Shown in pieces: positions 1-64,000 of a stretch of DNA of 64,000 nt. Below the pieces are notes generated by a model. That model was not told the origin of the DNA and searched no databases. It saw only the letters and a program-made list of their open reading frames with translations. Source of the stretch: Diaphorobacter caeni (GTDB lineage: Bacteria; Pseudomonadota; Gammaproteobacteria; Burkholderiales; Burkholderiaceae_C). How positions within the stretch are numbered: the stretch's first letter is position 1; the number at the start of each line of letters is the position of its first letter. Both the position numbers and the translations under genes were made by a program. The stretch covers positions 310,001 to 374,000 of the forward strand of contig NZ_JADKYZ010000003.1 in NCBI RefSeq assembly GCF_015354245.1, in the 5' to 3' direction.

Positions 1-706
1 CGACATGCGCCAGATCGGGCACGTCCTTGAACCCCGGATCGGCAAAATATCCGCCCGATACCTGCGAGCCGCATTCGAGCAAATGCCCCGCCATGGTGGC
101 GCGCGCAAGGCGCTGCCAGTCGTCCATGGACCAGCCGAAATGCGCGATGGCCGGCCCCAGCACCAGCGACGGGTCTGCCACGCGGCCGCAGACGACGATG
201 TCGGCACCCGCCTTCAGTGCGTTCGCGATGGGCTCCGCGCCGATGTAGGCGTTTGCGCTGACGATGGACTCTCTGGGCAGACGCGCGCCGAGCGCTTCAA
301 CAAGCATCGGGCGGAATTCGTCCGCAAGCAGATCGTCGCCCTCGACCACCGCGATACGTGGCCGGGGCGCACCCAGTTCCTCGGCGAGCGCAAGAATCCG
401 ACGTGCAGCGCCACGTGGATTGGCCGCGCCAAAATTGCTCACGATGCGGATGCCGTGCTCAAGGCACAACGCCAGCACCGGGCGCAGCAGGTCGTCGAGC
501 AGCGGCTCATAGCCCGCATCGGGATCGCCGCGCCGCGCCAGTTGGGCGAGGGCCAGCGTGCGTTCGGCCAACGTCTCGAACATCAGCACCGAAGGCTTGC
601 CCGCGGCGATGAATTCCTGAACGATGGGCAGCGCCGCATCCGTGCGGTCGCCCGAAAAGCCCGCCGCGCAGCCGATCCGCAGCGTATTTGCCTGTGTCGT
701 ATCCAT
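1..706 (-). CDS. AtuA/DUF1446 family protein (5' part only)
   Basis: Reading leftward from the ATG at 706 the frame stays open to the window edge, so about 235 N-terminal residues are seen and the C-terminus is missing. The start MDTTQANTLRIGCAAGFSGD, the Asn-Phe-Gly-Ala-Ala-Asn-Pro segment near residue 93 and the VCGRVADPSLVLGP stretch match the acyclic-terpene-utilization AtuA family (DUF1446). Members are linked to catabolism of terpenoid or branched acyl-CoA compounds, but the exact reaction is unclear. It is divergent from a LysR regulator 86 bp away, which probably controls it. Family assignment is fairly firm; substrate unknown. Confidence 0.75.
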   Translation of the reverse strand, partial: MDTTQANTLRIGCAAGFSGDRTDAALPIVQEFIAAGKPSVLMFETLAERTLALAQLARRGDPDAGYEPLLDDLLRPVLALCLEHGIRIVSNFGAANPRGAARRILALAEELGAPRPRIAVVEGDDLLADEFRPMLVEALGARLPRESIVSANAYIGAEPIANALKAGADIVVCGRVADPSLVLGPAIAHFGWSMDDWQRLARATMAGHLLECGSQVSGGYFADPGFKDVPDLAHV

Positions 707-765
707 GTCTTTGCCTATCTCCTGAGGGCACTGTAGGGCGCATGCGTTATTCTGTGAAATCGATA

Positions 766-781
766 ATCAAGATGAATTGAT
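766..781. promoter_or_regulatory. Dyad in the LysR/AtuA divergent promoter
   Basis: ATCAA-N6-TTGAT forms perfect 5-bp arms 11 bp upstream of the LysR gene and inside the 86-bp divergent intergenic region. LysR regulators usually bind short interrupted dyads of this kind at divergent promoters. The position supports an operator; binding is inferred. Confidence 0.35.
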
Positions 782-792
782 CTGATTTTCAA

Positions 793-1728
793 ATGAATAT
801 CTCCACCCGCCAGATCGACGCCTTTCTCGCGCTCGCCGCGCAGCGCAACTTCACGCGTGCCGCCATGCAATGCCATCTGTCGCAACCGGCCTTCAGCGCG
901 CTGATCCGCGCGCTCGAAGAGGATCTCGGCATCCGCTTGTTCGACCGCAGCACGCGGCATGTCGAGCTGACGGCGGCGGGAGCCAACTTCATGGAATCGG
1001 CGCAGCGCATCCGCACCGAGATGGATGCCGCCGTGGCCAGCATGCGCGACGAGGCGACGCTGCGGCGCGGACGCGTGGCCATTGCCCTGCTCCCCTCGCT
1101 CGCGGCGGGCTGGCTGCCCGAGCGGCTTGCAGAATTCCATCAGCACCACCCCGGCGTCGAACTCGAAATCGCCGATGTGCTGTCCGAGCCCTGCATCGCC
1201 ATGGTGGCCAGCGGCAAGGCGGATTTCGCGCTTGCCGCGATCCGTGCCGACACGCCCGATCTGCAGGCCGAGCCGTTCTGCAGCGACGAGTACCACCTTG
1301 TATGCCGCGACGATCATCCGCTCGCCAAAGCGCCGCGCGGACGCAGGCGCCCGGTGAGCGTGGCGGAGCTTGCGCAATGGCCCTTCATCCACATGGCGCG
1401 GCACAGCAGCGTGCGCCAGTTTCTCGAGGCCGCCCTGCATCCGCAGCCGATGAAGAGCGTGATGGAGGTCGAGCAGCTCGCCACCGTCATGGGCATGGTG
1501 CGCGCAGGTCTGGGGATCAGCGCGATTCCGTCGCTCACGCTGTTTCATTTTCAGCAGCCGGGTCTCGTCACCCGGCCGCTGCTCTGGCCCGAACTCACGC
1601 GTCAGATCTATCTGGTGAGGCGCCGTGACCGCAGCCTGTCGTCGGCGGCGCAGGCGCTCTACACGCAGCTCATGACCCATCGACCGACGGAGGCCCCCGG
1701 TTCCGCTGTGCGTAGGGAATTGCCCTGA
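793..1728 (+). CDS. LysR-family transcriptional regulator
   Basis: 311 residues, the usual LysR length. The N-terminal 60 residues carry the winged helix-turn-helix with the typical RNFTRAA and LSQPAFSALIRALEEDLG elements; residues about 90-300 form the periplasmic-binding-protein-like effector domain. It lies head to head with the AtuA-family gene, so regulation of that catabolic gene and of itself is the likely role. The effector ligand cannot be read from the sequence. Confidence 0.93.
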   Translation: MNISTRQIDAFLALAAQRNFTRAAMQCHLSQPAFSALIRALEEDLGIRLFDRSTRHVELTAAGANFMESAQRIRTEMDAAVASMRDEATLRRGRVAIALLPSLAAGWLPERLAEFHQHHPGVELEIADVLSEPCIAMVASGKADFALAAIRADTPDLQAEPFCSDEYHLVCRDDHPLAKAPRGRRRPVSVAELAQWPFIHMARHSSVRQFLEAALHPQPMKSVMEVEQLATVMGMVRAGLGISAIPSLTLFHFQQPGLVTRPLLWPELTRQIYLVRRRDRSLSSAAQALYTQLMTHRPTEAPGSAVRRELP

Positions 1729-1867
1729 GTTTCTACATGCGCCGTGGTTAAAGAATGCTCACCGGATTTTCGGCGCTACACTCGCTCCGACTTGGCTTGC
1801 CCAACCCGCAAACCCCAAGCTGAAGCCACACGCTGGCTGGTAGTGCTTGCATAGGAGGAAACACCGC

Positions 1868-2734
1868 ATGAACACCCCAGACACCGTATTTGCGTGCATC
1901 GACGGACTCGATGCCACCGCATCCGTCATTGACAGCGCCGCCTGGGCCGCGCGTCGTCTGCACGCCCCCATCACCTTGCTGCATGCGCTTGAGCGGCCCG
2001 ACCCGCTGCCGCCCGTGGGCGACTACAGCGGCCTGATCGGCGTCGGCGCTCAGGAGGTGCTGCTGCAGCGCCTGAACGAGCTCGACGAGGAACGCTCCAA
2101 GGTCGCGCATCAGGCCGCCGAGCAGATGATCCAGGAATCGCTCAAGCACATCGACCCCGAGAGCGTTCCCGCGCTGCACACTCACCTGAAGGACGGCAAC
2201 CTCACCGACGTGCTGCTCGAGCAGGAGCCCTGCGCGCGACTGTTCGTGCTCGGCAAGGGTTTCAAGGCCACGAAGTCGCGAAAGCTGCGGCTCGACCACC
2301 GGGTGGAAAGCGTGATCCGCAGCGTCAAACAGCCGGTGCTGGTGATCACCTCGGGGAGCTTCGTGGCACCGACGAATTTCGTCGTCGCTTTCGACGGAAG
2401 CGCCACGTCGATGCGCGCGGTGCAGGCCGTCGCGCGCAGCCCGCTGCTGCGCGGCATGGGGGCGCAACTCGTGATGGCGGGTGAACCCACGCCGGAGATG
2501 CGCGATCAGATGCAGAGTGCCCAGCAACTGCTCGAGGATTCGGGCTTTCAGGTGACGACCCAGGTGATCCCCGGCGTACCCGAGGAAGCCATTCCGAACT
2601 TCCTCTCGACACGCGCCGACACCTTCCTCGTGCTCGGTGCCTACGGCCATTCGCGCATCCGCCAGCTGATCGTCGGCAGCACGACCACGGCCCTGCTGAG
2701 GCTGAGTTCGGTGCCGGTTCTGGTGCTGCGCTGA
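1868..2734 (+). CDS. Tandem universal stress protein (two UspA domains)
   Basis: 288 residues from the ATG at 1868, preceded by a strong AGGAGGA box at 1853-1859; an in-frame TTG 21 bp upstream lies before that box and is unlikely. Two UspA-like halves are visible, residues 1-150 and 158-288. Only the second keeps the nucleotide-binding motif, GAYGHSRIRQLIVGSTT. The length and duplication resemble UspE-type proteins. Expected to be a cytoplasmic stress protein. It converges with the dehalogenase-like gene 27 bp downstream. Confidence 0.88.
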   Translation: MNTPDTVFACIDGLDATASVIDSAAWAARRLHAPITLLHALERPDPLPPVGDYSGLIGVGAQEVLLQRLNELDEERSKVAHQAAEQMIQESLKHIDPESVPALHTHLKDGNLTDVLLEQEPCARLFVLGKGFKATKSRKLRLDHRVESVIRSVKQPVLVITSGSFVAPTNFVVAFDGSATSMRAVQAVARSPLLRGMGAQLVMAGEPTPEMRDQMQSAQQLLEDSGFQVTTQVIPGVPEEAIPNFLSTRADTFLVLGAYGHSRIRQLIVGSTTTALLRLSSVPVLVLR

Positions 2735-2761
2735 ACCCAGCGTCAGCACCTCGAAACGCCT

Positions 2762-3670
2762 TCAGGAGCCTTTCAGAAAAGGCAGAGCCGACGCGAGCAG
2801 CGCCTCGGGTGCCTCCTCGGCGATGTAGTGCCCGCACGGCACGGTATGACCGCGCACGTCGGTGCTGATTTTCTGCCACTCCTTGAGCGGCTCGAAGCAG
2901 CGGTTGACCACGCCCTCCTCTCCCCAGAGCACCAGCGTAGGTGCCTGCAGCGCGTGGCCTGCCGCGATGTCCTCTCGGTCGTGTTGGAGATCGATGTCGG
3001 CCGATGCACGGTAGTCTTCGCAGATCGCGTGCGCGGTGCCTGGCAAGGACACGCAGCGCTCATATTCGGCCAGCGCCCGCAGATCGAACGGCGACAGCCC
3101 GGCGCTGCGTCCACCCATCACCTCGCGCACATAGGCGGAGGGGTTGGAATTGATCAGGCGCTCGGGCAGCGGCGACTTCTGGATGAGGAAGAACCAGTGC
3201 CAGTACGCACGCGCAAAGGCTTCGGTGGTCTGCGAATACATCGCAAGCGTGGGGGCGATGTCCATGAGCACGAGCCGCTCGACCGCGCCCGCGTGATCGA
3301 GCGCCAGCCGGTGCGCGACGCGCGCGCCGCGATCGTGGGCCATCACGCGAAAGCGGTCATGGCCCAAGTGGCGCATCACCTGCACCATGTCGCTGGCCAT
3401 CACGCGCTTGCTGTAGTCCACGCTGCGCGCGCCCCCATTGGGCTTGGACGAATCGCCGTAGCCGCGCAGATCGGCAAGCACCAGCGAGAAATGCTTGGCC
3501 AGCTCGGGCGCGACCTTGTGCCAGATGGCCGATGTCTGCGGATGACCGTGAAGTAACAGCAGGGGCGGGCCTTCGCCGCCGGTCAGCGCATGGATGTGGA
3601 CGCCACCATCGACGGCGATGAAATGACTCTGAAAATTCGGGAACAGCTCTCCGAGCTCGTTGCTTTGCAT
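2762..3670 (-). CDS. Alpha/beta hydrolase, probable haloacetate dehalogenase
   Basis: 302 residues from ATG 3670; longer in-frame starts give a non-conserved leader. The alpha/beta-hydrolase oxyanion region HGHPQTSAIWHKV is followed by MAHDRGARVAHRLALDH, where the Asp is the nucleophile and the two Arg residues match the carboxylate-binding Arg pair of fluoroacetate dehalogenases. His and Trp in YWHWFF fit the halide pocket, and the C-terminal GHYIAEEAPE supplies the catalytic His. These residues favour a haloacetate dehalogenase over an epoxide hydrolase, though related haloacid and ester substrates are possible. It lies downstream of yejF on the same strand, 203 bp away. Confidence 0.78.
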   Translation of the reverse strand: MQSNELGELFPNFQSHFIAVDGGVHIHALTGGEGPPLLLLHGHPQTSAIWHKVAPELAKHFSLVLADLRGYGDSSKPNGGARSVDYSKRVMASDMVQVMRHLGHDRFRVMAHDRGARVAHRLALDHAGAVERLVLMDIAPTLAMYSQTTEAFARAYWHWFFLIQKSPLPERLINSNPSAYVREVMGGRSAGLSPFDLRALAEYERCVSLPGTAHAICEDYRASADIDLQHDREDIAAGHALQAPTLVLWGEEGVVNRCFEPLKEWQKISTDVRGHTVPCGHYIAEEAPEALLASALPFLKGS

Positions 3671-3873
3671 GGATCTGTCTTGTCTCTCTTGGCTGGGGAG
3701 TCGATGGCAGCGCGCGGAAACCGGACGAGCGGTCCCCGCCTGTGCCATAGTCAACTCGGGATACGAACCGGTCCATCATAGGATCGAAACCCATATCCCC
3801 GGCCGCGCAATGTCATGCCGACACGTCGAGAAAGGTGATCAGGATCAACCGCCGGGCGATTCGGCGGCCCGGC

Positions 3874-5553
3874 CTACACCTGCGCAGCCGCCACCAGCTT
3901 CTTCGTATAGGGGTGCTTGGGCGCGTCCAGCACCTCGCGCACCGTTCCGCCTTCGAGCACCTCGCCGTCCTTCATCACGATCACGTTGTGCGCCATCGCG
4001 CGCACCACGGCGACGTCATGGGTGATCAGCAGATAGGACAGGCTGCGCTCCTTCTGCAGCCGCTGCAGCAGACCGAGCACCTGCTGCTGAATGGTCACGT
4101 CCAGCGCGCTCGTGGGTTCGTCAAGCACCAGCAGTTGCGGCTCCACGATGAGCGCCCGCGCGATCGCCAGCCGCTGCCGCTGCCCACCCGAAAACTCGTG
4201 CGGATAGCGCGAGAGCAGACCGGGAAACTGGGCCTCGGTCAGCCCCACGTCCGTGAGCACGCTAACCACGCGCTCGCGCCGCTGCTCGTCCGTCAACTGG
4301 GCCGCATGCACCTTGAGACCTTCGCCCACGATTTCCTCAACGGTCAGGCGCGGCGACAGCGAAGAGAACGGGTCCTGGAACACCACCTGCACCTGCTTGC
4401 GCAGCGCCTTGTTGTGCGCGGAGTTGTGCTGCGCCGGCTGCTGCCAGTGCTGGCGCGCGATCTCCATCTGGCCCTGGAACGGCAGCAGTCCGAGCAGCGC
4501 CTGTGCCAGCGTCGATTTGCCCGAACCCGACTCGCCCACCACGCCGAGCGTCTGCGCATTCGGCAGTGCAAAACTGGCATGCTTGACGGCGTCGAAATGC
4601 CCCTTGCGGAACCAGCCCCGAATGCCGGAAAGCGGCACCGGATAACTCACGTTCAGATCACTCGCCTGCGCCGCGAATTCGGTCACCGCCTGGTTCTCGT
4701 TCACCTCGATCACATCGCGCACCGGCGTGCTGCCGATCAGGCGCTGGGTATAGGCGTGCTGCGGATGATCAAAGACCTTTTCGACCACCCCCTGCTCCAC
4801 CAGCAGGCCGCGCTCCATCACCGCCACGCGATCGGCAAAGCGGCGCACCAGCACCAGGTCGTGCGTGATCAGCAGCACGGCCATGCCGGTCTGGCGCTGC
4901 AGGTCCGACAACAGGTCGAGAATCTGGCCGCGCAGGGTCACGTCGAGCGCGGTGGTCGGCTCATCGGCGAGCAACAGCCTGGGCTTGCTCGCGAGCGCCA
5001 TCGAGATCATCGCGCGCTGGCGCTGCCCCCCTGAGAGCTGGTGCGGGAACGACGCCGCACGCCGTGCAGGCTCGGGAATGCCAGTGCTCGCGAGCAGCTC
5101 GATGGCCTGATCGCGCGCCTGCTGCCTGGTCAGCGCCTGCTTGAGCTCCAGCACTTCGGCGATCTGCTCGCCTATCGTCATCAGCGGATTCAGCGCCGTC
5201 ATCGGCTCCTGAAAAATCATCGCGATGTCGCCACCGCGCACGCCGCGCATCTCGCGCTCGCTCAGCGCCATCAGATCGCGCCCGCCGAACATCGCCTGCC
5301 CCGAGAGATCGGCATCGCTCGCCAGCCGCAGCAGCGACAATGCGGTGATCGTCTTGCCCGAGCCCGACTCTCCGACCAGCGCGAGCTTTTCACCCGCAGC
5401 CACATCGAAGCTCACGCCGTGCACGACCTCCTTGTCGCCAAAGCGCACATGCAGGTCGCGCACCGCAAGCAGCGGCGTCGACGAGGCGGATGACAGGGGT
5501 TCCGTGGCGCGCATGGTCAATGGGTCCTGAGTGGAGTGGGAACGGGAGGCCAT
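3874..5553 (-). CDS. yejF: Peptide ABC transporter, duplicated ATPase YejF
   Basis: 559 residues with two complete ABC ATPase cassettes. Walker A GESGSGKT and GESGSGKS, signature LSGGQRQR and FSGGQRQR, and Walker B LLLADEPTTALD and LLVLDEPTSALD are all intact. Each half ends with the oligopeptide-type C-terminal extension (HPQHAYTQRLIG; HPYTKKLVAAAQ). This fused arrangement is typical of YejF, which powers the YejABEF oligopeptide and microcin-C-type importer. The start lies 3 bp after the yejE stop, so the four genes form one operon. Confidence 0.92.
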   Translation of the reverse strand: MASRSHSTQDPLTMRATEPLSSASSTPLLAVRDLHVRFGDKEVVHGVSFDVAAGEKLALVGESGSGKTITALSLLRLASDADLSGQAMFGGRDLMALSEREMRGVRGGDIAMIFQEPMTALNPLMTIGEQIAEVLELKQALTRQQARDQAIELLASTGIPEPARRAASFPHQLSGGQRQRAMISMALASKPRLLLADEPTTALDVTLRGQILDLLSDLQRQTGMAVLLITHDLVLVRRFADRVAVMERGLLVEQGVVEKVFDHPQHAYTQRLIGSTPVRDVIEVNENQAVTEFAAQASDLNVSYPVPLSGIRGWFRKGHFDAVKHASFALPNAQTLGVVGESGSGKSTLAQALLGLLPFQGQMEIARQHWQQPAQHNSAHNKALRKQVQVVFQDPFSSLSPRLTVEEIVGEGLKVHAAQLTDEQRRERVVSVLTDVGLTEAQFPGLLSRYPHEFSGGQRQRLAIARALIVEPQLLVLDEPTSALDVTIQQQVLGLLQRLQKERSLSYLLITHDVAVVRAMAHNVIVMKDGEVLEGGTVREVLDAPKHPYTKKLVAAAQV

Positions 5554-5556
5554 GGG

Positions 5557-6618
5557 TCACTTGTCCAGCTTGCGCGGGTCCATCGCGTCGCGCAACGCAT
5601 CGCCCATGAAGGTCAGCAGCAGCAACGTGATCACGAGCACCGCGAATGTGGAAAGCGAAATCCACCACGCATCGATGTTGTTCTTGCCCTGCGCCAGCAG
5701 TTCGCCCAGACTCGGTGTGCCGGGCGGCACGCCGAGGCCCAGAAAGTCCAGCGAGGTCAACGCCAGAATCGCCGCGCCCATGCGGAACGGCAGAAAGGTC
5801 ACCACCGGCGTCATGCTGTTGGGCAGGATATGCCGCCAGATGATCTGCCAGTTGCTCACGCCGAGCGCGCGTGCGGACTTCACGTAGTCGAGCTGCCGGT
5901 TGCGCAGGAACTCGGCCCGCACGTAGTCCGACAGCCCCATCCAGCCAAACAGCGACAGCAGCACCAGCAGCAGCGTGATGCTCGGCGCGAACACGGCCGA
6001 GAAGATGATCAGCAGGTACAGCTCGGGCATCGAACCCCAGATCTCGATGAACCGCTGGAAAGCCAGATCCACCTTGCCGCCGAAGAATCCCTGCACCGCC
6101 CCCGCGACCACGCCCAGCACCACGCCAACCGCCGTGAGCGCGAGCGCGAACAGCACGCTCACGCGAAACCCGTAGATCAGCTGCGCCAGCAGATCGCGCC
6201 CCCGGTCATCGGTTCCAAACCAGTTGTCCGCCGTCGGCCCCGATGGATTGGGCGACTTAGCGAAGTAGTTCAGCGTCTCGGGTCCATAGGGGTTGATCGT
6301 GTGGATCGCCCAGTTGCCGTTGGCCGAGAGCTTCTCCTGGATGAACGGATCGAGATAGTCGGTCGGCGTCTGGAAATCGCCGCCGAAGGTCGTCTCCGGA
6401 TAGCTGTGGATCATCGGCGTGTAGTACTGGCCCTCGTATTTCACCAGCAGCGGCTTGTCGTTGGAGATCACCTCCGCCATCAGGCTCAGCACCACCAGCG
6501 TGCAGAAGACGACCAGGCTCCAGAACCCGAGCCGGTTCTTGCGGAAGCGGCGCCACGCGCGTGCGGCGGGAGACTGGTGTTGATTCGCGAAGGACTGGGC
6601 TCTATCGGTCATTGACAA
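5557..6618 (-). CDS. yejE: Peptide ABC transporter permease YejE
   Basis: 353 residues, about six predicted membrane spans. The N-terminus RAWRRFRKNRLGFWSLVVF is the OppC-type opening helix, and ALGVSNWQIIWRHILPN is the EAA loop that contacts the ATPase. A long periplasmic loop (residues about 60-140) between the first and second helix is characteristic of YejE. It pairs with YejB in the inner membrane. The gene is 93 bp downstream of yejB and 3 bp upstream of yejF. Confidence 0.92.
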   Translation of the reverse strand: MSMTDRAQSFANQHQSPAARAWRRFRKNRLGFWSLVVFCTLVVLSLMAEVISNDKPLLVKYEGQYYTPMIHSYPETTFGGDFQTPTDYLDPFIQEKLSANGNWAIHTINPYGPETLNYFAKSPNPSGPTADNWFGTDDRGRDLLAQLIYGFRVSVLFALALTAVGVVLGVVAGAVQGFFGGKVDLAFQRFIEIWGSMPELYLLIIFSAVFAPSITLLLVLLSLFGWMGLSDYVRAEFLRNRQLDYVKSARALGVSNWQIIWRHILPNSMTPVVTFLPFRMGAAILALTSLDFLGLGVPPGTPSLGELLAQGKNNIDAWWISLSTFAVLVITLLLLTFMGDALRDAMDPRKLDK

Positions 6619-6711
6619 ACATTCTATGCAAGGCAGAGCCGCCTCGCGGCGAGGATGGCGCTGCGTCAGGCAGAGCGGACAGGCGCAAAGACATGAGGCG
6701 ATTCGTGGGCA

Positions 6712-7755
6712 TCAGTCAAATTTCACGCGCGGATCGACCCACACATAGCAAAGATCGCTGATCAGTTTGGTCACCAGCCCGATCAGCGTGAACAGGTACA
6801 GCGTGCCCAGCACCACCGGATAGTCGCGGCGGATCACGCTCTCGTAGCTCAGCAGTCCCAGTCCATCGAGGGAGAACAGCGTCTCGATCAGCAGCGAGCC
6901 CGCAAAGAACGCCCCGATGAACGCGGCCGGGAAGCCGGTGATGATGGGAATCAGCGCATTGCGGAACACATGCTTCCAGAGCACCTGCTTTTCCGACAGC
7001 CCCTTGGCGCGCGCGGTGAGCACGTATTGCTTGCGGATTTCTTCGAGAAACGCGTTCTTGGTAAGCATCGCCGTCACCGCGAAACTGCCCGCCACCATCG
7101 CGGTGATCGGCAGCGTGATGTGCCAGAGGTAGTCCACCACCTTGCCCATGAAGCTCAGTTCGTCCCAGTTGGGCGACGTCAACCCGCGCAGCGGAAACCA
7201 CTGCAGCTGCCCGCCAAAGATCACCAGCAGCGCCACGCCCAGCACAAAGCCCGGAATCGCATAGCCGACAAGGATAATCAGCGTCGTCACGAAGTCGAAC
7301 CGCGAGCCCGCGCGCACGGCCTTGGCCACGCCGAGCGGCACGGCCACCAGATAGCTGATGAAGAAGGTCCAGAGCCCCAGGCTGATCGACACCGGCAGCT
7401 TTTCCTTCACCAGCGTCCACACATCCTTGTTCTGAAAGAAGCTGCGCCCCAGGTCGAAACGCGCGAACTGGCCGAGCATCTGGAAGAAGCGCTCATGCGC
7501 GGGCTTGTCAAAGCCGTAGAGCTTCTTGATCTGCTCGAGCCGCTGCTTGTCCACGCCCTGCGCGCCGCGATACGACAGGCCGCTGCCCTCGCTGCCGCCA
7601 CCGCCGCCCATGCCCTGCACACCGGCCTTGGCCTCGGCCATGTACTGCTCGACCGGCCCGCCCGGCACGAACTGGATCACCACGAAGGTAAGCAGCAGCA
7701 CGCCCAGCAGCGTGGGAATCATGAGCAGGAATCGTTTGAGGATGTAGGCGAACAT
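6712..7755 (-). CDS. yejB: Peptide ABC transporter permease YejB
   Basis: 347 residues. It begins with the OppB-type helix MFAYILKRFLLMIPTLLGV and carries the EAA loop AKGLSEKQVLWKHVFRNALI. A Gly-rich insertion (GVQGMGGGGGSEGSGL, residues about 45-60) sits in the first periplasmic loop, as in other beta-proteobacterial YejB proteins. It forms the heterodimeric pore with YejE. Seventeen bases separate it from the upstream yejA stop. Confidence 0.92.
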   Translation of the reverse strand: MFAYILKRFLLMIPTLLGVLLLTFVVIQFVPGGPVEQYMAEAKAGVQGMGGGGGSEGSGLSYRGAQGVDKQRLEQIKKLYGFDKPAHERFFQMLGQFARFDLGRSFFQNKDVWTLVKEKLPVSISLGLWTFFISYLVAVPLGVAKAVRAGSRFDFVTTLIILVGYAIPGFVLGVALLVIFGGQLQWFPLRGLTSPNWDELSFMGKVVDYLWHITLPITAMVAGSFAVTAMLTKNAFLEEIRKQYVLTARAKGLSEKQVLWKHVFRNALIPIITGFPAAFIGAFFAGSLLIETLFSLDGLGLLSYESVIRRDYPVVLGTLYLFTLIGLVTKLISDLCYVWVDPRVKFD

Positions 7756-7772
7756 GGCGGCAGCTTATCCGT

Positions 7773-9614
7773 TCAGGGCTTCTTGGGCGCGGTGGCAAGG
7801 GGCGGCATGCGCGCCCACCAGTTGTCGATCACCCACGGCTCGCCGTTGATGTAGGGCGGCGCGATCTGCGGGCGCTCGAGGCGCCAGGCGCTGTAGACCA
7901 TGCGGTGCGCGGCGGAAAAATATTGCGGAATCAGATAGTGCTCGTGCGCGATGACGCGCTCCAGCGCGTGGCAGGCGGGCAGCATCTGCTCCTTGGTCTT
8001 GGCGCTCACCATGGCCTTGATCAGCGCGTCAACGGCCGGATTCTTCACGCCGGGGAAGTTGCCCGAATCCTCCTGATCCGCAGCGGCGCTGCCGAACATG
8101 TCGAAGAATTCCTGGCCCGGATTGGACGTGCCCTGATAGGCGATGGTTGTGATGTCGAAATCAAACTTCTGCAGCCGCTGCTGGTACAGCGCGAAATCCA
8201 CCGCGCGGAACTTGAGCGTCACGCCGAGCTTCTGCAGATTGCGCAGCCACGACGAGAAAGTCTTGATGCCGGTTTCGCTGCTGTCCAGATATTCGAGCAC
8301 CATGGGCTCGCCCTGGGCATTGCGCAGCACGCCGTCGCGCACCTCCCAGCCCGCCTCTTTGAGCAGAGCCTGCGCGCGGCGCAAATTGTCGCGCAGCGTC
8401 GTGGCACCGTTGGTGGTGGGCGGCACGAACATGGGACCGAATGCGGCGTCGGGAATGTTCTTGCGCAGCGGCTCCATCAGCGCGAGTTCCTCGGCGGACG
8501 GCGTGCCGGTGGTCTCGCACATGGTGTTGCCGAACAGCCCCTTCACGCGTGTGTACGACCCGTAGAACAACTGGCGGTTCATCCACTCGAAGTCAAAGGC
8601 CAGCCCGAGCGCCTCGCGCACGCGGCGGTCCGCGAGCAGCGGCTTGCGGGTGTTGATCACGAAACTTTGAAAGCCCGACGGCAGCTTGTTCTGGAACTCG
8701 CCCTTGACGAGCTCGCCCGAATCAAACTTCTTGCCATTGACCCGCCGCGCCCAGTCGCCCGCGCTGAAGAAACGCATCAGGTCAAACTCGCCCGCCTTCA
8801 AGGCCTCGAGCCGCGCCGTGTTGTCCTTGTAAATTTTCACCAGCACGCGGTCGAAATTGGCCGAGCCCTTGCGCACGTTCAGATCACGCGCCCAGTACTG
8901 CGGATCGCGCACATAGGTGATGTCCTTGCCGAAGTTGACCGGCCCGATCTTGTAGGCGCCACTGCCGATGGGAATGTCCATCACCACCTGGTCAAACGGC
9001 TTGGCCTTTCCGTCCTCCACGCCCCAGTCGCGGCTGAAGATCGGCAGGCCGCCGACGGTCAACGGAAGCTCGCGGTTCGGGCTCTTGAAGCGAAAGCGCA
9101 CCGTGCGCTCATCAAGCACGTCGACGCCCGCCACCTCGATCAGCAAGGTCTTGTAGCCCGGCGAGACAAAGGGTCCGACCAGCGTGTCGTAGGTGAATTT
9201 CACGTCCTCGGCCAGCACCGGCTTGCCGTTGTGAAACCGCGCCTTGGGGTGAATGCGGAAGGTGGCCGAGAGCCCATCGGGCGCCACCTGCACGTCCTCG
9301 GCCAGCAGCCCGTAGCCGACGCCGGTCTCGTCGAGCGGGCCGGTGAGCAGCGAATCGAACATCATCGTGCTCAGATACGCCGGCGCATTGCCCCGGATCG
9401 TGAACGGGTTGTACTTGTCAAACGTGGAAATCCGCAGGTTGCTCACCAACCGGATTTCCCCGCCCTTGGGCGCGTTCGTGTTCACATAGTTGAAATGCGC
9501 AAAGCCCGCTGGAAGCGCAGGCTCGCCCCACATCGCATAAGCATGCGCCGCCCAAGCCGGCACGCACGCCAGCAGGCCACAACCCACCAATCCCAAGCTC
9601 TTGATTAACCGCAT
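7773..9614 (-). CDS. yejA: Peptide-binding protein YejA
   Basis: 613 residues from ATG 9614. This start is chosen because it places a Sec signal peptide (MRLIKSLGLVGCGLLACVPAWAAHA) at the N-terminus; the frame extends 53 codons further up without conserved features. The mature part is a family-5 extracellular solute-binding protein with NAPKGGEIRL and FHNGKPVLAEDVKFTYDTL motifs, typical of YejA. It delivers oligopeptides to YejBE and in enterobacteria also imports microcin C. First gene of the operon. Confidence 0.9.
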   Translation of the reverse strand: MRLIKSLGLVGCGLLACVPAWAAHAYAMWGEPALPAGFAHFNYVNTNAPKGGEIRLVSNLRISTFDKYNPFTIRGNAPAYLSTMMFDSLLTGPLDETGVGYGLLAEDVQVAPDGLSATFRIHPKARFHNGKPVLAEDVKFTYDTLVGPFVSPGYKTLLIEVAGVDVLDERTVRFRFKSPNRELPLTVGGLPIFSRDWGVEDGKAKPFDQVVMDIPIGSGAYKIGPVNFGKDITYVRDPQYWARDLNVRKGSANFDRVLVKIYKDNTARLEALKAGEFDLMRFFSAGDWARRVNGKKFDSGELVKGEFQNKLPSGFQSFVINTRKPLLADRRVREALGLAFDFEWMNRQLFYGSYTRVKGLFGNTMCETTGTPSAEELALMEPLRKNIPDAAFGPMFVPPTTNGATTLRDNLRRAQALLKEAGWEVRDGVLRNAQGEPMVLEYLDSSETGIKTFSSWLRNLQKLGVTLKFRAVDFALYQQRLQKFDFDITTIAYQGTSNPGQEFFDMFGSAAADQEDSGNFPGVKNPAVDALIKAMVSAKTKEQMLPACHALERVIAHEHYLIPQYFSAAHRMVYSAWRLERPQIAPPYINGEPWVIDNWWARMPPLATAPKKP

Positions 9615-9868
9615 GCGACAATTCTGCACTACACGGGCGGTTGTCCCTGCAAAACGACCTCCGCCCATAGGGAACCTCTGCACGAATCGATCGTCAAGCG
9701 GCCAGATGCAGGTCGGGATGGGATTCAAGGCGAAAACCGCAGTGACAGCCGTGGCTATCATGAGGATTTTCAACGCTGAAGATCGCCCGACGCTGCGCTA
9801 TCCCGCGTCGATCTGGTTCGTGCAGAGGCTCCCTACTCATTCGACCCCTTTCTCAGGAGAACAACACA

Positions 9869-10669
9869 ATGGGTTTCCTCGCTGGCAAGAAGCTGCTCAT
9901 CACGGGCGTGCTGTCCAACCGCTCCATCGCCTACGGCATCGCCAAGGCCTGCCACCAACAAGGCGCCGAGCTGGCATTCAGCTACGTCGGTGAGCGCTTC
10001 AAGGACCGCATCACCGAATTCGCCGCCGAATTCGACTCCAAGCTCGTGTTCGACTGCGACGTTGCCGACGACGCACAGATCGACAAGATGTTCGCCGACC
10101 TGGCCGCCGTCTGGGGCAAGTTCGACGGTTTCGTGCACTCCATCGGTTTTGCACCGCGCGAGGCCATCGCCGGCAATTTCCTCGACGGCCTGAGCCGCGA
10201 AGGCTTCAAGATCGCCCACGACATCAGCGCCTACAGCTTCCCCGCCATGGCCAAGGCCGCACTGCCGCACCTGAACGACAAGTCGTCGCTCCTGACCCTG
10301 TCGTATCTGGGCGCGCTGCGCTCGATCCCCAACTACAACACCATGGGTCTGGCCAAGGCATCGCTCGAAGCCTCGGTGCGCTACCTGGCCGAAGCCGTGG
10401 GCCGCACCGCCGACGGCCGCGCCATCCGCGCCAACGGCATCTCCGCCGGCCCGATCAAGACCCTGGCCGCCTCCGGCATCAAGGACTTCGGCAAGCTCCT
10501 CGGCCGCGTGGCCGACGCAGCGCCCCTGCGTCGCAACGTGACAATCGAGGACGTGGGCAACGTCGCGGCCTTCCTGCTGTCCGACCTGGCCAGCGGCGTG
10601 ACGGCCGAAATCACTTATGTGGATGGCGGGTTCAGCCAGACTGCCGGTCTGTCTGCTGATCAGGTTTAA
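9869..10669 (+). CDS. fabI: Enoyl-[acyl-carrier-protein] reductase (NADH) FabI
   Basis: 266 residues, the normal FabI length. The nucleotide-binding stretch [17 protein letters not shown] and the active-site segment [19 protein letters not shown], with Tyr and Lys six residues apart, match classical FabI, the triclosan-sensitive type. It catalyses the last step of fatty acid elongation. AGGAGA lies 8 bp before the start. The C-terminus [12 protein letters not shown] is typical. Single-gene transcript with its own terminator; the 254 bp shared with yejA would hold both promoters. Confidence 0.96.
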
Positions 10670-10689
10670 TACCTTTATCCTCTTTGTGA

Positions 10690-10731
10690 ATGCCTGCAGG
10701 CCAGCTGTGCTTGCGGGCATTTTCTTTTTTG
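10690..10731 (+). terminator. Rho-independent terminator of fabI
   Basis: A 9-bp stem (ATGCCTGCA with TGCGGGCAT, one G-U pair) with a 13-nt loop is followed directly by a T-rich tract, 20 bp after the fabI stop. Confidence 0.8.
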
Positions 10732-10742
10732 CGGGAGCTGCT

Positions 10743-11228
10743 GGCCGGGTCTCGCCCCGGCGGGCGACTCACTTTTCCTTGTCTCGCCAAGGAAAAGTAA
10801 GCAAAAGGAAGGCGCCCCTGCTGCCCACGACCCTTCGCTTCGCTGCGGGCAACCTGATTCTGTCGCTCCATCCGGCGCACGGCAGAAACTCCCTGCGCTT
10901 CGCTCCGGTCAGACATCTGCCGTGAGTCAGTTCTTGAAGTTTGCATCGGCACTTTCCGCTGCAAACCGCCGGATGGAACGACAGAATCAGGCGTGGGCAG
11001 AAGAAGGGCTGGAAGCCGCGCGCCTACGGCGCACATGCATCTCGCGAACGCGAGATGCAGCACGAGCGAAGCAAAGTGCCGAACGCTCCTCTTCCAAACT
11101 GACTTCCGGCGGTTGCCCGAGCGGCGCGCGCAGCGCGAAGTCGAGTTCCGCCGGAGGTATTGAAAGCGCGTTTTTGATTACTTTTTGCGCGCAAGCAAAA
11201 AGTGTTTGCCCCGCCGGGGGCAGTCCCG
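10743..11228. repeat. Large inverted-repeat intergenic element
   Basis: This 0.5 kb stretch between fabI and the IclR gene has no credible coding sequence. Its two ends are degenerate inverted copies: the left end has CCCCGGCGGGCGACTCACTT, and the reverse complement of the right end reads CCCCGGCGGGGCAAACACTT; both continue into AAAAGTAA-like hairpins. An inner pair, 10854-10874 and 10971-10991, matches in inverted orientation with one mismatch. A near-perfect 24-bp hairpin lies at 11036-11059. It looks like a dispersed, transposase-free repeat or two opposed copies of one. Confidence 0.6.
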
Positions 11229-11263
11229 GCCTCCGCCCTCAACCACCCCACACCGTCAAAAAA

Positions 11264-11998
11264 TCAAAGCAACTGAGCCCCAACCTCACGAGCAGCAACC
11301 AACACAAACTTCAAATACCGAGCGTCATACCGATGCACCGGCATGGTCAAGGTCAGCGCCGCCGCCAACTCCCCACTCCCCCGAAACACCGGCACAGAAA
11401 TCCCCGCAATCTCACTGCGCCGATCCCCGATCACCGCCTCATATCCATCCGCCCGTACCCGCGCATAGTGCACCCGATCCCTGCGCTCCCATTCGGAAAG
11501 CTCGGGATCGAAAGCAACCAACACCCGTCCCCCAGCGCCCTTGCCAAGAGGCAACAGATCCCCCACACGCGCATGGTCACGTACCGGATGCGGCGAATCC
11601 ACGCGAAAGAGGCACAGGCGGTCGCGACCCTGGCGCACGTGGTAGGCGGCGCTCTCGCCCGTTTGCGCAACCAGCGTGCGCAGCACCGGCATGACTACCC
11701 GGTCGAGCGAAAAATTCTGCGCATAGACCGCATGCAGCCGCGCCACCGCCGGGCCGACCGCGTAGCGACCGGAGTCGAGACGGATCACCCACCCGCCATG
11801 CTCCAGTGACGCCAGCAGGCGCGAAACAGTGCTTTTGTACAGGAGCGTGCGCTCAGCCAGCTCAGCCAGCGTGAGCCCTTGGGCATCGTCACCGTCACGA
11901 AATGCGGCAAGCACGCTCAGCGCCCGATCAACCGCGGCCACGCCGCCCGGCGCGGCGTTGGCATCGGCGACGGATTCGGTGACGGATTTGCGTGGCAT
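11264..11998 (-). CDS. IclR-family transcriptional regulator
   Basis: 244 residues from ATG 11998; an ATG 42 bp upstream would give 258 residues and cannot be excluded. The N-terminal IclR winged helix covers residues about 20-80 (VDRALSVLAAF, LAELAERTLLYKSTVSRLLASLEHGGW), followed by the effector domain with QTGESAAYHVRQGRD and ISVPVFRGSGELAAALTLT. It is divergent from the HMG-CoA lyase gene with a palindrome between them, so it probably controls the lyase and CoA-transferase pair in response to an acid intermediate. Confidence 0.9.
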   Translation of the reverse strand: MPRKSVTESVADANAAPGGVAAVDRALSVLAAFRDGDDAQGLTLAELAERTLLYKSTVSRLLASLEHGGWVIRLDSGRYAVGPAVARLHAVYAQNFSLDRVVMPVLRTLVAQTGESAAYHVRQGRDRLCLFRVDSPHPVRDHARVGDLLPLGKGAGGRVLVAFDPELSEWERRDRVHYARVRADGYEAVIGDRRSEIAGISVPVFRGSGELAAALTLTMPVHRYDARYLKFVLVAAREVGAQLL

Positions 11999-12077
11999 GT
12001 ACTGAGGGCTCCGGTGGTTTGCGCGATCGCTTGACAGCATGTGAGCTGCACAGCAATATCTTATAAGACAGTACTTC

Positions 12078-12094
12078 GTTCTATCCTATAGAAC
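12078..12094. promoter_or_regulatory. Candidate IclR operator
   Basis: GTTCTAT-CCT-ATAGAAC has perfect 7-bp arms with a 3-bp spacer, 10 bp before the lyase start and 79 bp from the IclR gene. IclR proteins often bind palindromes of about 15-17 bp in such divergent regions. Confidence 0.5.
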
Positions 12095-12104
12095 ATACTC
12101 CAAA

Positions 12105-13076
12105 ATGCAAACACCTCACCAATACGACGTTCTCATCAGCGAGGTGGGACCGCGCGACGGGCTTCAATCCGTCAATCGCACCATGCCCACCGCCGACAAG
12201 CTGGCGTGGATCGACGCGCTGGTGGCTTCGGGCCTTCAGGAGATCGAGGTCGGCTCATTCGTCTCGCCCAAGCTGCTGCCGCAGATGGCGGACACCGCCG
12301 CGGTGATCAGGCACGCGCTGCATCACCACACGGGCGTGACCATCATGGCGCTGGTACCCAATCTGCGCGGCGCGCAGGCGGCGATGGAAGCCGGGGTACA
12401 CAAGATCACCATGCCGATTTCCGCAAGCAGCGCCCATTCTCTTGCCAACGTGCGCAAGACGCCAGAGGAGATGGTCCAGGAAGTGCGCAACATCGCCGCG
12501 CTGCGTGACGAGATCGCGCCCAAGGTGCATATCGAGGCGGGCATTTCCACCGCTTTCGGCTGCACGCTGCAGGGCCTCGTTCCCGAGGACGACGTGATCG
12601 CGCTGGCCACCGCCTGCGTCGAGGCGGGCGTCGATGAATGCGGCCTCTCCGACACCACCGGCATGGCCAACCCCGCGCAGGTCAAGCGGCTGTTCACGCA
12701 CCTCATCGCGACGCTCGGAGACAAGGCCGGCGCCGCCCACATGCACAACACCCGTGGACTTGGACTGGCCAACTGTCTCGCGGCCCATGAGGCGGGAGTC
12801 CGCACCTTCGACGCGTCGCTCGCCGGACTGGGCGGCTGCCCCTATGCGCCCGGCGCCTCCGGCAACGTGGTGACCGAGGATCTCGTCTTCATGTTCGAGG
12901 CCATGGGCATCCGCACAGGCGTCGATCTGCAGCGCCTGATCGCCGCGCGCCAAGCGCTCGGCATAGGCCTGCCCGGCGAGGCCCTCTACGGCATGACGCC
13001 GCTGGCCGGTCTGCCCAAGGGCTTTGTGCCGCACAACTACAACGACTACAACGGCCACAACGACCACAACGACTGA
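12105..13076 (+). CDS. Hydroxymethylglutaryl-CoA lyase-type enzyme
   Basis: 323 residues with the HMG-CoA lyase signature: EVGPRDGLQS at the N-terminus (catalytic Asp and Arg), MHNTRGLGLANCLAA with the metal-binding His, and GLGGCPYAPGASGNVVTED with the catalytic Cys loop. The enzyme cleaves a 3-hydroxyacyl-CoA to acetyl-CoA and an oxoacid, in leucine degradation or a related route. It is followed 21 bp later by a CoA-transferase. The C-terminus is an unusual Asn/Asp/His/Tyr repeat (YNDYNGHNDHND) made by a tandem 9-mer. Citramalyl-CoA-type lyase activity is an alternative. Confidence 0.85.
   Translation: MQTPHQYDVLISEVGPRDGLQSVNRTMPTADKLAWIDALVASGLQEIEVGSFVSPKLLPQMADTAAVIRHALHHHTGVTIMALVPNLRGAQAAMEAGVHKITMPISASSAHSLANVRKTPEEMVQEVRNIAALRDEIAPKVHIEAGISTAFGCTLQGLVPEDDVIALATACVEAGVDECGLSDTTGMANPAQVKRLFTHLIATLGDKAGAAHMHNTRGLGLANCLAAHEAGVRTFDASLAGLGGCPYAPGASGNVVTEDLVFMFEAMGIRTGVDLQRLIAARQALGIGLPGEALYGMTPLAGLPKGFVPHNYNDYNGHNDHND
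13039..13074 (+). repeat. Four tandem 9-mers at the end of the lyase gene
   Basis: Four copies of ACAACGRCY follow each other without gaps and encode the YND/YNG/HND/HND tail. Two positions vary. Copy-number change would keep the reading frame and only lengthen or shorten the tail. Confidence 0.85.
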
Positions 13077-13097
13077 GACGAACACCGAGGCTTATTC

Positions 13098-14318
13098 ATG
13101 ACAGAAGCACAAGCAAACACCAACGCCTCCCACTGCGCCGACCTGCCCTACTCCGGCATCCGCGTCATCGAATTCGTCCACATGGTCATGGGCCCGAGTT
13201 GCGGCCTGATGCTCGCGGACATGGGTGCCGAGGTCATCAAGGTCGAGCCCGTCGGCCATGGCCGCGACGGCGACGCCACGCGCAAGCTGCTGGGGTCCGG
13301 CGCGGGCTTTTTTCCGCTCTTCAACCGCAACAAGAAAAGCGTCACGCTCGACCTGCAGACCCCCGAGGGCAAGGAGGCCGCGCTCAAGCTCATCGCCACG
13401 GCCGACGTGGTCTGCGAGAACTTCAAGCCCGGCACCATGCGCAAGCTCGGGCTGGACTACGACAGCCTGAAGGGTCAGTTCCCACGCCTCATCTACGTGA
13501 GCCACAAGGGCTTCCTGCCCGGCCCCTACGAGCACCGCACGGCGCTCGACGAGGTGGTGCAGATGATGGGCGGCCTCGCCTACATGACCGGCCGCCCCGG
13601 CGATCCGCTGCGTGCGGGCACCAGCGTGAACGACATCATGGGCGGCATGTTCGGCGCCATGGGGGCCATGGCCGCCCTCGCCCAGCGCGAGAAGACCGGC
13701 AAGGGCCAGGAGGTGCAGAGCGCGCTGTTCGAGAACAATGTGTTCCTGATCGCCCAGCACATGATGCAGTTCGCCGTGACCGGCAAGCCCGCCGCGCCCA
13801 TGCCCGCACGCATTTCGGCGTGGGCGATCTACGATGTCTTCAAGGTCAAGAACGACGAGCAGATCTTTCTGGCCGTGGTCAGCGACACGGCCTGGCGCGT
13901 GTTCTGCGATGCCTTTGGCATTGCCGAACTGCGCGACGACCCGCGCCTTGGCAGCAACAACGCTCGTGTCTTGGCGCGTGAATGGCTGATGCCCATCCTG
14001 CGCGACAAGATGGCGGTGCATACCTCAACGCACATCGCCAAGGTGTTTGAATCCAATGGCCTGCCCTTCGCACCGATTGCGATGCCGCACGATCTGCTCG
14101 ACGACAGGCACCTCAATGAAAGCGGCGCGCTCGCCCCGATGGAGTTGCCCGACGGCCGCACGACCAAGACCGTGCTGCTGCCGCTCACGCTCGACGGCAA
14201 GCGACTGGAGGTACGCCTGTCGCCTCCCAAGCTTGGCGAACACAGCCTGGAGATCCTCACGGAACTCGGCTACGGCATCGACGAAGCGAAGGCGCTGGCG
14301 GCGGGGAGCGCTGCCTAG
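13098..14318 (+). CDS. CaiB/BaiF family (class III) CoA-transferase
   Basis: 406 residues, normal for the family. N-terminal GIRVIEFVHMVMGPSCGLML and ADMGAEVIKVEP are the family hallmark; the Asp in GTSVNDIMGGMFGAMGA corresponds to the catalytic Asp of formyl-CoA transferase. Such enzymes move CoA between a thioester donor and a carboxylic acid. Its placement after the lyase and under a shared IclR gene suggests it activates the acid whose CoA ester is then cleaved. The substrate is not deducible. Confidence 0.9.
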   Translation: MTEAQANTNASHCADLPYSGIRVIEFVHMVMGPSCGLMLADMGAEVIKVEPVGHGRDGDATRKLLGSGAGFFPLFNRNKKSVTLDLQTPEGKEAALKLIATADVVCENFKPGTMRKLGLDYDSLKGQFPRLIYVSHKGFLPGPYEHRTALDEVVQMMGGLAYMTGRPGDPLRAGTSVNDIMGGMFGAMGAMAALAQREKTGKGQEVQSALFENNVFLIAQHMMQFAVTGKPAAPMPARISAWAIYDVFKVKNDEQIFLAVVSDTAWRVFCDAFGIAELRDDPRLGSNNARVLAREWLMPILRDKMAVHTSTHIAKVFESNGLPFAPIAMPHDLLDDRHLNESGALAPMELPDGRTTKTVLLPLTLDGKRLEVRLSPPKLGEHSLEILTELGYGIDEAKALAAGSAA

Positions 14319-14333
14319 AGCGGGTTTGCGCCC

Positions 14334-14981
14334 TCAACGCGAGGCTTGCAGGCCCTGCAATTCCGAAGCCTGCAAGCGCCCCACCACCCACCATTCGGTG
14401 ACGTTGTGCTGCCCCTCTTCAATCCCCTCCACCAACGGCAGCAGGCCATGCATCTGCCCTGCCAAGGCAGGGCCGAGACTTGCTGATGCCACATCGCTGC
14501 GCGCCGCCACCGCCGTTGCCGCCTCACCCGCGCTGCCGCTCGCCACACGCCGTGCCTGAGGCAGATGCGCATCGAGCCAAGGCGCAGCCTCGACCAGCGC
14601 CACCGGATGCGCATGCACTTGCCGGATCTCGCCCAACGAAGCCCCCGCCCGCGCGAGCAGGCAGAAGCCAAGCATGCGAGCAAAAGCCGCAAGGTGCCGC
14701 ATTTCATCGAGAGCCAGCAGTTCGCGCAGCACCGGCATGTAGGGCGTGTCGCCGACGATGCTGGTTCGCGCGGGCAACAGCACCGCATCCACCTGCCGAT
14801 CCGCAAGCGCCGCAGGCATCCGGGCCACGTCCATGAAGGCCAACTCCACGGTGCGCCCGGGCCACAGATCCAGCGCCGCCTGATGCGTCCAAGTGCCTGC
14901 AGGACCGAGCAACGCCAGGCGCCGCACGGGTGCAAGCGCCTCCTGCAGTATCTGCAAACGCTCAGCCGTCGTTGGTGCCAT
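14334..14981 (-). CDS. Prephenate-dehydratase-like protein, probably not catalytic as PDT
   Basis: 215 residues from ATG 14981. The layout follows the prephenate dehydratase domain: LGPAGTWTHQAA, then AVLLPARTSIVG in place of the usual AVVPVENSxEG, then HPVALVEAAPWLDAHLP, and a final LVEGIEEGQHNVTEWWVVGR. The last segment replaces the catalytic Thr-Arg-Phe with Thr-Glu-Trp, so ordinary PDT activity is doubtful. No ACT domain follows. Possible roles are a ligand-binding relative or an enzyme on another arogenate-like compound. It lies 84 bp downstream of the decarboxylase, beyond a terminator. Confidence 0.6.
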   Translation of the reverse strand: MAPTTAERLQILQEALAPVRRLALLGPAGTWTHQAALDLWPGRTVELAFMDVARMPAALADRQVDAVLLPARTSIVGDTPYMPVLRELLALDEMRHLAAFARMLGFCLLARAGASLGEIRQVHAHPVALVEAAPWLDAHLPQARRVASGSAGEAATAVAARSDVASASLGPALAGQMHGLLPLVEGIEEGQHNVTEWWVVGRLQASELQGLQASR

Positions 14982-15007
14982 CGCGGTCAATTGCAGTCCC
15001 CTTGAAA

Positions 15008-15043
15008 TGAAAAAAGCGCCAAGCGGCAAAACCACCTGGCGCT
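15008..15043 (-). terminator. Terminator of the decarboxylase gene
   Basis: On the minus strand AGCGCCA pairs with TGGCGCT around a 15-nt loop and is followed by a run of six T. It lies 23 bp past the decarboxylase stop. Confidence 0.75.
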
Positions 15044-15065
15044 CGGCATCAGCAAACCCGAAGGA

Positions 15066-17561
15066 TCAGACGTTGCGCCCGAAAGGGCCGTCGTCACCGA
15101 CCTGCACCAGCCGTCCGCCCTTGGCAGGGGCCTTGGTCTTGGCCGGCGCCTTGGCCTTGGCGGAGGACTTGGCGGAGGACTTGGCAGCGACGGCCTTCTT
15201 CGCAGTCGCGGTGCTTGCGCTCTTGGCTGCGGCCTTCTTCGCTGGAGCCTTCTTGGCTGCGGGCTTGGCCACGTCGGCCTCGGCCACGCAATCGGCGAAG
15301 TAGCTCACGTTGCCGTCCACATCCTCGATCTCCACGAGGCCGTGGATGTCGGTCTCGAAGCCAGGGCACAAGGCCGAGAACTCGCGCGAGAACTTGAGGT
15401 AGTCGACGATCTTCTTGTTGAAGACTTCGCCCGGAATCAGCAGCGGAATGCCCGGTGGATACGGCGTGATCAGGCTGGTCGTGATGCGGCCTTCCAGCTC
15501 GTCGATGGCCACGCGCTCGGTGCGGCGCTGCGCGATGTGCGCGAAGGCGTCGCTTGGCTTCATCGCCGGAGTCAGGTCCGACAGGTACATCTCGGTGGTG
15601 AGACGCGCGATGTCGTACTTGGCGTAGAGCTGGTGCACGTGCTGGCACAGATCCTTCAGACCCATTTTCTCGTAGCGCTTGTGCTGCTGGCAGAACTCGG
15701 GAAGGATGCGCCACATCGGCTGGTTCTTCTCGTAGTCGTCCTTGAACTGCTGCAACGCGGCCAGCAGCGTGTTCCAGCGGCCCTTGGTGATGCCGATGGT
15801 GAACATGATGAAGAACGAGTACAGACCCGTCTTCTCGACCACGACACCGTGCTCGGCCAGATACTTGGTGACGATGGACGCTGGGATGCCGGTCTTGTCG
15901 AACTTGCCGTCCAGATTCAGGCCCGGCGTGACGATGGTCGACTTGATCGGGTCGAGCATGTTGAAGCCGTCGGCCAGCGGGCCGAAGCCGTGCCACTTGG
16001 TATTGCCTACTTTCTTGTTGGCCTTGGAATCACCGCGGATGATCCAGTCCTCGGCCGTGCCCACGCCTTCGTCTGCGAGCTTGTCCGGACCCCAGACCTT
16101 GAACCACCAGTCGCCCTTGCCGAACTCCTCTTCCACCTTGCGCATCGCGCGGCGGAAATCAAGCGCCTCGACCAGCGACTCTTCCACGAGCGCGGTGCCG
16201 CCGGGCGGCTCCATCATCGCGGCGGCCACGTCGCAGCTCGCGATGATGCTGTACTGCGGCGAGGTCGACGTGTGCATGAGGTACGACTCGTTGAACAGCG
16301 GACGATCCAGCGGCACGGTCTGCGAATCCTGCACCAGCACGTGGCTGGCCTGGCTGATGCCGGCCAGCAGCTTGTGGATGGACTGCGTTGCGTAGACCAC
16401 CGAATGCTGCGGGCGCGCGCGCTTCTTGCCCATGGCGTGGTAGCTGCCATAGAACGGGTGGAAGGCGGCGTGCGGCAGCCAGGCTTCGTCGAAGTGCAGG
16501 TTGTCGACGTAGCCGTCGAGCATGGACTTGATGGTCTCTGTGTTGTAGAGCACGCCGTCGTAGGTGGACTGCGTGATCGTCAGGATGCGCGGCTTCACGG
16601 CCTTGGCGTCCACACCCTTGAGCAGCGGATTGGACTTGATCTTGGCCTGAATGGCGTCGATCTCGAACTCGCTCTTGGGAATCGGGCCGATGATGCCGAA
16701 ATGGTTGCGCGTGGGCTTCAGGAACACCGGAATCGCGCCCGTCATGATGATCGAGTGCAGGATCGATTTGTGGCAGTTGCGGTCCACCACCACCACGTCA
16801 CCCGGCGCCACCGTGTGGTGCCAGACCATCTTGTTGGACGTCGATGTGCCGTTGGTCACGAAGAAGCAATGGTCGGCATTGAAGATGCGCGCGGCGTTGC
16901 GCTCGCTCTCGCCGATGGCACCGTTGTGGTCCAGCAGTTGACCGAGCTCTTCGACCGCGTTGCAGACGTCGGCGCGCAGCATGTTCTCGCCATAGAACTG
17001 GTGGTACATCTGACCGACCGGGCTCTTGAGGAACGCCACGCCGCCGCCATGACCCGGGCAGTGCCACGAGTACGAACCATCTTCCGCGTAGTCGAGCAGC
17101 GCCTTGAAGAACGGCGGCTGCACGCCTTCCAGATAGGTCTTGGCCTCGCGCACGATGTGGCGCGCCACGAATTCGGGGGTGTCCTCGAACATGTGGATGA
17201 AGCCATGCAGCTCGCGCAGGATGTCGTTGGGCAGGTGGCGCGCCGTCTTGGTCTCGCCGTGCACGTAGATCGGCACTTCGGTGTTCTTGCGACGCACCTC
17301 GGTGATGAAGCTGCGCAGGCTCAGCACGATGGGGTCGATCCCCATGTCCGAGGTGAACTCCTCGTCGTCGATCGACAGGATGAACGCGCTGGCGCGGCTT
17401 TGCTGCTGCGCGAATTGCGTGAGGTCGCCATAACTGGTCACGCCCAGGACTTCAAAGCCCTCTTCTTCAATGGCGTGCGCCAGCGCGCGGATTCCCAGAC
17501 CCGATGTATTCTCGGAACGGTAGTCCTCGTCGATGATGACAATAGGAAAGCGGAATTTCAT
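15066..17561 (-). CDS. Orn/Lys/Arg decarboxylase with basic C-terminal tail
   Basis: 831 residues from ATG 17561 (MKFRFPIVIIDED); a longer frame adds 40 unconserved residues. The N-terminal wing domain (1-130) is followed by the fold-type I PLP domain, with the PLP lysine in ATQSIHKLLAGISQ and upstream HCPGHGGGVAF. Size and domains match the inducible AdiA/LdcI/SpeF family that makes agmatine, cadaverine or putrescine; which one cannot be told. The last 66 residues are extra: Lys/Ala/Ser/Pro repeats like histone H1 or AlgP tails, ending GRLVQVGDDGPFGRNV. Confidence 0.88.
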   Translation of the reverse strand: MKFRFPIVIIDEDYRSENTSGLGIRALAHAIEEEGFEVLGVTSYGDLTQFAQQQSRASAFILSIDDEEFTSDMGIDPIVLSLRSFITEVRRKNTEVPIYVHGETKTARHLPNDILRELHGFIHMFEDTPEFVARHIVREAKTYLEGVQPPFFKALLDYAEDGSYSWHCPGHGGGVAFLKSPVGQMYHQFYGENMLRADVCNAVEELGQLLDHNGAIGESERNAARIFNADHCFFVTNGTSTSNKMVWHHTVAPGDVVVVDRNCHKSILHSIIMTGAIPVFLKPTRNHFGIIGPIPKSEFEIDAIQAKIKSNPLLKGVDAKAVKPRILTITQSTYDGVLYNTETIKSMLDGYVDNLHFDEAWLPHAAFHPFYGSYHAMGKKRARPQHSVVYATQSIHKLLAGISQASHVLVQDSQTVPLDRPLFNESYLMHTSTSPQYSIIASCDVAAAMMEPPGGTALVEESLVEALDFRRAMRKVEEEFGKGDWWFKVWGPDKLADEGVGTAEDWIIRGDSKANKKVGNTKWHGFGPLADGFNMLDPIKSTIVTPGLNLDGKFDKTGIPASIVTKYLAEHGVVVEKTGLYSFFIMFTIGITKGRWNTLLAALQQFKDDYEKNQPMWRILPEFCQQHKRYEKMGLKDLCQHVHQLYAKYDIARLTTEMYLSDLTPAMKPSDAFAHIAQRRTERVAIDELEGRITTSLITPYPPGIPLLIPGEVFNKKIVDYLKFSREFSALCPGFETDIHGLVEIEDVDGNVSYFADCVAEADVAKPAAKKAPAKKAAAKSASTATAKKAVAAKSSAKSSAKAKAPAKTKAPAKGGRLVQVGDDGPFGRNV

Positions 17562-17664
17562 GCGCTGACTCCAGCAAGCAGGGGGCGAAAAAAACGAAAC
17601 AGGCGCGAAGTGTAAGGAATCTGCGTGACCATTCTTCAAACCGGGCGGTATTTCGCCCAAAATG

Positions 17665-17680
17665 TGTCGGTTAACCGACA
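17665..17680. promoter_or_regulatory. 16-bp perfect palindrome upstream of nfeD
   Basis: TGTCGGTTAACCGACA is fully self-complementary and lies 30 bp before the nfeD start, between divergent genes for the decarboxylase and nfeD. A dimeric repressor site is the obvious reading. No cognate regulator is adjacent. Confidence 0.4.
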
Positions 17681-17710
17681 TGAATGACCCCTTGGGGAAG
17701 GAGTGCCGAA

Positions 17711-18142
17711 ATGTCCCTCGACAACACGACCATCTGGTGGATTCTGACTGGCCTCACGGTCGCAGCCGAGCTGCTGCTGGGCTCGTTCTACCTGCTGATG
17801 ATCGCGCTGGGCCTTGCTGCAGGCGGGCTTGCCGCCCTGCTTGGCGCTGGTGAGACCGCCCAGGTGCTGAGCGCCGCCATCGTCGGCGCGCTGGCCGTGG
17901 TGGGCTGCTATCTGTTCCGGCGCAGCCGCCCCGGCGACCCATCGGCGCGCTCGGACCGCAGCGTCAATCTTGACGTCGGCGAGCTGGTATTCATCGACAG
18001 CTGGCAGAGCGACGGCACCGCACAGGTGAAGTATCGCGGCGCCAACTGGACCGCCATCCACCGCCCTGGCATCACTCCCGCGACCGGCAACCACCGCGTC
18101 GCCGAACTCGTAGGCAACCGCCTCTTGGTCGATCCGGCCTGA
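17711..18142 (+). CDS. NfeD-family membrane protein
   Basis: 143 residues from ATG 17711, with GGGGAAGGAG just upstream. Two or three membrane helices in residues 8-75 are followed by a small C-terminal OB-fold domain (GELVFIDSWQSDGTAQVKYR). This short NfeD1b-like form is normally encoded next to a stomatin, as here 119 bp downstream. The pair acts in inner-membrane organisation or protease regulation; the exact role in bacteria is poorly defined. Confidence 0.85.
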   Translation: MSLDNTTIWWILTGLTVAAELLLGSFYLLMIALGLAAGGLAALLGAGETAQVLSAAIVGALAVVGCYLFRRSRPGDPSARSDRSVNLDVGELVFIDSWQSDGTAQVKYRGANWTAIHRPGITPATGNHRVAELVGNRLLVDPA

Positions 18143-18261
18143 GCCTCAGCCCAAGTGCCCCCCTCGCCACCGGCGGTTTTCATGCAAGCTGCTACGCTCG
18201 CCGCATCCGTTCGATCCGCCCGATCCGCTTCACCCCATCCATCCACTGGAGGACACAGTTC

Positions 18262-19179
18262 ATGGAACTCGCCATCATCATCGCCGTCATCGTCGCGATC
18301 TACATTTTTCTGTCCGTCAAGATCGTTCCCCAGCAGCACGCCTGGGTAAAGGAGCGCCTGGGCAAATACGCGGGCACGCTCGCGCCCGGCCTCAAGTTCA
18401 TCATTCCCTTCGTCGACAAGATCGCCTACAAGCACAGCCTCAAGGAAATCCCGCTCGACGTGCCCAGCCAGGTCTGCATCACGCGCGACAACACGCAGTT
18501 GCAGGTCGACGGCATCCTGTACTTTCAGGTGACCGACCCGATGCGCGCGAGCTACGGTTCGAGCAACTACATCACCGCCGTCACCCAGCTCGCCCAGACC
18601 TCGCTGCGCAGCGTGATCGGCAAGCTTGAACTCGACAAGACCTTCGAGGAGCGCGACATGATCAACGCCCAGGTCGTCTCCGCCATCGACGAGGCCGCGC
18701 TCAACTGGGGCGTGAAGGTGCTGCGCTACGAAATCAAGGACCTGACGCCACCTGCGGAAATTCTGCGATCCATGCAGGCCCAGATCACCGCCGAGCGCGA
18801 AAAGCGCGCGCTGATCGCCGCCTCCGAAGGCCGCCGCCAGGAGCAGATCAACATCGCCACCGGCGAACGCGAGGCCTTCATCGCCCGCTCAGAAGGCGAA
18901 AAGCAAGCCGCCATCAACAAGGCCCAGGGCGAAGCCGCCGCCATCACCGCCGTGGCCGACGCCACCGCCCAAGCCATCGAACGCGTGGCCACCGCCATCC
19001 GCCAGCCGGGCGGCGAACAGGCGGTGCAGCTCAAAGTGGCTGAAAAAGCGGTGGATGCCTACAGCCAAGTGGCCTCCGACGCCACCACCACGCTGGTCGT
19101 GCCGAGCAACATGACCGAGGTATCGGCACTGATCACATCAGCCATGAAGATGATCCAGACAGGACAGCGCAACGGCTGA
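18262..19179 (+). CDS. SPFH/stomatin-like protein (QmcA type)
   Basis: 305 residues. One N-terminal membrane anchor (ELAIIIAVIVAIYIFLSV) is followed by the SPFH domain (ISH: LGKYAGTLAPGLKFIIPFVD; DNTQLQVDGILYFQVTDP) and a coiled coil rich in Glu-Ala-Arg (residues about 175-245). QmcA-type stomatins form oligomeric cages or rafts in the inner membrane and modulate FtsH-type proteolysis. Partner of the upstream NfeD protein; GGAGG lies 8 bp before the start. Confidence 0.92.
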   Translation: MELAIIIAVIVAIYIFLSVKIVPQQHAWVKERLGKYAGTLAPGLKFIIPFVDKIAYKHSLKEIPLDVPSQVCITRDNTQLQVDGILYFQVTDPMRASYGSSNYITAVTQLAQTSLRSVIGKLELDKTFEERDMINAQVVSAIDEAALNWGVKVLRYEIKDLTPPAEILRSMQAQITAEREKRALIAASEGRRQEQINIATGEREAFIARSEGEKQAAINKAQGEAAAITAVADATAQAIERVATAIRQPGGEQAVQLKVAEKAVDAYSQVASDATTTLVVPSNMTEVSALITSAMKMIQTGQRNG

Positions 19180-19242
19180 CCCCCACCTTCGCACCTGTCC
19201 TCACGGCGGGTGCGCCCGGAGCGCCAGACGCCCCCAAAACGA

Positions 19243-19273
19243 AAAGCCCAAGTAGTCTGACTGCTTGGGCTTT
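19243..19273. terminator. Bidirectional terminator between the stomatin and DUF11 genes
   Basis: A 13-bp stem (AAAGCCCAAGTAG with CTGCTTGGGCTTT, one G-U pair) closes a 5-nt loop. T tracts on both strands, better on the minus strand, suggest it serves both converging genes. Apart from this and the tRNA-like 17-mer just after it, the 383 bp between the two genes show nothing. Confidence 0.75.
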
Positions 19274-19283
19274 GGCTTGGATT

Positions 19284-19300
19284 TGGCGGAGAGCGCGGGA
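19284..19300 (-). repeat. Copy of the tRNA-Ser 3' end, possible att remnant
   Basis: TGGCGGAGAGCGCGGGA matches the CCA-end of the tRNA-Ser gene at 23759-23775 in 16 of 17 positions, in the same orientation. It lies 4.5 kb beyond the 3' end of the tRNA, where the distal attachment site of a tRNA-integrated element would be. Confidence 0.5.
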
Positions 19301-19562
19301 TGCCGGATTTACATCCCCCCAATGACGTAAGCCATTGATTTTTCCTCCATAACACACAAGACGAAGCGCGACAGGACTCCTATCGGAACGGGAACAGGAG
19401 GCTTTGAGCTATCCAGGAAACACTGGTCGATCCATCGCGCACAACGGTGACCTGAAGAATCTCAGTCCAACCCACGCCCCAACAAGGTCGCCATCGTCGT
19501 GGCCGCGCCGCGCACAGCCAACGAGGAATGGAGCACATTCAAGAGCTGCGAGCTCAAGGTGT

Positions 19563-22500
19563 TCAGAACGGCGAGGCGCGCTGACATCTCCGCGCCTTGC
19601 GGAAGTGCGTCAATGCGGTCGCTTGTGGGCCGCGCCACACCAAGAGCAGCACACCCAACCCCAGAAGCCCCAGCATGAGACGCGAGTCCACGGGCACTGG
19701 AGTCACCTCGCTCACAGGCACCGCCACGACGGTATCCGTATCGGTGCTGATGCAGGGCGCGGTGCTCGTACACGCGACATTGTCGATCACGCTGGCGGTA
19801 TTGCTGGCAGTTGAACCCGCCACGCCGGTGACACTGGCAGTCACCAGATAGGCAATCGATTCTCCTGCCGCCAGCGTGATGCCAGTGCACCCCATCTGCG
19901 TGCAAGCGCCCGCAACACTGTGGGCTCCGACCACGCTCGCCACAATGCCGGAGACCGTCATCTGCGTCGGCGTATCGGACCACTCCACGGCGCTCACCCC
20001 CGTGCCGCCGAGGTTCGAGAGCGTGACGGTATAGGTCGTCGTCGCACCCACGTTGAGCTGATCCACCCCATTGGTCTTGGTCACGCTCACATTGGCTGGC
20101 GACACGATGCTGTCCTGATCGGTAGCCGAACAACCGGCTGCAGGACTTCCACTGGTGCAACCGCCGCCATCCAGCGACGCGGTGTTGGTGGCCGTGGTTC
20201 CCGCACTGCCGACAACCGAAGCTGCCACGGTGTACGCCACGGACTCCCCTGCAGCCAGCGTGATGCCGGAACAACCCGCGGACGTGCAAGTCCCTGCGTT
20301 GCTGTTGGCTCCGACCGATGCTTGCGCGATGTTCGTAACGGTCACGCCGACCGCGTTGTCTGTCCACTGCACCCCACTTGCACCCGTGCCGCCGCTGTTG
20401 GTCAGCGTGACGGTGTAAGTCGTCGTTGCACCTGCCGTGAGCTGCGTGACACCGTTTGCTTTCGTCACCTCCACCCGTGCTGGGGTCACGATGGTGTCCG
20501 CATCCACCGCCGAGCATTCGGCCGCAGGGCTGCCGCTGGCGCAGTTCGCGCCGTGGACCGCCGCTGTGTTGGTTGCCGTACCGCCCGCCGCACCAGAGAC
20601 CGAGGCAGCAACCGTGTACGCCACCGACTCCCCTGCTGCCAGCGTGATGCCGGAACAACCCGCGGGCGTGCAAGTCCCTGCGTTGCTGTTGGCTCCGACC
20701 GATGCTTGCGCGATGTTCGTAACGGTCACGCCGACCGCGTTGTCGGTCCACTGCACTCCACTTGCACCCGTGCCGCCGCTGTTGCTCAGCGTGACGGTGT
20801 ACGTTGTCGTCGCACCCGCAGTGATCTGCGTGACGTTGTTGGTCTTCACCACTCCCAGCTGCGCCGGGGACGCTATGTCGTCAGTGTCGATGGCAGTGCA
20901 GCTTGCCGCTGGATTGCCAGCGGCGCAGTTCGCGCCATCGATCAGCGCAGTGTTGGTCGCACGCGTTCCCGCGCTGCCGTCGACGTCCGCCGTCACCGCA
21001 TAGCTGATGATGCCGCCTGCCGCCAGCGTCACACCGGTGCAACCGTTGACGTCGCAAGTACCTGCGCTGCTGCCGGTGCTCACGAACGTGGGCGCCACGT
21101 CGGTCACCGTCACGCCCGTGGCGCTGTCGGTCCATTGCAGATTGTTCACGGCCATGCCACCGGTGTTTTGGAGCGTCACGGTGTAGATGGTGACCGCTCC
21201 GGCAGTGATCTCGGTGACGCCGTTGGACTTGGCGATGCTCAGGTTTGCGGGTGTCACAACCTCGTCCGCATCGACGGCAGTACAGACATTGCCATTGGTG
21301 CAGGTACCTCCGACGAGGGCTGCCGTGTTTCTGGCAGCATCGACTCCGAGCGTGCTTCCGACCGTCGCCTCAACGGAATAGACAATGGATTCGCCCGGCG
21401 CAATCGTGATGCCGGTGCAGCCGCCAGTGGTGCAGAGCCCTGCGCTGCTGTTGGGGCCGACATCCGTTTCAACTATCCGGCCTACGCTCATGCCGGAGGA
21501 CGTGTCGGTCCACTGCTGGCCGCTGGCCGTCGTGCCGCCCGTGTTCGTCAATGTCACGGTGTAGACCGTGCTGGCATTCTGCGCGAGCAGCGTGACGCCA
21601 TTGGTCTTGGCGATGTTCAGGTTGGCCGGGCTCACGACCTGATCCGTGTCCGTGCTCACGCATCCGGGGACGCTCGCGCTCGTGCAGGTACCGCCGCTGG
21701 CCGTGGCCCGGTTCGACACGGTTGCCCCCGCAGCCACCGAGGCCTGCACAGTCGCGGTCACGTAGTACGTGTTGGACCGCCCCGCTGCCAACGTGATGCC
21801 TGTACAGCCGCTGAGTGTGCAGGTCCCGCCCACGTTGCCCGTGCCGAGCATGCCCAGTGCGATGCTGTTCACCGTCAGCCCCGTAGGGACGTCCGACCAG
21901 CTCAGCCCCGTGAACGGCGCGGCGGAACTGTTGTTCAAGGTCACCATGTAGACCGTCTGTGCGTCCGTGGTGATCTGGCTGACGTTGTTGGTCTTGGTCA
22001 CGCTCACCGAATTGGCGGACACGATGGGATCAGCATCGGTGCTGGTGCACACGCTGGGCGTTCCATTGCTGCAATCACCACCATCCACGATGGCCGCATT
22101 TGTGGCGGTCGTGCCGATCGCGCCTGACACATTGGCCGACACGGTATAGACGATGGAAGAGCCCGGTGCCAGCGTGATGCCGGTGCATCCGGATAGGGTG
22201 CAGGCGCCGGCATTGCTGCCCGTGCCAGCGGTGCCTGGGGCGATGTCGGTCACGGTCAGATTGCTCGCTGTATCCGTCCACCGCACGCCACTTGCGGCCG
22301 AGCCGCCGCTGTTGGTGAGCGTCACCGTGTAGGTGGTGGCGGCGCCCGCCGTGAGCATGTTGACGCCATTGGTCTTCTGCACACTGACGATGGCCGGCGT
22401 GCTCACCGCCTGACGGTTGTAGGCGATGAAGGCCACATCGGAATCCCCGCTCAACCGCTGCACAAACCCGGCAACGCTTGCCATGTTGTCGGCATTGATG

Positions 22501-23258
22501 CCGAAGTCGGAAAAATAGTAGGCCCTGATCCGGAGATCGCGCGGACCATCGCTCACACTTGCCTTGGTGTGGTTGGGGTTCCAGAACTGCCAGCTCTGCC
22601 GCCCGACTATGGCGACGGAATTGAATGCAACGCTCACCGAATTACCCACAATGGCGTTCGATGCGTCCACAAAGTAGAACTGATCCAGATTGCTCGAGGG
22701 CTGCCCCACCTGCGTCACAAGCACATCGGGAACGGTGTCGGTCGTGGCCACCGCATTGACAATTGTGGCGTCAAACTTCAATGGTGCTGACGGAATATTG
22801 AACAGCGCAGTATTCAGGTCCAACCCATTGGCACCATCGAACAGGTACGACGCACGCGTCTTGGTGGTGTCGTACGTTGCGGACAGAGGAATCCCATTCA
22901 GCCCTCCCGTTGCCGGAACGGCATTGGCGCTCGGAGTGAACGACTGGAAACCGGCTGCAACAAAGGGGCCAGTCAACACGGCGTCATTTACACCCGTGGA
23001 ATAGCGTGTGCCGCCCGCCGTGAACGCCAGGAGATTGTTGACGCCATTGGCCGCGACGGCCGTGCTCGCGGTGGTCGTAGTCGACGTCCACGCATTATTG
23101 GAAAAACTGCCCCAGACCGCCGTTACGTTGTCCACAGCATGCGCGGACAAGGCGGCCACACCGACCAGCGCCACGGCCGAATTTCGTATCGATTGAAGGA
23201 GCCAGCAACGCAGGCGCGTGGCGCGGGTGGAGTATGTGGGCAGTGACGTCAATCCCAT
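19563..23258 (-). CDS. Secreted DUF11-repeat surface protein with CTERM-like anchor
   Basis: 1231 residues from ATG 23258, which gives a signal peptide ending VALVGVAALSAHA. A non-repeated region (about 40-300) is followed by seven repeats of roughly 120-128 residues, each opening like KTNGVxxLTAGATTTYTVTL and containing WTD, CTxxGCTGITLAxGxSxxYxV and a closing TDxDxxVxPA. This is the DUF11 (isopeptide-like) family of surface repeats. Near the end, PVPVDSRLMLGLLGLGVLLL followed by WRG resembles an IPTL/VPxxxP-CTERM sorting signal. It is the only gene between tRNA-Ser and the copied tRNA end. Probable cell-surface structural or adhesive role. Confidence 0.85.
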   Translation of the reverse strand: MGLTSLPTYSTRATRLRCWLLQSIRNSAVALVGVAALSAHAVDNVTAVWGSFSNNAWTSTTTTASTAVAANGVNNLLAFTAGGTRYSTGVNDAVLTGPFVAAGFQSFTPSANAVPATGGLNGIPLSATYDTTKTRASYLFDGANGLDLNTALFNIPSAPLKFDATIVNAVATTDTVPDVLVTQVGQPSSNLDQFYFVDASNAIVGNSVSVAFNSVAIVGRQSWQFWNPNHTKASVSDGPRDLRIRAYYFSDFGINADNMASVAGFVQRLSGDSDVAFIAYNRQAVSTPAIVSVQKTNGVNMLTAGAATTYTVTLTNSGGSAASGVRWTDTASNLTVTDIAPGTAGTGSNAGACTLSGCTGITLAPGSSIVYTVSANVSGAIGTTATNAAIVDGGDCSNGTPSVCTSTDADPIVSANSVSVTKTNNVSQITTDAQTVYMVTLNNSSAAPFTGLSWSDVPTGLTVNSIALGMLGTGNVGGTCTLSGCTGITLAAGRSNTYYVTATVQASVAAGATVSNRATASGGTCTSASVPGCVSTDTDQVVSPANLNIAKTNGVTLLAQNASTVYTVTLTNTGGTTASGQQWTDTSSGMSVGRIVETDVGPNSSAGLCTTGGCTGITIAPGESIVYSVEATVGSTLGVDAARNTAALVGGTCTNGNVCTAVDADEVVTPANLSIAKSNGVTEITAGAVTIYTVTLQNTGGMAVNNLQWTDSATGVTVTDVAPTFVSTGSSAGTCDVNGCTGVTLAAGGIISYAVTADVDGSAGTRATNTALIDGANCAAGNPAASCTAIDTDDIASPAQLGVVKTNNVTQITAGATTTYTVTLSNSGGTGASGVQWTDNAVGVTVTNIAQASVGANSNAGTCTPAGCSGITLAAGESVAYTVAASVSGAAGGTATNTAAVHGANCASGSPAAECSAVDADTIVTPARVEVTKANGVTQLTAGATTTYTVTLTNSGGTGASGVQWTDNAVGVTVTNIAQASVGANSNAGTCTSAGCSGITLAAGESVAYTVAASVVGSAGTTATNTASLDGGGCTSGSPAAGCSATDQDSIVSPANVSVTKTNGVDQLNVGATTTYTVTLSNLGGTGVSAVEWSDTPTQMTVSGIVASVVGAHSVAGACTQMGCTGITLAAGESIAYLVTASVTGVAGSTASNTASVIDNVACTSTAPCISTDTDTVVAVPVSEVTPVPVDSRLMLGLLGLGVLLLVWRGPQATALTHFRKARRCQRASPF
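20228..20820 (-). repeat. Near-identical DNA repeats inside the DUF11 gene
   Basis: About 210 bp at 20228-20440 recur 384 bp further on (20612-20824) with only a few mismatches, including a stretch of nearly 80 identical bases. The offset equals 128 codons, one protein repeat. Other repeats of the gene have diverged much more, so this pair is recent or homogenised. Confidence 0.8.
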
Positions 23259-23501
23259 CTCACGTGCATCGGAAGCTGGATTTCGAATCACGATGCAAAC
23301 CATCCAGGTACAAAGCATCGCACGAGCGGCCCGTCTAGTCGTCGGCCTAGATTGATTCTATCAATCAGCCCCAGAATCGGAGATGCTTTACATATCCGCA
23401 ATCCATAGCCCGAAATGTTGGCGATCACTTCTCCGAAGGGTGCCAAATGCCTCGCGACGGTGAGGTTGCAACTTGACCACAACGGTGCGGAATTACTCCG
23501 C

Positions 23502-23518
23502 GCATGTTTGCGATCTCA
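23502..23518. repeat. Dispersed intergenic motif, copy 1
   Basis: GCATGTTTGCGATCTC here is identical to 51206-51221, and TGTTTGCGATCTCA recurs at 52610-52623. This copy lies in the 500-bp gap between the DUF11 gene and tRNA-Ser, which otherwise holds only the promoter of the former and the terminator of the latter. Confidence 0.6.
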
Positions 23519-23654
23519 TCGCGAGGATTTGCAACGCGGCAGGCCGCCTGAGACCTGCGCCTGCAAGACCGTGTGAAGATCGTCAACACGCCCTCAGAAC
23601 CATTGCGGAGTACTCATCCGGTGTACTCATGGGATGACTTACGCGCCGCCGTTG

Positions 23655-23692
23655 AAACGAAAAAGCCTCAGAACATTGCTGTACTGAGGCTT
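23655..23692 (-). terminator. Terminator of tRNA-Ser
   Basis: On the minus strand AAGCCTCAG pairs with CTGAGGCTT around a 12-nt loop and is followed by TTTTTCGTTT, about 65 nt past the tRNA 3' end. Confidence 0.8.
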
Positions 23693-23758
23693 GACGTGTT
23701 GATTTTGCTGGAGATGTTGGAAAAGTCGTGGAAAAAGACTGAGCATCTGCAGCGTATC

Positions 23759-23848
<90 letters not shown>

Positions 23849-24066
23849 GGAAGCCCTCAATTATAGGTTAGAAAATTGAGTGTTTTGGGGAAATCTGGCT
23901 TTTCAGCAAAATTTCTTTTCCCAGACAGAAATCATGCGTTGTCCTTGGACGGCTCCTGAGAGCGCTGCGCCTGATCCCGGCAGGCCCGTACTATAAGGCA
24001 TAGCTGCTATCGATTTAGGGAATTCAGGAAATTTTTGCGCATGGAGCGCCCAAAAGGCGGCATTCT

Positions 24067-24852
24067 TCAGCGCATCACCAGTCCGCCGTCCACCGTCAAC
24101 GTCTGCCCCGTCATGAAGCCGCCGAGATCGGATGCCAGAAACAGCACGGGGCCGGCCACATCCTCTGGCCGCGCGAGTCGCCTGAGCGGCGTGGCGGCCA
24201 TCAGTGATTCGCGGAACGACTCCTTGGTGTTCTCGCTGCCCTGCGTCGGATAGACCAGCCCGGGTGCCACGCAGTTCACGCGGATGCCAGCCGGGCCCAG
24301 TTCGCTCGCCAGGTTGCGGCTGAACGCGATCAGCGCGGCCTTGGCCGTGGTGTAGTCGTGGTACGGGACCACGGGGTTTTCGACAAGATTGGTCACCACG
24401 TTGACGATGCTTCCGCGCGCCCGCTTGCGCATCTGCGGCAGCACCGCCTGGCAGACGTTGAACGCGCCGCCTACGGCACCATCGAACTGCGAACGATAGT
24501 CGCCCAGCGTCACGTCGTCAAAGCGGCGGCGGCGCTCGGGGTCAAAGGCATAAGGTTTGAATGCGTTGTTGACGACGACGTCGATGCCCCCTGCCTCCAG
24601 CACGATGGAATCAACCATCTCGCGCACGGCGTCGGAAGAGCCCACGTCTGCCCGGACGGACCATGCGTCGCCGCCCGCCGCCACGCATTCGGCCACGGTC
24701 TGCGCTGCGGCGGCGTCGTTGCTCAGGTAGTTGATGGCCACCAGCGCGCCTTCCCGCGCAAAGGCCTTGGCGATGGCGGCGCCAATGCCCCGGCTTGCGC
24801 CGGTGACCAGCACCACCTTGCCACGCAGGTTCATTGAGGATTCGGCACTCAT
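24067..24852 (-). CDS. Short-chain dehydrogenase/reductase in the thiamin-regulated operon
   Basis: 261 residues from ATG 24852. The NAD(P)-binding GASRGIG and the YxxxK pair in PYHDYTTAKAAL are intact, but the position 13 before the catalytic Tyr, normally Ser, is Thr (NVVTNLVENP). Closest in general form to FabG-like SDRs. As last gene of the operon (start 2 bp after the binding-protein stop) it may reduce the aldehyde made by the LuxC-like enzyme to an alcohol, or act on a related thiamin precursor. An SDR under THI elements is known to me from comparative genomics as oarX (from memory, unverified). Confidence 0.82.
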   Translation of the reverse strand: MSAESSMNLRGKVVLVTGASRGIGAAIAKAFAREGALVAINYLSNDAAAAQTVAECVAAGGDAWSVRADVGSSDAVREMVDSIVLEAGGIDVVVNNAFKPYAFDPERRRRFDDVTLGDYRSQFDGAVGGAFNVCQAVLPQMRKRARGSIVNVVTNLVENPVVPYHDYTTAKAALIAFSRNLASELGPAGIRVNCVAPGLVYPTQGSENTKESFRESLMAATPLRRLARPEDVAGPVLFLASDLGGFMTGQTLTVDGGLVMR

Positions 24853-24853
24853 C

Positions 24854-25879
24854 TCATGCCCCCGGCAACAGGCTGGTATCAACCACGTCGGTCACCTTGA
24901 TCTGACGCTGGATCATGCCGAGCGCGCGGTAGGTGTCTGCGCCCTTCTGCAGCGCGGCCAGATCGAAGCTGCCCAGTTGCGGCGCGCGACCGGCCACCTG
25001 CGCGGCGGGCAGTGCCGAGGCATTGCGCAACTGGATGACATCGAGGTTGATGTCGCGCTGGGTGCCGTCAATGGCGTATTTTCCGGCGAGCGCCGCAGCC
25101 TCCTGCGGATTGGCGATCATCCAGGCCGCGCTGTCGCGATAGCCCTTGAGAAAGGCCTTGAGCAGATCCTTCTTCTGGCGCAGCACGTCCTCACGCACAA
25201 CGAACATGTCGCTTGATATGTTCAGGTGCTCGCTCACCTTCATCAGGTTGATGTCGCCCATGCCCTTGCGCAACCCCACGGCAAGGCCGGTGTCGGTGGC
25301 TGCCGTGGCGTCGACCTGGCCCTGCATCAGCGGCGCGAAGTTGAGCAGGCCGGTGACGACGATGGTCACGTCGGATTCCTTCAGCCCCGCCTGATGCAGC
25401 ATCACCAGCAGGTTCTGGCGCGTGCCGCTCGAGAGGCTGTAGACGCCGATTTTCTTGCCCTTGAGATCCGCAGGCTTGTGGATGTTGGCCGACTTCAGAG
25501 ACACCACGTTGAACACGTTCTGCGGGTAGATGTCGTAGATGGCGACCAGCTTCTCGCCCTTGTCGAGCGCCATGAAGAACGAGCCCGGATCGGTGAATGC
25601 CACGTCGCCCTGACCGCTCAGCATGTTGCGGATCGCGTCACCGCCACCCGCGCCTGGCAGATAGGCGAGCTCCACGCCCTGCGCCTTGAAGAAGCCCTTC
25701 TCGGGCTCGACAAGAATGTTGGTGATTTCGCTGATCGGCTTGCTCCAGCCCGCGAGCCGGATCCTGCCCTGAGTCTGCGCGGCCATGCCGGTGCCCGCCA
25801 ATGTGAGGCCGGTGATGCCCGCGCACGCGCCGATCAGACTGCGACGGGAGATGAATGAGGAAGAGCTTGGTGCGTTCAT
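24854..25879 (-). CDS. NMT1/THI5-type ABC substrate-binding protein
   Basis: 341 residues from ATG 25879, which overlaps the permease stop by 4 bp; the same frame runs far upstream but only as a shadow of the permease gene. The N-terminus ISRRSLIGACAGITGLTLAG looks like a signal sequence, possibly twin-arginine. The body is of the SsuA/NMT1 class (EKGFFKAQGVELAYLPGAGG, GQGDVAFTDPGSF). With a TPP riboswitch upstream, a ThiY-like role in binding a pyrimidine or other thiamin fragment is the best guess; alkanesulfonate or another small acid is the alternative. Confidence 0.85.
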   Translation of the reverse strand: MNAPSSSSFISRRSLIGACAGITGLTLAGTGMAAQTQGRIRLAGWSKPISEITNILVEPEKGFFKAQGVELAYLPGAGGGDAIRNMLSGQGDVAFTDPGSFFMALDKGEKLVAIYDIYPQNVFNVVSLKSANIHKPADLKGKKIGVYSLSSGTRQNLLVMLHQAGLKESDVTIVVTGLLNFAPLMQGQVDATAATDTGLAVGLRKGMGDINLMKVSEHLNISSDMFVVREDVLRQKKDLLKAFLKGYRDSAAWMIANPQEAAALAGKYAIDGTQRDINLDVIQLRNASALPAAQVAGRAPQLGSFDLAALQKGADTYRALGMIQRQIKVTDVVDTSLLPGA

Positions 25880-26682
25880 GGGATGTCGCGTGAGCGCGAG
25901 GTGAAAGGCGAAGTGGAAGTGGAAGTGGCATGCGAGCGCAGCAGTCGGCGCTCGAGCACAAGACAGAGTTGGTAGAGCAGCAGTCCGATGACGGCAATGA
26001 GCACGAGCGCGGCAAACATCAGCGTCGTATCCATCATCCCCTGCGCGGCGATGACGACCGCGCCGAGCCCTTTGCTCGCGCCCATGAACTCGGCGACGAC
26101 GACCCCGACCAGCGCCAGCACCACGGCCACGCGCAACCCCGCAAGGATGGCGGGCAACCCCACTTGCAGCTTCAGGCGCAGCAGCGTCTGCAGTCGCGTC
26201 GCGCCGAGCATTTGGAACAACTGCAGGCGCGACGCATCGACTTGCCGCAGGCCGGTCAGCGTGTTTTCCATCAGCGGAAAAAAGCAGATCAACGCGGTGA
26301 TCAGCACCGTTGGCAGCATGCCGAATCCAAACCACAGCACAAACAGAGGCGCCAACGCCAGTTTGGGGACGACCTGACTGACGACGACATAAGGTTTGAA
26401 GACGCGCTCGAGCCACTGCGACTCCGCCAGCGCCATGCCCACCAGCAAGCCGACCGCACTGCCCAGCGCCAGCCCCAGCAGCAAAGCCTGCAGGGTCGAG
26501 ATGATGTGCGGCCAGAAATAACCGGACGCGAGGCCCGACCACAGCGACACGGTGACGGCGGACGGTGCGGGCAGTACGAGCGCGGACAGCCCCCACTGCC
26601 GCACCAGCAGCTCCCATCCGGCGAGCAAAACCAGAAGCAACGCGGCGGACAGCAGTCGCGCCTTGAATGGTGTGACCGTCAT
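25876..26682 (-). CDS. ABC transporter permease (ThiX/SsuC-like)
   Basis: 268 residues from ATG 26682, overlapping the ATPase stop by 4 bp; upstream in-frame codons are unconserved. About six membrane helices, starting LLSAALLLVLLAGWELLVRQ, with the EAA loop MLGATRLQTLLRLKLQVGLPAILAG. It is the BPD-type permease of the NMT1-type importer encoded around it. ATGA overlaps on both sides indicate tight translational coupling. Confidence 0.88.
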   Translation of the reverse strand: MTVTPFKARLLSAALLLVLLAGWELLVRQWGLSALVLPAPSAVTVSLWSGLASGYFWPHIISTLQALLLGLALGSAVGLLVGMALAESQWLERVFKPYVVVSQVVPKLALAPLFVLWFGFGMLPTVLITALICFFPLMENTLTGLRQVDASRLQLFQMLGATRLQTLLRLKLQVGLPAILAGLRVAVVLALVGVVVAEFMGASKGLGAVVIAAQGMMDTTLMFAALVLIAVIGLLLYQLCLVLERRLLRSHATSTSTSPFTSRSRDIP

Positions 26683-27425
26683 GCGACCTCCCGATCCATG
26701 GACGCGCGGATGCCTGCGCAGAATTCGTTGAACAAAGCGCCATGCCGCATGGCCTGCGTGCGCGGTGCAGGCAGGTTGATGTCCCAATCATCCACGATGC
26801 GGCCACCATGCATCAGCGCGATGCGGTCTCCGAGATACACAGCCTCGTTGATGTCGTGCGTGACGAACAGCACCGTGGTGCCACGCTCGCGGCAGGTGCG
26901 CAGCAGATCGTCCTGCAGTTCGGCTCGGGTGATCGCGTCCAGCGCGGCGAATGGCTCGTCGAGCAGCAACAGCGGCGGCTCCAGAATCAGCGCGCGCGCC
27001 AGCGCCACGCGGCTTTGCTGGCCGCCCGAAAGCTCGCGCGGATGGGATGATGCGAGCGCGGCCAGTCCGAGCTGCTCCAGCAAGCCGAGCGCCTGCTGCT
27101 CATCTGCGGGCGAGGGCTTGCGTTGCAGCGAAACGGGCAGCAGCACGTTGTCAAGCACCGTGAGCCATTCCAGCAGCGTGGGTGCCTGAAACATGAAACC
27201 CAGCTGCGGCCCGGGCGCGGCAAGCTCCCCCCCATTGAGCAGAATGCGCCCCGACTGCGGTCGCAGCAGGCCCGCAGCCAGCTTGAGCAGCGTAGTCTTG
27301 CCGCAACCGCTGCGGCCCAAGAGGCAATGAAACTCGCCCGCCTGCATGCGCCAGCTCACGCCATTCACCACGGGCGCGCGGCCCGGGTAGGTGAACACGG
27401 CATTGTCGATATCCAGAAACGCCAT
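26679..27425 (-). CDS. ABC transporter ATP-binding protein (ThiZ/SsuB-like)
   Basis: 248 residues. Walker A GRSGCGKTTLLKL, Q-loop FMFQAPTLLEW, signature LSGGQQSRVALARAL, Walker B LLLLDEPFAALD and switch His in VLFVTHDINEAV are all present. The protein belongs to the nitrate/sulfonate/taurine/HMP importer ATPases. It starts 1 bp after the luxC-like stop. Substrate specificity follows from the riboswitch context, not from this sequence. Confidence 0.9.
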   Translation of the reverse strand: MAFLDIDNAVFTYPGRAPVVNGVSWRMQAGEFHCLLGRSGCGKTTLLKLAAGLLRPQSGRILLNGGELAAPGPQLGFMFQAPTLLEWLTVLDNVLLPVSLQRKPSPADEQQALGLLEQLGLAALASSHPRELSGGQQSRVALARALILEPPLLLLDEPFAALDAITRAELQDDLLRTCRERGTTVLFVTHDINEAVYLGDRIALMHGGRIVDDWDINLPAPRTQAMRHGALFNEFCAGIRASMDREVA

Positions 27426-27426
27426 G

Positions 27427-28899
27427 TCAGTCCGAGTAAGTCGCCAAAGGCTGCGCAGCCGATTCCGCCGATTGCTCGATCTCGGTCATGCGCACCAGAT
27501 CGACGAGATTGAATCGTCCGTCGTGATGCCAACCCGCCTCGGGCATGCTCATGGAGCCAATGGCTGCGATGCGCGTGACGCCCGCCGCGCCGAGCAGATC
27601 AGCCAGGCGATACAGCTCTTCGGGCGAGGCCGCGATGCCTGCGGTCTGCAGATACGCGCGCTGCGCGCCAACCACCGGCACCACATCGTCGAGGCGATCC
27701 ACTCCCACCACCGCAATCGTCCGGTACAGCGCTGTGGGTGAAAGCGGCTGCAGACCGTCGCTGTAGGCCACGCTCCAAGGCGCATCGGCCGGGCCGATCA
27801 ACAGATCCTGTCCCGCGTCCGTGGGCGCGCGCCACTCCACGCTCTGCCGCCATTTCGCGACCGCTGCGCCCTCTTCCAGATCGAGCGCGCGGCGTGCAAA
27901 GCGCCGCTCCAGATTCGCGAGTTCAGCCGCCAGATAGTCGGCAAACGCGCGTGGTGACACGGGCCCGCCGCGTTCCACATAGAAGACATGCGGCGAATAG
28001 CAGCCCTGCTGGTCGTAGCGCATCACATCCCAGGCGGCCAGACGCGCCACGACGGGCGCCTTGACACTGTCGAGCGCCGCAGCGCCAATCAACCCAAAGC
28101 CCAGCTTGTGCCCGTGCGGCAAAAAACGCGTGGTGACTGGCAGACGCCTGCGCAGCGCGTCCAGCGTTCCGTTGCCGCCATAGGCGAGCACCGTGTCTGC
28201 GCGGGCGTACAACGCGTCGGCCCCCTCGCCGCCTTCATCGCCTGCCCCGCTCCACCACACCACCGCCAGACAATCTGCAAGCGGCGGATGCACCTCGGCC
28301 AGCAGCCGCGCAAACCAGCCCGCAAACAGCGGCTCCGCACTAGCCACCTTGCCGATGCCAGGCGCCTTCACAAGCAGCCCGCAGACCATGCTCCACAGCG
28401 ACAGCGCAGGCACATTGCCCGCCCAGCTGTGCACCAACAGATCCGGCCCGAATGCGCGCACCGCGCCTCCCTTGGGCGTCGGCTGAAAACCATCGAGGAC
28501 GGCCGGATTCGCAAAATCCTCGGCCACGAAACGCCGCAGCTGCGCGGCGCGAAAGGTCTTGAAATAGCCCGTCAAGCCGAGCCGCACCATGTCAGCGTCA
28601 TAGCCACTGACGACCGGCAGCCAGGTCTCGGCCAGTCGGCGAACGGGATGCGTGCGATCCAGCAGCCGCGCGATCACGCGGTCGATCACGTCGATGATCT
28701 GCGCCACCGTCATGGTCCGCAGATGCTTGTCGGCCGCAGCGCGCACCCGCTCGGCCAGTGCCTGCATCTGCGCCGCCGTCAACACCGGCACCGCAACCTC
28801 GAGCCGCCTACCGTCGCGCTCGAATGCAAGCTCCTGCCAGTGGACCTCGTCGTCGCTGAGTCCGGGCAGATATCCCGCCGTGATCCGCTCGGTCTTCAT
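27427..28899 (-). CDS. LuxC-family acyl-CoA/acyl-protein reductase
   Basis: 490 residues, close to LuxC length. The aldehyde-dehydrogenase-like fold shows VHSWAGNVPALSLWSMVCGLL (nucleotide and acyl region), and the LuxC-type active-site segment DQQGCYSPHVFYVE holds the presumptive nucleophilic Cys. LuxC enzymes reduce a thioester-bound acyl group to an aldehyde with NADPH. The start overlaps the upstream luxE-like stop by 4 bp. No luxAB genes exist nearby, so light production is not the role. The acyl substrate is unknown; thiamin-related acid inferred from the riboswitch. Confidence 0.85.
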   Translation of the reverse strand: MKTERITAGYLPGLSDDEVHWQELAFERDGRRLEVAVPVLTAAQMQALAERVRAAADKHLRTMTVAQIIDVIDRVIARLLDRTHPVRRLAETWLPVVSGYDADMVRLGLTGYFKTFRAAQLRRFVAEDFANPAVLDGFQPTPKGGAVRAFGPDLLVHSWAGNVPALSLWSMVCGLLVKAPGIGKVASAEPLFAGWFARLLAEVHPPLADCLAVVWWSGAGDEGGEGADALYARADTVLAYGGNGTLDALRRRLPVTTRFLPHGHKLGFGLIGAAALDSVKAPVVARLAAWDVMRYDQQGCYSPHVFYVERGGPVSPRAFADYLAAELANLERRFARRALDLEEGAAVAKWRQSVEWRAPTDAGQDLLIGPADAPWSVAYSDGLQPLSPTALYRTIAVVGVDRLDDVVPVVGAQRAYLQTAGIAASPEELYRLADLLGAAGVTRIAAIGSMSMPEAGWHHDGRFNLVDLVRMTEIEQSAESAAQPLATYSD

Positions 28900-29990
28900 G
28901 CCGACGCGGCCTTCACGAACTCTTCAACAGCGAGCGAACAGCCCTTGGCCGCAGCGCCCTCCGCGCGGCCCAGCAGCAGAAAGCCGCCATCGGCCCACAG
29001 GCCCACGTCTTCGGTCAGGATGGTGGTGACCGAGTTGTAGTTGGCCAGATCGCAATGCACGAGAATCCCGCGCTCGCCAAGCGCAACGTCCTGCCCGGTG
29101 ATCGGCTCGACCAGACGCGAGCGGATCCAATGCGGCCCCGACTTCACCGAAGGCAGCGTCGCATTGCCGTCGTCGTAGAACTGCGTGCTCAGCTCGGTCA
29201 TGCCATACATGTTGATGCAGTGTGTGGCCGGCACGCCCAGCAACCGCGACAGATCCGCATAGAACTCCGCCAGAGGCAGCTCTCGCGACTGCCCCTTGTA
29301 GCCGCCCGTGTCGAGAACGCGGCTGCCTGCAGGCAGACGAAAGCTGCGCCCCTGCTCGCGCAACGCATCCATCACGTGCACCAGACTGAAGCTCGCCCCC
29401 AGCAACGCGAACGGCTCTCCGCTTCGCTCCGATGCCTCCAGCACCGCGCACAGCCCCGGCATGTCCAGCCCCTCGCCCGTCAGGTAGTAGCGGCTGTCCG
29501 CCGTACCGAACTCTGAGCGCGCGAGCGCCAGATAGTGGGCCAGCGACGAATTCGGCATCGCCTGCTCATCGGGAAAAAGAATGCCCATGGGCATGCGCTC
29601 CACGCCACGCATGAAGCGCTCGGCGAAATGCCGCTTCATCGACAGATCGTAGACATCCAGCCGCGGATGAAAATGCCGCCCCCGCGCCGCACGGCCGGTG
29701 GTACCGCTGGTCATGAACACCCGCTCATCCGGCGACGCAGGCTCGCTGCGCAGCTCCATGGCCTTGAACGCGTCGATGGGCACGGCTGGAATGTCGCGCC
29801 ATGACTTCACATTGCGCAAGGTCGCGCCGCGCCGCTGACAGAAGCTGCGGAACGGGGCATTCGATGCGTACTGGTGAGCGAACAGCCTCAGAGCGAGTTG
29901 GTCAAACTGGTCATTGGTGCAGCCCGGCGCCGCGATGAAAGCGAGCAGGTCTGCGACCAGCGAAGCGGCCGTGGCCTTCGGCGTATCCAT
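28896..29990 (-). CDS. LuxE-family acyl-protein synthetase
   Basis: 364 residues from ATG 29990, with GAAGGA 7 bp before it. The adenylate-forming core is visible: FMTSGTTGRAARGRHFHP (phosphate-binding loop), RVLDTGGYKGQSRELP and INMYGMTELSTQFYDDGNA, the LuxE (PF04443-like) signature. Such enzymes activate a carboxylic acid with ATP and hand the acyl group to LuxC. First structural gene after the TPP riboswitch. Together with the LuxC-like protein it forms a complete acid-to-aldehyde reductase. The natural acid is not known. Confidence 0.85.
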   Translation of the reverse strand: MDTPKATAASLVADLLAFIAAPGCTNDQFDQLALRLFAHQYASNAPFRSFCQRRGATLRNVKSWRDIPAVPIDAFKAMELRSEPASPDERVFMTSGTTGRAARGRHFHPRLDVYDLSMKRHFAERFMRGVERMPMGILFPDEQAMPNSSLAHYLALARSEFGTADSRYYLTGEGLDMPGLCAVLEASERSGEPFALLGASFSLVHVMDALREQGRSFRLPAGSRVLDTGGYKGQSRELPLAEFYADLSRLLGVPATHCINMYGMTELSTQFYDDGNATLPSVKSGPHWIRSRLVEPITGQDVALGERGILVHCDLANYNSVTTILTEDVGLWADGGFLLLGRAEGAAAKGCSLAVEEFVKAASA

Positions 29991-30087
29991 GGAAATCCTT
30001 CGAGAGCGAAAACAGCAGATTGCTCCGAAGGCTTCCCCGCGCCCTATCCATCTCCATCTCCATCGCTTTGATCTGCTTTGAGCGTGA

Positions 30088-30178
30088 TGATGCCGGGGTG
30101 CAAGCTCTTCTTCCGCCGGAATGACCCGGTTCAAGTTCTCGGGTGTAGATCTCAGCACTGACGTGCACCCCGGAGCAC
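30088..30178 (-). promoter_or_regulatory. TPP riboswitch (THI element)
   Basis: On the minus strand, CCGGGGTGCA at 30172-30163 pairs with TGCACCCCGG at 30102-30093 as P1. Between them lie the conserved GCTGAGA, ACCC, GAACTTGAACCGGGT and ATTCCGGCGG segments in the right order for the TPP aptamer. The aptamer ends about 100 nt before the LuxE-like start. A weak AGCAGAT/ATCTGCT pair followed by GTTTT (30076-30008 region) may be part of the expression platform. High TPP should switch the whole six-gene operon off. Confidence 0.92.
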
Positions 30179-30249
30179 GGCGACATTTTAGCGCGGCAGT
30201 GACCACCAGAGCCCAATCGCCCCAAAGCCCCGGCCGGACCAGCGTCGTT

Positions 30250-30291
30250 GTTAAATTAATAAATTCAATTTAGTTTGAATTTTCATTTAAC
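30250..30291. promoter_or_regulatory. AT-rich nested dyad upstream of the secreted-protein gene
   Basis: GTTAAAT (30250-30256) and ATTTAAC (30285-30291) flank AAATTCAA-N6-TTGAATTT (30261-30282), two nearly co-centred perfect inverted repeats in a GC-rich surrounding. It lies 64-105 bp before the 30355 start, a promoter or operator position. Confidence 0.45.
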
Positions 30292-30354
30292 AAAAGCAAT
30301 AAACTGGGTGCATCTTCTTCGCCCCCAAACCCAACCTCTCATTCAGGAAAAACG

Positions 30355-31140
30355 ATGCGCGTACTGAACGTTCTCAAAAATGTCTTTGTCGGACTCTGCA
30401 TGGCAGCGGGCATATCGCAGATTGCCACTGCACAGACTGGCGCCGGCACCTATACAGGCTCCTACTCCGGCGCTGATCATGGCAGCATGACGCTCTCCAT
30501 CGATCAAAACGGCGCCGTCAGTTGCAGCCTGTCCAGTGCCGCGGGCAATGGCAAATACACAGGCAAGGGCGGCGTCGTATCCCAGTCGCCACTCGTCTTT
30601 TCCTGCCGAAACGGAGACTTCCCCAACTACCTGAGCCTCACGGGCAGCGGCACAGCAGGAGGCACATTGACCGGCCAATACATCATCGCTCCCACGGCCA
30701 CCGATCGCCTGCAGGGCAACTTCACCGTGAGCGCGTCCGGCTCCGGCGGCGGCACCACCAGCCAACTGGACCCCAAGGCCATCACCGGCCTTTGGTATGA
30801 CCCCGCGTACAACGGCACCGGCTTCAACTTTCTGATGACCGACGCCAACTTCATCGCCACCTACTACGGCCGCAACTCAAGCGGCGGCCTGCTCTGGTTG
30901 ATCTCCACCGAAGCTCCGTCTGCCCCGCTGCAGACCGGCACCGAATACGCATTGACGCTGGGAGCCACCACCTCCGGCACGTTCTCGACACCGGCTTACC
31001 AAATGGCCAACTGGGGTCACCTGAACATCACCTTCACCAGTTGCACCACCGCCAAGGCCACACTGAACGGCCTGGACGGAGTGCAATATCTGAACCTGCA
31101 ACGTCTTGGCAATGTAGGTGGTGTGGGCGCCTGCCAATAA
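30355..31140 (+). CDS. Secreted protein of unknown function
   Basis: 261 residues. A Sec signal peptide (VLKNVFVGLCMAAGISQIATA) precedes a Gly/Ser/Thr-rich beta-type domain (30-125), a linker GSGGGTTSQ, and a C-terminal domain beginning GLWYDPAYNGTGFNFLM with ATYYGRNSSGGLLWLIS and LNITFTSCTTAKATLNG. That C-terminal pattern is common at the ends of secreted proteins in Burkholderiales and Xanthomonadales, but I know no function for it. AGGAAAA lies close to the start. It is divergent from the thiamin-regulated operon and has its own strong terminator. Confidence 0.75.
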   Translation: MRVLNVLKNVFVGLCMAAGISQIATAQTGAGTYTGSYSGADHGSMTLSIDQNGAVSCSLSSAAGNGKYTGKGGVVSQSPLVFSCRNGDFPNYLSLTGSGTAGGTLTGQYIIAPTATDRLQGNFTVSASGSGGGTTSQLDPKAITGLWYDPAYNGTGFNFLMTDANFIATYYGRNSSGGLLWLISTEAPSAPLQTGTEYALTLGATTSGTFSTPAYQMANWGHLNITFTSCTTAKATLNGLDGVQYLNLQRLGNVGGVGACQ

Positions 31141-31156
31141 TCGGGCCGAACGCTGA

Positions 31157-31199
31157 AAAGCCGGAGTCTGCGATGTGCATCGCAGACTCCGGCTTTTTT
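31157..31199 (+). terminator. Strong intrinsic terminator
   Basis: An 18-bp perfect stem (AAAGCCGGAGTCTGCGAT and its complement) with a 4-nt loop is followed by six T, 16 bp past the stop at 31140. Its A-rich foot makes it usable from the other strand as well. Confidence 0.9.
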
Positions 31200-31329
31200 A
31201 CATGCCCGTCCACGTCGCACCAGCTCAACTTTCAAGGATTCACACTTCCTTGCTTCCCCCAAAGAAATCAGAGGCCCGCCCCAGTCGAACTTCCGGGCAC
31301 GCCAGAGATGCTTGGAGCCTACGAAATCA

Positions 31330-32247
31330 TCAGCATAGAAAGCCCGAGATCCCGTAAGTGATGCGTGCGATTTTGCCGTGGAGCTTGTTGTAGTAGAGAT
31401 GAATGTCACGGTCCATGTATGTTCCGAGGATGAACCCATCGAACTCGTCATCGCGCTGCTTGACGATCTCCATTCCGGTTGCGCAATGGGGGCAGTCGGT
31501 CCACTTCAGCCCCGCAGGCAACGCATGCTCCCAGCGCACGGCGTCCTGCTCCCGGTCGTTGTAGAACTTGTAGCCGACAATGACCTCATCTTCCACATAG
31601 ATGCTCAGTCCGCACACATCTGACAGATCGATCTTGTCGTCGCTCACCCTGTCATCTTCGTCGTCGTCTTCATCGCTATGGTAGATGCGGAGAATGTCAT
31701 TCCAAGCGGGGTGATCTTTCAACTGCTCCAGCCGCGCACCCAACGCGGCATTCAACTCCGAAAATTCAGGGACTTGAATATCTTCCGTAGGCGCTAACAA
31801 GACTGGCTTCAGTTCGATCCGGACTTCATCCAACACCTGGTCTTTAAAAACGAATGTGGTGTATCGATCCGACTGCCGGACTGCAATCAAGTTATCGAAG
31901 ACACAGGAATCAGCTGCTTGCGACTTCAATTTCTGATGCGCGGAAGGCAGCGTGTCCTCCCATGCCACAGAGAATGGCGGTGTGGATGTCGCTGCGGATT
32001 TCTTAGAAAAATGCAATGCACCGATCATTCCGGTGCCGATGATCCATGAAATCCGATCTTCCGAGACAAAGCGGTCTTTGTTGAACGCGGAGACCTCCAA
32101 TCCCAAGGACGGGATGATGATTTCGTCCGAATAATAGTTCTCTGCATCCAACTCAGACCAATCGGGGTTGAAGCCGAGATGATCCTCAAAAAATTTCTCG
32201 ACCTCGGGATCCCCGACATCGCGACCGAGCAAGCTTGTTGCGTCCAT
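31330..32247 (-). CDS. Uncharacterised protein downstream of the Rhs module
   Basis: 305 residues, acidic, no signal peptide. A very acidic stretch (HSDEDDDEDDRVSDDKIDLSD, about residue 190) and a C-terminal CPHC pair near residue 262 are the only striking features. No family recognised. It lies 10 bp after another small gene and at the end of the vgrG-rhs-immunity row on the same strand. Acidic cytosolic proteins in this position are often immunity proteins; that is inference from context. Confidence 0.55.
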   Translation of the reverse strand: MDATSLLGRDVGDPEVEKFFEDHLGFNPDWSELDAENYYSDEIIIPSLGLEVSAFNKDRFVSEDRISWIIGTGMIGALHFSKKSAATSTPPFSVAWEDTLPSAHQKLKSQAADSCVFDNLIAVRQSDRYTTFVFKDQVLDEVRIELKPVLLAPTEDIQVPEFSELNAALGARLEQLKDHPAWNDILRIYHSDEDDDEDDRVSDDKIDLSDVCGLSIYVEDEVIVGYKFYNDREQDAVRWEHALPAGLKWTDCPHCATGMEIVKQRDDEFDGFILGTYMDRDIHLYYNKLHGKIARITYGISGFLC

Positions 32248-32257
32248 AAGTCGACTC

Positions 32258-32743
32258 TCAATACTTGTTAGAGACGATCTGCACCCTCTTCAACTCACCT
32301 TCTTTGCCGTAGCTGTACACCACACGACAAGTCTCGTGGAACCACTGATCGTTGCGAACAACGCCACTGGATTCATAGCTTTTATCAGGAGCCTTTCCCA
32401 TGCTGGCCAGCACGTCCTTACGGGTCACGCCAGGAACGACATCGATCGGCAATTGAATAACCGGTTTACGTGTGTCCGTGTCTGACTCGACAGGAATCTC
32501 TGCACTGATCAGCAACATCGGCGCAGTTCCATATTTTTCGACCTCGCGTTTAGCGAGATAGTCCTCGTCCACGAAGTGAAGAATGATCTGGTAATCATCG
32601 CTGTTGAAATAAAAATCCGGGTCACTCCTTTTGGCTCGCGGCGCCTTATCGCTGCCGAGCGCGGAACAAAAATCGACCATCTGTGGCGCATTACCCGGTT
32701 GCCAAAGGTATTTTTTTGCAAATTCTTCAACTGTCAGCATCAT
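32258..32743 (-). CDS. Probable immunity protein for a displaced Rhs tip
   Basis: 161 residues, cytosolic, no family recognised. Its ATG follows the TAA of a truncated Lys-rich coding fragment without a gap (TAAATG), the tight spacing typical of a toxin 3' end and its immunity gene. GC content is lower than in the surrounding chromosome. If the fragment is a former Rhs toxin tip, this gene would be the orphan antidote. Evidence is positional only. Confidence 0.55.
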   Translation of the reverse strand: MMLTVEEFAKKYLWQPGNAPQMVDFCSALGSDKAPRAKRSDPDFYFNSDDYQIILHFVDEDYLAKREVEKYGTAPMLLISAEIPVESDTDTRKPVIQLPIDVVPGVTRKDVLASMGKAPDKSYESSGVVRNDQWFHETCRVVYSYGKEGELKRVQIVSNKY

Positions 32744-32871
32744 TTAAATATCATCCAGAATTTGATTCAAGAAATCGTCAAAACAATCCGGTTTGTCCTT
32801 GCTTCTCTTCTTGAGCTTCTTGGCAAGTTTTTTGTATTTCTTCGCGCATTCAGAATTCGTCCCCTTCAAAT
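32744..32871 (-). pseudogene. Truncated 3' end of a former toxin gene
   Basis: Reading up from TAA at 32746-32744, one frame stays open for about 42 codons to the edge of the IS remnant. It encodes SECAKKYKKLAKKLKKR and ends FDDFLNQILDDI. The Lys-rich motif followed by an acidic end looks like the last part of a nuclease-type toxin. The 5' part is gone, replaced by the IS element. The next gene starts at once after the stop. Most likely a displaced Rhs C-terminal tip. Confidence 0.5.
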
Positions 32872-33662
32872 GGCTCTGTTGCATAACCCCATCTGAGGTT
32901 GACGGCCTCATTGCGATGCGCGAACATCAACCCTTTGCGTAGCTTTGCGCTCTTGCGTGGCGGGATGATGGGGGTGGTTTGGCGCTGATGACAAGCCTCG
33001 TACACATCCTGCGTGTCATACGCTCCATCACCTGTGAAGCTGACAACCGCTTCATCGTTTGGTATTTGGGCCAGTAGTTCGGCAGCCACTGGTGAGTCGC
33101 CCACTTCGTTGGTGGTCACGACAATGGCACGAATCTGCAGCGTCTGTGCATCTATGCCCAGGTGCACCTTGCGCCACTGTCGGCGACGCTCTGCGCCGTG
33201 CTTCTTGGTTTTCCACTCATCTTCGCCCAAAAACTTGATGCCCGTAGAGTCAGCAAGCAAGTGCAGTCCGTGCGGCTTGGACGATAACGCACCTGAACAT
33301 TCAAACCCTTTTGCCTGCGGCACACCGTGCTGTAGTCAGGCGCTGACTAAGGCAGGCCAGCCATTCTCAGCAGCGACTGAATCAAGCCCAAGGCCTGGCG
33401 CAAAGGCAAACTGAACAGGCATTTGACGGTCAGGCAAAACTGGATGGCAGCATCCGAAAATGTCTTGTTGCGGCCAGGCTTGCCATCAGGAACGGCCTGC
33501 CATTGCATGTCCTTGTCCAGCCAGATGGTCAAATCACCCCGAGCCTTCAATGCTGCGTTGTACGCCTTCCAGTTTGTAGTGCGGTTGCGCCGCTTGCCCC
33601 AGCTCGATTCACTCATGCGGTAAGGCTACCGCAGATGACCGGTTGAGTTGTGCAACAACGCC
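32872..33662 (-). mobile_element. Decayed IS5-family element with broken transposase
   Basis: End repeats GGCTCTGTTGCATAAC (32872-32887) and the reverse complement at 33662-33647, GGCGTTGTTGCACAAC, agree at most positions. The transposase reads from 33616: KRRNRTTNWKAYNAALKARG, then a TAG after AGLP, a frameshift near 33290, then LLADSTGIKFLGEDEW, KVHLGIDAQTLQIRAIVVTT and FTGDGAYDTQDVYEA, which carry the DDE Asp residues. After FAHRNEAVN the 3' quarter is missing, including the catalytic Glu region. No target duplication is evident. Inactive; at least three lesions. Confidence 0.85.
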
Positions 33663-33696
33663 AGAGTACACCACAGACTCACCATGATATTTACAG

Positions 33697-34530
33697 TTAA
33701 CCAACAACCGAGTCAAACTGTCCACCAAACCAAAAATTTACAGCATCCATATTAACACCATCCCCCCCCGTCCAAAAATCCACCGGATATGCCCAATCCG
33801 AACTATGCGTTTTACGAGGCTCTACATCTCCAAAAAATTCATTGATATAACAACACTGGCCCTTTGGCTGCAGAACTCCTATATAACCGAGCAAGTCAAT
33901 GAAAAATTTCGCTTGCTCCGCTGTAAGTTTCAATTCCTTAATTTTACGTATATCATTCACCAATGTCCGGGGAACGGTTTTGTCTGATGAGTTCTCAATC
34001 AATTTCAGAATCAACCCAAACAATCTCACGCCCTCATCAAAAATTCCCCCACCAACATCCTCAACATATCCCACCTTCTCTCTGTGCGTCGCAAGATAGA
34101 AGGCAGCCTTATCTCCCAAGGGATTGCTGCCCACAAGTGATCCGGAGAGTCGACATCTGTGAAGAAATGTCACATCGATTTTAGTCTCGACGTTTACCAA
34201 ACAAGTGGAACAGTTAGAAATGTCAGTAGCTTTTTTAATATACGCGTGTGACGGAAAATGCATTGCATAGGCATATGCAGATATGCCGCATCGCATTTGA
34301 GGGAAGCCCCCCCCAACACCGACCAAAAAGGCTTCTACAATTGCCTCCTTGGAAACATTAGCCCTCTCAAAAATCAGCCAATCGACGATTTCATTATGGG
34401 TCATCTTCTTGATTTGAGGAACCAGACCTACTTCACTCAATAATTTCCACTCATCACTCTCCTTAGAATATGGCTGTGTCGGAGAATAATTTTGCAACAC
34501 TTTGACAACACTTCGAGAAAATTGGCTCAT
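33697..34530 (-). CDS. Probable immunity protein for the Rhs toxin
   Basis: 277 residues from ATG 34530; an earlier ATG at 34545 would overlap the rhs stop by 7 bp. AT-rich compared with the rhs core. No family recognised; motifs such as AFLVGVGGGFPQMRCGISAYAYAMHFPSH and a Cys pair in DISNCSTCLVNVETKIDV are visible in short pieces only as unknown. Its place right after the rhs toxin tip is where the cognate immunity gene always lies in such modules. Confidence 0.65.
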   Translation of the reverse strand: MSQFSRSVVKVLQNYSPTQPYSKESDEWKLLSEVGLVPQIKKMTHNEIVDWLIFERANVSKEAIVEAFLVGVGGGFPQMRCGISAYAYAMHFPSHAYIKKATDISNCSTCLVNVETKIDVTFLHRCRLSGSLVGSNPLGDKAAFYLATHREKVGYVEDVGGGIFDEGVRLFGLILKLIENSSDKTVPRTLVNDIRKIKELKLTAEQAKFFIDLLGYIGVLQPKGQCCYINEFFGDVEPRKTHSSDWAYPVDFWTGGDGVNMDAVNFWFGGQFDSVVG

Positions 34531-34538
34531 AATATTTT

Positions 34539-37500
34539 CTAGCACCCATTCTTGGGCTGAAACGGTTTGGTTTCTATTGGCTTCAAGTCAGCAGCAGTGG
34601 CTGCACCTTTGGAGGTCAAATAGTCTTGCGCCGCCTGCATTCTTGTCTCCCCGGTTGTAGTTCGCAGCTTGGCGTCAGATATACCTTGATCAATGTTTCC
34701 CCGAACACTATCTCCGCCGCGCCCCAGGACACCTGTATTTCTGGTTCCATTATTTTCGATTCCTCGAACCGTGTCATGAGGGGTTCCCACGGGAGTTGTT
34801 CTATTTATAGAATCTCCATTACCAAATCTTGGCAAACCGTCGCCACCCACATTATTACCATGTCTTCGCATCACATCATTGAGCGTTTGGCTATCAGCCG
34901 CTCGCCCGTGATAATATATATTACCATTGGCATCCGTCAAATAATAATTCCAATCCCAACCAAGCGGATCAATATAAGCCAGTGGATTTGGTGAATATCC
35001 ATTCAGGTTAATACCCCCCATCAACCCAATTGGATCCGGGCAAATAAACCGCCCAATATCCGCATCGTAATACCGGAAGGTGTTGTAATGCAGCCCCGTT
35101 TCCCTGTCCAGGTATTGCCCCTGAAACCTCAGGTTCTGCTGACGCTCGTTTTCATCACTCGGGATATTTCCACGGTCCAACGCGTGTTCGCGCTGCCCCG
35201 CCAGTGTGGTGACCTCCCACTCCTCACTAACAGTTGAGCCCCAGGTCTTATAGCTGGCCTGCCATACCAGTTGTCCTTGGGCGTTCGACAACTCCTGAGG
35301 CATGCCGACCTGATCGGTGTGGAAGTAATACACCGCGCATGCCCCGACCGAATCGGATACTCCATTGGCGACTTTGAGTGCTGGTGCGGGCGAACGAGAA
35401 CCGCCTTCTGCCATGTCGCTGTTGGCGGCTTCCCGCCGCACGGGATGCGGGACACCATCGTCATCGCCACTGAACCGTTCCCGAGCCGCCACCGCCTGGG
35501 ATGCCTGTGCGCCGGGTGCTTCTGCATCTGCGGTTGTTCCAAGCCCCCCTTCATCCGTCGCATAGCCTTCCACATCCACACGCGCCATTGGCACATAGCT
35601 GCCAGGCTCATACACATAGCTGATGACACTCGCGCCCCGGCGTTCCTCGATCAGGCGCATGCCCTCCCAGATGAATTCGGTCGTGCCAAACGCATCTCGC
35701 TTTGCAATGCGTTTGCCGATGGCGTCATACTCGAAACGCGTCGTCTGACGCGTTTCATGCTCGGTACCGGGTCGGCGGATCGTGACGACCTCGGTGAGCT
35801 GATTCTCATCATTCCATTGAAAGTGCTGACGCGTGTGCCGGCCCGAGAGTTTGAGCGTCAGCCGACCGTGCCCGTCATAGAAGTAGCGTTTGTCTTCAAA
35901 CACGCGCACGAGGTTGTCACGGACGAATCCACGTTGAGGCGCCTGCGGGGCTGTGCTGCCAACAGGGCCAGGCGTGGGATCAAGAATGTTCCCCGCCGGG
36001 TCGTAATGGAAGCTCTCATTGGCGGCTTGCGCCAATGCGTTACCGACGCCGCCCAGCACCGCGCGGCGCGTCTGAAGGATACGCCCCGTGGCATCGTATT
36101 GATGGCCGGTATCACCGTGCAGGCTGTGGCGATTCGCGCACATTTCCCCCACCTTGTCGTAGCGCCACGCTTTGAGCAGGCCCTGGAGGTTGCGGGATTC
36201 TGGATGGCTTGCAGCGGCTGGCTGCTGGAGGGTGTCAAGCGCCTGCTGCCATTCCGCAGCACCAGGCTGTCCCAGTCCAAAGGGTTGGGTGACCAAGCTG
36301 GAGGAACGTGTCCATGCGCCGGTGAGTCTTCCTACAGGATCGTAGTCGTAGCGCGTCTGCGCCCTGCCCTGGGTACGCAGAACTTCCTGGTGAAGCTCGT
36401 CGCGCTCCATGTCGCAGATGGTTTGATGAATAGACGTTTGCTCATCATCGTCGGTCGATCCGTGCACCAGGTTGATTTGATGAAGATGGCCCGAACCGTA
36501 ATGAAGAAAATTCAGCGCACGCTGACTCGCGTGGCCAGGGACACTCGGCAATGCCGTCTGTGTGCGGTTACCTAACGGATCATGCTCATGGCGCAGCACA
36601 TGCGCCTTGCCGGTCGGGAGATCGGTTGCTGTCTCGGCGACCAAGTTGCCCATCACGTCGTACGCAAACGTGGATGCATGCAAAGGAATCAGCTCGTAGG
36701 CTGGTGATGCGACTGTATCCTCAGGCATCTCGCCAGCGAACTCTACCCGCAACTTGGTCGCAGAGAGCAGCCTGTCCATCGCATCATAGGCATAGCGATA
36801 GTGGTACTCCGCCGTACGCTTCTCCAATAGGCGCCCAACCGCATCGCGCACAAACTCCGTCTTACGGGCGGCATCCTTGGCGTTGTAACCACCAGAGCTA
36901 CGCCCGTCACCCCAACCTGCGATCTCGGGCGTCAGGCCGTTGGTTGAGGAGCTCTCCATGTCCACCAGCAAATCATCGCCCATTCCAGGGTGATGCACGA
37001 CCGTTACGGGCCAGCCGTTGACGTCGTAGTCAACGCAGACGCGCTGCCCTCCCACTCGCCGCTCCTCCACAAGGCGATCCCCGGCGTCATATTCAAAATG
37101 GAAACTCTCGCCGTTTTCATTCTGCAACGCGGCGAGACGGTGCGCCTCGTCGTAGGTGAGTTCTATTCGCCGCTTCTCGGCATCTTGCTTGGTGGTGAGT
37201 TGCCCACGCGTGTTGTGCGTCCACAAGGTACTTCGGTGATAAGGATCGGTGACACTACCTACCAGACCTGCAGAGGTGTAGTGGTATTGCCAGTGAGCAT
37301 CATCGGCAGTACGGGTTTGCAACACCTGGCCTAACGCATTGCGCGTGAGCTCTGTGGAGTGTCCTCTGGCATTGGTGATGCGCGCCAGTTGATCCCACTT
37401 GTCGTACTCGTAGGTCGTCGCGCTACCCGAACAATCCGTGTAGCTTGTGAGCTGGGCCAGACGGTTGTATTGATAACGCTTGTGCCCGCCCTTTGCGTCC

Positions 37501-39476
37501 GTGAAAAGTACCGGCAGACCCCTGTCGTCATAGACGTAGTACTCGCTGAGCTTATCCGGTCGCTCAACCTCCGTTAGGTCGCCAAACTCGTTGTACGTGC
37601 AATGCCATGCGCTTCCATCCATGTCGACAAGGCGCACCAGCTTGCCACGCACATCCTCCCAGCGAAGCGTCGCCGTGCGGCCTATCGGATCCTGAATGGT
37701 CGCCAGTTGTCCTTTGGCGTCGTATGCGAAACGGTACAGGCCACCACTCGCGAGGCTGTGACTCAGCAGGTGCCGGTCGGCATTCCAGGTCAGATGGAAT
37801 TGCGCGCCCATGGGATTGGTGTAGCGCGTAACCAGCTTGTCGGCATTGCAGACCCAATGCTGAGACCGCCCAAGATGGTCGAGGCAATGAACCTCGTAAC
37901 TCCCCGTCTCGTCCGGAGGGTAGTAGGTGAAGGCATAGGCCTCGCCGTCATTGGTCCAGTGCTGGATGACGCGCCCTTCGGGTCGAAGTTCATCCCACTC
38001 ATAGTTGCACTCCAAACCCGAAGCAAACCACTGGCTTACCATCATATGGTTTTGGTAGGTGAACTTCCGCCGAACATGACCCAGGCGATCGATGACTTCA
38101 GCGAGGTCGCCATGCTCGTTGTAGCGGTATTTCACCAGGATCAGCGGCGCCGCCGCATCCACTTGCTCCACACGTACCAGCCGCGCGCTGCGTGCATCAG
38201 CACCGCTGTAATGCAGGACCACGCGCTGGTCGGCGCTGGTGGAGATCGCTCTCAACAGGCCATGCTCGTCATACTCGTAGCTGACGCTATTCTCATGCTC
38301 ATCCTGCAGGAACTTCAGCGGCAAACGCTCACCATCCGCATTGCTTGTGCGTTTGCCAAAGCCGTACAACACGCCCTGCGACGGATAGTTGATGAAATAG
38401 AAGCCACCCGGGCTGCGAATAATCTGAAACTGCTCGGCGACATAGTAGCGTTGCTCGCCAGGCTCCAGATCCTCGAAAATCAGCTCACGCCCCTGCGGAC
38501 CGTAGTAACGCAGTTCGCCATCAATGAATGCAAACTCCAAGGAGGCAGGCGTTACCCAGCCCGGTCCCAATATGCCTGCACGATCGTCTTTGGAGTTATA
38601 GAACCGCCACCACGCCAAAGGCATGGGACCTGCCAACGAGAAATCGTCCTCGAACGGAATAATCTTCGCACCGGTCGGCACATGCACCGGCTTGCCTTGC
38701 AGCGAGTTTCCAAGCCACGTCCCAAACGAATTTCCCGCATTCGTTCCATAATCGAAACTGGGTATCGGCAGATTCAATCCTGCCGCATTGGCACCAACGG
38801 CCACGCCCACGCCAATCCCTACGTCCGCCAGAAAACAAGGCAGTCCCTTCTTCAGGCCCGCCAGCCCTCCTCCGATGATTTCACACCCCATGCGAAAGTA
38901 GCTAGCGTACTGCCGCAGTTCGTTGGAAATCTCCTGCGAGCGCTTTTCCGCGATGGCGAATGGCGGTGAGCCAATGATGACGTTATCTGAGCCCGAGCTG
39001 ATTTTCGCATCGCAGTCCACTGCATCATCGACACGCGCGGCACGCTTGCCGTTGAACCAGACGGTTGTCGCACCTTCGATGATGGGACTGTGCTTTGGCG
39101 AAGGATGGTCTGAACAATCTGCAAAATCAATCTGCGCGGGATGCGCCCTGTAAGCCCTGCGGTTGTTGATCAGAATATTGGACGAACCGATGGCGTTCAG
39201 CGTACCCGTCACATAGGTAAACGTTCGCCCTACCGCCTCACCGGTTGACTGCAGAAAATCACCTGCAGGTCCGATCAGCGCCACACCCACCACGATTCCG
39301 ATGCCGATGGCGGCAATGGTGCCGAACGGAAAAACACACGCCATCCCGGCCAGTGCGGACGCCAGTCCCCAGCTCGCCAAACCACCGACGATACCGGCAG
39401 CCAACGTACCTAACAGAAAGCCTGTCTTTGCATGGCTGTGGGATATCTCATCCAAATGTCGTGCGGCTTCTGGCAT
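34539..39476 (-). CDS. T6SS Rhs effector: prePAAR-PAAR-Rhs core-GIY-YIG-like tip
   Basis: 1645 residues. The N-terminus has the prePAAR motif AARHLDEISH and membrane helices (18-75), then a PAAR domain (about 95-175, SSNILINNRRAYRAH to SGSDNVIIG). Many YD/Rhs repeats follow to about 1470, closing with YDADIGRFICPDPIGLMGG and NPLAYIDPLGW. The last 138 residues are the variable toxin: NYYLTDANGNIYYHGR and a later VRGIEN resemble a GIY-YIG nuclease (two Tyr, Arg, Glu). It should ride on the VgrG spike, helped by the DUF1795 chaperone gene 45 bp upstream. The tip DNA is AT-richer than the core, as in exchanged tips. Confidence 0.9.
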   Translation of the reverse strand: MPEAARHLDEISHSHAKTGFLLGTLAAGIVGGLASWGLASALAGMACVFPFGTIAAIGIGIVVGVALIGPAGDFLQSTGEAVGRTFTYVTGTLNAIGSSNILINNRRAYRAHPAQIDFADCSDHPSPKHSPIIEGATTVWFNGKRAARVDDAVDCDAKISSGSDNVIIGSPPFAIAEKRSQEISNELRQYASYFRMGCEIIGGGLAGLKKGLPCFLADVGIGVGVAVGANAAGLNLPIPSFDYGTNAGNSFGTWLGNSLQGKPVHVPTGAKIIPFEDDFSLAGPMPLAWWRFYNSKDDRAGILGPGWVTPASLEFAFIDGELRYYGPQGRELIFEDLEPGEQRYYVAEQFQIIRSPGGFYFINYPSQGVLYGFGKRTSNADGERLPLKFLQDEHENSVSYEYDEHGLLRAISTSADQRVVLHYSGADARSARLVRVEQVDAAAPLILVKYRYNEHGDLAEVIDRLGHVRRKFTYQNHMMVSQWFASGLECNYEWDELRPEGRVIQHWTNDGEAYAFTYYPPDETGSYEVHCLDHLGRSQHWVCNADKLVTRYTNPMGAQFHLTWNADRHLLSHSLASGGLYRFAYDAKGQLATIQDPIGRTATLRWEDVRGKLVRLVDMDGSAWHCTYNEFGDLTEVERPDKLSEYYVYDDRGLPVLFTDAKGGHKRYQYNRLAQLTSYTDCSGSATTYEYDKWDQLARITNARGHSTELTRNALGQVLQTRTADDAHWQYHYTSAGLVGSVTDPYHRSTLWTHNTRGQLTTKQDAEKRRIELTYDEAHRLAALQNENGESFHFEYDAGDRLVEERRVGGQRVCVDYDVNGWPVTVVHHPGMGDDLLVDMESSSTNGLTPEIAGWGDGRSSGGYNAKDAARKTEFVRDAVGRLLEKRTAEYHYRYAYDAMDRLLSATKLRVEFAGEMPEDTVASPAYELIPLHASTFAYDVMGNLVAETATDLPTGKAHVLRHEHDPLGNRTQTALPSVPGHASQRALNFLHYGSGHLHQINLVHGSTDDDEQTSIHQTICDMERDELHQEVLRTQGRAQTRYDYDPVGRLTGAWTRSSSLVTQPFGLGQPGAAEWQQALDTLQQPAAASHPESRNLQGLLKAWRYDKVGEMCANRHSLHGDTGHQYDATGRILQTRRAVLGGVGNALAQAANESFHYDPAGNILDPTPGPVGSTAPQAPQRGFVRDNLVRVFEDKRYFYDGHGRLTLKLSGRHTRQHFQWNDENQLTEVVTIRRPGTEHETRQTTRFEYDAIGKRIAKRDAFGTTEFIWEGMRLIEERRGASVISYVYEPGSYVPMARVDVEGYATDEGGLGTTADAEAPGAQASQAVAARERFSGDDDGVPHPVRREAANSDMAEGGSRSPAPALKVANGVSDSVGACAVYYFHTDQVGMPQELSNAQGQLVWQASYKTWGSTVSEEWEVTTLAGQREHALDRGNIPSDENERQQNLRFQGQYLDRETGLHYNTFRYYDADIGRFICPDPIGLMGGINLNGYSPNPLAYIDPLGWDWNYYLTDANGNIYYHGRAADSQTLNDVMRRHGNNVGGDGLPRFGNGDSINRTTPVGTPHDTVRGIENNGTRNTGVLGRGGDSVRGNIDQGISDAKLRTTTGETRMQAAQDYLTSKGAATAADLKPIETKPFQPKNGC

Positions 39477-39521
39477 GGCGAGTGATGGGGGGGTTGTTTC
39501 TGGAAAAAAGTGTTCAGCGAA

Positions 39522-39959
39522 TCAGGGTTTCAGCGACACACTGTTCATCAGGTTGTTCCACTGCAGTGTCTCCTTGTCCTCCCATAGTCCGCGAGACGTT
39601 CCCACGAAAATGAGAATCCGTTTCTCGTCGGGTAAGACGTACAAGTGCTTTTGATAGATGATGTTTCCACCATTCTTGAAGCGGACAAAAATCTCTATGC
39701 CGCTAAGCACTCCTCCCCCGGCCACCGGCACGGTTCGCGCCTTTTGCGGCTCCATTTCCTTGAACTTGTCCTGCCCAGCGATGACCTGCAACTGCTTCTT
39801 CACGACGCTGGCGAGGGTTTCGTTCTTTGGTAGTACGTCCCGGCTGACCACTAGGTTGAAACTGGGCAGGGAGCCCTCTCCCAACATCAGCGCATTCACC
39901 GTCTGATCCCGGAACGGGACGGGCAAATCGATTTCAAATTCCTGTGCTAGATACTTCAT
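39522..39959 (-). CDS. DUF1795 (DcrB/EagR-type) effector chaperone
   Basis: 145 residues with the DUF1795 fold pattern: FEIDLPVPFRDQTVNALML, SFNLVVSRDVLPKNETL and QKHLYVLPDEKRILIFVGTS. EagR proteins of this family shield the N-terminal membrane helices of prePAAR effectors and load them on VgrG. The adjoining effector begins with exactly such helices. The order vgrG-eagR-rhs is the standard one. Confidence 0.88.
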   Translation of the reverse strand: MKYLAQEFEIDLPVPFRDQTVNALMLGEGSLPSFNLVVSRDVLPKNETLASVVKKQLQVIAGQDKFKEMEPQKARTVPVAGGGVLSGIEIFVRFKNGGNIIYQKHLYVLPDEKRILIFVGTSRGLWEDKETLQWNNLMNSVSLKP

Positions 39960-40019
39960 TCACGACCCTGTTCAATTGAAACGCACTCGCCGCCAGATAG
40001 CGCGGCACCGATACCGTGC

Positions 40020-42596
40020 TCATGCCTTGTCCGGGTTCAGATGGATCTCCGACCCGTGTTGCTGCAACACATTGGAAAAACTCAGCAGCCCGGTCTCACC
40101 CTCGGCCGTCACCTGTGTCTTCGCCTTGGTATGGACGTCGGCACCCATCGACTCGGTGTAGATCTTGTTTTGCGCCACGATGCTGATGGTTCCCGCCTCG
40201 CCATCCATCACGATCTTGGTTGCGCCGCATTCGAGCTCAATCCGTTTGGGTGCGGTGATACGTACGCCCTGGTCTATAGCCTGCACCAACACATTCAGCT
40301 TGCCTTCGACGTGCGCGTTCTCCGAGGTAGAAGTCAAGCTGGCCGAGTTTTGTGAAGTGAGGTTGATCGCACCTGACAAAGCGCTGTGCGCAATGTCGCC
40401 AGCCGTCACCGTAATGCCATGCCCCCCGGAGTCCACGTGTGTACTCATCCCTGCGCTGGCCAGCACCGTGGTTTGTCCCGCGCTGGTCATGGTCACATGG
40501 GCGCCCGAGTGAATTGAGGTGCTCTGGCCGCTGCTCATGACCACCGGCTTTGGCGTGATCATCGAATGCCCCTCCGGGCTCACGATGGATACGATGGGCT
40601 TATTGATGTCGCGGCTGTTGCTCAGCAGTTCCATCGATTGCGCGAGGGCCGGATTTCCGCTGTCGGGCACCGCGAGTTCCTGTCCGGTCGGCGCAGCCTG
40701 TGCCATCATCCCCAGTGCCTGAGCGGCCACGCTCGGGATGGCTGACGTCATCTTCTGCACGACCTGATCACGCCCTTGCTTCAAATTGCCGATGACGCCC
40801 TTCGCAGCCGCAACCGATGACTCCGCGTTCTGTTGCAGAGTCTGGGCTTGAGTGAGCACGGAATTCATCTGCTCATGCCCATCCGGGCTGTCGTGCGAAA
40901 TCTTCTGCTTGAAGTCCTGCGTGTACGTCGTGATCAGCAAGCCCTTGTCCGCGCGGATGGCCCCCCACTCATTGGTCCGCAATTCAAACCCATAACTGCG
41001 CTTGGCCTCCGAGCCCTGATTCAACAGGTAGCCCATGTGGAGGTGCGTATTGCCGTGGTCGCTCGACAGCTCCAGATGCTCGATGCCCTTCTGGTCTTCA
41101 AAGCGAAGCATGTTCTTGCCGCCGCCGCCCTTGCTCCAGTTGGTCTGCGTGCCCGATTGCGTCTTGTGCTTGGGCAGCTCCCACGGCGGCATCTGCAGCG
41201 CGTTGTACACACGCCCTGTGATGATCGGGTAGTCCGGGTCGCCGTTCAAAAAGTCGACGATCACTTCCTGGCCGATGCGAGGGATGTGCATGCCGCCGTA
41301 GTTGCTGCCCGCCCAGGTCTGGCTCACGCGGATCCAGCAGCTGGAGTTTTCGTCCATCGTGCCGTAGCGGTCCCAGTGGAACTGCACCTTCACGCGCCCG
41401 TATTTGTCGGTGTAGATCTCTTCGCCCGCCGGTCCGGTGACGACTGCAGTCTGTGGACCCGTGGTGTGCGGCTTCGGGGTCACGCGCTGGCTGCGGTACG
41501 GCACGCTCTTGGGCACCACGTTGAAGCTGATGCGGTACGTCGTCGGGCTGTCGATGCCCGCGCGCTTGGCGCTGCCCGAGCCGCCAGCGCCATCGCTGCG
41601 ACGCACGTTCTCTTCAAACCGGTAGTACGCCGATTCAATGAGGTATTCCTTGTTCTGGTCTTCACGCGGATAGCGCGTCAAGGAAAAAAGGTAACCAGGA
41701 GCAATATTTCGCGCATTGCCCTCACCTTGGGCTACTTCTCGTTGCGCCTTTTGCTGTTCGATTCGCACCCGCGCGTAGTTCTCGCCATCGCCGGTTTCGG
41801 TGTAACCACCGGGCCAGTCATAGAGCTCGCGGCTGTCTTCGGTGTGGCCTGCGGGCTGCTGCTGCTTGGTGTCCAGAATGGCCTTGGGCTTTTCGAAATC
41901 GTAATCGTCCGCCGCAAAATGGCCGCTGGCGATGTCTTCGGCAAAGCTCCAGCCGTCGATGAAGTCCTCATCGTGCACGTGCGCCGCGCGGTCGCCCGAG
42001 TAGTAGGTGATCGTGCTGGGGCCGCTGGGCAGCGGGCTGTGGCTACCGATGTCGTCGGCCAGCACCAGTTTGTGGCTGCCCTGGCTGTGTTCAAAATAGA
42101 AGTATCCGCCTTCAGATTCGAGCAGGCGAGCTACAAAATTGAAGTCCGTCTCGCCGTACTGGACCATGTAGTCCCAGGTGCGATAGCTGCCGGTGAGCTT
42201 GTCCTCGATGGTGAAACCATACGGGCCCAGCACTTCCTTGATGATGTCCGGCACCTTCTTGAACTGGAAGATCTTGAAGTCCGAGCGGCGCGTCGCATGC
42301 CATAGCCATGGCCTCAGCACGGCTTCGTAGCTATAGAAATCCCCATCGCGACCGATGTAGGTGAACTGCGTCACCTGCCCCGAGAGAAACCGCTTGCCCC
42401 CACCGCCGAGCTTGGTGGTCAGGTCCACCTCCACGCTCATGTCCTTTCCGAGAAGACTCTTGGCGGAGATCGATGCGCTCTGGCTGATCAGCCGGACGCG
42501 GTACTCGAAAAGGCGCGATATCTGCTCGCTTCCCTCCAGTGAACGGAACTCCAATTGCTCGCCCAATGGACTATGGGCAATGAAGGTGCGATTCAT
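40020..42596 (-). CDS. vgrG: Type VI secretion spike protein VgrG (TssI)
   Basis: 858 residues. gp27/gp44-like N-terminal domains (GEQLEFRSLEGSEQISRLFEY...) are followed by the gp5 OB and needle part (VTGPAGEEIYTDKYGRVKVQFHWDR; SCWIRVSQTWAGSNYGGMHIPRIGQEV in pieces), then a DUF2345 domain (about 640-800). No catalytic extension is evident after it, so this VgrG probably carries the Rhs/PAAR effector encoded downstream. It is divergent from tssB across 221 AT-rich base pairs. Confidence 0.95.
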   Translation of the reverse strand: MNRTFIAHSPLGEQLEFRSLEGSEQISRLFEYRVRLISQSASISAKSLLGKDMSVEVDLTTKLGGGGKRFLSGQVTQFTYIGRDGDFYSYEAVLRPWLWHATRRSDFKIFQFKKVPDIIKEVLGPYGFTIEDKLTGSYRTWDYMVQYGETDFNFVARLLESEGGYFYFEHSQGSHKLVLADDIGSHSPLPSGPSTITYYSGDRAAHVHDEDFIDGWSFAEDIASGHFAADDYDFEKPKAILDTKQQQPAGHTEDSRELYDWPGGYTETGDGENYARVRIEQQKAQREVAQGEGNARNIAPGYLFSLTRYPREDQNKEYLIESAYYRFEENVRRSDGAGGSGSAKRAGIDSPTTYRISFNVVPKSVPYRSQRVTPKPHTTGPQTAVVTGPAGEEIYTDKYGRVKVQFHWDRYGTMDENSSCWIRVSQTWAGSNYGGMHIPRIGQEVIVDFLNGDPDYPIITGRVYNALQMPPWELPKHKTQSGTQTNWSKGGGGKNMLRFEDQKGIEHLELSSDHGNTHLHMGYLLNQGSEAKRSYGFELRTNEWGAIRADKGLLITTYTQDFKQKISHDSPDGHEQMNSVLTQAQTLQQNAESSVAAAKGVIGNLKQGRDQVVQKMTSAIPSVAAQALGMMAQAAPTGQELAVPDSGNPALAQSMELLSNSRDINKPIVSIVSPEGHSMITPKPVVMSSGQSTSIHSGAHVTMTSAGQTTVLASAGMSTHVDSGGHGITVTAGDIAHSALSGAINLTSQNSASLTSTSENAHVEGKLNVLVQAIDQGVRITAPKRIELECGATKIVMDGEAGTISIVAQNKIYTESMGADVHTKAKTQVTAEGETGLLSFSNVLQQHGSEIHLNPDKA

Positions 42597-42710
42597 TCCT
42601 GAAATCTCCTTTGCCGCCTGTGCGGTAGATCCGACTCGACGAACGGCTCAACATTGTTTGCAGTTTTTATCTTACGATAGCAAAAACTTAGTGACTAATA
42701 CACAACGATA

Positions 42711-42738
42711 GTTGAAGGTCATGTAACATCACTTCAAC
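42711..42738. promoter_or_regulatory. Dyad in the vgrG/tssB divergent promoter region
   Basis: GTTGAAG (42711-42717) and CTTCAAC (42732-42738) are perfect 7-bp arms with a 14-bp spacer in an AT-rich intergenic region, 80 bp before tssB. A regulator site for the T6SS genes is plausible. No clear sigma-54 -24/-12 site was seen. Confidence 0.35.
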
Positions 42739-42817
42739 AAAATTGATGTAGATTAGAAAACAGATTGCTAATATTTATCGCATTCTGCAACTTCATACAG
42801 CATTGGTTGGACGAAAT

Positions 42818-43384
42818 ATGACCACTAGCATGAACATGAAGCAGCGCCTTGCTGCGAGAGGGAAAAGCGGCCAGAAATTCATCGCCCGCAATCGCGCGCC
42901 TCGCGTACAGATCGAGTACGACGTCGAGGTCTACGGTTCGGAGAAGAAGATCCAGCTGCCATTTGTGATGGGTGTGATGGCGGATCTGTCGGGCAAGCCG
43001 ACGGAGGCGCTGCCCGAAGTCGGGGACCGCAAGTTCCTCGAGATCGACGTCGACAACTTCGACGCCCGCATGAAGGCCATCAAGCCACGCGTGTCCTATC
43101 AAGTGCCCAACACGCTGACTGGCGAGGGCAACATGGCCGTGGACATCACCTTTGACAGCATGGATGATTTCTCGCCCGATGCAGTCGCCAAGAAGGTGGA
43201 CGCGCTGAGCAAGCTGCTCGATGCCCGCACCCAGTTGGCCAATCTGCTGTCGTACATGGACGGCAAGTCCGGCGCGGAAAACCTGATTGCCAAGGTACTG
43301 GCAGATCCGGCGCTGATGAAGGCCCTGTCCTCCACACCGAATCAGCAAAAGGCCGAGAACTCCCCGGGAAATGAAGAGCAGTAA
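42818..43384 (+). CDS. tssB: T6SS contractile sheath small subunit TssB
   Basis: 188 residues from ATG 42818. VQIEYDVEVYGSEKKIQLPFVMGVMADLSG is the TssB/VipA hallmark, and the C-terminal helix has LDARTQLANLLSYMDGKSGAE. With TssC it builds the cytoplasmic sheath whose contraction drives the Hcp tube. First gene of the plus-strand T6SS block; tssC follows after 49 bp. Confidence 0.95.
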   Translation: MTTSMNMKQRLAARGKSGQKFIARNRAPRVQIEYDVEVYGSEKKIQLPFVMGVMADLSGKPTEALPEVGDRKFLEIDVDNFDARMKAIKPRVSYQVPNTLTGEGNMAVDITFDSMDDFSPDAVAKKVDALSKLLDARTQLANLLSYMDGKSGAENLIAKVLADPALMKALSSTPNQQKAENSPGNEEQ

Positions 43385-43433
43385 CCGGCGTCACTCACGT
43401 TGCGGCTCCTAACCCATTTCGAGGAACACCAGA

Positions 43434-44936
43434 ATGGCAGTCACTGAAAAACAAGGCCTTGCGCAGTCAACAACGCTCGAAAGCGATGCGTTTGCCTCGC
43501 TGCTGAACAAGGAATTCAAACCCAAGACCGAGCAGGCTCAGGAAGCCGTCGTCTCCGCCGTGCGCACGCTGGCGGAGCAGGCACTGACCAACACCAACAT
43601 CATCTCCGCCGATGCCTACCGCACCGTCGAGGGCATGATCGCCGAGATCGACCGCAAGCTGTCGGAACAGGTGAACCTGATCATCCACCACGAGGACTTC
43701 CAGCGCCTGGAAGGCACCTGGCGCGGTCTGCACTATCTCGTGAACAACACCGAGACCGACGAGATGCTGAAGATCCAGATCTTCAACATCAACAAGAAGG
43801 ATCTGGGCCGCACGCTGCAGCGCCACAAGGGCATCCTGTGGGACCAGAGCCCCATCTTCAAGAAGGTCTACGAAGCGGAATACGGCCAGTTCGGCGGCGA
43901 GCCTTTCGGCTGCCTCGTGGGCGACTACCACTTCGACCACAACCCCCAGGACGTGGCGCTGCTCACCGAAATGTCGAAGATCGCGGCATCGGCACACTGC
44001 CCCTTCATCGCCGGTGCGGACTCCAGTCTGATGCAGATGGAGTCATGGCAGGAACTGGCCAATCCGCGCGATCTGACCAAGATTTTCGGCAACACCGAAT
44101 ACATCAAGTGGCGCGCACTGCGTGACTCGGACGACGCGCGTTATCTGGGTCTGACGATGCCGCGCTTCCTCTCGCGCCTGCCCTACAGCACGAAGGAAAA
44201 CCCGGTCGACGGCTTCGACTTCGAAGAAGACACCGCCGGCGCCAACCACAACAATTTCTGCTGGTCCAACTCCGCTTATGCGATGGCAACGAACATCAAC
44301 CGTTCGTTCAAGCTCTACGGCTGGTGCACATCGATCCGCGGCGTGGAGTCCGGCGGCATCGTGGAAGACCTGCCGGTGCACGTCTTCCCGAGCGACGACG
44401 GTGGCGTGGACATCAAGTGCCCCACCGAAATTGCGATCAGCGACCGCCGCGAAGCGGAACTCGCCAAGAACGGCCTGATGCCGCTCGTGTATCGCAAGAA
44501 CAGCGACGTGGCAGCCTTCATCGGCGCCCAGTCACTGCAAAAGCCTGCAGAGTATTACGACGCCGACGCGACGGCCAATGCCAATCTGTCCGCGCGCCTG
44601 CCGTACCTCTTCGCATGCTGCCGCTTTGCGCACTATCTCAAGTGCATCGTCCGCGACAAGATCGGCTCCTTCAAGGAGCGTGACGATGTGCAGCTTTGGT
44701 TGAACAACTGGATCATGAACTACGTCGATGGTGATCCAGGCAATTCTTCCGAATCCGTCAAGGCAATGAAACCTTTGGCAGCCGCCGAAGTCGTGGTTGA
44801 AGAAATTGAGGAGAACCCAGGCTACTACACGGCCAAGTTCTTCTTGCGTCCTCACTACCAACTCGAGGGCCTCACGGTTTCCTTGCGCCTGGTGTCCAAG
44901 CTGCCATCCGTGAAACAAGCGGCAGTGCAGCAGTAA
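43434..44936 (+). CDS. tssC: T6SS contractile sheath large subunit TssC
   Basis: 500 residues, normal length. Typical segments are FQRLEGTWRGLHYLVNNTET, KKVYEAEYGQFGGEPFG, WQELANPRDLTKIF and LGLTMPRFLSRLPYS. The C-terminus LEGLTVSLRLVSKLPS is the conserved end strand that interlocks with TssB. Forms the sheath together with TssB. Confidence 0.96.
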   Translation: MAVTEKQGLAQSTTLESDAFASLLNKEFKPKTEQAQEAVVSAVRTLAEQALTNTNIISADAYRTVEGMIAEIDRKLSEQVNLIIHHEDFQRLEGTWRGLHYLVNNTETDEMLKIQIFNINKKDLGRTLQRHKGILWDQSPIFKKVYEAEYGQFGGEPFGCLVGDYHFDHNPQDVALLTEMSKIAASAHCPFIAGADSSLMQMESWQELANPRDLTKIFGNTEYIKWRALRDSDDARYLGLTMPRFLSRLPYSTKENPVDGFDFEEDTAGANHNNFCWSNSAYAMATNINRSFKLYGWCTSIRGVESGGIVEDLPVHVFPSDDGGVDIKCPTEIAISDRREAELAKNGLMPLVYRKNSDVAAFIGAQSLQKPAEYYDADATANANLSARLPYLFACCRFAHYLKCIVRDKIGSFKERDDVQLWLNNWIMNYVDGDPGNSSESVKAMKPLAAAEVVVEEIEENPGYYTAKFFLRPHYQLEGLTVSLRLVSKLPSVKQAAVQQ

Positions 44937-44997
44937 TCAGAAGTCCCCTGTTGTCAGTTGAATTGATCATTAATCCCTGTTTATCTGGAGGAAAAAA

Positions 44998-45531
44998 ATG
45001 GCAGTGAATCGTTTGAACAGCCCCGTGGCCAACGTGTCGCCCGAGCAACGCGTCGGTGGCGTGGTCGATATCTATTGCAAGATCGATGGCGTTGACGGTG
45101 AATCCGAAGACTCCAAGCACAAGGGCTGGCTGCACGTCGAGTCCATCGCTGGTGGTGTGGCCAACGCGGGTGCATTTGCATACGGCGGCGGCGGCGGCTC
45201 CGGCAAGGCTCAATGGCAAGACCTGACCATCCGTGGTCGTTTTGACAAGTGCTTCGCTACGCTGATGAAGAAGTGCGCTTCGGGCGAACACATCGGCTCC
45301 GTGGAAATCTCTGCTTGCAAGGCCGGTGGCTCGCAGCAGGAATTCCTGAACATCAAGATGACCAACGTGCTCATCTCGTCCCTGAACCTGTCTGGCGCTG
45401 AGTCCACCGAACCCATGTTCGACTGCGGCTTCAACTTCCAGAAGATCAAGGTCGAAGGCAAGTCGCAGACCAACTCCGGCTCCATGGGCGGTGCAGTGGT
45501 CGCCGAGTGGGACCTCAAGGCCAACACCTGA
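44998..45531 (+). CDS. hcp: T6SS inner tube protein Hcp (TssD)
   Basis: 177 residues. VGGVVDIYCKIDGVDGESED, HKGWLHVESIAGG and a Gly-rich loop (YGGGGGSGKAQWQDLTIRG) match Hcp1-type tube proteins. TCTGGAGGAAAAAAA gives a very strong ribosome site, and a terminator follows directly, so high expression relative to neighbours is expected. No C-terminal toxin extension. Confidence 0.95.
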   Translation: MAVNRLNSPVANVSPEQRVGGVVDIYCKIDGVDGESEDSKHKGWLHVESIAGGVANAGAFAYGGGGGSGKAQWQDLTIRGRFDKCFATLMKKCASGEHIGSVEISACKAGGSQQEFLNIKMTNVLISSLNLSGAESTEPMFDCGFNFQKIKVEGKSQTNSGSMGGAVVAEWDLKANT

Positions 45532-45556
45532 TAGGTTCGCCTCGGGTTTCCAAGAG

Positions 45557-45580
45557 AGGGGCGCTTCGCCCCTTTTTTTT
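45557..45580 (+). terminator. Terminator after hcp
   Basis: AGGGGCG-CTT-CGCCCCT followed by eight T in all, 26 bp after the hcp stop and within the T6SS gene row. Partial read-through would set a high Hcp to TssE/F/G ratio. Confidence 0.85.
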
Positions 45581-45612
45581 CTTCCACCATTGCTCTCTTT
45601 TCATCGGAACAC

Positions 45613-46392
45613 ATGGCTGAACTCACATTGGCAGACAAGACGTCCCAGGTACAGGAAGCGATCCGCCAGAAACCTTCTGACGACAAGTTGCGCGTGCATC
45701 TGTTCCAGCTCTATGCGCAGGCCGGCAAGTGGCAGAAGGCGCTGGGTCAACTGCAGGTGGCTGCACAGCTCAACGAGACGCACAAGCTGCTCGCGCAGGC
45801 CTATCGCCTTGCCTTGCGCGCGGAGATGGTGCGCGCGGATGTGTTCGCCGGCACGCGCACGCCGCAGGTGCTCGGCAAGCCCGCCCAGTGGCTCGGCTTT
45901 CTGATCGAAGCGCTGCAGATGGATGCCAAGGGCCAGACCGAGCAAGCCGCCGAACTGCGCATTCAGGCGCTCGATGCCGCCGAAGCGGTTTCCGGCCGCA
46001 TCAATGAATCACATTTTGATTGGATCGCCGATGCCGACTCACGCCTCGGCCCGGTCCTAGAAGTTTTCGTGAACGGCGACTACTACTGGCTGCCGTTCGA
46101 GTCCGTCGTCGAAGTGAAGATCGACAAGCCGGAAGACCTGCGCGACCTGGTCTGGCTGCCCGCGCACGTGAAACTGGTCAATGAAGGCCTGCATCCCATG
46201 ATGCTGCCCGCGCGCTATCCCCTTGTCGAAGGCGTGGTGGAAGACGGCCACCTGCGCTCGCGCCTGACGAGCTGGAGCGAGACCTCCGTGGGCGATTTCA
46301 TCGGTCACGGCGTGAAAGTGTTTTCGACCAACGCGCGCGAGATGTCGCTGCTCGACATCCGCGAGATCCGACTGGATTCCAAGGCCGAATAA
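45613..46392 (+). CDS. tagJ: T6SS accessory protein TagJ (ImpE family)
   Basis: 259 residues. An N-terminal TPR-like region (KLRVHLFQLYAQAGKWQKAL, LQVAAQLNETHKLLAQAYR) precedes the ImpE/SciE C-terminal part with VFVNGDYYWLPFESVVEVKI and LPARYPLVEGVVEDG. In other species TagJ binds TssB and helps recruit the ClpV ATPase to the sheath. It lies just downstream of the hcp terminator. No clpV gene is in the window. Confidence 0.88.
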   Translation: MAELTLADKTSQVQEAIRQKPSDDKLRVHLFQLYAQAGKWQKALGQLQVAAQLNETHKLLAQAYRLALRAEMVRADVFAGTRTPQVLGKPAQWLGFLIEALQMDAKGQTEQAAELRIQALDAAEAVSGRINESHFDWIADADSRLGPVLEVFVNGDYYWLPFESVVEVKIDKPEDLRDLVWLPAHVKLVNEGLHPMMLPARYPLVEGVVEDGHLRSRLTSWSETSVGDFIGHGVKVFSTNAREMSLLDIREIRLDSKAE

Positions 46393-46447
46393 ACACCAAC
46401 CGCATCAGCATCAGCAACCGCAACCGTCATCGACCGCCGCAATCAGC

Positions 46448-46984
46448 ATGGACCGCTCAGACAGCAACGATCAACTCCACTACGGCACCGCAGACCGTCT
46501 GCTGCCAACGCTGCTGGACCGCCTGACGGACCATGCGCCGCAGCGTGACAAGGACGCGACGAGCGAGCGTCTGGTCACGCGCAAGCAGCTTCGCCAGATC
46601 ATTCTGCGTGACCTGTCCTGGCTGCTCAACGCGACGAATGCCGAGGCCGAGCTGATGCTTGAAGAATTCGCGGAAGCGCGCAATTCGACGCTGAACTACG
46701 GCCTGCCCGCGTTTTCCGGCAAGCGCATCTCCGATGTGAAACTCACCGATCTGGAGGCCGCGATCAAGAACACCATCCAGCTGTTCGAGCCTCGCGTGAT
46801 GCCCGCGACGCTGGTGGTCAACGCCAGCCTCGCGTCGGACGACGAGGCCGCGCACAACATGGTGGTGTTCGAGATCCGTGGCCAGATCTGGGCGCAACCC
46901 TACCCCATCGAGATGCTGCTCAAATCCAGCATCGATCTGGAGACCGGCTCCGTCACCCTGCACGACCAGATGGGGGACAACTGA
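46448..46984 (+). CDS. tssE: T6SS baseplate protein TssE (gp25-like)
   Basis: 178 residues. Typical TssE/gp25 segments include LLPTLLDRLTD, LRQIILRDLSWLLNATN, STLNYGLPAFSG and ENTI-like IKNTIQLFEPRVMP. It is a baseplate wedge part homologous to phage T4 gp25. Its stop TGA and the tssF start ATG share one base. Confidence 0.94.
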   Translation: MDRSDSNDQLHYGTADRLLPTLLDRLTDHAPQRDKDATSERLVTRKQLRQIILRDLSWLLNATNAEAELMLEEFAEARNSTLNYGLPAFSGKRISDVKLTDLEAAIKNTIQLFEPRVMPATLVVNASLASDDEAAHNMVVFEIRGQIWAQPYPIEMLLKSSIDLETGSVTLHDQMGDN

Positions 46985-48855
46985 TGGACCCGCGACTGCT
47001 GGACTACTACAACCGCGAGCTCGCCTACATCCGGGAGATGGGGCAGGAATTCGCGCAGGAGCACCCCAAGATCGCCGGGCGTCTGGGCATGAAGGGGCTC
47101 GAGGTGGCGGACCCCTATGTGGAGCGTCTGCTCGAAGGTTTCGCGCTGCTGGCCGGCCGCATCCAGCTCAAGATGGACGCGGAGTTTCCGCGCTTCTCGC
47201 AGCGCCTGTTGGAGCTGATCTATCCGCACTACCTCTCGCCCACGCCCGCCATGGGCATCGTGCGGCTGCACCCGAGCGAGACGGAGGGCGGCCTCACCGG
47301 TGCGTTCAAGGTGCCACGCCTCACCGTGCTGCGTGCGCCGATTTCTCCCGGTCAGGTGACCGCCTGCCAGTTCCGCACTGCACACGACGTGGAGCTGTTG
47401 CCGGTGGGCGTCAAGCAGGCATGGGTCGAGGGTCTGGCCACCGACGTGCGCATCCCCGCCAACCAGAAGAAGGTCGCCAGCAGCCTGCACCTGGTGCTGG
47501 AGACCAGCGGTGACAAGGAATTCCGCACCATCGATTTTGACGAACTGCCCGTCTACATCGCCGGGCCGTTCGACCGCGCGCTGCTGCTGCTCGAGCTGAT
47601 CTGCGGGCGGCTTGTGGGCGGTGCGCTCAAGTGGCGCGACGAGGCGGGCAACGATCACCAGTCCTGGCTCGCGGCCGATCAGGTCAGCGGCATGGGCTTC
47701 GAAAACGACGAGGCGCTGATCCCGTACGGCGAGCAGAGCTTCAGCGGCTATCGCCTGCTGCACGAGTACTTCGCCTGCCCGGACCGCTACCGGTTCTTCA
47801 AGATCAAGCGGCTGCGGCAGATTCTCAAGACCGTGCGCGCGACGCGCATCGAGTTCGTGCTGCACTTCGACCGCGCTGCCACCGAGCTCGAAAAAGTGGT
47901 CTCCGACAGCCACTTCCACCTGTTCTGCACGCCCGTCATCAACCTCTTTCCAAAGAAGGGCGACCGCATCGACGTGTCGCTCGCGCACTTCGAGCACCAT
48001 CTGCTTGGCGACCGCACGCGCCCGCTGGACTACGAGATCTACTCGGTCGGTTCGATCCATGGCTACGCCGCCAACAACACCGACGTGCAGACCTTTCTGC
48101 CGATCTACGAAACGCTGGGTGCGCAGGAAAGCTCGCATTCGCAGGCCTATTTCTCGCTGCGCCGCGAGCCGCGCAAACTCTCCGAAGTCGCCAAGCGCAA
48201 TGGCCCGCGCACCGGCTACATCGGCAGCGAAGTGTTCGCGCAGCTCGTCGATCGCCAGGACGCGCCCTACCCACACACGCTCAGCCGTATCGCGCCCGAC
48301 ATGCTGTGCACGAACCGCGATCTGTCGCTGCTCATCACCTCGGCGGGGGAGCGCAACTTCCAGCTGGCGGTGTCCGCGCCGGTGCAGCGCGTGGAGCTGG
48401 TGACCACGCTCACCCGCCCCGCCGCGTCGATCGCCGAGCGCAAGACGACCTGGCGATTGCTCAGCCATCTTCAGCTCAACTACCAGACGCTCACCGACTC
48501 CACCCCCACCGAGGGCGCGAAGGTCATGCGCGAGCTGCTCAATCTCTACGCGCAGCTCAGCCGTCCCGACACGGCGCAGCAGGCCGATGCGGTGGCCTCC
48601 GTCAGCCTCACGCCGATGTTCGCGCGCGTGCGCCAACCCGGTCCCATCGTCTATGGGCGCGGCGTCGACATCCACCTCACGGTGGATCAAGCCAAGTTCG
48701 GCGGCAGCAGCTCGTGGCTGTTCGGCGCGGTGCTTGAGCGCTTTTTCGCGCGCCATGTCGGCATCAACTCCGCCACGCGATTGAAGATGAGCACGCTGCA
48801 GAACGGACCCTTTGCCGAATGGGCCACGCGCCAGGGCATGCGCCCGACGGCGTGA
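46984..48855 (+). CDS. tssF: T6SS baseplate protein TssF
   Basis: 623 residues with the TssF (ImpG/VasA) N-terminus LLDYYNRELAYIREMGQEFA and the downstream EVADPYVERLLEGFALLAGR. It forms baseplate wedges with TssG, TssE and TssK. The start shares one base with the tssE stop, showing coupling. The C-terminus overlaps only non-conserved upstream codons of tssG. Confidence 0.95.
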   Translation: MDPRLLDYYNRELAYIREMGQEFAQEHPKIAGRLGMKGLEVADPYVERLLEGFALLAGRIQLKMDAEFPRFSQRLLELIYPHYLSPTPAMGIVRLHPSETEGGLTGAFKVPRLTVLRAPISPGQVTACQFRTAHDVELLPVGVKQAWVEGLATDVRIPANQKKVASSLHLVLETSGDKEFRTIDFDELPVYIAGPFDRALLLLELICGRLVGGALKWRDEAGNDHQSWLAADQVSGMGFENDEALIPYGEQSFSGYRLLHEYFACPDRYRFFKIKRLRQILKTVRATRIEFVLHFDRAATELEKVVSDSHFHLFCTPVINLFPKKGDRIDVSLAHFEHHLLGDRTRPLDYEIYSVGSIHGYAANNTDVQTFLPIYETLGAQESSHSQAYFSLRREPRKLSEVAKRNGPRTGYIGSEVFAQLVDRQDAPYPHTLSRIAPDMLCTNRDLSLLITSAGERNFQLAVSAPVQRVELVTTLTRPAASIAERKTTWRLLSHLQLNYQTLTDSTPTEGAKVMRELLNLYAQLSRPDTAQQADAVASVSLTPMFARVRQPGPIVYGRGVDIHLTVDQAKFGGSSSWLFGAVLERFFARHVGINSATRLKMSTLQNGPFAEWATRQGMRPTA

Positions 48856-48869
48856 CGCAGAGAGCCGCC

Positions 48870-49943
48870 ATGGAAAGCTCCGCAACCCATTTCCCGCACC
48901 CTTCCGGGAACGCATCGTCCGCAAGCGCTCTCTCGCAGCTCGTGCGCACCACCCTGCCGCAGACCGAGGCCATCGATTTGTTCGCGCTGCTGCGCCATCT
49001 GGATGCCGCCTCTCCGTCGGCGCGCCTTGGCGCATCGCAAACCCCGCGCGAAGACGTGGTGCGGCTTGGCCAGCAACCGTCCACGGTGTTTGCGCCTTCC
49101 ACGCTCTACAGCGTGCAGCCCACCGGCCATGGCGGGAGACCGCTGGTGCGCATTTTCAGCTTCGGCGTCTTTGGCCCCAACGGCGCGCTGCCGATCCACC
49201 TGACCGAGTACGTGCGCGAGCGGCTGCACAACCACGGCGATCCCGCGCCTGCGGATTTCGTCGATCTGTTCCACCACCGCTTCATCAGTCTGTTCTACCG
49301 CGCCTGGGCCGACGCGCAGTCCGTCGTGCAGCTCGACCGCCCCGGCGTCGACAAATTCAGCTTCTATGCGGGCGCGCTGGTCGGGCTCGGCTTTGAAAAC
49401 AGCTGGCAGCGTGACTCCATCGAAGACAGCGCCAAGCTCTACGCCGCCGGGCATCTCGCGCGCCTCACGCGCAACCCCGAAGGACTTGAAAAGCTCATCG
49501 GCCACTACTTCGGCACCCAGGCCGCGATCACCGAGTTTCTCAAGAGCTGGATTCACATCGACGTGGCCGATCAGACCCGCCTTGGCGGTATGGGCCAGAA
49601 CAACCAGCTTGGCGTAAGCGCCATCGCGGGCAGCCGCCTGCAGGACGTGCAGGCCAAGTTCCGCATCACGCTCGGCCCCATGGAACTGCGCAAGTACGAG
49701 AGCTTTCTGCCGCCCGAGGCCAACAACCGCAAGCTGCGCGACTGGGTGCGCAACTACATCGGCATCGAGATGGATTGGGACGTGGAACTGCAACTGCGTG
49801 CCGACGAAGTGCCGCGCACGTCGCTCGGCGGTGGCTCGCGCCTTGGCTGGACCACCTGGATGGGCAAGCGCGCAAGCGACGCACCCGCCAATGACCTGCG
49901 CCTCGACCCCGAACGCGACTCAAGGCGACTGAAGGCGGGCTGA
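48870..49943 (+). CDS. tssG: T6SS baseplate protein TssG
   Basis: 357 residues from ATG 48870; an in-frame ATG at 48819 inside tssF would add 17 unconserved residues. TssG (ImpH/VasB) segments are IDLFALLRHLDAASPSARLG, VQPTGHGGRPLVRIFSFG and FFGxxG-like VFGPNGALPIHLTEYVRERL. Partner of TssF. It is the last T6SS gene of the row: the next gene is an unrelated cupin, whereas clpV commonly follows here. Confidence 0.94.
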   Translation: MESSATHFPHPSGNASSASALSQLVRTTLPQTEAIDLFALLRHLDAASPSARLGASQTPREDVVRLGQQPSTVFAPSTLYSVQPTGHGGRPLVRIFSFGVFGPNGALPIHLTEYVRERLHNHGDPAPADFVDLFHHRFISLFYRAWADAQSVVQLDRPGVDKFSFYAGALVGLGFENSWQRDSIEDSAKLYAAGHLARLTRNPEGLEKLIGHYFGTQAAITEFLKSWIHIDVADQTRLGGMGQNNQLGVSAIAGSRLQDVQAKFRITLGPMELRKYESFLPPEANNRKLRDWVRNYIGIEMDWDVELQLRADEVPRTSLGGGSRLGWTTWMGKRASDAPANDLRLDPERDSRRLKAG

Positions 49944-50025
49944 GCGGCTCGCCAATGGCGTCTCACGCTGGTGGAGAGAAAGCACGAGAATGGGCGTGCA
50001 TCCCCCACGACAACGGAGACAAACC

Positions 50026-50442
50026 ATGCCAACGCCCTCATCCCCCGGCCCCGGAGACCGACTCGTCGTCTCCCACGCCCACAACGCCCTGTTCGAGCGC
50101 GGGCTGCGCTCGTTCTTTGAATACCGCGATCTCGGCATGAAGCAGGCCACGGACGGCCGCGTCGTCGCGCACGTGATCCGTGCAGCGCAGGGCGAAGAGT
50201 TCAACGGCGTCCCGCATCGGCACCACATCGATTTTCAGCTCGTCTATGTTCTCAAGGGCTGGGTTGAATTCGAATACGAGGGCCACGGCCCGGTGCGGCT
50301 CGAGGCGGGTTCCTGCGTTTACCAGCCGCCAGGCATACGCCACCGCGAACTCGGGCACAGCGAGGACGTGGAAATGCTGGAGATCGTGATGCCCGGCGAA
50401 TTCAAGACCGAGGTGGTCGAAGCGGTCGAACACAGGGACTGA
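50026..50442 (+). CDS. Small cupin-domain protein
   Basis: 138 residues from ATG 50026, preceded by ACGGAGAC. A single RmlC-like cupin: the first motif is around HRHHIDFQLVYVLKGWVEFE and the second GSCVYQPPGIRHRELGHSED, giving His and Glu/Gln candidate metal ligands. A binding or small isomerase/oxygenase role is possible; no specific function can be assigned. It is 82 bp after tssG and may be unrelated to secretion. Confidence 0.75.
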   Translation: MPTPSSPGPGDRLVVSHAHNALFERGLRSFFEYRDLGMKQATDGRVVAHVIRAAQGEEFNGVPHRHHIDFQLVYVLKGWVEFEYEGHGPVRLEAGSCVYQPPGIRHRELGHSEDVEMLEIVMPGEFKTEVVEAVEHRD

Positions 50443-50566
50443 CCTGCGCGCCCGAAGAATAGCCGCGTCGCCGACACGCGTTTTCCCTCAAAGAGGCAGA
50501 ATCCCTCGCTAAACTTCGTTCACAAAGTGAAGTGTTAGCAAGCAAAGCGTTACTAAGGGGTATCCA

Positions 50567-51184
50567 TTGGCCATGCACATCTGGGATTACGCGCCAGACG
50601 CGCTCGAAGTCAGCGTCACCGAGCTGATTGTCACCACTGCGGATCAAAGCGACGATCTGGTGGACGACACCGTCCGTCAGGTGCTGCACGATCTGCGCGA
50701 GAACCTGAAAATGGACGTGATCTTTCTCTCCGAGATCCGCGATGGAAAGCGCATGTTCAAGCATGTCGACAACAAGCCCGGCTGCGACCTCATCGCCACG
50801 GGCGGGGGCTCGCGGCTCGAGGAATCATTCTGCCAATGCGTGCTCGACGGCCGCCTGCCCAAGCTGGTGCACGACGCCGAAACCCATCGCAAAAGCGCCA
50901 AGCTGCCGGACACGCCGTTTCGCGTAGGCGCGCACATCAGCGCGCCCATCGTGCTCGCCAACGGTCAGGTCTACGGAACGCTGTGCACGTTCAGCATGGC
51001 TGCCGATCCCACGCTCACCCAGAAGGACCTGCAGAAGCTTGAATGCGTGGCGCGCGTGGCCGCCAAGCGCATCGACCTGCGCCTTGCGCAGCAGCGCGAG
51101 GAGACGATCGCCGGCTGGCAGCTCCAGCCGCTGGCGGACGCTCAGCAGAAAAAGGACTGGAGCGACAAACTGGGACGCAAGTAG
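50567..51184 (+). CDS. GAF-domain protein
   Basis: 205 residues if TTG 50567 is used; AAGGGG ends 7 bp before that TTG, while the ATG two codons later (50573) is 13 bp away, so TTG is slightly preferred. One GAF domain covers residues about 30-180 (VRQVLHDLRENLKMDVIFLSE, FRVGAHISAPIVLANGQVYG, TLCTFSMAADPTLT). No output domain. A stand-alone small-molecule or redox sensor is likely. Confidence 0.75.
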   Translation: MAMHIWDYAPDALEVSVTELIVTTADQSDDLVDDTVRQVLHDLRENLKMDVIFLSEIRDGKRMFKHVDNKPGCDLIATGGGSRLEESFCQCVLDGRLPKLVHDAETHRKSAKLPDTPFRVGAHISAPIVLANGQVYGTLCTFSMAADPTLTQKDLQKLECVARVAAKRIDLRLAQQREETIAGWQLQPLADAQQKKDWSDKLGRK

Positions 51185-51205
51185 GCAGCGAGCCCTTGTC
51201 TCTGT

Positions 51206-51244
51206 GCATGTTTGCGATCTCGACGCGCGAAGATCGCATACATG
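51206..51244. repeat. Dispersed palindromic motif, copy 2
   Basis: CATGTTTGCGATCT and AGATCGCATACATG (51207-51220, 51231-51244) are inverted with one mismatch around a 10-bp spacer, in the gap between convergent GAF and SMR genes. The left arm repeats the 16-mer at 23502-23517. Confidence 0.65.
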
Positions 51245-51247
51245 TAC

Positions 51248-51580
51248 TCAGTGCCCCGACGCCTTGGAGAACAGCTGGATCACCAGCACGCCGATCACGA
51301 TCAGCGCCATGCCGGCGACGGCGGGCAGATCGAGCTTCTGGCCGTGCACCAGCCAGCCGACGATGGAGATCAGCACGATGCCCAGCCCCGACCAGATGGC
51401 GTAGACCACGCCCGTTGGAATGGACTTCATCACCTGTGAGAGCAGCCAGAACGAGATGCAGTAGCCCACCACGGCCAGCGCGCTGGGCGCAAGGCGCTGA
51501 AAGCCATCGGACGATTTGAGCGCAGTGGTGGCGATGACCTCGGAGACGATGGCGGCGCCGAGCAGAAGCAGTGGTGGCAT
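51248..51580 (-). CDS. Small multidrug resistance (SMR) transporter
   Basis: 110 residues from ATG 51580, the exact SMR length; the frame continues upstream without conservation. Four membrane helices. The essential membrane Glu is in [19 protein letters not shown], and [16 protein letters not shown] is the typical helix 3 of EmrE-like members rather than SugE/Gdx. Proton-coupled export of cationic compounds is expected. Confidence 0.9.
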
Positions 51581-51718
51581 GTCGAAAAACCTCTGGCCCG
51601 CGTGGCGACCTCCGCCATCGATCAGGGCCCAAGCCATCAAGCCTACGTCGAAACGCCCCGCGCGAAATGCACGCCCCCGCTTGTCCCCACGCATCGCGGG
51701 TGCAAGCGGTGTTTAGGA

Positions 51719-52570
51719 TCAGGCTTGACTCGCCACGCAGCGCAGACGCTGCTCGCCCAGCCCCGTGATGCCAAGCCGCATCTCGTCTCCTGCGCGCAGA
51801 AATTTCGGCGCGGGTTTCTGGCCGAGACCGACGCCCGCCGGCGTGCCTGTCAGCACGATGTCGCCGGGCTCAAGCGTCATGAAATCGCTGATGTAGGACA
51901 GCATGGTCGGCACGTCGAAGATGAAGTTCTTCGTGTTGCCGTCCTGCATGCGCTGGCCGTTCACGTCGAGCCAGAGACCGAGCGCATGCGGATCGCCCAC
52001 CTCATCCGCCGTCACCAGCCACGGGCCGATGGGCGCAAAGGTGTCGTAGCTCTTGCCCTTGTCCCACTGCCCGCCGCGCTCGGTCTGGTAGGCGCGTTCG
52101 GAAACGTCGTTGCCCAGCACATAGCCCGCCACATGCCCGAGCGCCGCGTCCTTGCCCACGTGCTTGAGCCGCGAGCCGATGACGATGCCGAGCTCCACCT
52201 CCCAGTCGGTCTTCTGCGCCCCGGGCGGAATCTGCACATCGTCGTTCGGTCCCGAAAGCGAGGTGATCGCCTTCATGAACAGCACCGGCTCCTTGGGCAC
52301 GGGCATGTTGGCCTCTTCCGCGTGGTCGCGGTAGTTCAGCCCCACACAGATGATCTTGCCGACCTGCCCGACGGGACAGCCCAGACGCACACCCTCCTCG
52401 ACCAACGGCAGCTGCGCGATGTCGATGGCGGCCAGCGCCGCCAGCGTGCGCGGCGACAGCTGATTCGGCCCCAGGTCGGGCAACAGCATCGAGAGATCGC
52501 GCACGCGCCCTGCCGCATCGACCACCCCTGCACGCTCGACGCCCCGTTCACCGTATCTGACCAATTTCAT
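51719..52570 (-). CDS. Fumarylacetoacetate hydrolase family protein
   Basis: 283 residues from ATG 52570, with AAGGAGATTTTC before it. FAH-superfamily segments are ICVGLNYRDHAEEANMPVPK, QKTDWEVELGIVIGSR (metal-binding Glu residues), GYVLGNDVSERAYQ and LTGTPAGVGLGQKPAPKFL. The protein resembles 2,4-diketo-3-deoxy-fuconate hydrolase or ureidoglycolate-lyase-annotated members. Hydrolysis of a C-C bond in a diketo acid is likely; substrate uncertain. Confidence 0.85.
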   Translation of the reverse strand: MKLVRYGERGVERAGVVDAAGRVRDLSMLLPDLGPNQLSPRTLAALAAIDIAQLPLVEEGVRLGCPVGQVGKIICVGLNYRDHAEEANMPVPKEPVLFMKAITSLSGPNDDVQIPPGAQKTDWEVELGIVIGSRLKHVGKDAALGHVAGYVLGNDVSERAYQTERGGQWDKGKSYDTFAPIGPWLVTADEVGDPHALGLWLDVNGQRMQDGNTKNFIFDVPTMLSYISDFMTLEPGDIVLTGTPAGVGLGQKPAPKFLRAGDEMRLGITGLGEQRLRCVASQA

Positions 52571-52608
52571 GAAAATCTCCTTGTTTTGAATGCATGTGAT
52601 GTTAGAGC

Positions 52609-52623
52609 CTGTTTGCGATCTCA
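52609..52623. repeat. Dispersed motif, copy 3
   Basis: TGTTTGCGATCTCA, shared with 23505-23518, lies in the divergent gap between the FAA-hydrolase and chrA genes. The palindromic right arm seen in copy 2 is only partly present here. Confidence 0.5.
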
Positions 52624-52741
52624 TACGCAAGCATCGCGAGACCATCTCGAGACCTGATGCCTGCTTCTCGTTCGGCGATGCCCCGGCTTCCTGACGGCAC
52701 ACACGCAGGCCTTACCATCGGAGCAAAAGACAGAGACACGC

Positions 52742-53365
52742 ATGACCGCTCCCGCAACGCCAACTTCTCCGCCCTCGCCCGCTTCCGGGCTCAAACGCCC
52801 CGCCAACCTGCGCGAGCTGTTCTGGGCCTTCACCGTGCTGGCGCTGCAGGGCTTTGGCGGCGTGCTCGCCGTGGTGCAGCGGGAGATGGTGGACCGCCGC
52901 CAGTGGATCACCAACGAAGAATTCATCGAGGACTGGGCTGTCGCGCAGATCCTGCCCGGCCCCAACGTGGTCAACCTGTCGATGATGATCGGCGACCGCT
53001 ACTTCGGTCTGCGCGGTGCCATCACCGCCGTGCTCGGCATGCTCTGCATTCCGATGCTGCTGGTGATCGCGCTGGCCTTGCTCTACCAGCACTATGCCGA
53101 CGTTCCGCAGGTGGCGGGCGCACTGCGCGGCATGGGTGCGGTGGCGGCGGGTCTCGTCATCGGCGCGGGCCTGCGCCTCGCCGTCGCGTTTCGCAAGCAT
53201 CCGCTCGGGCCCATGGTCTGCTGGGTGTTTGCGGCCATCACGTTTGCGGCGATGGCGCTCTGGCGCTTTCCGCTCGGCTGGGTGCTTCCGGTGGTCGGTG
53301 GCACGACCTGCGTGCTCACCTGGTTCAAGCTCGGGCGCGACACCGCCCAAGTGATCAAGTCCTGA
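52742..53365 (+). CDS. chrA: Chromate transporter ChrA, N-terminal half protein
   Basis: 207 residues, one six-helix ChrA domain. LFWAFTVLALQGFGGVLAVV and VAQILPGPNVVNLSMMIG, with the PGPN motif, identify the family. Short-chain ChrA proteins work as pairs of opposite topology; the second gene follows after 15 bp. They export chromate or a related oxyanion across the inner membrane. Neighbouring genes do not show a metal island. Confidence 0.88.
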   Translation: MTAPATPTSPPSPASGLKRPANLRELFWAFTVLALQGFGGVLAVVQREMVDRRQWITNEEFIEDWAVAQILPGPNVVNLSMMIGDRYFGLRGAITAVLGMLCIPMLLVIALALLYQHYADVPQVAGALRGMGAVAAGLVIGAGLRLAVAFRKHPLGPMVCWVFAAITFAAMALWRFPLGWVLPVVGGTTCVLTWFKLGRDTAQVIKS

Positions 53366-53380
53366 TCGGGGAGGCGCGCC

Positions 53381-53977
53381 ATGACCATCCCGATCACCAT
53401 GCAGGCTCTCGACTGGCTGCAACTCTTCATCTACTACCTGATGCTGTCGCTGCTGTCCGTGGGCGGCGCCATTGCCACCGCGCCCGACATGCACCGCTAT
53501 CTGGTGGACGAGCACGGCCTGCTCACCGACCTGCAGTTCACCAACTCCATCGCCATCGCCCAGTCCGCCCCCGGCCCCAACGTGCTCTTCGTCGCCCTCT
53601 TCGGCTGGAACATCGGCATGAACGCTGCCCCCGCCGGCAGCCCCATGGGCTGGCTGCTGGGCAGCCTCGGCGTGGTGATCTGCATGGTGGGCATTCTGCT
53701 GCCCAGCAGCACCCTCACCTTCGTCGCCACGCGCTGGGCCCAGCAGCACCGCGAAAAACGCGCCGTGCGTGCGTTCAAGCAAGGCATGGCGCCTCTGGTC
53801 GTAGGCCTGCTCTGCGCCACCGGCTGGGTCCTCGCCAGCGCCCACGGCGGCCCGCTCGCGGCATGGCCGCTATGGTGCGTGAGCGCACTGACTGCCGTGC
53901 TGGTCTGGCGGACCAAGCTTCATCTGCTGTGGCTGCTGACGGTCGGCGCGGTGCTGGGAGCGTTGGGAGTGGTTTGA
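53381..53977 (+). CDS. chrA: Chromate transporter ChrA, C-terminal half protein
   Basis: 198 residues, second ChrA domain of the pair: YYLMLSLLSVGGAIATAPDM and IAIAQSAPGPNVLFVALFGW. GGGGAGG-like purine-rich sequence lies before the start. Expected to complex with the upstream half to form the transporter. Confidence 0.88.
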   Translation: MTIPITMQALDWLQLFIYYLMLSLLSVGGAIATAPDMHRYLVDEHGLLTDLQFTNSIAIAQSAPGPNVLFVALFGWNIGMNAAPAGSPMGWLLGSLGVVICMVGILLPSSTLTFVATRWAQQHREKRAVRAFKQGMAPLVVGLLCATGWVLASAHGGPLAAWPLWCVSALTAVLVWRTKLHLLWLLTVGAVLGALGVV

Positions 53978-54041
53978 AAACCCCACCCCGGCAGAGGCCC
54001 CGCGAGAGCATCAAGCGCCCCTGCTTCGGGCTACTTCAAGA

Positions 54042-54185
54042 TCAGGACTTTTTCACCGAAAGATAAAACAAGATCGCCCCCACGCAGGCCAGCGGTACGG
54101 CAATGGCAATTTGAGAAGAAGTCAACGCGTAAACACTTGCGCCCAGCAAGCCCAGCCCAGCCGTTTGCATGAATTTCTTGTTCAT
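54042..54185 (-). CDS. Small two-helix membrane protein (47 residues)
   Basis: 47 residues, MNKKFMQTAGLGLLGASVYA at the start and ending FYLSVKKS. Two hydrophobic segments (6-22, 27-43) flank a short turn, with positive ends. Its ATG overlaps the TGA of a 26-codon ORF just upstream, which suggests coupled translation. No family recognised. Confidence 0.45.
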   Translation of the reverse strand: MNKKFMQTAGLGLLGASVYALTSSQIAIAVPLACVGAILFYLSVKKS

Positions 54186-54262
54186 ATGTTCTCTGTATAG
54201 CAGCCATCCGGCTGGGTTTTGCTGTTGATCCAGGCGACAAGGTCTGCCGCGTTCTGGTGCAT
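54182..54262 (-). CDS. 26-residue ORF coupled to the small membrane protein
   Basis: MHQNAADLVAWINSKTQPDG is followed by six more residues. AGGGAAG stands 6 bp before its ATG, and the stop overlaps the next start as ATGA. It may be a leader peptide or a tiny partner. Upstream, 54263-54600 holds no gene or clear structure that I can support. Confidence 0.35.
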   Translation of the reverse strand: MHQNAADLVAWINSKTQPDGCYTENI

Positions 54263-54600
54263 GTGTCTTCCCTCTCTTGCCAGGCACGCTGCACCGCAAA
54301 CTCAGCAAGCTACGGCTCAGCGCGAGTGGGGCACTGATCGAACTACATGCACTTTCCGCTTCTGCCAAACGCCAGTTTGTTTCATTCGTTGAAATAATGG
54401 ACAAACCATTGCTTCATCATTGCAAATTTCGATTGAAATTGGAAGGTGTATTGAAGATTTTTTAACGGTAACTTTGTCTTGGTGGTGGGACCGCAATCGG
54501 CCAAAAGCAGACTTTGATTGGCGTGGCCAGGTGCTCCAACGATTCCAGAAGTGCAAAGCTGCTATCCTTTGTCGGAAGCAGTGACCCCGAGAGGAAAGCC

Positions 54601-55440
54601 ATGGCCCAAGCCAAGTCCACAACGCAGCCTGAGGACATCTTTGAAGCAGCTAGGGCGGCCGATGTGGAAGCGACTCGGCAATTCATCGACGCAGGCGCAG
54701 ATTTAGCAGCGTGCAATGCGTATGGATTCACGGCTTTGGAGTGCGCCGCCATGGGTACGAACAACGCGCCGCTGGCCCAAAGCATGGAGGTACTGCACAT
54801 GCTGTTGAAGGCGGGCAGCCCTTTGGAGCATAGCGGTGGCGATTTGGGGCGGACGGCGCTCTATCTGGCCGCAGAATTTTCCCCCAGTGTCGATGTGGTC
54901 CGCCTTTTGCTGGATGCTGGTGCACAGCCTGATGTGCGCAGCAAAGATGGCATCCATGTGGTGGAAAACGCCATGATGCCTGAGGTGCAGGCCCTGCTGT
55001 CGCGCCTGACTGGCTATTCCGTACCGGATGACGAAGACGATGAGCCGGAGTCGCAGAAAATGTCGGCTGCGCAATGGCGGGCGGCAGAACAAAAGATAGC
55101 AACTGTTTTTCAGCAGCTCGACGCGCAAGGCATTATTTGCTTGCAAGACGCCGGCCAAACCCAAGAGGACGCCTTCGATGACTGCAGCGACATTTTTATC
55201 AAACGCGGCGGTGTGGACGCGGGTTTGACCGGCATGTGCTTTTACACCCGCCAAGACCAAAACCGTGCTAAGAAGAGCAGCGACTTGGCCCTGGGCTTTT
55301 GGGGCGCACCAGAAGGTGAACCCGCGGATATGAAGCGCGTGGGGCAGCAGATTGTGGATGCATTTGTGCAGGCACACTTACCGGTTCGCTGGAATGGATC
55401 CGACCGCACGCGTCCCATAGTCGATTTGCGGAGCATATAG
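54601..55440 (+). CDS. Ankyrin-repeat protein with DUF6891-like C-terminus
   Basis: 279 residues from ATG 54601, with GAGAGGAAAG before it; the frame extends 29 codons further up without support. Residues 10-140 form three or four ankyrin repeats (EDIFEAARAADVEATRQFID, YGFTALECAAMG, GRTALYLAAEFSPSVDVVRL). The C-terminal half (MSAAQWRAAEQKI, DDCSDIFIKRGGVDAGLTG, DLALGFWGAPEGE) resembles DUF6891. Function unknown; lies in an accessory patch near a T6SS immunity-type gene. Confidence 0.7.
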   Translation: MAQAKSTTQPEDIFEAARAADVEATRQFIDAGADLAACNAYGFTALECAAMGTNNAPLAQSMEVLHMLLKAGSPLEHSGGDLGRTALYLAAEFSPSVDVVRLLLDAGAQPDVRSKDGIHVVENAMMPEVQALLSRLTGYSVPDDEDDEPESQKMSAAQWRAAEQKIATVFQQLDAQGIICLQDAGQTQEDAFDDCSDIFIKRGGVDAGLTGMCFYTRQDQNRAKKSSDLALGFWGAPEGEPADMKRVGQQIVDAFVQAHLPVRWNGSDRTRPIVDLRSI

Positions 55441-55530
55441 CCATATTTTGGACACTCAAAATCAAGGTAGCCCGGAGCAGACGCGTAAGCTGAATTTTGC
55501 TATTTGTAGTGAGTTTTAAAAGACTCCTCA

Positions 55531-55625
55531 GGGTCGCGTCCTGCCTGTCACTGTCGGCAAGGAGCCGTCGTTTGAGCAACGGTAAGGCGGTCGTCCGCAA
55601 TGATGGGTCGTGTCCTGCCGGTCAC
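55531..55625 (+). repeat. Short direct repeat between ankyrin and DUF3396 genes
   Basis: GGGTCGCGTCCTGCCTGTCAC (55531-55551 region) recurs at 55605-55625 with two differences, inside the 223-bp gap between converging genes. No coding sequence is seen there. Confidence 0.5.
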
Positions 55626-55663
55626 GTAGGACTGATATCTGCACTCCACGTAAACACCCTGGA

Positions 55664-56692
55664 TCAAGGGATGTCGAATGCTTCTAACCATCGCATTGCC
55701 CGCTCTCCCCTGAAATCAAGCAGGCTTGAGGGGTTGATCTTCGGCAACCGCACGGGCCGTAGCACCGCAGCCACTTCCCGATATACCGCTGGCAGGTTTC
55801 CGGTGGTCACGTCCCCAATCTGCGGAGCCTCACCCGCCCGGATCAGAACGCCTTTGGGCAGCTCGACCACACCGATTTCCGGGTTGGTCAGTCTGGTTCG
55901 CAGTGCAGTCAGTCCCCCGAGCATTCGGACCTGCCCTTCGCTCAGAAAGTTCAGCCAGTTGACCCGCTTGAGGAACGCTCGCGGCTCACCACGCTCACGC
56001 AACTCTGGATCATCAAGGTCACGTCGGTACAGTTGGGTGCCTGTGCCAAGCCAGATGCCCGCAAGATCAAGGCTTGGGTAGCGGCTCAACAGAGCCCCCA
56101 CACGCTCGCGTACAAGCAGATTGCTGTCCGACGGTGGATTGAGGAGTTCAGCTTCCAAACCATAGCCGGCACTGCCGGAAATGAATGCCCCCTGCAAAGC
56201 CTCCAGCTCACAAAGCCACGCAACAAAGCGATCTGGCTCTGCGAGAGGGTGATCGAGTGGAAATGAAATGGAAACGGACGAGCAGCGCAGGTTCGGATGG
56301 AACTCCGGGTTCCGCCAATTGCGTAGACTCTCCAATGTGACAACGGGCTGCGTACGCGCTACAAAGTCGATGGCGAGCATGGCCGCACTGGTACCGTACT
56401 CAACGCCTTGAAGGTGAAGCGAATACACCTTCGGGGGATAGGGTGTCGGAGCTTCAAACCAAGTCTTTACAGATGCATCCAGCTTGGACGTAAGCTTCCT
56501 GAACCTGCCCGAACCCGTAGAGACATAGCCCAACGCATCGCCTAATGCGGCCCTTGTGTGGTCATAAGCGTCGAGCATCTCACGGCCATCTGCCCACGGA
56601 ATAAAAATCTCAAACCGAAGCGATGGGCGAATGAGCGGTATGCATCCAGCATCAAGGAAAAGTTCCGGGATCGTCGTAATTGCCTCAGACAT
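55664..56692 (-). CDS. DUF3396 family, type VI immunity-like protein
   Basis: 342 residues. Segments such as VYSLHLQGVEYGTSAAMLAI, ISGSAGYGLEAELLN, KRVNWLNFLSEGQVRMLGG and VLIRAGEAPQIGDV fit DUF3396, whose studied members protect against phospholipase or other T6SS effectors. No effector gene lies next to it: upstream is a 278-bp gap, downstream a converging ankyrin gene. It may be an orphan immunity gene taken up as defence. Lower GC than its neighbours. Confidence 0.7.
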   Translation of the reverse strand: MSEAITTIPELFLDAGCIPLIRPSLRFEIFIPWADGREMLDAYDHTRAALGDALGYVSTGSGRFRKLTSKLDASVKTWFEAPTPYPPKVYSLHLQGVEYGTSAAMLAIDFVARTQPVVTLESLRNWRNPEFHPNLRCSSVSISFPLDHPLAEPDRFVAWLCELEALQGAFISGSAGYGLEAELLNPPSDSNLLVRERVGALLSRYPSLDLAGIWLGTGTQLYRRDLDDPELRERGEPRAFLKRVNWLNFLSEGQVRMLGGLTALRTRLTNPEIGVVELPKGVLIRAGEAPQIGDVTTGNLPAVYREVAAVLRPVRLPKINPSSLLDFRGERAMRWLEAFDIP

Positions 56693-56970
56693 TCAGGAAT
56701 TCCAAAATAAAGGGTCAAGGAATACGGACCGAAGCAATCGGTCTGACACCAAGCACCAAGCCCTGGCAACACCAGTCTGAGCAACATCAATGGCCGCCAT
56801 GGTAGCAATTGAGGGTAAATTTTAAGCAATAACGTCGGCCAGGCGAGTGTCACTTGTGGGGCGTTTTCACCCATAGAAAGCCCCTCCGTCACCAACAACA
56901 CCGACGACCCTTCAATGCACCGGTTCCCTGCAGCGATGCATTCAATCCCATCCGCCTCGTCGCCCGACCC

Positions 56971-57762
56971 TCACGCCGCTATCCGTGTCTCCCTCGTCCC
57001 CAGAATCCAGGGCAGCGCTACCGTCGCTGGCGCGCGGACGATCAGGTCGGCTGCGTCGTCCAGTTCGCTGGGGGCGGTGTTCACGATGATGACCTTGGCG
57101 CCCACGCGCGCAGCCAGGCGGGCCAGCCCCGCCGCGGGATAAACGGCTCCGGCCGTGCCCACCACCAGCATCAGGTCGCAGGCCTCCGCAGCCTTTTGCG
57201 CGGCGTCGAGGACGCGGTAAGGCAATGCCTCGCCAAACCAGACGACGGCCGGTCGAACGAGATTGCCGCAGCGGTCGCAGTGCGGTGGATCGCCTGCCTC
57301 GGCGTGGTCGAGGTGACAGCAGTCCTTGGGGGTGTCGAGCCAGCTCTGGGTGTTCAGGTCGCCGTGCAGGCACAGCACGCCGGGGCTTCCCGCGCGGCGG
57401 TGCAGGCCGTCGACGTTCTGTGTGACCAGAGTGAACGCGCCGGCCTTGTGTGATGCTTCAAAGGCCGCGAGCGCGTAGTGGCCTGCGTTGGGATTCACCT
57501 TGGCGACGAGTTCGCGCCGGTATTCGTACCAGCGCCAGACCATGGCGGGGTTGGCGCGGTAGCCGGCCTGCGAGGCCATGTCCTCGGGACGGTACTGCGA
57601 CCAGAAACCGGTCTGCGCGTCGCGGAAAGTGGGCACTCCGGATTCGGCACTGATGCCGGCTCCGGTGAGCACCACGATGTTTCTGGCCGCCGCCACCCAT
57701 TGGGCAGCGACGGCCATGGACTCTTCTTGCTCGGTCTGCCCTGTCGATTCTTCGTCGTTCAT
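56971..57762 (-). CDS. Sir2-type NAD-dependent protein deacylase
   Basis: 263 residues. GAGISAESGVPTFRD (NAD-binding), VTQNVDGLHRRAG, the catalytic His in LCLHGDLN, a four-Cys zinc site (CC...CDRC) and RPAVVWFGEALP are intact. WYEYRREL supplies the Tyr-x-x-Arg pair that in CobB and SIRT5 reads acyl-lysines with a negative charge, so desuccinylation as well as deacetylation is possible. It is followed by rlmB with 34 bp between. Confidence 0.9.
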   Translation of the reverse strand: MNDEESTGQTEQEESMAVAAQWVAAARNIVVLTGAGISAESGVPTFRDAQTGFWSQYRPEDMASQAGYRANPAMVWRWYEYRRELVAKVNPNAGHYALAAFEASHKAGAFTLVTQNVDGLHRRAGSPGVLCLHGDLNTQSWLDTPKDCCHLDHAEAGDPPHCDRCGNLVRPAVVWFGEALPYRVLDAAQKAAEACDLMLVVGTAGAVYPAAGLARLAARVGAKVIIVNTAPSELDDAADLIVRAPATVALPWILGTRETRIAA

Positions 57763-57796
57763 GTTGACGATCCTTGCTGGTTCACCCGCCTGGCAA

Positions 57797-58549
57797 TCAG
57801 CCGCCGCGCTGGCGCAGCGCCTCGTAGAGGCACACGCCGCTCGCGACCGAAACGTTCAGGCTTTCGACCGCGCCCTTCATCGGAATGGACACCAGCTGAT
57901 CGCAGGTCTTGCGCGTGAGCTGGCGCATGCCGTCGCCTTCGGCGCCCAGCACCAGCGCCACGGCGCCCTTCAAATCGACCTCGTAGATCGTCCTGTCGGC
58001 ATCGCCGCTGGTGCCGATGCACCAGATGTTGCGCTCTTTCAGCTCGTTGAGGGTGCGCGCCAGATTGGTCACCATGAAGTACGGCACGGTCTCGGCCGCG
58101 CCGCTGGCCACCTTGGCCACGGTGGCGTTGATGCCCGCCGCGTTGTCCTTGGGGGCGATCACCGCATGCACGCCCGCGCCGTCGGCCACGCGCAGGCAGG
58201 CGCCGAGGTTGTGCGGATCGGTCACGCCGTCCAGCACCAGCAGCAGCGGGTTCTTCACGCCATCCGCTTCAAGTTGGTCGAGCAGGTCGTCGAGCGACTT
58301 CACCTGCGCGATCTCCTGGACCCGCGCGGCCACGCCCTGGTGGCCGTGGCTGCCCGCGAGCTTGGCGATGCGCAGCGAATCGGCCTCGATCAGTCGCACG
58401 CCCGCCTCTTTCGCGCGGTCCACGAACTGGCGCATGCGCGCGTCGCGGCGGGTGGATTCGAAGTAGACCTCGATGATCGATTGCGGCGCCGTTTTCATGC
58501 GCACGCCGACGGCATGGAAGCCGAACAGGACTTTGGGGGAAGATGACAT
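57797..58549 (-). CDS. rlmB: 23S rRNA (guanosine-2'-O)-methyltransferase RlmB
   Basis: 250 residues. The N-terminal substrate-binding part (LFGFHAVGVRMKTAPQSIIE) and SpoU/TrmH domain with motif 1 DGVTDPHNLGACLRVADGAG, motif 2 LGAEGDGMRQLTRK and motif 3 IPMKGAVESLNVSVASGVCL are present, with trefoil knot residues intact. It methylates G2251 of 23S rRNA. Confidence 0.94.
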   Translation of the reverse strand: MSSSPKVLFGFHAVGVRMKTAPQSIIEVYFESTRRDARMRQFVDRAKEAGVRLIEADSLRIAKLAGSHGHQGVAARVQEIAQVKSLDDLLDQLEADGVKNPLLLVLDGVTDPHNLGACLRVADGAGVHAVIAPKDNAAGINATVAKVASGAAETVPYFMVTNLARTLNELKERNIWCIGTSGDADRTIYEVDLKGAVALVLGAEGDGMRQLTRKTCDQLVSIPMKGAVESLNVSVASGVCLYEALRQRGG

Positions 58550-58598
58550 CCCGCCATTATCCTGCGCCGGGGTATCTCCTATCAGCCAACCAAGGAAA

Positions 58599-60212
58599 TC
58601 ACGGCCGTCCCTTGCGGGACTCCGGCAGCGGCACCATCACCGGCTGGCCCGGCGTGGTGCAGCCGGTGTCGCAGCAGCGGCCAGGCTGGCGGTTGCGGGT
58701 GATTGAACGCTCGCCGCTCTCCGCCAGCACGCCGCGGTCCAGCAGGCGCTCGACCAGATCGACCTTGTTGCCAAGCGGATAGTTGCGCCAGATCTCCTGC
58801 TTGAGCGCTGCGGGCGAGCCTCCTCCGTGCAGACTGATCAGCGAATACCAGCCGGCCTGATAGGACGCCGTCAGATCCTCCATGAAGCGCGCGACCTCGA
58901 TGCGCTTGTCGTACGGCACATCGGGATTGGCGCGCAGCACCTCGGCCAGACTCGCGGCGGTGGCGGGGTTGTGGTCTTCATCGGGTCCCGGCAAGGCGAC
59001 GATCAGTCCGCCCGAGACTTCGTGCGCAAGGCGATGCATGTCGTAGATCTGCGTGGCCAGCAGCAGCTTCCCGATGTTGCTGAACACCGCGTCGGGCATG
59101 AAGCCGCCGCTGTGCGCGTCCTGCGTCGCATACACGCTGGCCGCCACGCCGCAGGCGAAAAAGCCCTCGACGATCTTGATGAGCTCGACCATGGGCTCGC
59201 GCAGATTGCTCTTCGCATCGGGATCGAGGCCGTTGGCCTCGCACATCAGCGCACCCGCGCCGATCAGCAGATCGCCAAAGCCCGCGCGCGCCGCGATGCA
59301 GCTGTGGCGATGGTGCGTGGCGTAGCTGTAGGTCAGCACATGGCTCAGTTCCCATTCGCCCTCGAAGAACACGCGGTCCCAGGGCACGAACACCTTGTCG
59401 AAGATGACCACTGCCGTCGACTGGCCGAACTTGCGCGAGAACAGCGCGTCGCCATGTTCGAGCTTGTCGCCGGGCCGGCCCGCAGGCCGCGAGACCATGG
59501 TTACGCCCTTGGCGTCCACCGGCACCGCGCAGCAGACGGCGAAGTCCGCGTCTTCCCTGCTCATGTTGCGGCTGGGCATGACCAGCAGCTCGTGCATGTA
59601 GGGCGCGCCGGTCACGATGGCCTTGGTGCCGCTGATGACGATGCCCTTGGCGTCGCGGCTGACGACGTGCACATAGGCATCGGTGTTGGCCTGCTGGTGC
59701 GGCTTCTTGCTGCGGTCGCCCTTGGCGTCGGTCATCGCCACGCCGAGGGCGATGTCACGATCCTGCACATCGGCAAGATAGGCGGCGAAGCGCTCGCGAT
59801 GCTCGCTGCCGCCGCGCGCGTCGTCGATGCGCGCGACCGCCTGGGCGATGCCGTTGAGCGCGTCATGCCCCAGATAGCGCTGGGCGCAGCCGGTTTCCTG
59901 GCACATCACGCGCACCACTTCGAGCTTGTTGAGCAGGTCGCCCGAGGACTCGTTGATGTGCAGCATGCGGTTGACGACGCGATTGCGGCTGCTTTGGGTG
60001 GCGAGCGCCATCGGCTGCACTTCGGGGCGCAGCGCGAAGTCGTAGGTGAACGACAGCGCATTCACGCCGGGGCGCAGCGACGGCGCGTCGGCCACGCTGT
60101 CGATGAGCTGCCCGTCCACGTAGACGACGGGCTTGAGCCGCCTGAGCGATTCGCGGTATTCCTCGCCACTCATCAGTCGGGCGCGGTCCGGCGCGGGGGT
60201 TTCAGTCTGCAT
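58599..60212 (-). CDS. HpaB/AbfD-family flavoprotein
   Basis: 537 residues from ATG 60212, preceded by GAAGGAGACAAC. The acyl-CoA-dehydrogenase-like fold of the 4-hydroxyphenylacetate 3-hydroxylase family is clear; AMTDAKGDRSKKPHQQANTD and GTKAIVTGAPYMHELLVMPS are nearer to 4-hydroxybutyryl-CoA dehydratase (AbfD) than to HpaB. Cys pair MCQETGC is kept with altered spacing, the His of THHRHS aligns, but the last Fe-S Cys seems replaced by Ala. A C-terminal Cys pair (GRCCDTGC) is extra. Either a flavin hydroxylase or an unusual dehydratase. Divergent TetR gene probably controls it. Confidence 0.7.
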   Translation of the reverse strand: MQTETPAPDRARLMSGEEYRESLRRLKPVVYVDGQLIDSVADAPSLRPGVNALSFTYDFALRPEVQPMALATQSSRNRVVNRMLHINESSGDLLNKLEVVRVMCQETGCAQRYLGHDALNGIAQAVARIDDARGGSEHRERFAAYLADVQDRDIALGVAMTDAKGDRSKKPHQQANTDAYVHVVSRDAKGIVISGTKAIVTGAPYMHELLVMPSRNMSREDADFAVCCAVPVDAKGVTMVSRPAGRPGDKLEHGDALFSRKFGQSTAVVIFDKVFVPWDRVFFEGEWELSHVLTYSYATHHRHSCIAARAGFGDLLIGAGALMCEANGLDPDAKSNLREPMVELIKIVEGFFACGVAASVYATQDAHSGGFMPDAVFSNIGKLLLATQIYDMHRLAHEVSGGLIVALPGPDEDHNPATAASLAEVLRANPDVPYDKRIEVARFMEDLTASYQAGWYSLISLHGGGSPAALKQEIWRNYPLGNKVDLVERLLDRGVLAESGERSITRNRQPGRCCDTGCTTPGQPVMVPLPESRKGRP

Positions 60213-60247
60213 TGTTGTCTCCTTCATCGTAGAGGTTGGCACGAGTT

Positions 60248-60264
60248 ATTGAACACCGTTCAAT
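60248..60264. promoter_or_regulatory. Candidate TetR operator
   Basis: ATTGAAC-ACC-GTTCAAT has perfect 7-bp arms midway between the divergent flavoprotein and TetR genes. A partial second copy, AAACACTGTTCAG, follows at 60269-60281, as in tandem operator sites. Confidence 0.6.
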
Positions 60265-60308
60265 ATTTAAACACTGTTCAGCAAATTCGACAATCCCTAC
60301 AATGCGAC

Positions 60309-60986
60309 ATGCCCAGACCTGCCGCCGCCGCCGTACCCGCCACCAAACCGACTCCCACTGCCACCCGCCCCACGCGCCAGAAGACGCTGTCGGACGCGCG
60401 GCGCCAGCATGTGCTGGATGCCGCGCGCACGGTGTTCTTCGAGCACGGCCTCGAGGGCACGAGCATCCGCGAGATCGCCAAGCAGGCCGGTTACACGCCC
60501 GGCGCTATCTACAGCTATTTCGCGAGCAAGGAGGATGTCTACGCTGCGCTGCTGGGCGAATCGCTGGAGCGGCTGAACGACGCGGTGCAGGCCGCCCTCG
60601 CCCCTTCTTCTTCTTCGAAGGCCGAGGCACGTCTCGACGCCTCCGCCAGTGCGTTCTTCCGGTTCTACGCCGACAACCCGCGCGATCTCGACTTGGGCTT
60701 TTATCTCTTTCAGGGCATGCAGCCACGCGGTCTCACGGCCGAACTCAACGAGCGGCTCAACCAGCGGCTGCGCGACTCGCTCGCACCGGTCGAAGCGGCT
60801 CTGCAGGAGCTCGGCATGGACGCGGCGAACGCGCTCGCGGAAGTGACCGCGCTGTTCGCGCATGCGGTGGGCCTGCTGGTGCTGAGCCACACGGGCCGCA
60901 TCCGCATGTTCCGCCAGCAGTCGAGCGAACTGTTTGCCGCCTATCTGCAGCAGTTGGCGGCACGCGCAGTGCGTGCTGCGCGCTGA
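60309..60986 (+). CDS. TetR-family transcriptional regulator
   Basis: 225 residues from ATG 60309; the frame continues upstream for 1.4 kb but only as a shadow of the divergent gene. After a Pro/Ala/Thr-rich lead (1-25), the HTH is ARRQHVLDAARTVFFEHG and TSIREIAKQAGYTPGAIYSY FASKEDVY in order. The ligand domain is 80-225. It likely represses the divergent flavoprotein gene through the palindrome between them. Confidence 0.92.
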   Translation: MPRPAAAAVPATKPTPTATRPTRQKTLSDARRQHVLDAARTVFFEHGLEGTSIREIAKQAGYTPGAIYSYFASKEDVYAALLGESLERLNDAVQAALAPSSSSKAEARLDASASAFFRFYADNPRDLDLGFYLFQGMQPRGLTAELNERLNQRLRDSLAPVEAALQELGMDAANALAEVTALFAHAVGLLVLSHTGRIRMFRQQSSELFAAYLQQLAARAVRAAR

Positions 60987-61070
60987 ATCGAACCCGACCG
61001 GCAGCGGGGAATATGCCCGCCCGGTAAAATCACGGTACACGGAGGCTGCACCTCGGCCCCGTGCCGCCCG

Positions 61071-61098
61071 CACCGCGCCCCATCCGCGCGGTGTTTTT
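61071..61098 (+). terminator. Terminator between tetR and sstT
   Basis: CACCGCG pairs with CGCGGTG around a short loop and is followed by five T. It could end the tetR transcript or act as an attenuator in the sstT leader, 80 bp before the sstT start. Confidence 0.6.
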
Positions 61099-61177
61099 CA
61101 TTCCAGATGCACTCGGAGTCCTCCGGCTGCCACTGGACCACCCACTGCCGCGCCACCACAAGCGACACGGCTCTGGC

Positions 61178-62401
61178 ATGGATTCGCCGATCATGATTCT
61201 CGCTCCCGTTGTGAGCTGGTTGCAACGCACCAGCCTCGTCGCCCAGATCGCTATCGCACTGGTTCTTGGCATCGTCATCGCGCTCGCTGCGCCGGGGCTG
61301 GCCACGCAGCTCTCGATTCTTGGCACGCTGTTCATCGCGGCGCTCAAGGCCGTCGCGCCGGTGCTGGTGTTCGTGCTGGTGATCGCCGCGATCAGCAACC
61401 ACAAAGTGGGCGAGAGCACGCTGATCAAGCCAGTGCTGGCCCTCTACGCCGTAGGCACGCTGGCCGCGGCCGCGACGGGTGTGGCGGCGAGCTTCATGTT
61501 CCCGAGCACGCTGGTGCTGGACGTCCCGGTCAATGCGGCCAAGGCACCGGGTTCGATCTCGGAAGTGCTTCTGGATCTGCTGATGAACGTGACGAGCAAT
61601 CCCGTCAAGGCGATCGCCGAGGCCAACTACATCGGCATCCTCGCCTGGGCCGTGGGTCTCGGCATGGCGCTGCGCCACGCGAGCGAGACCACGCGCGGCA
61701 CGCTGCAGGAGCTGTCGGATGCCGTCACGCGCATCATCCAGATCGTCATCCGCTTCGCGCCCCTTGGCATTCTGGGGCTGGTCGCCACCACCTTCGCCGA
61801 TGCCGGTCTGCAGGCGCTCAAGGGCTATGCGCACCTGCTCATCGTGCTCGTGGGCTGCATGCTGTTCGTGGCGCTGGTGATCAATCCCATCATCGTGTGG
61901 TTCATGATCCGCAGGAACCCCTTCCCGCTGGTGCTGACCTGTCTGCGCGAGAGCGGCGTGACCGCATTCTTCACCCGCAGTTCGGCCGCCAACATCCCCA
62001 TCAATCTTGCGCTGGCCAAACGCCTCAATCTGCACGAGGACACCTACAGCGTCGCGATTCCCCTCGGCGCGACGATCAACATGGCGGGCGCCGCCATCAC
62101 CATCAGCGTGCTGTCGCTGGCCGCCGCGCACACGCTCGGCATCAACGTCGACGTGCCGACCGCGCTGCTGCTGTGCGTCGTCGCCTCGGTCTGCGCCTGT
62201 GGCGCGTCGGGCGTGGCGGGTGGTTCGCTGCTGCTGATTCCGCTGGCCTGCAGCCTGTTCGGCATCTCCAACGACGTGGCGATGCAGGTCGTGGGCATCG
62301 GCTTCATCATCGGCATCCTGCAGGATTCGACGGAAACCGCGCTGAACTCTTCGACCGACGTGATCTTCACCGCCGCCGCCAGCATGGCGGCTGAACGCTG
62401 A
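61178..62401 (+). CDS. sstT: Serine/threonine:sodium symporter SstT
   Basis: 407 residues from ATG 61178 (a second ATG five codons on is possible). About eight membrane helices of the DAACS (glutamate-transporter-like) fold. [16 protein letters not shown] and [18 protein letters not shown] are the SstT hairpin and substrate motifs, and [20 protein letters not shown] ends the substrate site. Imports L-serine and L-threonine with Na+. Confidence 0.92.
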
Positions 62402-62545
62402 TCCCCCTGAGTCGCTTCGCGCCTTCCCCCGCTCTCGAAACGCTTTGCGTTTCGGGCGGGGGACGCAGCCAGCGCGGCGGGGCGGCCCTTGCGCGGCTGC
62501 ACTCGCCTGGGCCGCGCCGAGTTCCCTGGGCCGCGCCGAATTCAA
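62402..62545. repeat. GC-rich intergenic repeat after sstT
   Basis: A nested hairpin CCCCCGC-CGAAACGC/GCGTTTCG-GCGGGGG spans 62426-62462 and could end sstT transcripts. Two abutting 19-mers, CCTGGGCCGCGCCGAGTTC and the same with A for G, follow at 62506-62543. Such blocks look like dispersed repeats of this bacterial group; copy number cannot be judged from one window. Confidence 0.6.
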
Positions 62546-62590
62546 GAGTTACGCAAACTGCACAGAGCCACGGGTCACTGAGCCCGTCGC

Positions 62591-63301
62591 TCAGTCGATC
62601 GAGGCGACGCGCCCGGCCTCGATGACGATGCGGCGATCGCAGCGCGCCGCGATCGCCCGGTCGTGGGTCACCATCACCAGCGTCGTTCCCTGCTCGCGGT
62701 TGAGGTCGAACATCAGCTGCATGATGGTCTCGCCGGTCGCGAAGTCGAGACTGCCCGTGGGCTCGTCGGCCAGCAGCACGGCCGGTCGCACGACGAAGGC
62801 GCGCGCCAGCGCCACCCGCTGCTGCTCCCCGCCCGAGAGCACCTTGGGATAGTGGTTCAAGCGCTGGCCCAGCCCCACGCGCGCCAGCATCTCCTGCGCC
62901 TGGGCGCGGGCGCTGCGATCGCCCGCCAGTTCGAGCGGCAGCATCACGTTCTCCAGCGCGGTGAGGTTGCCCATGAGCTGGAAGCTCTGGAACACGAAGC
63001 CCATCTTCTGGCCGCGCAGCGCGGCACGTTCGTCCTCGTCGAGCGCGAACAGTTCCTGCCCCGCAAGGCGCACGGTGCCCTTGGTGGGCGTGTCCAAACC
63101 CGCGATGATCGACAGCAGCGTGCTCTTGCCCGAGCCCGACGCGCCGACGATGGCCACAGTCTCCTTGGGCGCAAGCCGGAAATCGATATCGCGCAGAATG
63201 TCCAGCGAGCCCGTCGAATCCTCCACCGACTTGAAGACGTGATCGACGGCGATGATCGGCTCGGTGGCGGACACTGCGTGGGCGGAACTGGAATCGGTCA
63301 T
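62591..63301 (-). CDS. ybbA: ABC transporter ATP-binding protein YbbA (LolD-like)
   Basis: 236 residues from ATG 63301; a GTG two codons upstream is also possible. Walker A GASGSGKSTLLSII, signature LSGGEQQRVALARA, Walker B VLLADEPTGSLD, switch His in LVMVTHDRAIA. Belongs to the LolD/MacB ATPases, with GLDTPTKGTVRLAGQELFAL typical of YbbA. It is divergent from tesA with 47 bp between, the same pairing as in E. coli. The partner permease YbbP is not in the window. Confidence 0.88.
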   Translation of the reverse strand: MTDSSSAHAVSATEPIIAVDHVFKSVEDSTGSLDILRDIDFRLAPKETVAIVGASGSGKSTLLSIIAGLDTPTKGTVRLAGQELFALDEDERAALRGQKMGFVFQSFQLMGNLTALENVMLPLELAGDRSARAQAQEMLARVGLGQRLNHYPKVLSGGEQQRVALARAFVVRPAVLLADEPTGSLDFATGETIMQLMFDLNREQGTTLVMVTHDRAIAARCDRRIVIEAGRVASID

Positions 63302-63348
63302 GGACACTCTCAGGCTGGAATGACTGGCAACAAAGGATAGATCAAGCG

Positions 63349-63990
63349 ATGAATCGACGAGACTGTATCGCGGGCATGGTGCTCACATGCGCCGCGTGGG
63401 CTTCAGGCGCGCATGCTGCGCCAGGCAAGGCCGCCACGATTCTGGTGGTGGGCGACTCGATCAGCGCCGAATACGGCCTTGCGCGCGGCACGGGCTGGGT
63501 CACGCTGCTCGAAAAGCAGATCGCCGCCGACAAGCTCGATGCGAGGGTCGTCAACGCGAGCGTGAGCGGCGACACCACCTCCGGCGGCCGTTCGCGCCTG
63601 CCCGCGCTGCTGAAAACGCATCAGCCCACGCACGTGATTCTGGAGCTCGGCGCCAACGACGCGCTGCGCGGGCTGCCGCTCAAGAACACCGACGACAACC
63701 TCTCGTGGATGACCGAGCAGGCCCAGAAGGCCGGCGCTACCGTGGTGCTGGTCGGCATGCAGGTGCCGCCGAACTACGGCGGCAAGTACACGCAGCAGTT
63801 CGGCGAAGTGTTTCCGGCCGTGGCGAAGAAATACCGCACGGCGCTCGTGCCCTTCCTGCTCAAGGGCGTGGCCGATGACGCGGACCCGACCCGCCTCTTT
63901 CAGGCGGACCGGATTCACCCCAATGCGACCGCACAGCCCCTCCTGCTGGGCAATGTGTGGCCGGTGCTCAAGCCGCTTTTGAAGGAGTGA
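63349..63990 (+). CDS. tesA: Acyl-CoA thioesterase I / arylesterase TesA
   Basis: 213 residues with a signal peptide (CIAGMVLTCAAWASGAHA). SGNH-hydrolase blocks are all present: block I VVGDSISAEYGLARGTGW with the nucleophile Ser, block II Gly in ASVSGDTTSGG, block III LGANDALRG with the oxyanion Asn, block V DRIHPNATAQ with the catalytic Asp and His. Periplasmic thioesterase/lysophospholipase. Ten bases follow to the window end. Confidence 0.93.
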   Translation: MNRRDCIAGMVLTCAAWASGAHAAPGKAATILVVGDSISAEYGLARGTGWVTLLEKQIAADKLDARVVNASVSGDTTSGGRSRLPALLKTHQPTHVILELGANDALRGLPLKNTDDNLSWMTEQAQKAGATVVLVGMQVPPNYGGKYTQQFGEVFPAVAKKYRTALVPFLLKGVADDADPTRLFQADRIHPNATAQPLLLGNVWPVLKPLLKE

Positions 63991-64000
63991 TCTTCAGGCG

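Follow-up and report, generated by a model that had tools for sequence, protein, structure and literature searches.

A probable divergent GIY-YIG-fold nuclease tip and a putative immunity gene in a PAAR-Rhs effector operon of Diaphorobacter caeni

The last 138 residues of a PAAR-Rhs effector encoded in a 64,000-nucleotide stretch of Diaphorobacter caeni DNA (the window) pose two questions: which kind of toxin the tip represents, and whether the adjoining gene encodes the matching immunity protein. A first-pass annotation made from the letters alone had read the tip as a DNA- or RNA-cutting toxin with motifs recalling GIY-YIG nucleases. The analysis of relatives, profiles and predicted structures gives a probability of about 0.7 to the reading that the tip is an interbacterial toxin delivered by the T6SS and adopts a divergent form of the GIY-YIG (URI-type) nuclease fold; the adjoining gene would then provide immunity to it. 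Tip residues are numbered from the Gly of DPLGW (G1), the tip proper starting at D3; feature coordinates are collected in Table 1.

The effector is composed of an N-terminal hydrophobic region, PAAR, DUF6531, RHS/YD repeats, an Rhs core, DPLGW and the tip, with Pfam and NCBIfam scores of 1.2e-8 (PAAR_motif), 1.1e-51 (RHS_repeat) and 4.3e-23 (Rhs_assc_core). Since PAAR, RHS repeats and an Rhs core ending in DPxGW are all present, the protein is assigned to the PAAR-Rhs class. The prePAAR model reaches just 9 bits on it against a cut-off of 25, and a DcrB-family gene, which we take to fill the role of an Eag-type chaperone, is present alongside. This gene and vgrG are located upstream on the same strand as the effector, and vgrG and the further T6SS genes are linked to it; the arrangement vgrG-eag-rhs-immunity is an ordinary T6SS effector operon. 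The ATG of the putative immunity gene lies 8 bases past the toxin stop codon, and an in-frame GTG is found at 34545, a start at which would overlap the toxin. Its product has no Pfam or NCBIfam family; judging from its position and its homologues, the gene most likely protects its owner. Beyond it, a DDE transposase split into the parts 32850-33323 and 33347-33616 (32850-33616 overall, minus strand) stands before two minus-strand frames (31330-32247 and 32258-32743) that have no Pfam match at E up to 0.1 and a G+C of 0.525 and 0.496, respectively, against 0.62 for the window; these are perhaps further immunity genes.

Table 1. Features of the effector locus in window coordinates, and immunity homologues in other genomes in their own numbering
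Feature	Position	Strand	Basis
PAAR-Rhs effector, 1645 aa	34539..39476	-	Pfam and NCBIfam
C-terminal toxin tip (138 aa following DPLGW, then stop), probably a nuclease domain of divergent GIY-YIG fold	34539..34955	-	ORF translation, two relatives, predicted fold, structure matches
GIY-YIG-like hairpin NYYLTDANGNIYYHGR, residues 5-20	34902..34949	-	sequence; predicted strands 2-9 and 15-22
VRGIEN, residues 65-70, with E69	34752..34769	-	sequence; predicted helix 62-76
Putative cognate immunity gene, 277 aa, SSDWAYPVDFWTGGDGVN near its end	33697..34530	-	position; homologues beside both related tips
DcrB-family gene, presumed Eag-type chaperone	39522..39959	-	PF08786 3.8e-18
vgrG (T6SS spike), apparent operon head	40020..42596	-	Phage_GPD 6.3e-94, T6SS_Vgr 6.4e-25
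T6SS genes: sheath VipB, Hcp, ImpE, gp25-type, TssF, TssG	43434..49943	+	Pfam
Immunity homologue L061	1498-2316	+	E 8.4e-39
Immunity homologue L062	1465-2340	-	E 1.3e-11

The description of the tip given in the first-pass annotation largely holds in the translation. The effector frame ends exactly 138 residues after DPLGW, and both NYYLTDANGNIYYHGR and VRGIEN are present, with the Gly/Asn-rich part GNNVGGDGLPRFGNGD between them. The distance of about 45 residues to VRGIEN is borne out by the 44 residues between R20 and V65, whereas the gap between Leu8 and Tyr17, given as nine residues, is actually 8. According to PMC1564403, the GIY-YIG domain is marked by two short motifs followed by an Arg and then a Glu. 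As a reference, 31 GIY-YIG domains were used, a narrow set consisting of the 30 best Pfam hits from one bacterial family and the UvrC-like hit of the window's genome. In the half-motifs YYL and YHG, Y7 and Y17 are 10 apart, a distance shared by 24 of the 31 references, and the two half-motifs occupy two neighbouring predicted strands; the Gly of 'GIY' is absent from the tip and likewise from 30 of the 31 references. E69 is the sole Glu within tip residues 1-100. A search for the ordered chain Y.[ILV] - Y.G - R - E - N, which was composed after the tip had been seen, gave a single occurrence across 23 other window frames (12,318 residues), and 148 of 20,000 shuffled versions of the tip contained it; the motif by itself is therefore just moderately unusual. 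It is raised above chance by the invariance of its key residues in two relatives, and the structure comparison leans likewise.

The closer relative is a tip of Variovorax sp. EL159 (72% identical), one of 46 candidate stretches from a genome-collection scan that picks up close relatives only; the third member, from a genome of the same order (G917), is the more distant, at 47-48% identity. Invariant in all three are Y6, L8, Y16, Y17, H18, G19, R20, R32, R33, H34, E69, R87, G88 and N89, among others. VRGIEN as a string is not invariant, as the third member has AQGVEG, in which E69 is kept and R66 is replaced by Gln; E69 is shared by 3/3 tips, lies within a predicted helix and matches the Glu found in the C-terminal part of GIY-YIG domains. 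N89 is likewise invariant (3/3), in a stretch modelled at pLDDT under 50. Tyr and Asn residues of this kind are Y17 and N90 in I-TevI and Y29 and N88 in UvrC (PMC2630997), and the C-terminal Asn is described as absent or replaced in some GIY-YIG families (PMC1564403).

A homologue of the putative immunity gene is found beside both related tips (36% identical in Variovorax and 27% in G917), so that tip and neighbour occur together in 3/3 cases. The Rhs cores are 55% (Variovorax sp. EL159) and about 29% (G917; last 504 core residues compared) identical to that of the window; because the homologous neighbour is kept while the cores are more divergent, tip and immunity gene appear to travel as a module. 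Furthermore, G+C falls from 0.58 in the core to 0.48 in the tip and 0.43 in the neighbour, with the same trend in both relatives. This fall and the joint conservation fit a tip-plus-immunity cassette that moved between carriers. Since the tips are 72% and 47% identical and the immunity proteins only 36% and 27%, evolution seems to be faster in the inhibitor than in the toxin.

The tip family looks rare. Wider genome sets, partly overlapping, comprised 369 genomes of the class, 399 of the family, 398 of the phylum and 116 of the third member's family, and G917 was the only relative accepted from them, Variovorax sp. EL159 from the genome-collection scan being the other one accepted; the 399 of the family gave no strong match beyond the window's own genome. 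In the phylum search, rows at E up to 1 came from 79 of the 398 genomes, a strong match beyond the window's genome was obtained in one (G917), and rows other than the best of these two genomes stood at E 0.012 or worse. Two further candidates were judged to be chance matches, L004 (32% identity, E 6.2e-4) being a small non-Rhs frame and L052 (E 1.8e-4) having a stop within the match. Searches of plasmids, phages and viral contigs gave no tip relative, and 8 plasmid records at E 3-5 were likewise attributed to chance. Among the titles and passages listed in literature searches, none deals with the tip family, which does not prove that it has never been described. A search of 299 genomes added, to the two carriers already known, 2 with a homologue of the immunity protein; neither L061 nor L062 has an Rhs tip within the roughly 3.8 kb examined, and the search yielded these two apparent orphan immunity genes and no further tips.

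The profile search proposed in the first-pass annotation does not support a GIY-YIG assignment, as no GIY-YIG or toxin model recognises the tip. Nothing usable came from Pfam and NCBIfam, run with the three tips and the genes beside them, or from PHROGs and PADLOC, run with the tip and neighbour of the window; sub-threshold rows of a lasso-peptide model on the Variovorax tip and of DUF7241 on the third tip were considered chance. With E allowed up to 10, the GIY-YIG model PF01541 picks up other genes in the three genomes and leaves the tip undetected in every one. This model is a detection aid and not a defining trait, and its silence leaves membership in the superfamily unproven. PDB sequence searches gave, in one case, a single aminotransferase row (E 0.45) and, in another, nine rows led by ribosomal L14 (E 0.065), none of them convincing. 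When the three tips were aligned as a profile to the 31 reference domains, 17 hairpin columns were matched with a score equalled by 1 of 300 column shuffles, at an hhalign probability of only 7%. Scored singly against the GIY-YIG profile among 170 segments, the tips came 17th, 19th and 23rd and were not separated from decoys. With this ranking, the miss by PF01541 and the 7% of hhalign, sequence alone does not prove a GIY-YIG relation, and the case rests on the invariant residues and the predicted structure.

The segments that outrank the tips against the GIY-YIG profile include several from Rhs cores as well as unrelated window proteins, and the former favour the principal rival explanation, in which the tip has an alpha+beta toxin fold of a different, undescribed type and may or may not be a nuclease. 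The hairpin likeness would then be due to the YD-type hairpins abundant in Rhs proteins (compare LSNAQGQLVWQASY in the same Rhs core), and the GIY-YIG-like AlphaFold2 model would have been built from too little data. Structure prediction, to which the first-pass annotation had tied its claim, gave a GIY-YIG-like order of elements in two models, although the mean pLDDT is just 55 (2 sequences) and 59 (3 sequences) and falls below 50 in tip residues 80-100. In both runs the first two strands (about 2-9 and 15-22) are followed by a helix that begins at 27, a third strand (51-54) and a second helix beginning at 62. VIA-align of the 3-sequence model, with 364 chains aligned, put first I-TevI at Z 5.0 (80 residues, 3.6 A), UvrC of Bacillus caldotenax at 4.7, UvrC of Thermotoga maritima at 4.3 and the N-terminal domain of a plant Grx, presumably GIY-YIG-like, at 4.2, the next row being at 2.3. 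A Z of 5 by itself is low, and identity over the aligned residues is 13-16%. With the 2-sequence model, I-TevI was again at the top (Z 3.4), effectively tied with unrelated chains such as AcrIF9 (3.2) and one from a herpesvirus tegument/capsid (3.0); I-TevI, UvrC or Slx1 account for 6 of 27 rows, Slx1 being a GIY-YIG protein (PMC1564403).

In BFVD, which holds models of viral proteins, the 3-sequence model produced 303 matches (best E 0.012, probability 0.89). Names of GIY-YIG, homing or intron endonucleases stand on 20 of the best 30, the remaining ten being nameless or uncharacterised; among the best 50, 23 are so named, 24 are nameless or uncharacterised and 3 carry other domain names. For the 2-sequence model, 13 of the best 50 matches are so named, in addition to one SegD-like match, and the top row is nameless. 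In a Foldseek search of the PDB every E was 1 or higher, with UvrC second (E 1.3) behind an unrelated carboxykinase. This non-significant result, the low pLDDT and the missing profile match would suit an undescribed fold. Nevertheless, the VIA-align matches extend well beyond the hairpin, covering 70-80 aligned residues (ranges within 2-94) with the E69 helix included; two structure libraries, the PDB chains of VIA-align and BFVD, indicate a GIY-YIG fold; and the hairpin residues are invariant in the tip though the Rhs cores drop to about 29% identity. An undescribed fold is hence considered unlikely, and the models make a GIY-YIG fold of the tip probable; its membership of the GIY-YIG superfamily, as a divergent new family, is likely.

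Far less probable still is an H-Y-E-type ADP-ribosyltransferase tip. YYHGR and the following helix (TLNDVMRRHG) would then form the 'YHGT' box, with E69 as the catalytic Glu. A YHG followed by a helix does resemble the diphtheria-toxin-group ADP-ribosyltransferases, but the three tips matched no such model in Pfam or NCBIfam, the predicted strand-strand-helix-strand-helix order suits GIY-YIG better, and no ADP-ribosyltransferase is named among the VIA-align and Foldseek matches listed, a result that concerns the names and not the fold itself.

Within the GIY-YIG reading, the position of the Arg deserves separate attention. In GIY-YIG domains this Arg sits centrally, in the first helix, and mostly at YxG+8. 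The Arg named in the first-pass annotation may be R20 (in YHGR), R32 or R33. Arg at YxG+8 is found in 31/31 reference domains and His at YxG+12 in 30/31, against 0/3 tips in both cases; all three tips instead have Arg at YxG+1, +13 and +14 and His at +15. The loop before the first helix may be about five residues longer with R32/R33 active, R20 may serve, or the residue may have moved. For some members of the R.Hpy188I family, the presumed catalytic Arg is reported at a non-homologous place (PMC2630997). In the overall balance, the element order, the best VIA-align matches and the invariant Tyr, Glu and Asn speak for GIY-YIG, while the low-confidence models, the absence of a profile match and the missing YxG+8 Arg speak against it. 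A wider proposal is tentative and is given somewhat less than even odds: a separate, sparse clade of GIY-YIG toxins with the catalytic Arg moved to R20 or R32/R33, accompanied by an immunity family that is without a Pfam or NCBIfam entry and also occurs as apparent orphans in other Pseudomonadota.

For a divergent GIY-YIG toxin, we infer each of delivery, release, metal, substrate, cutting and immunity as follows. The cocoon would be brought into a neighbouring cell by VgrG together with the PAAR end of the effector, and the tip would be freed after DPLGW. A divalent metal would be bound by E69. Helped by the tyrosines Y6 and Y17 (or Y16) and by one invariant Arg, which would replace the usual YxG+8 Arg and be either R20 beside YHG or, in the first helix, R32 or R33, the tip would cut phosphodiester bonds of nucleic acid, most likely DNA, and the product of the adjoining gene would act as the matching immunity protein. 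DNA is taken as the likelier substrate because TkeA, the nearest characterised effector, degrades DNA (PMC12302616); it is not to be assumed, as the GIY-YIG tip of another toxin class is labelled an endoribonuclease (PMC7073777).

T6SS/Rhs effectors with GIY-YIG tips are already established in the form of Tox-URI1, TkeA, Nte4 and the Salmonella candidates. Tox-URI1 (Zhang et al. 2012, PMC3482391) is described as a tip of RHS proteins with an adjoining immunity gene, and its signature (Y, YxG, R, [RK]xxE, N) is complete and in order in 2/3 tips here. The third tip, in contrast, has QxxE, the tip is missed by the Pfam GIY-YIG model and the neighbour is without a Pfam or NCBIfam family; because one of three members misses the signature, the tip is not filed as Tox-URI1. 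TkeA, as described in PMC12302616, is a T6SS effector of a vgrG cluster, with an Rhs protein annotated with a GIY-YIG domain, a downstream immunity gene and DNase activity in vitro; it is likened to the present system by this description, though it was annotated via a motif search whereas the tip here is annotated by none. The inactive TkeA mutant D186A changes an Asp and is therefore no test of the Glu (PMC12302616). Similarly, Nte4 of Neisseria cinerea (PMC8263058) and the Salmonella PAAR-RhsA-GIY-YIG candidates (PMC10469887, PMC11669294) resemble the effector by description, being a predicted T6SS effector and predicted PAAR-Rhs T6SS effectors with GIY-YIG domains, respectively; unlike the present tip, they are caught by standard domain models (cd00719, IPR000305). 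A gene of the GIY-YIG family downstream of vgrG is also described in a Janthinobacterium (PMC8356804).

Outside the effectors, the catalytic domains of I-TevI and UvrC, the best VIA-align matches, show the two Tyr, the Glu and the Asn in the order of the tip, but the tip is without their Arg at YxG+8 (a UvrC-like domain being among the references). The R.Hpy188I family comprises GIY-YIG nucleases with a presumed catalytic Arg displaced in some members; these are restriction enzymes, and R.Hpy188I itself carries Lys in place of the YIG Tyr that the tip retains (PMC2630997).

What is probably novel here is a divergent tip family of an established kind together with an immunity family outside Pfam and NCBIfam. 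If the assignment is true, it adds a family missed by standard models and, because such models would miss it, the number of GIY-YIG toxins among Rhs tips whose function is unknown is probably underestimated. It would also offer a natural test of how far the GIY-YIG active site tolerates a relocated Arg. The immunity family is a second unannotated family, which could mark the presence of the toxin.

The genome carries other Rhs tips as well. On contig C34, at about 174-181 kb, three Rhs-core matches with differing tips (L054, L056 and L057) are clustered, two of their frames being short (267 and 255 aa) and one 1593 aa long, a layout suggestive of orphan tips displaced beside a full Rhs gene; the 267- and 255-aa frames hold TWHHG and KLHHHLP, which we take to be HNH-like strings. 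Elsewhere, the tip of L058 (C3) contains GHELGHATG, presumably a zinc-protease-like HExxH string, and that of L053 (C30) contains VHEKQH.
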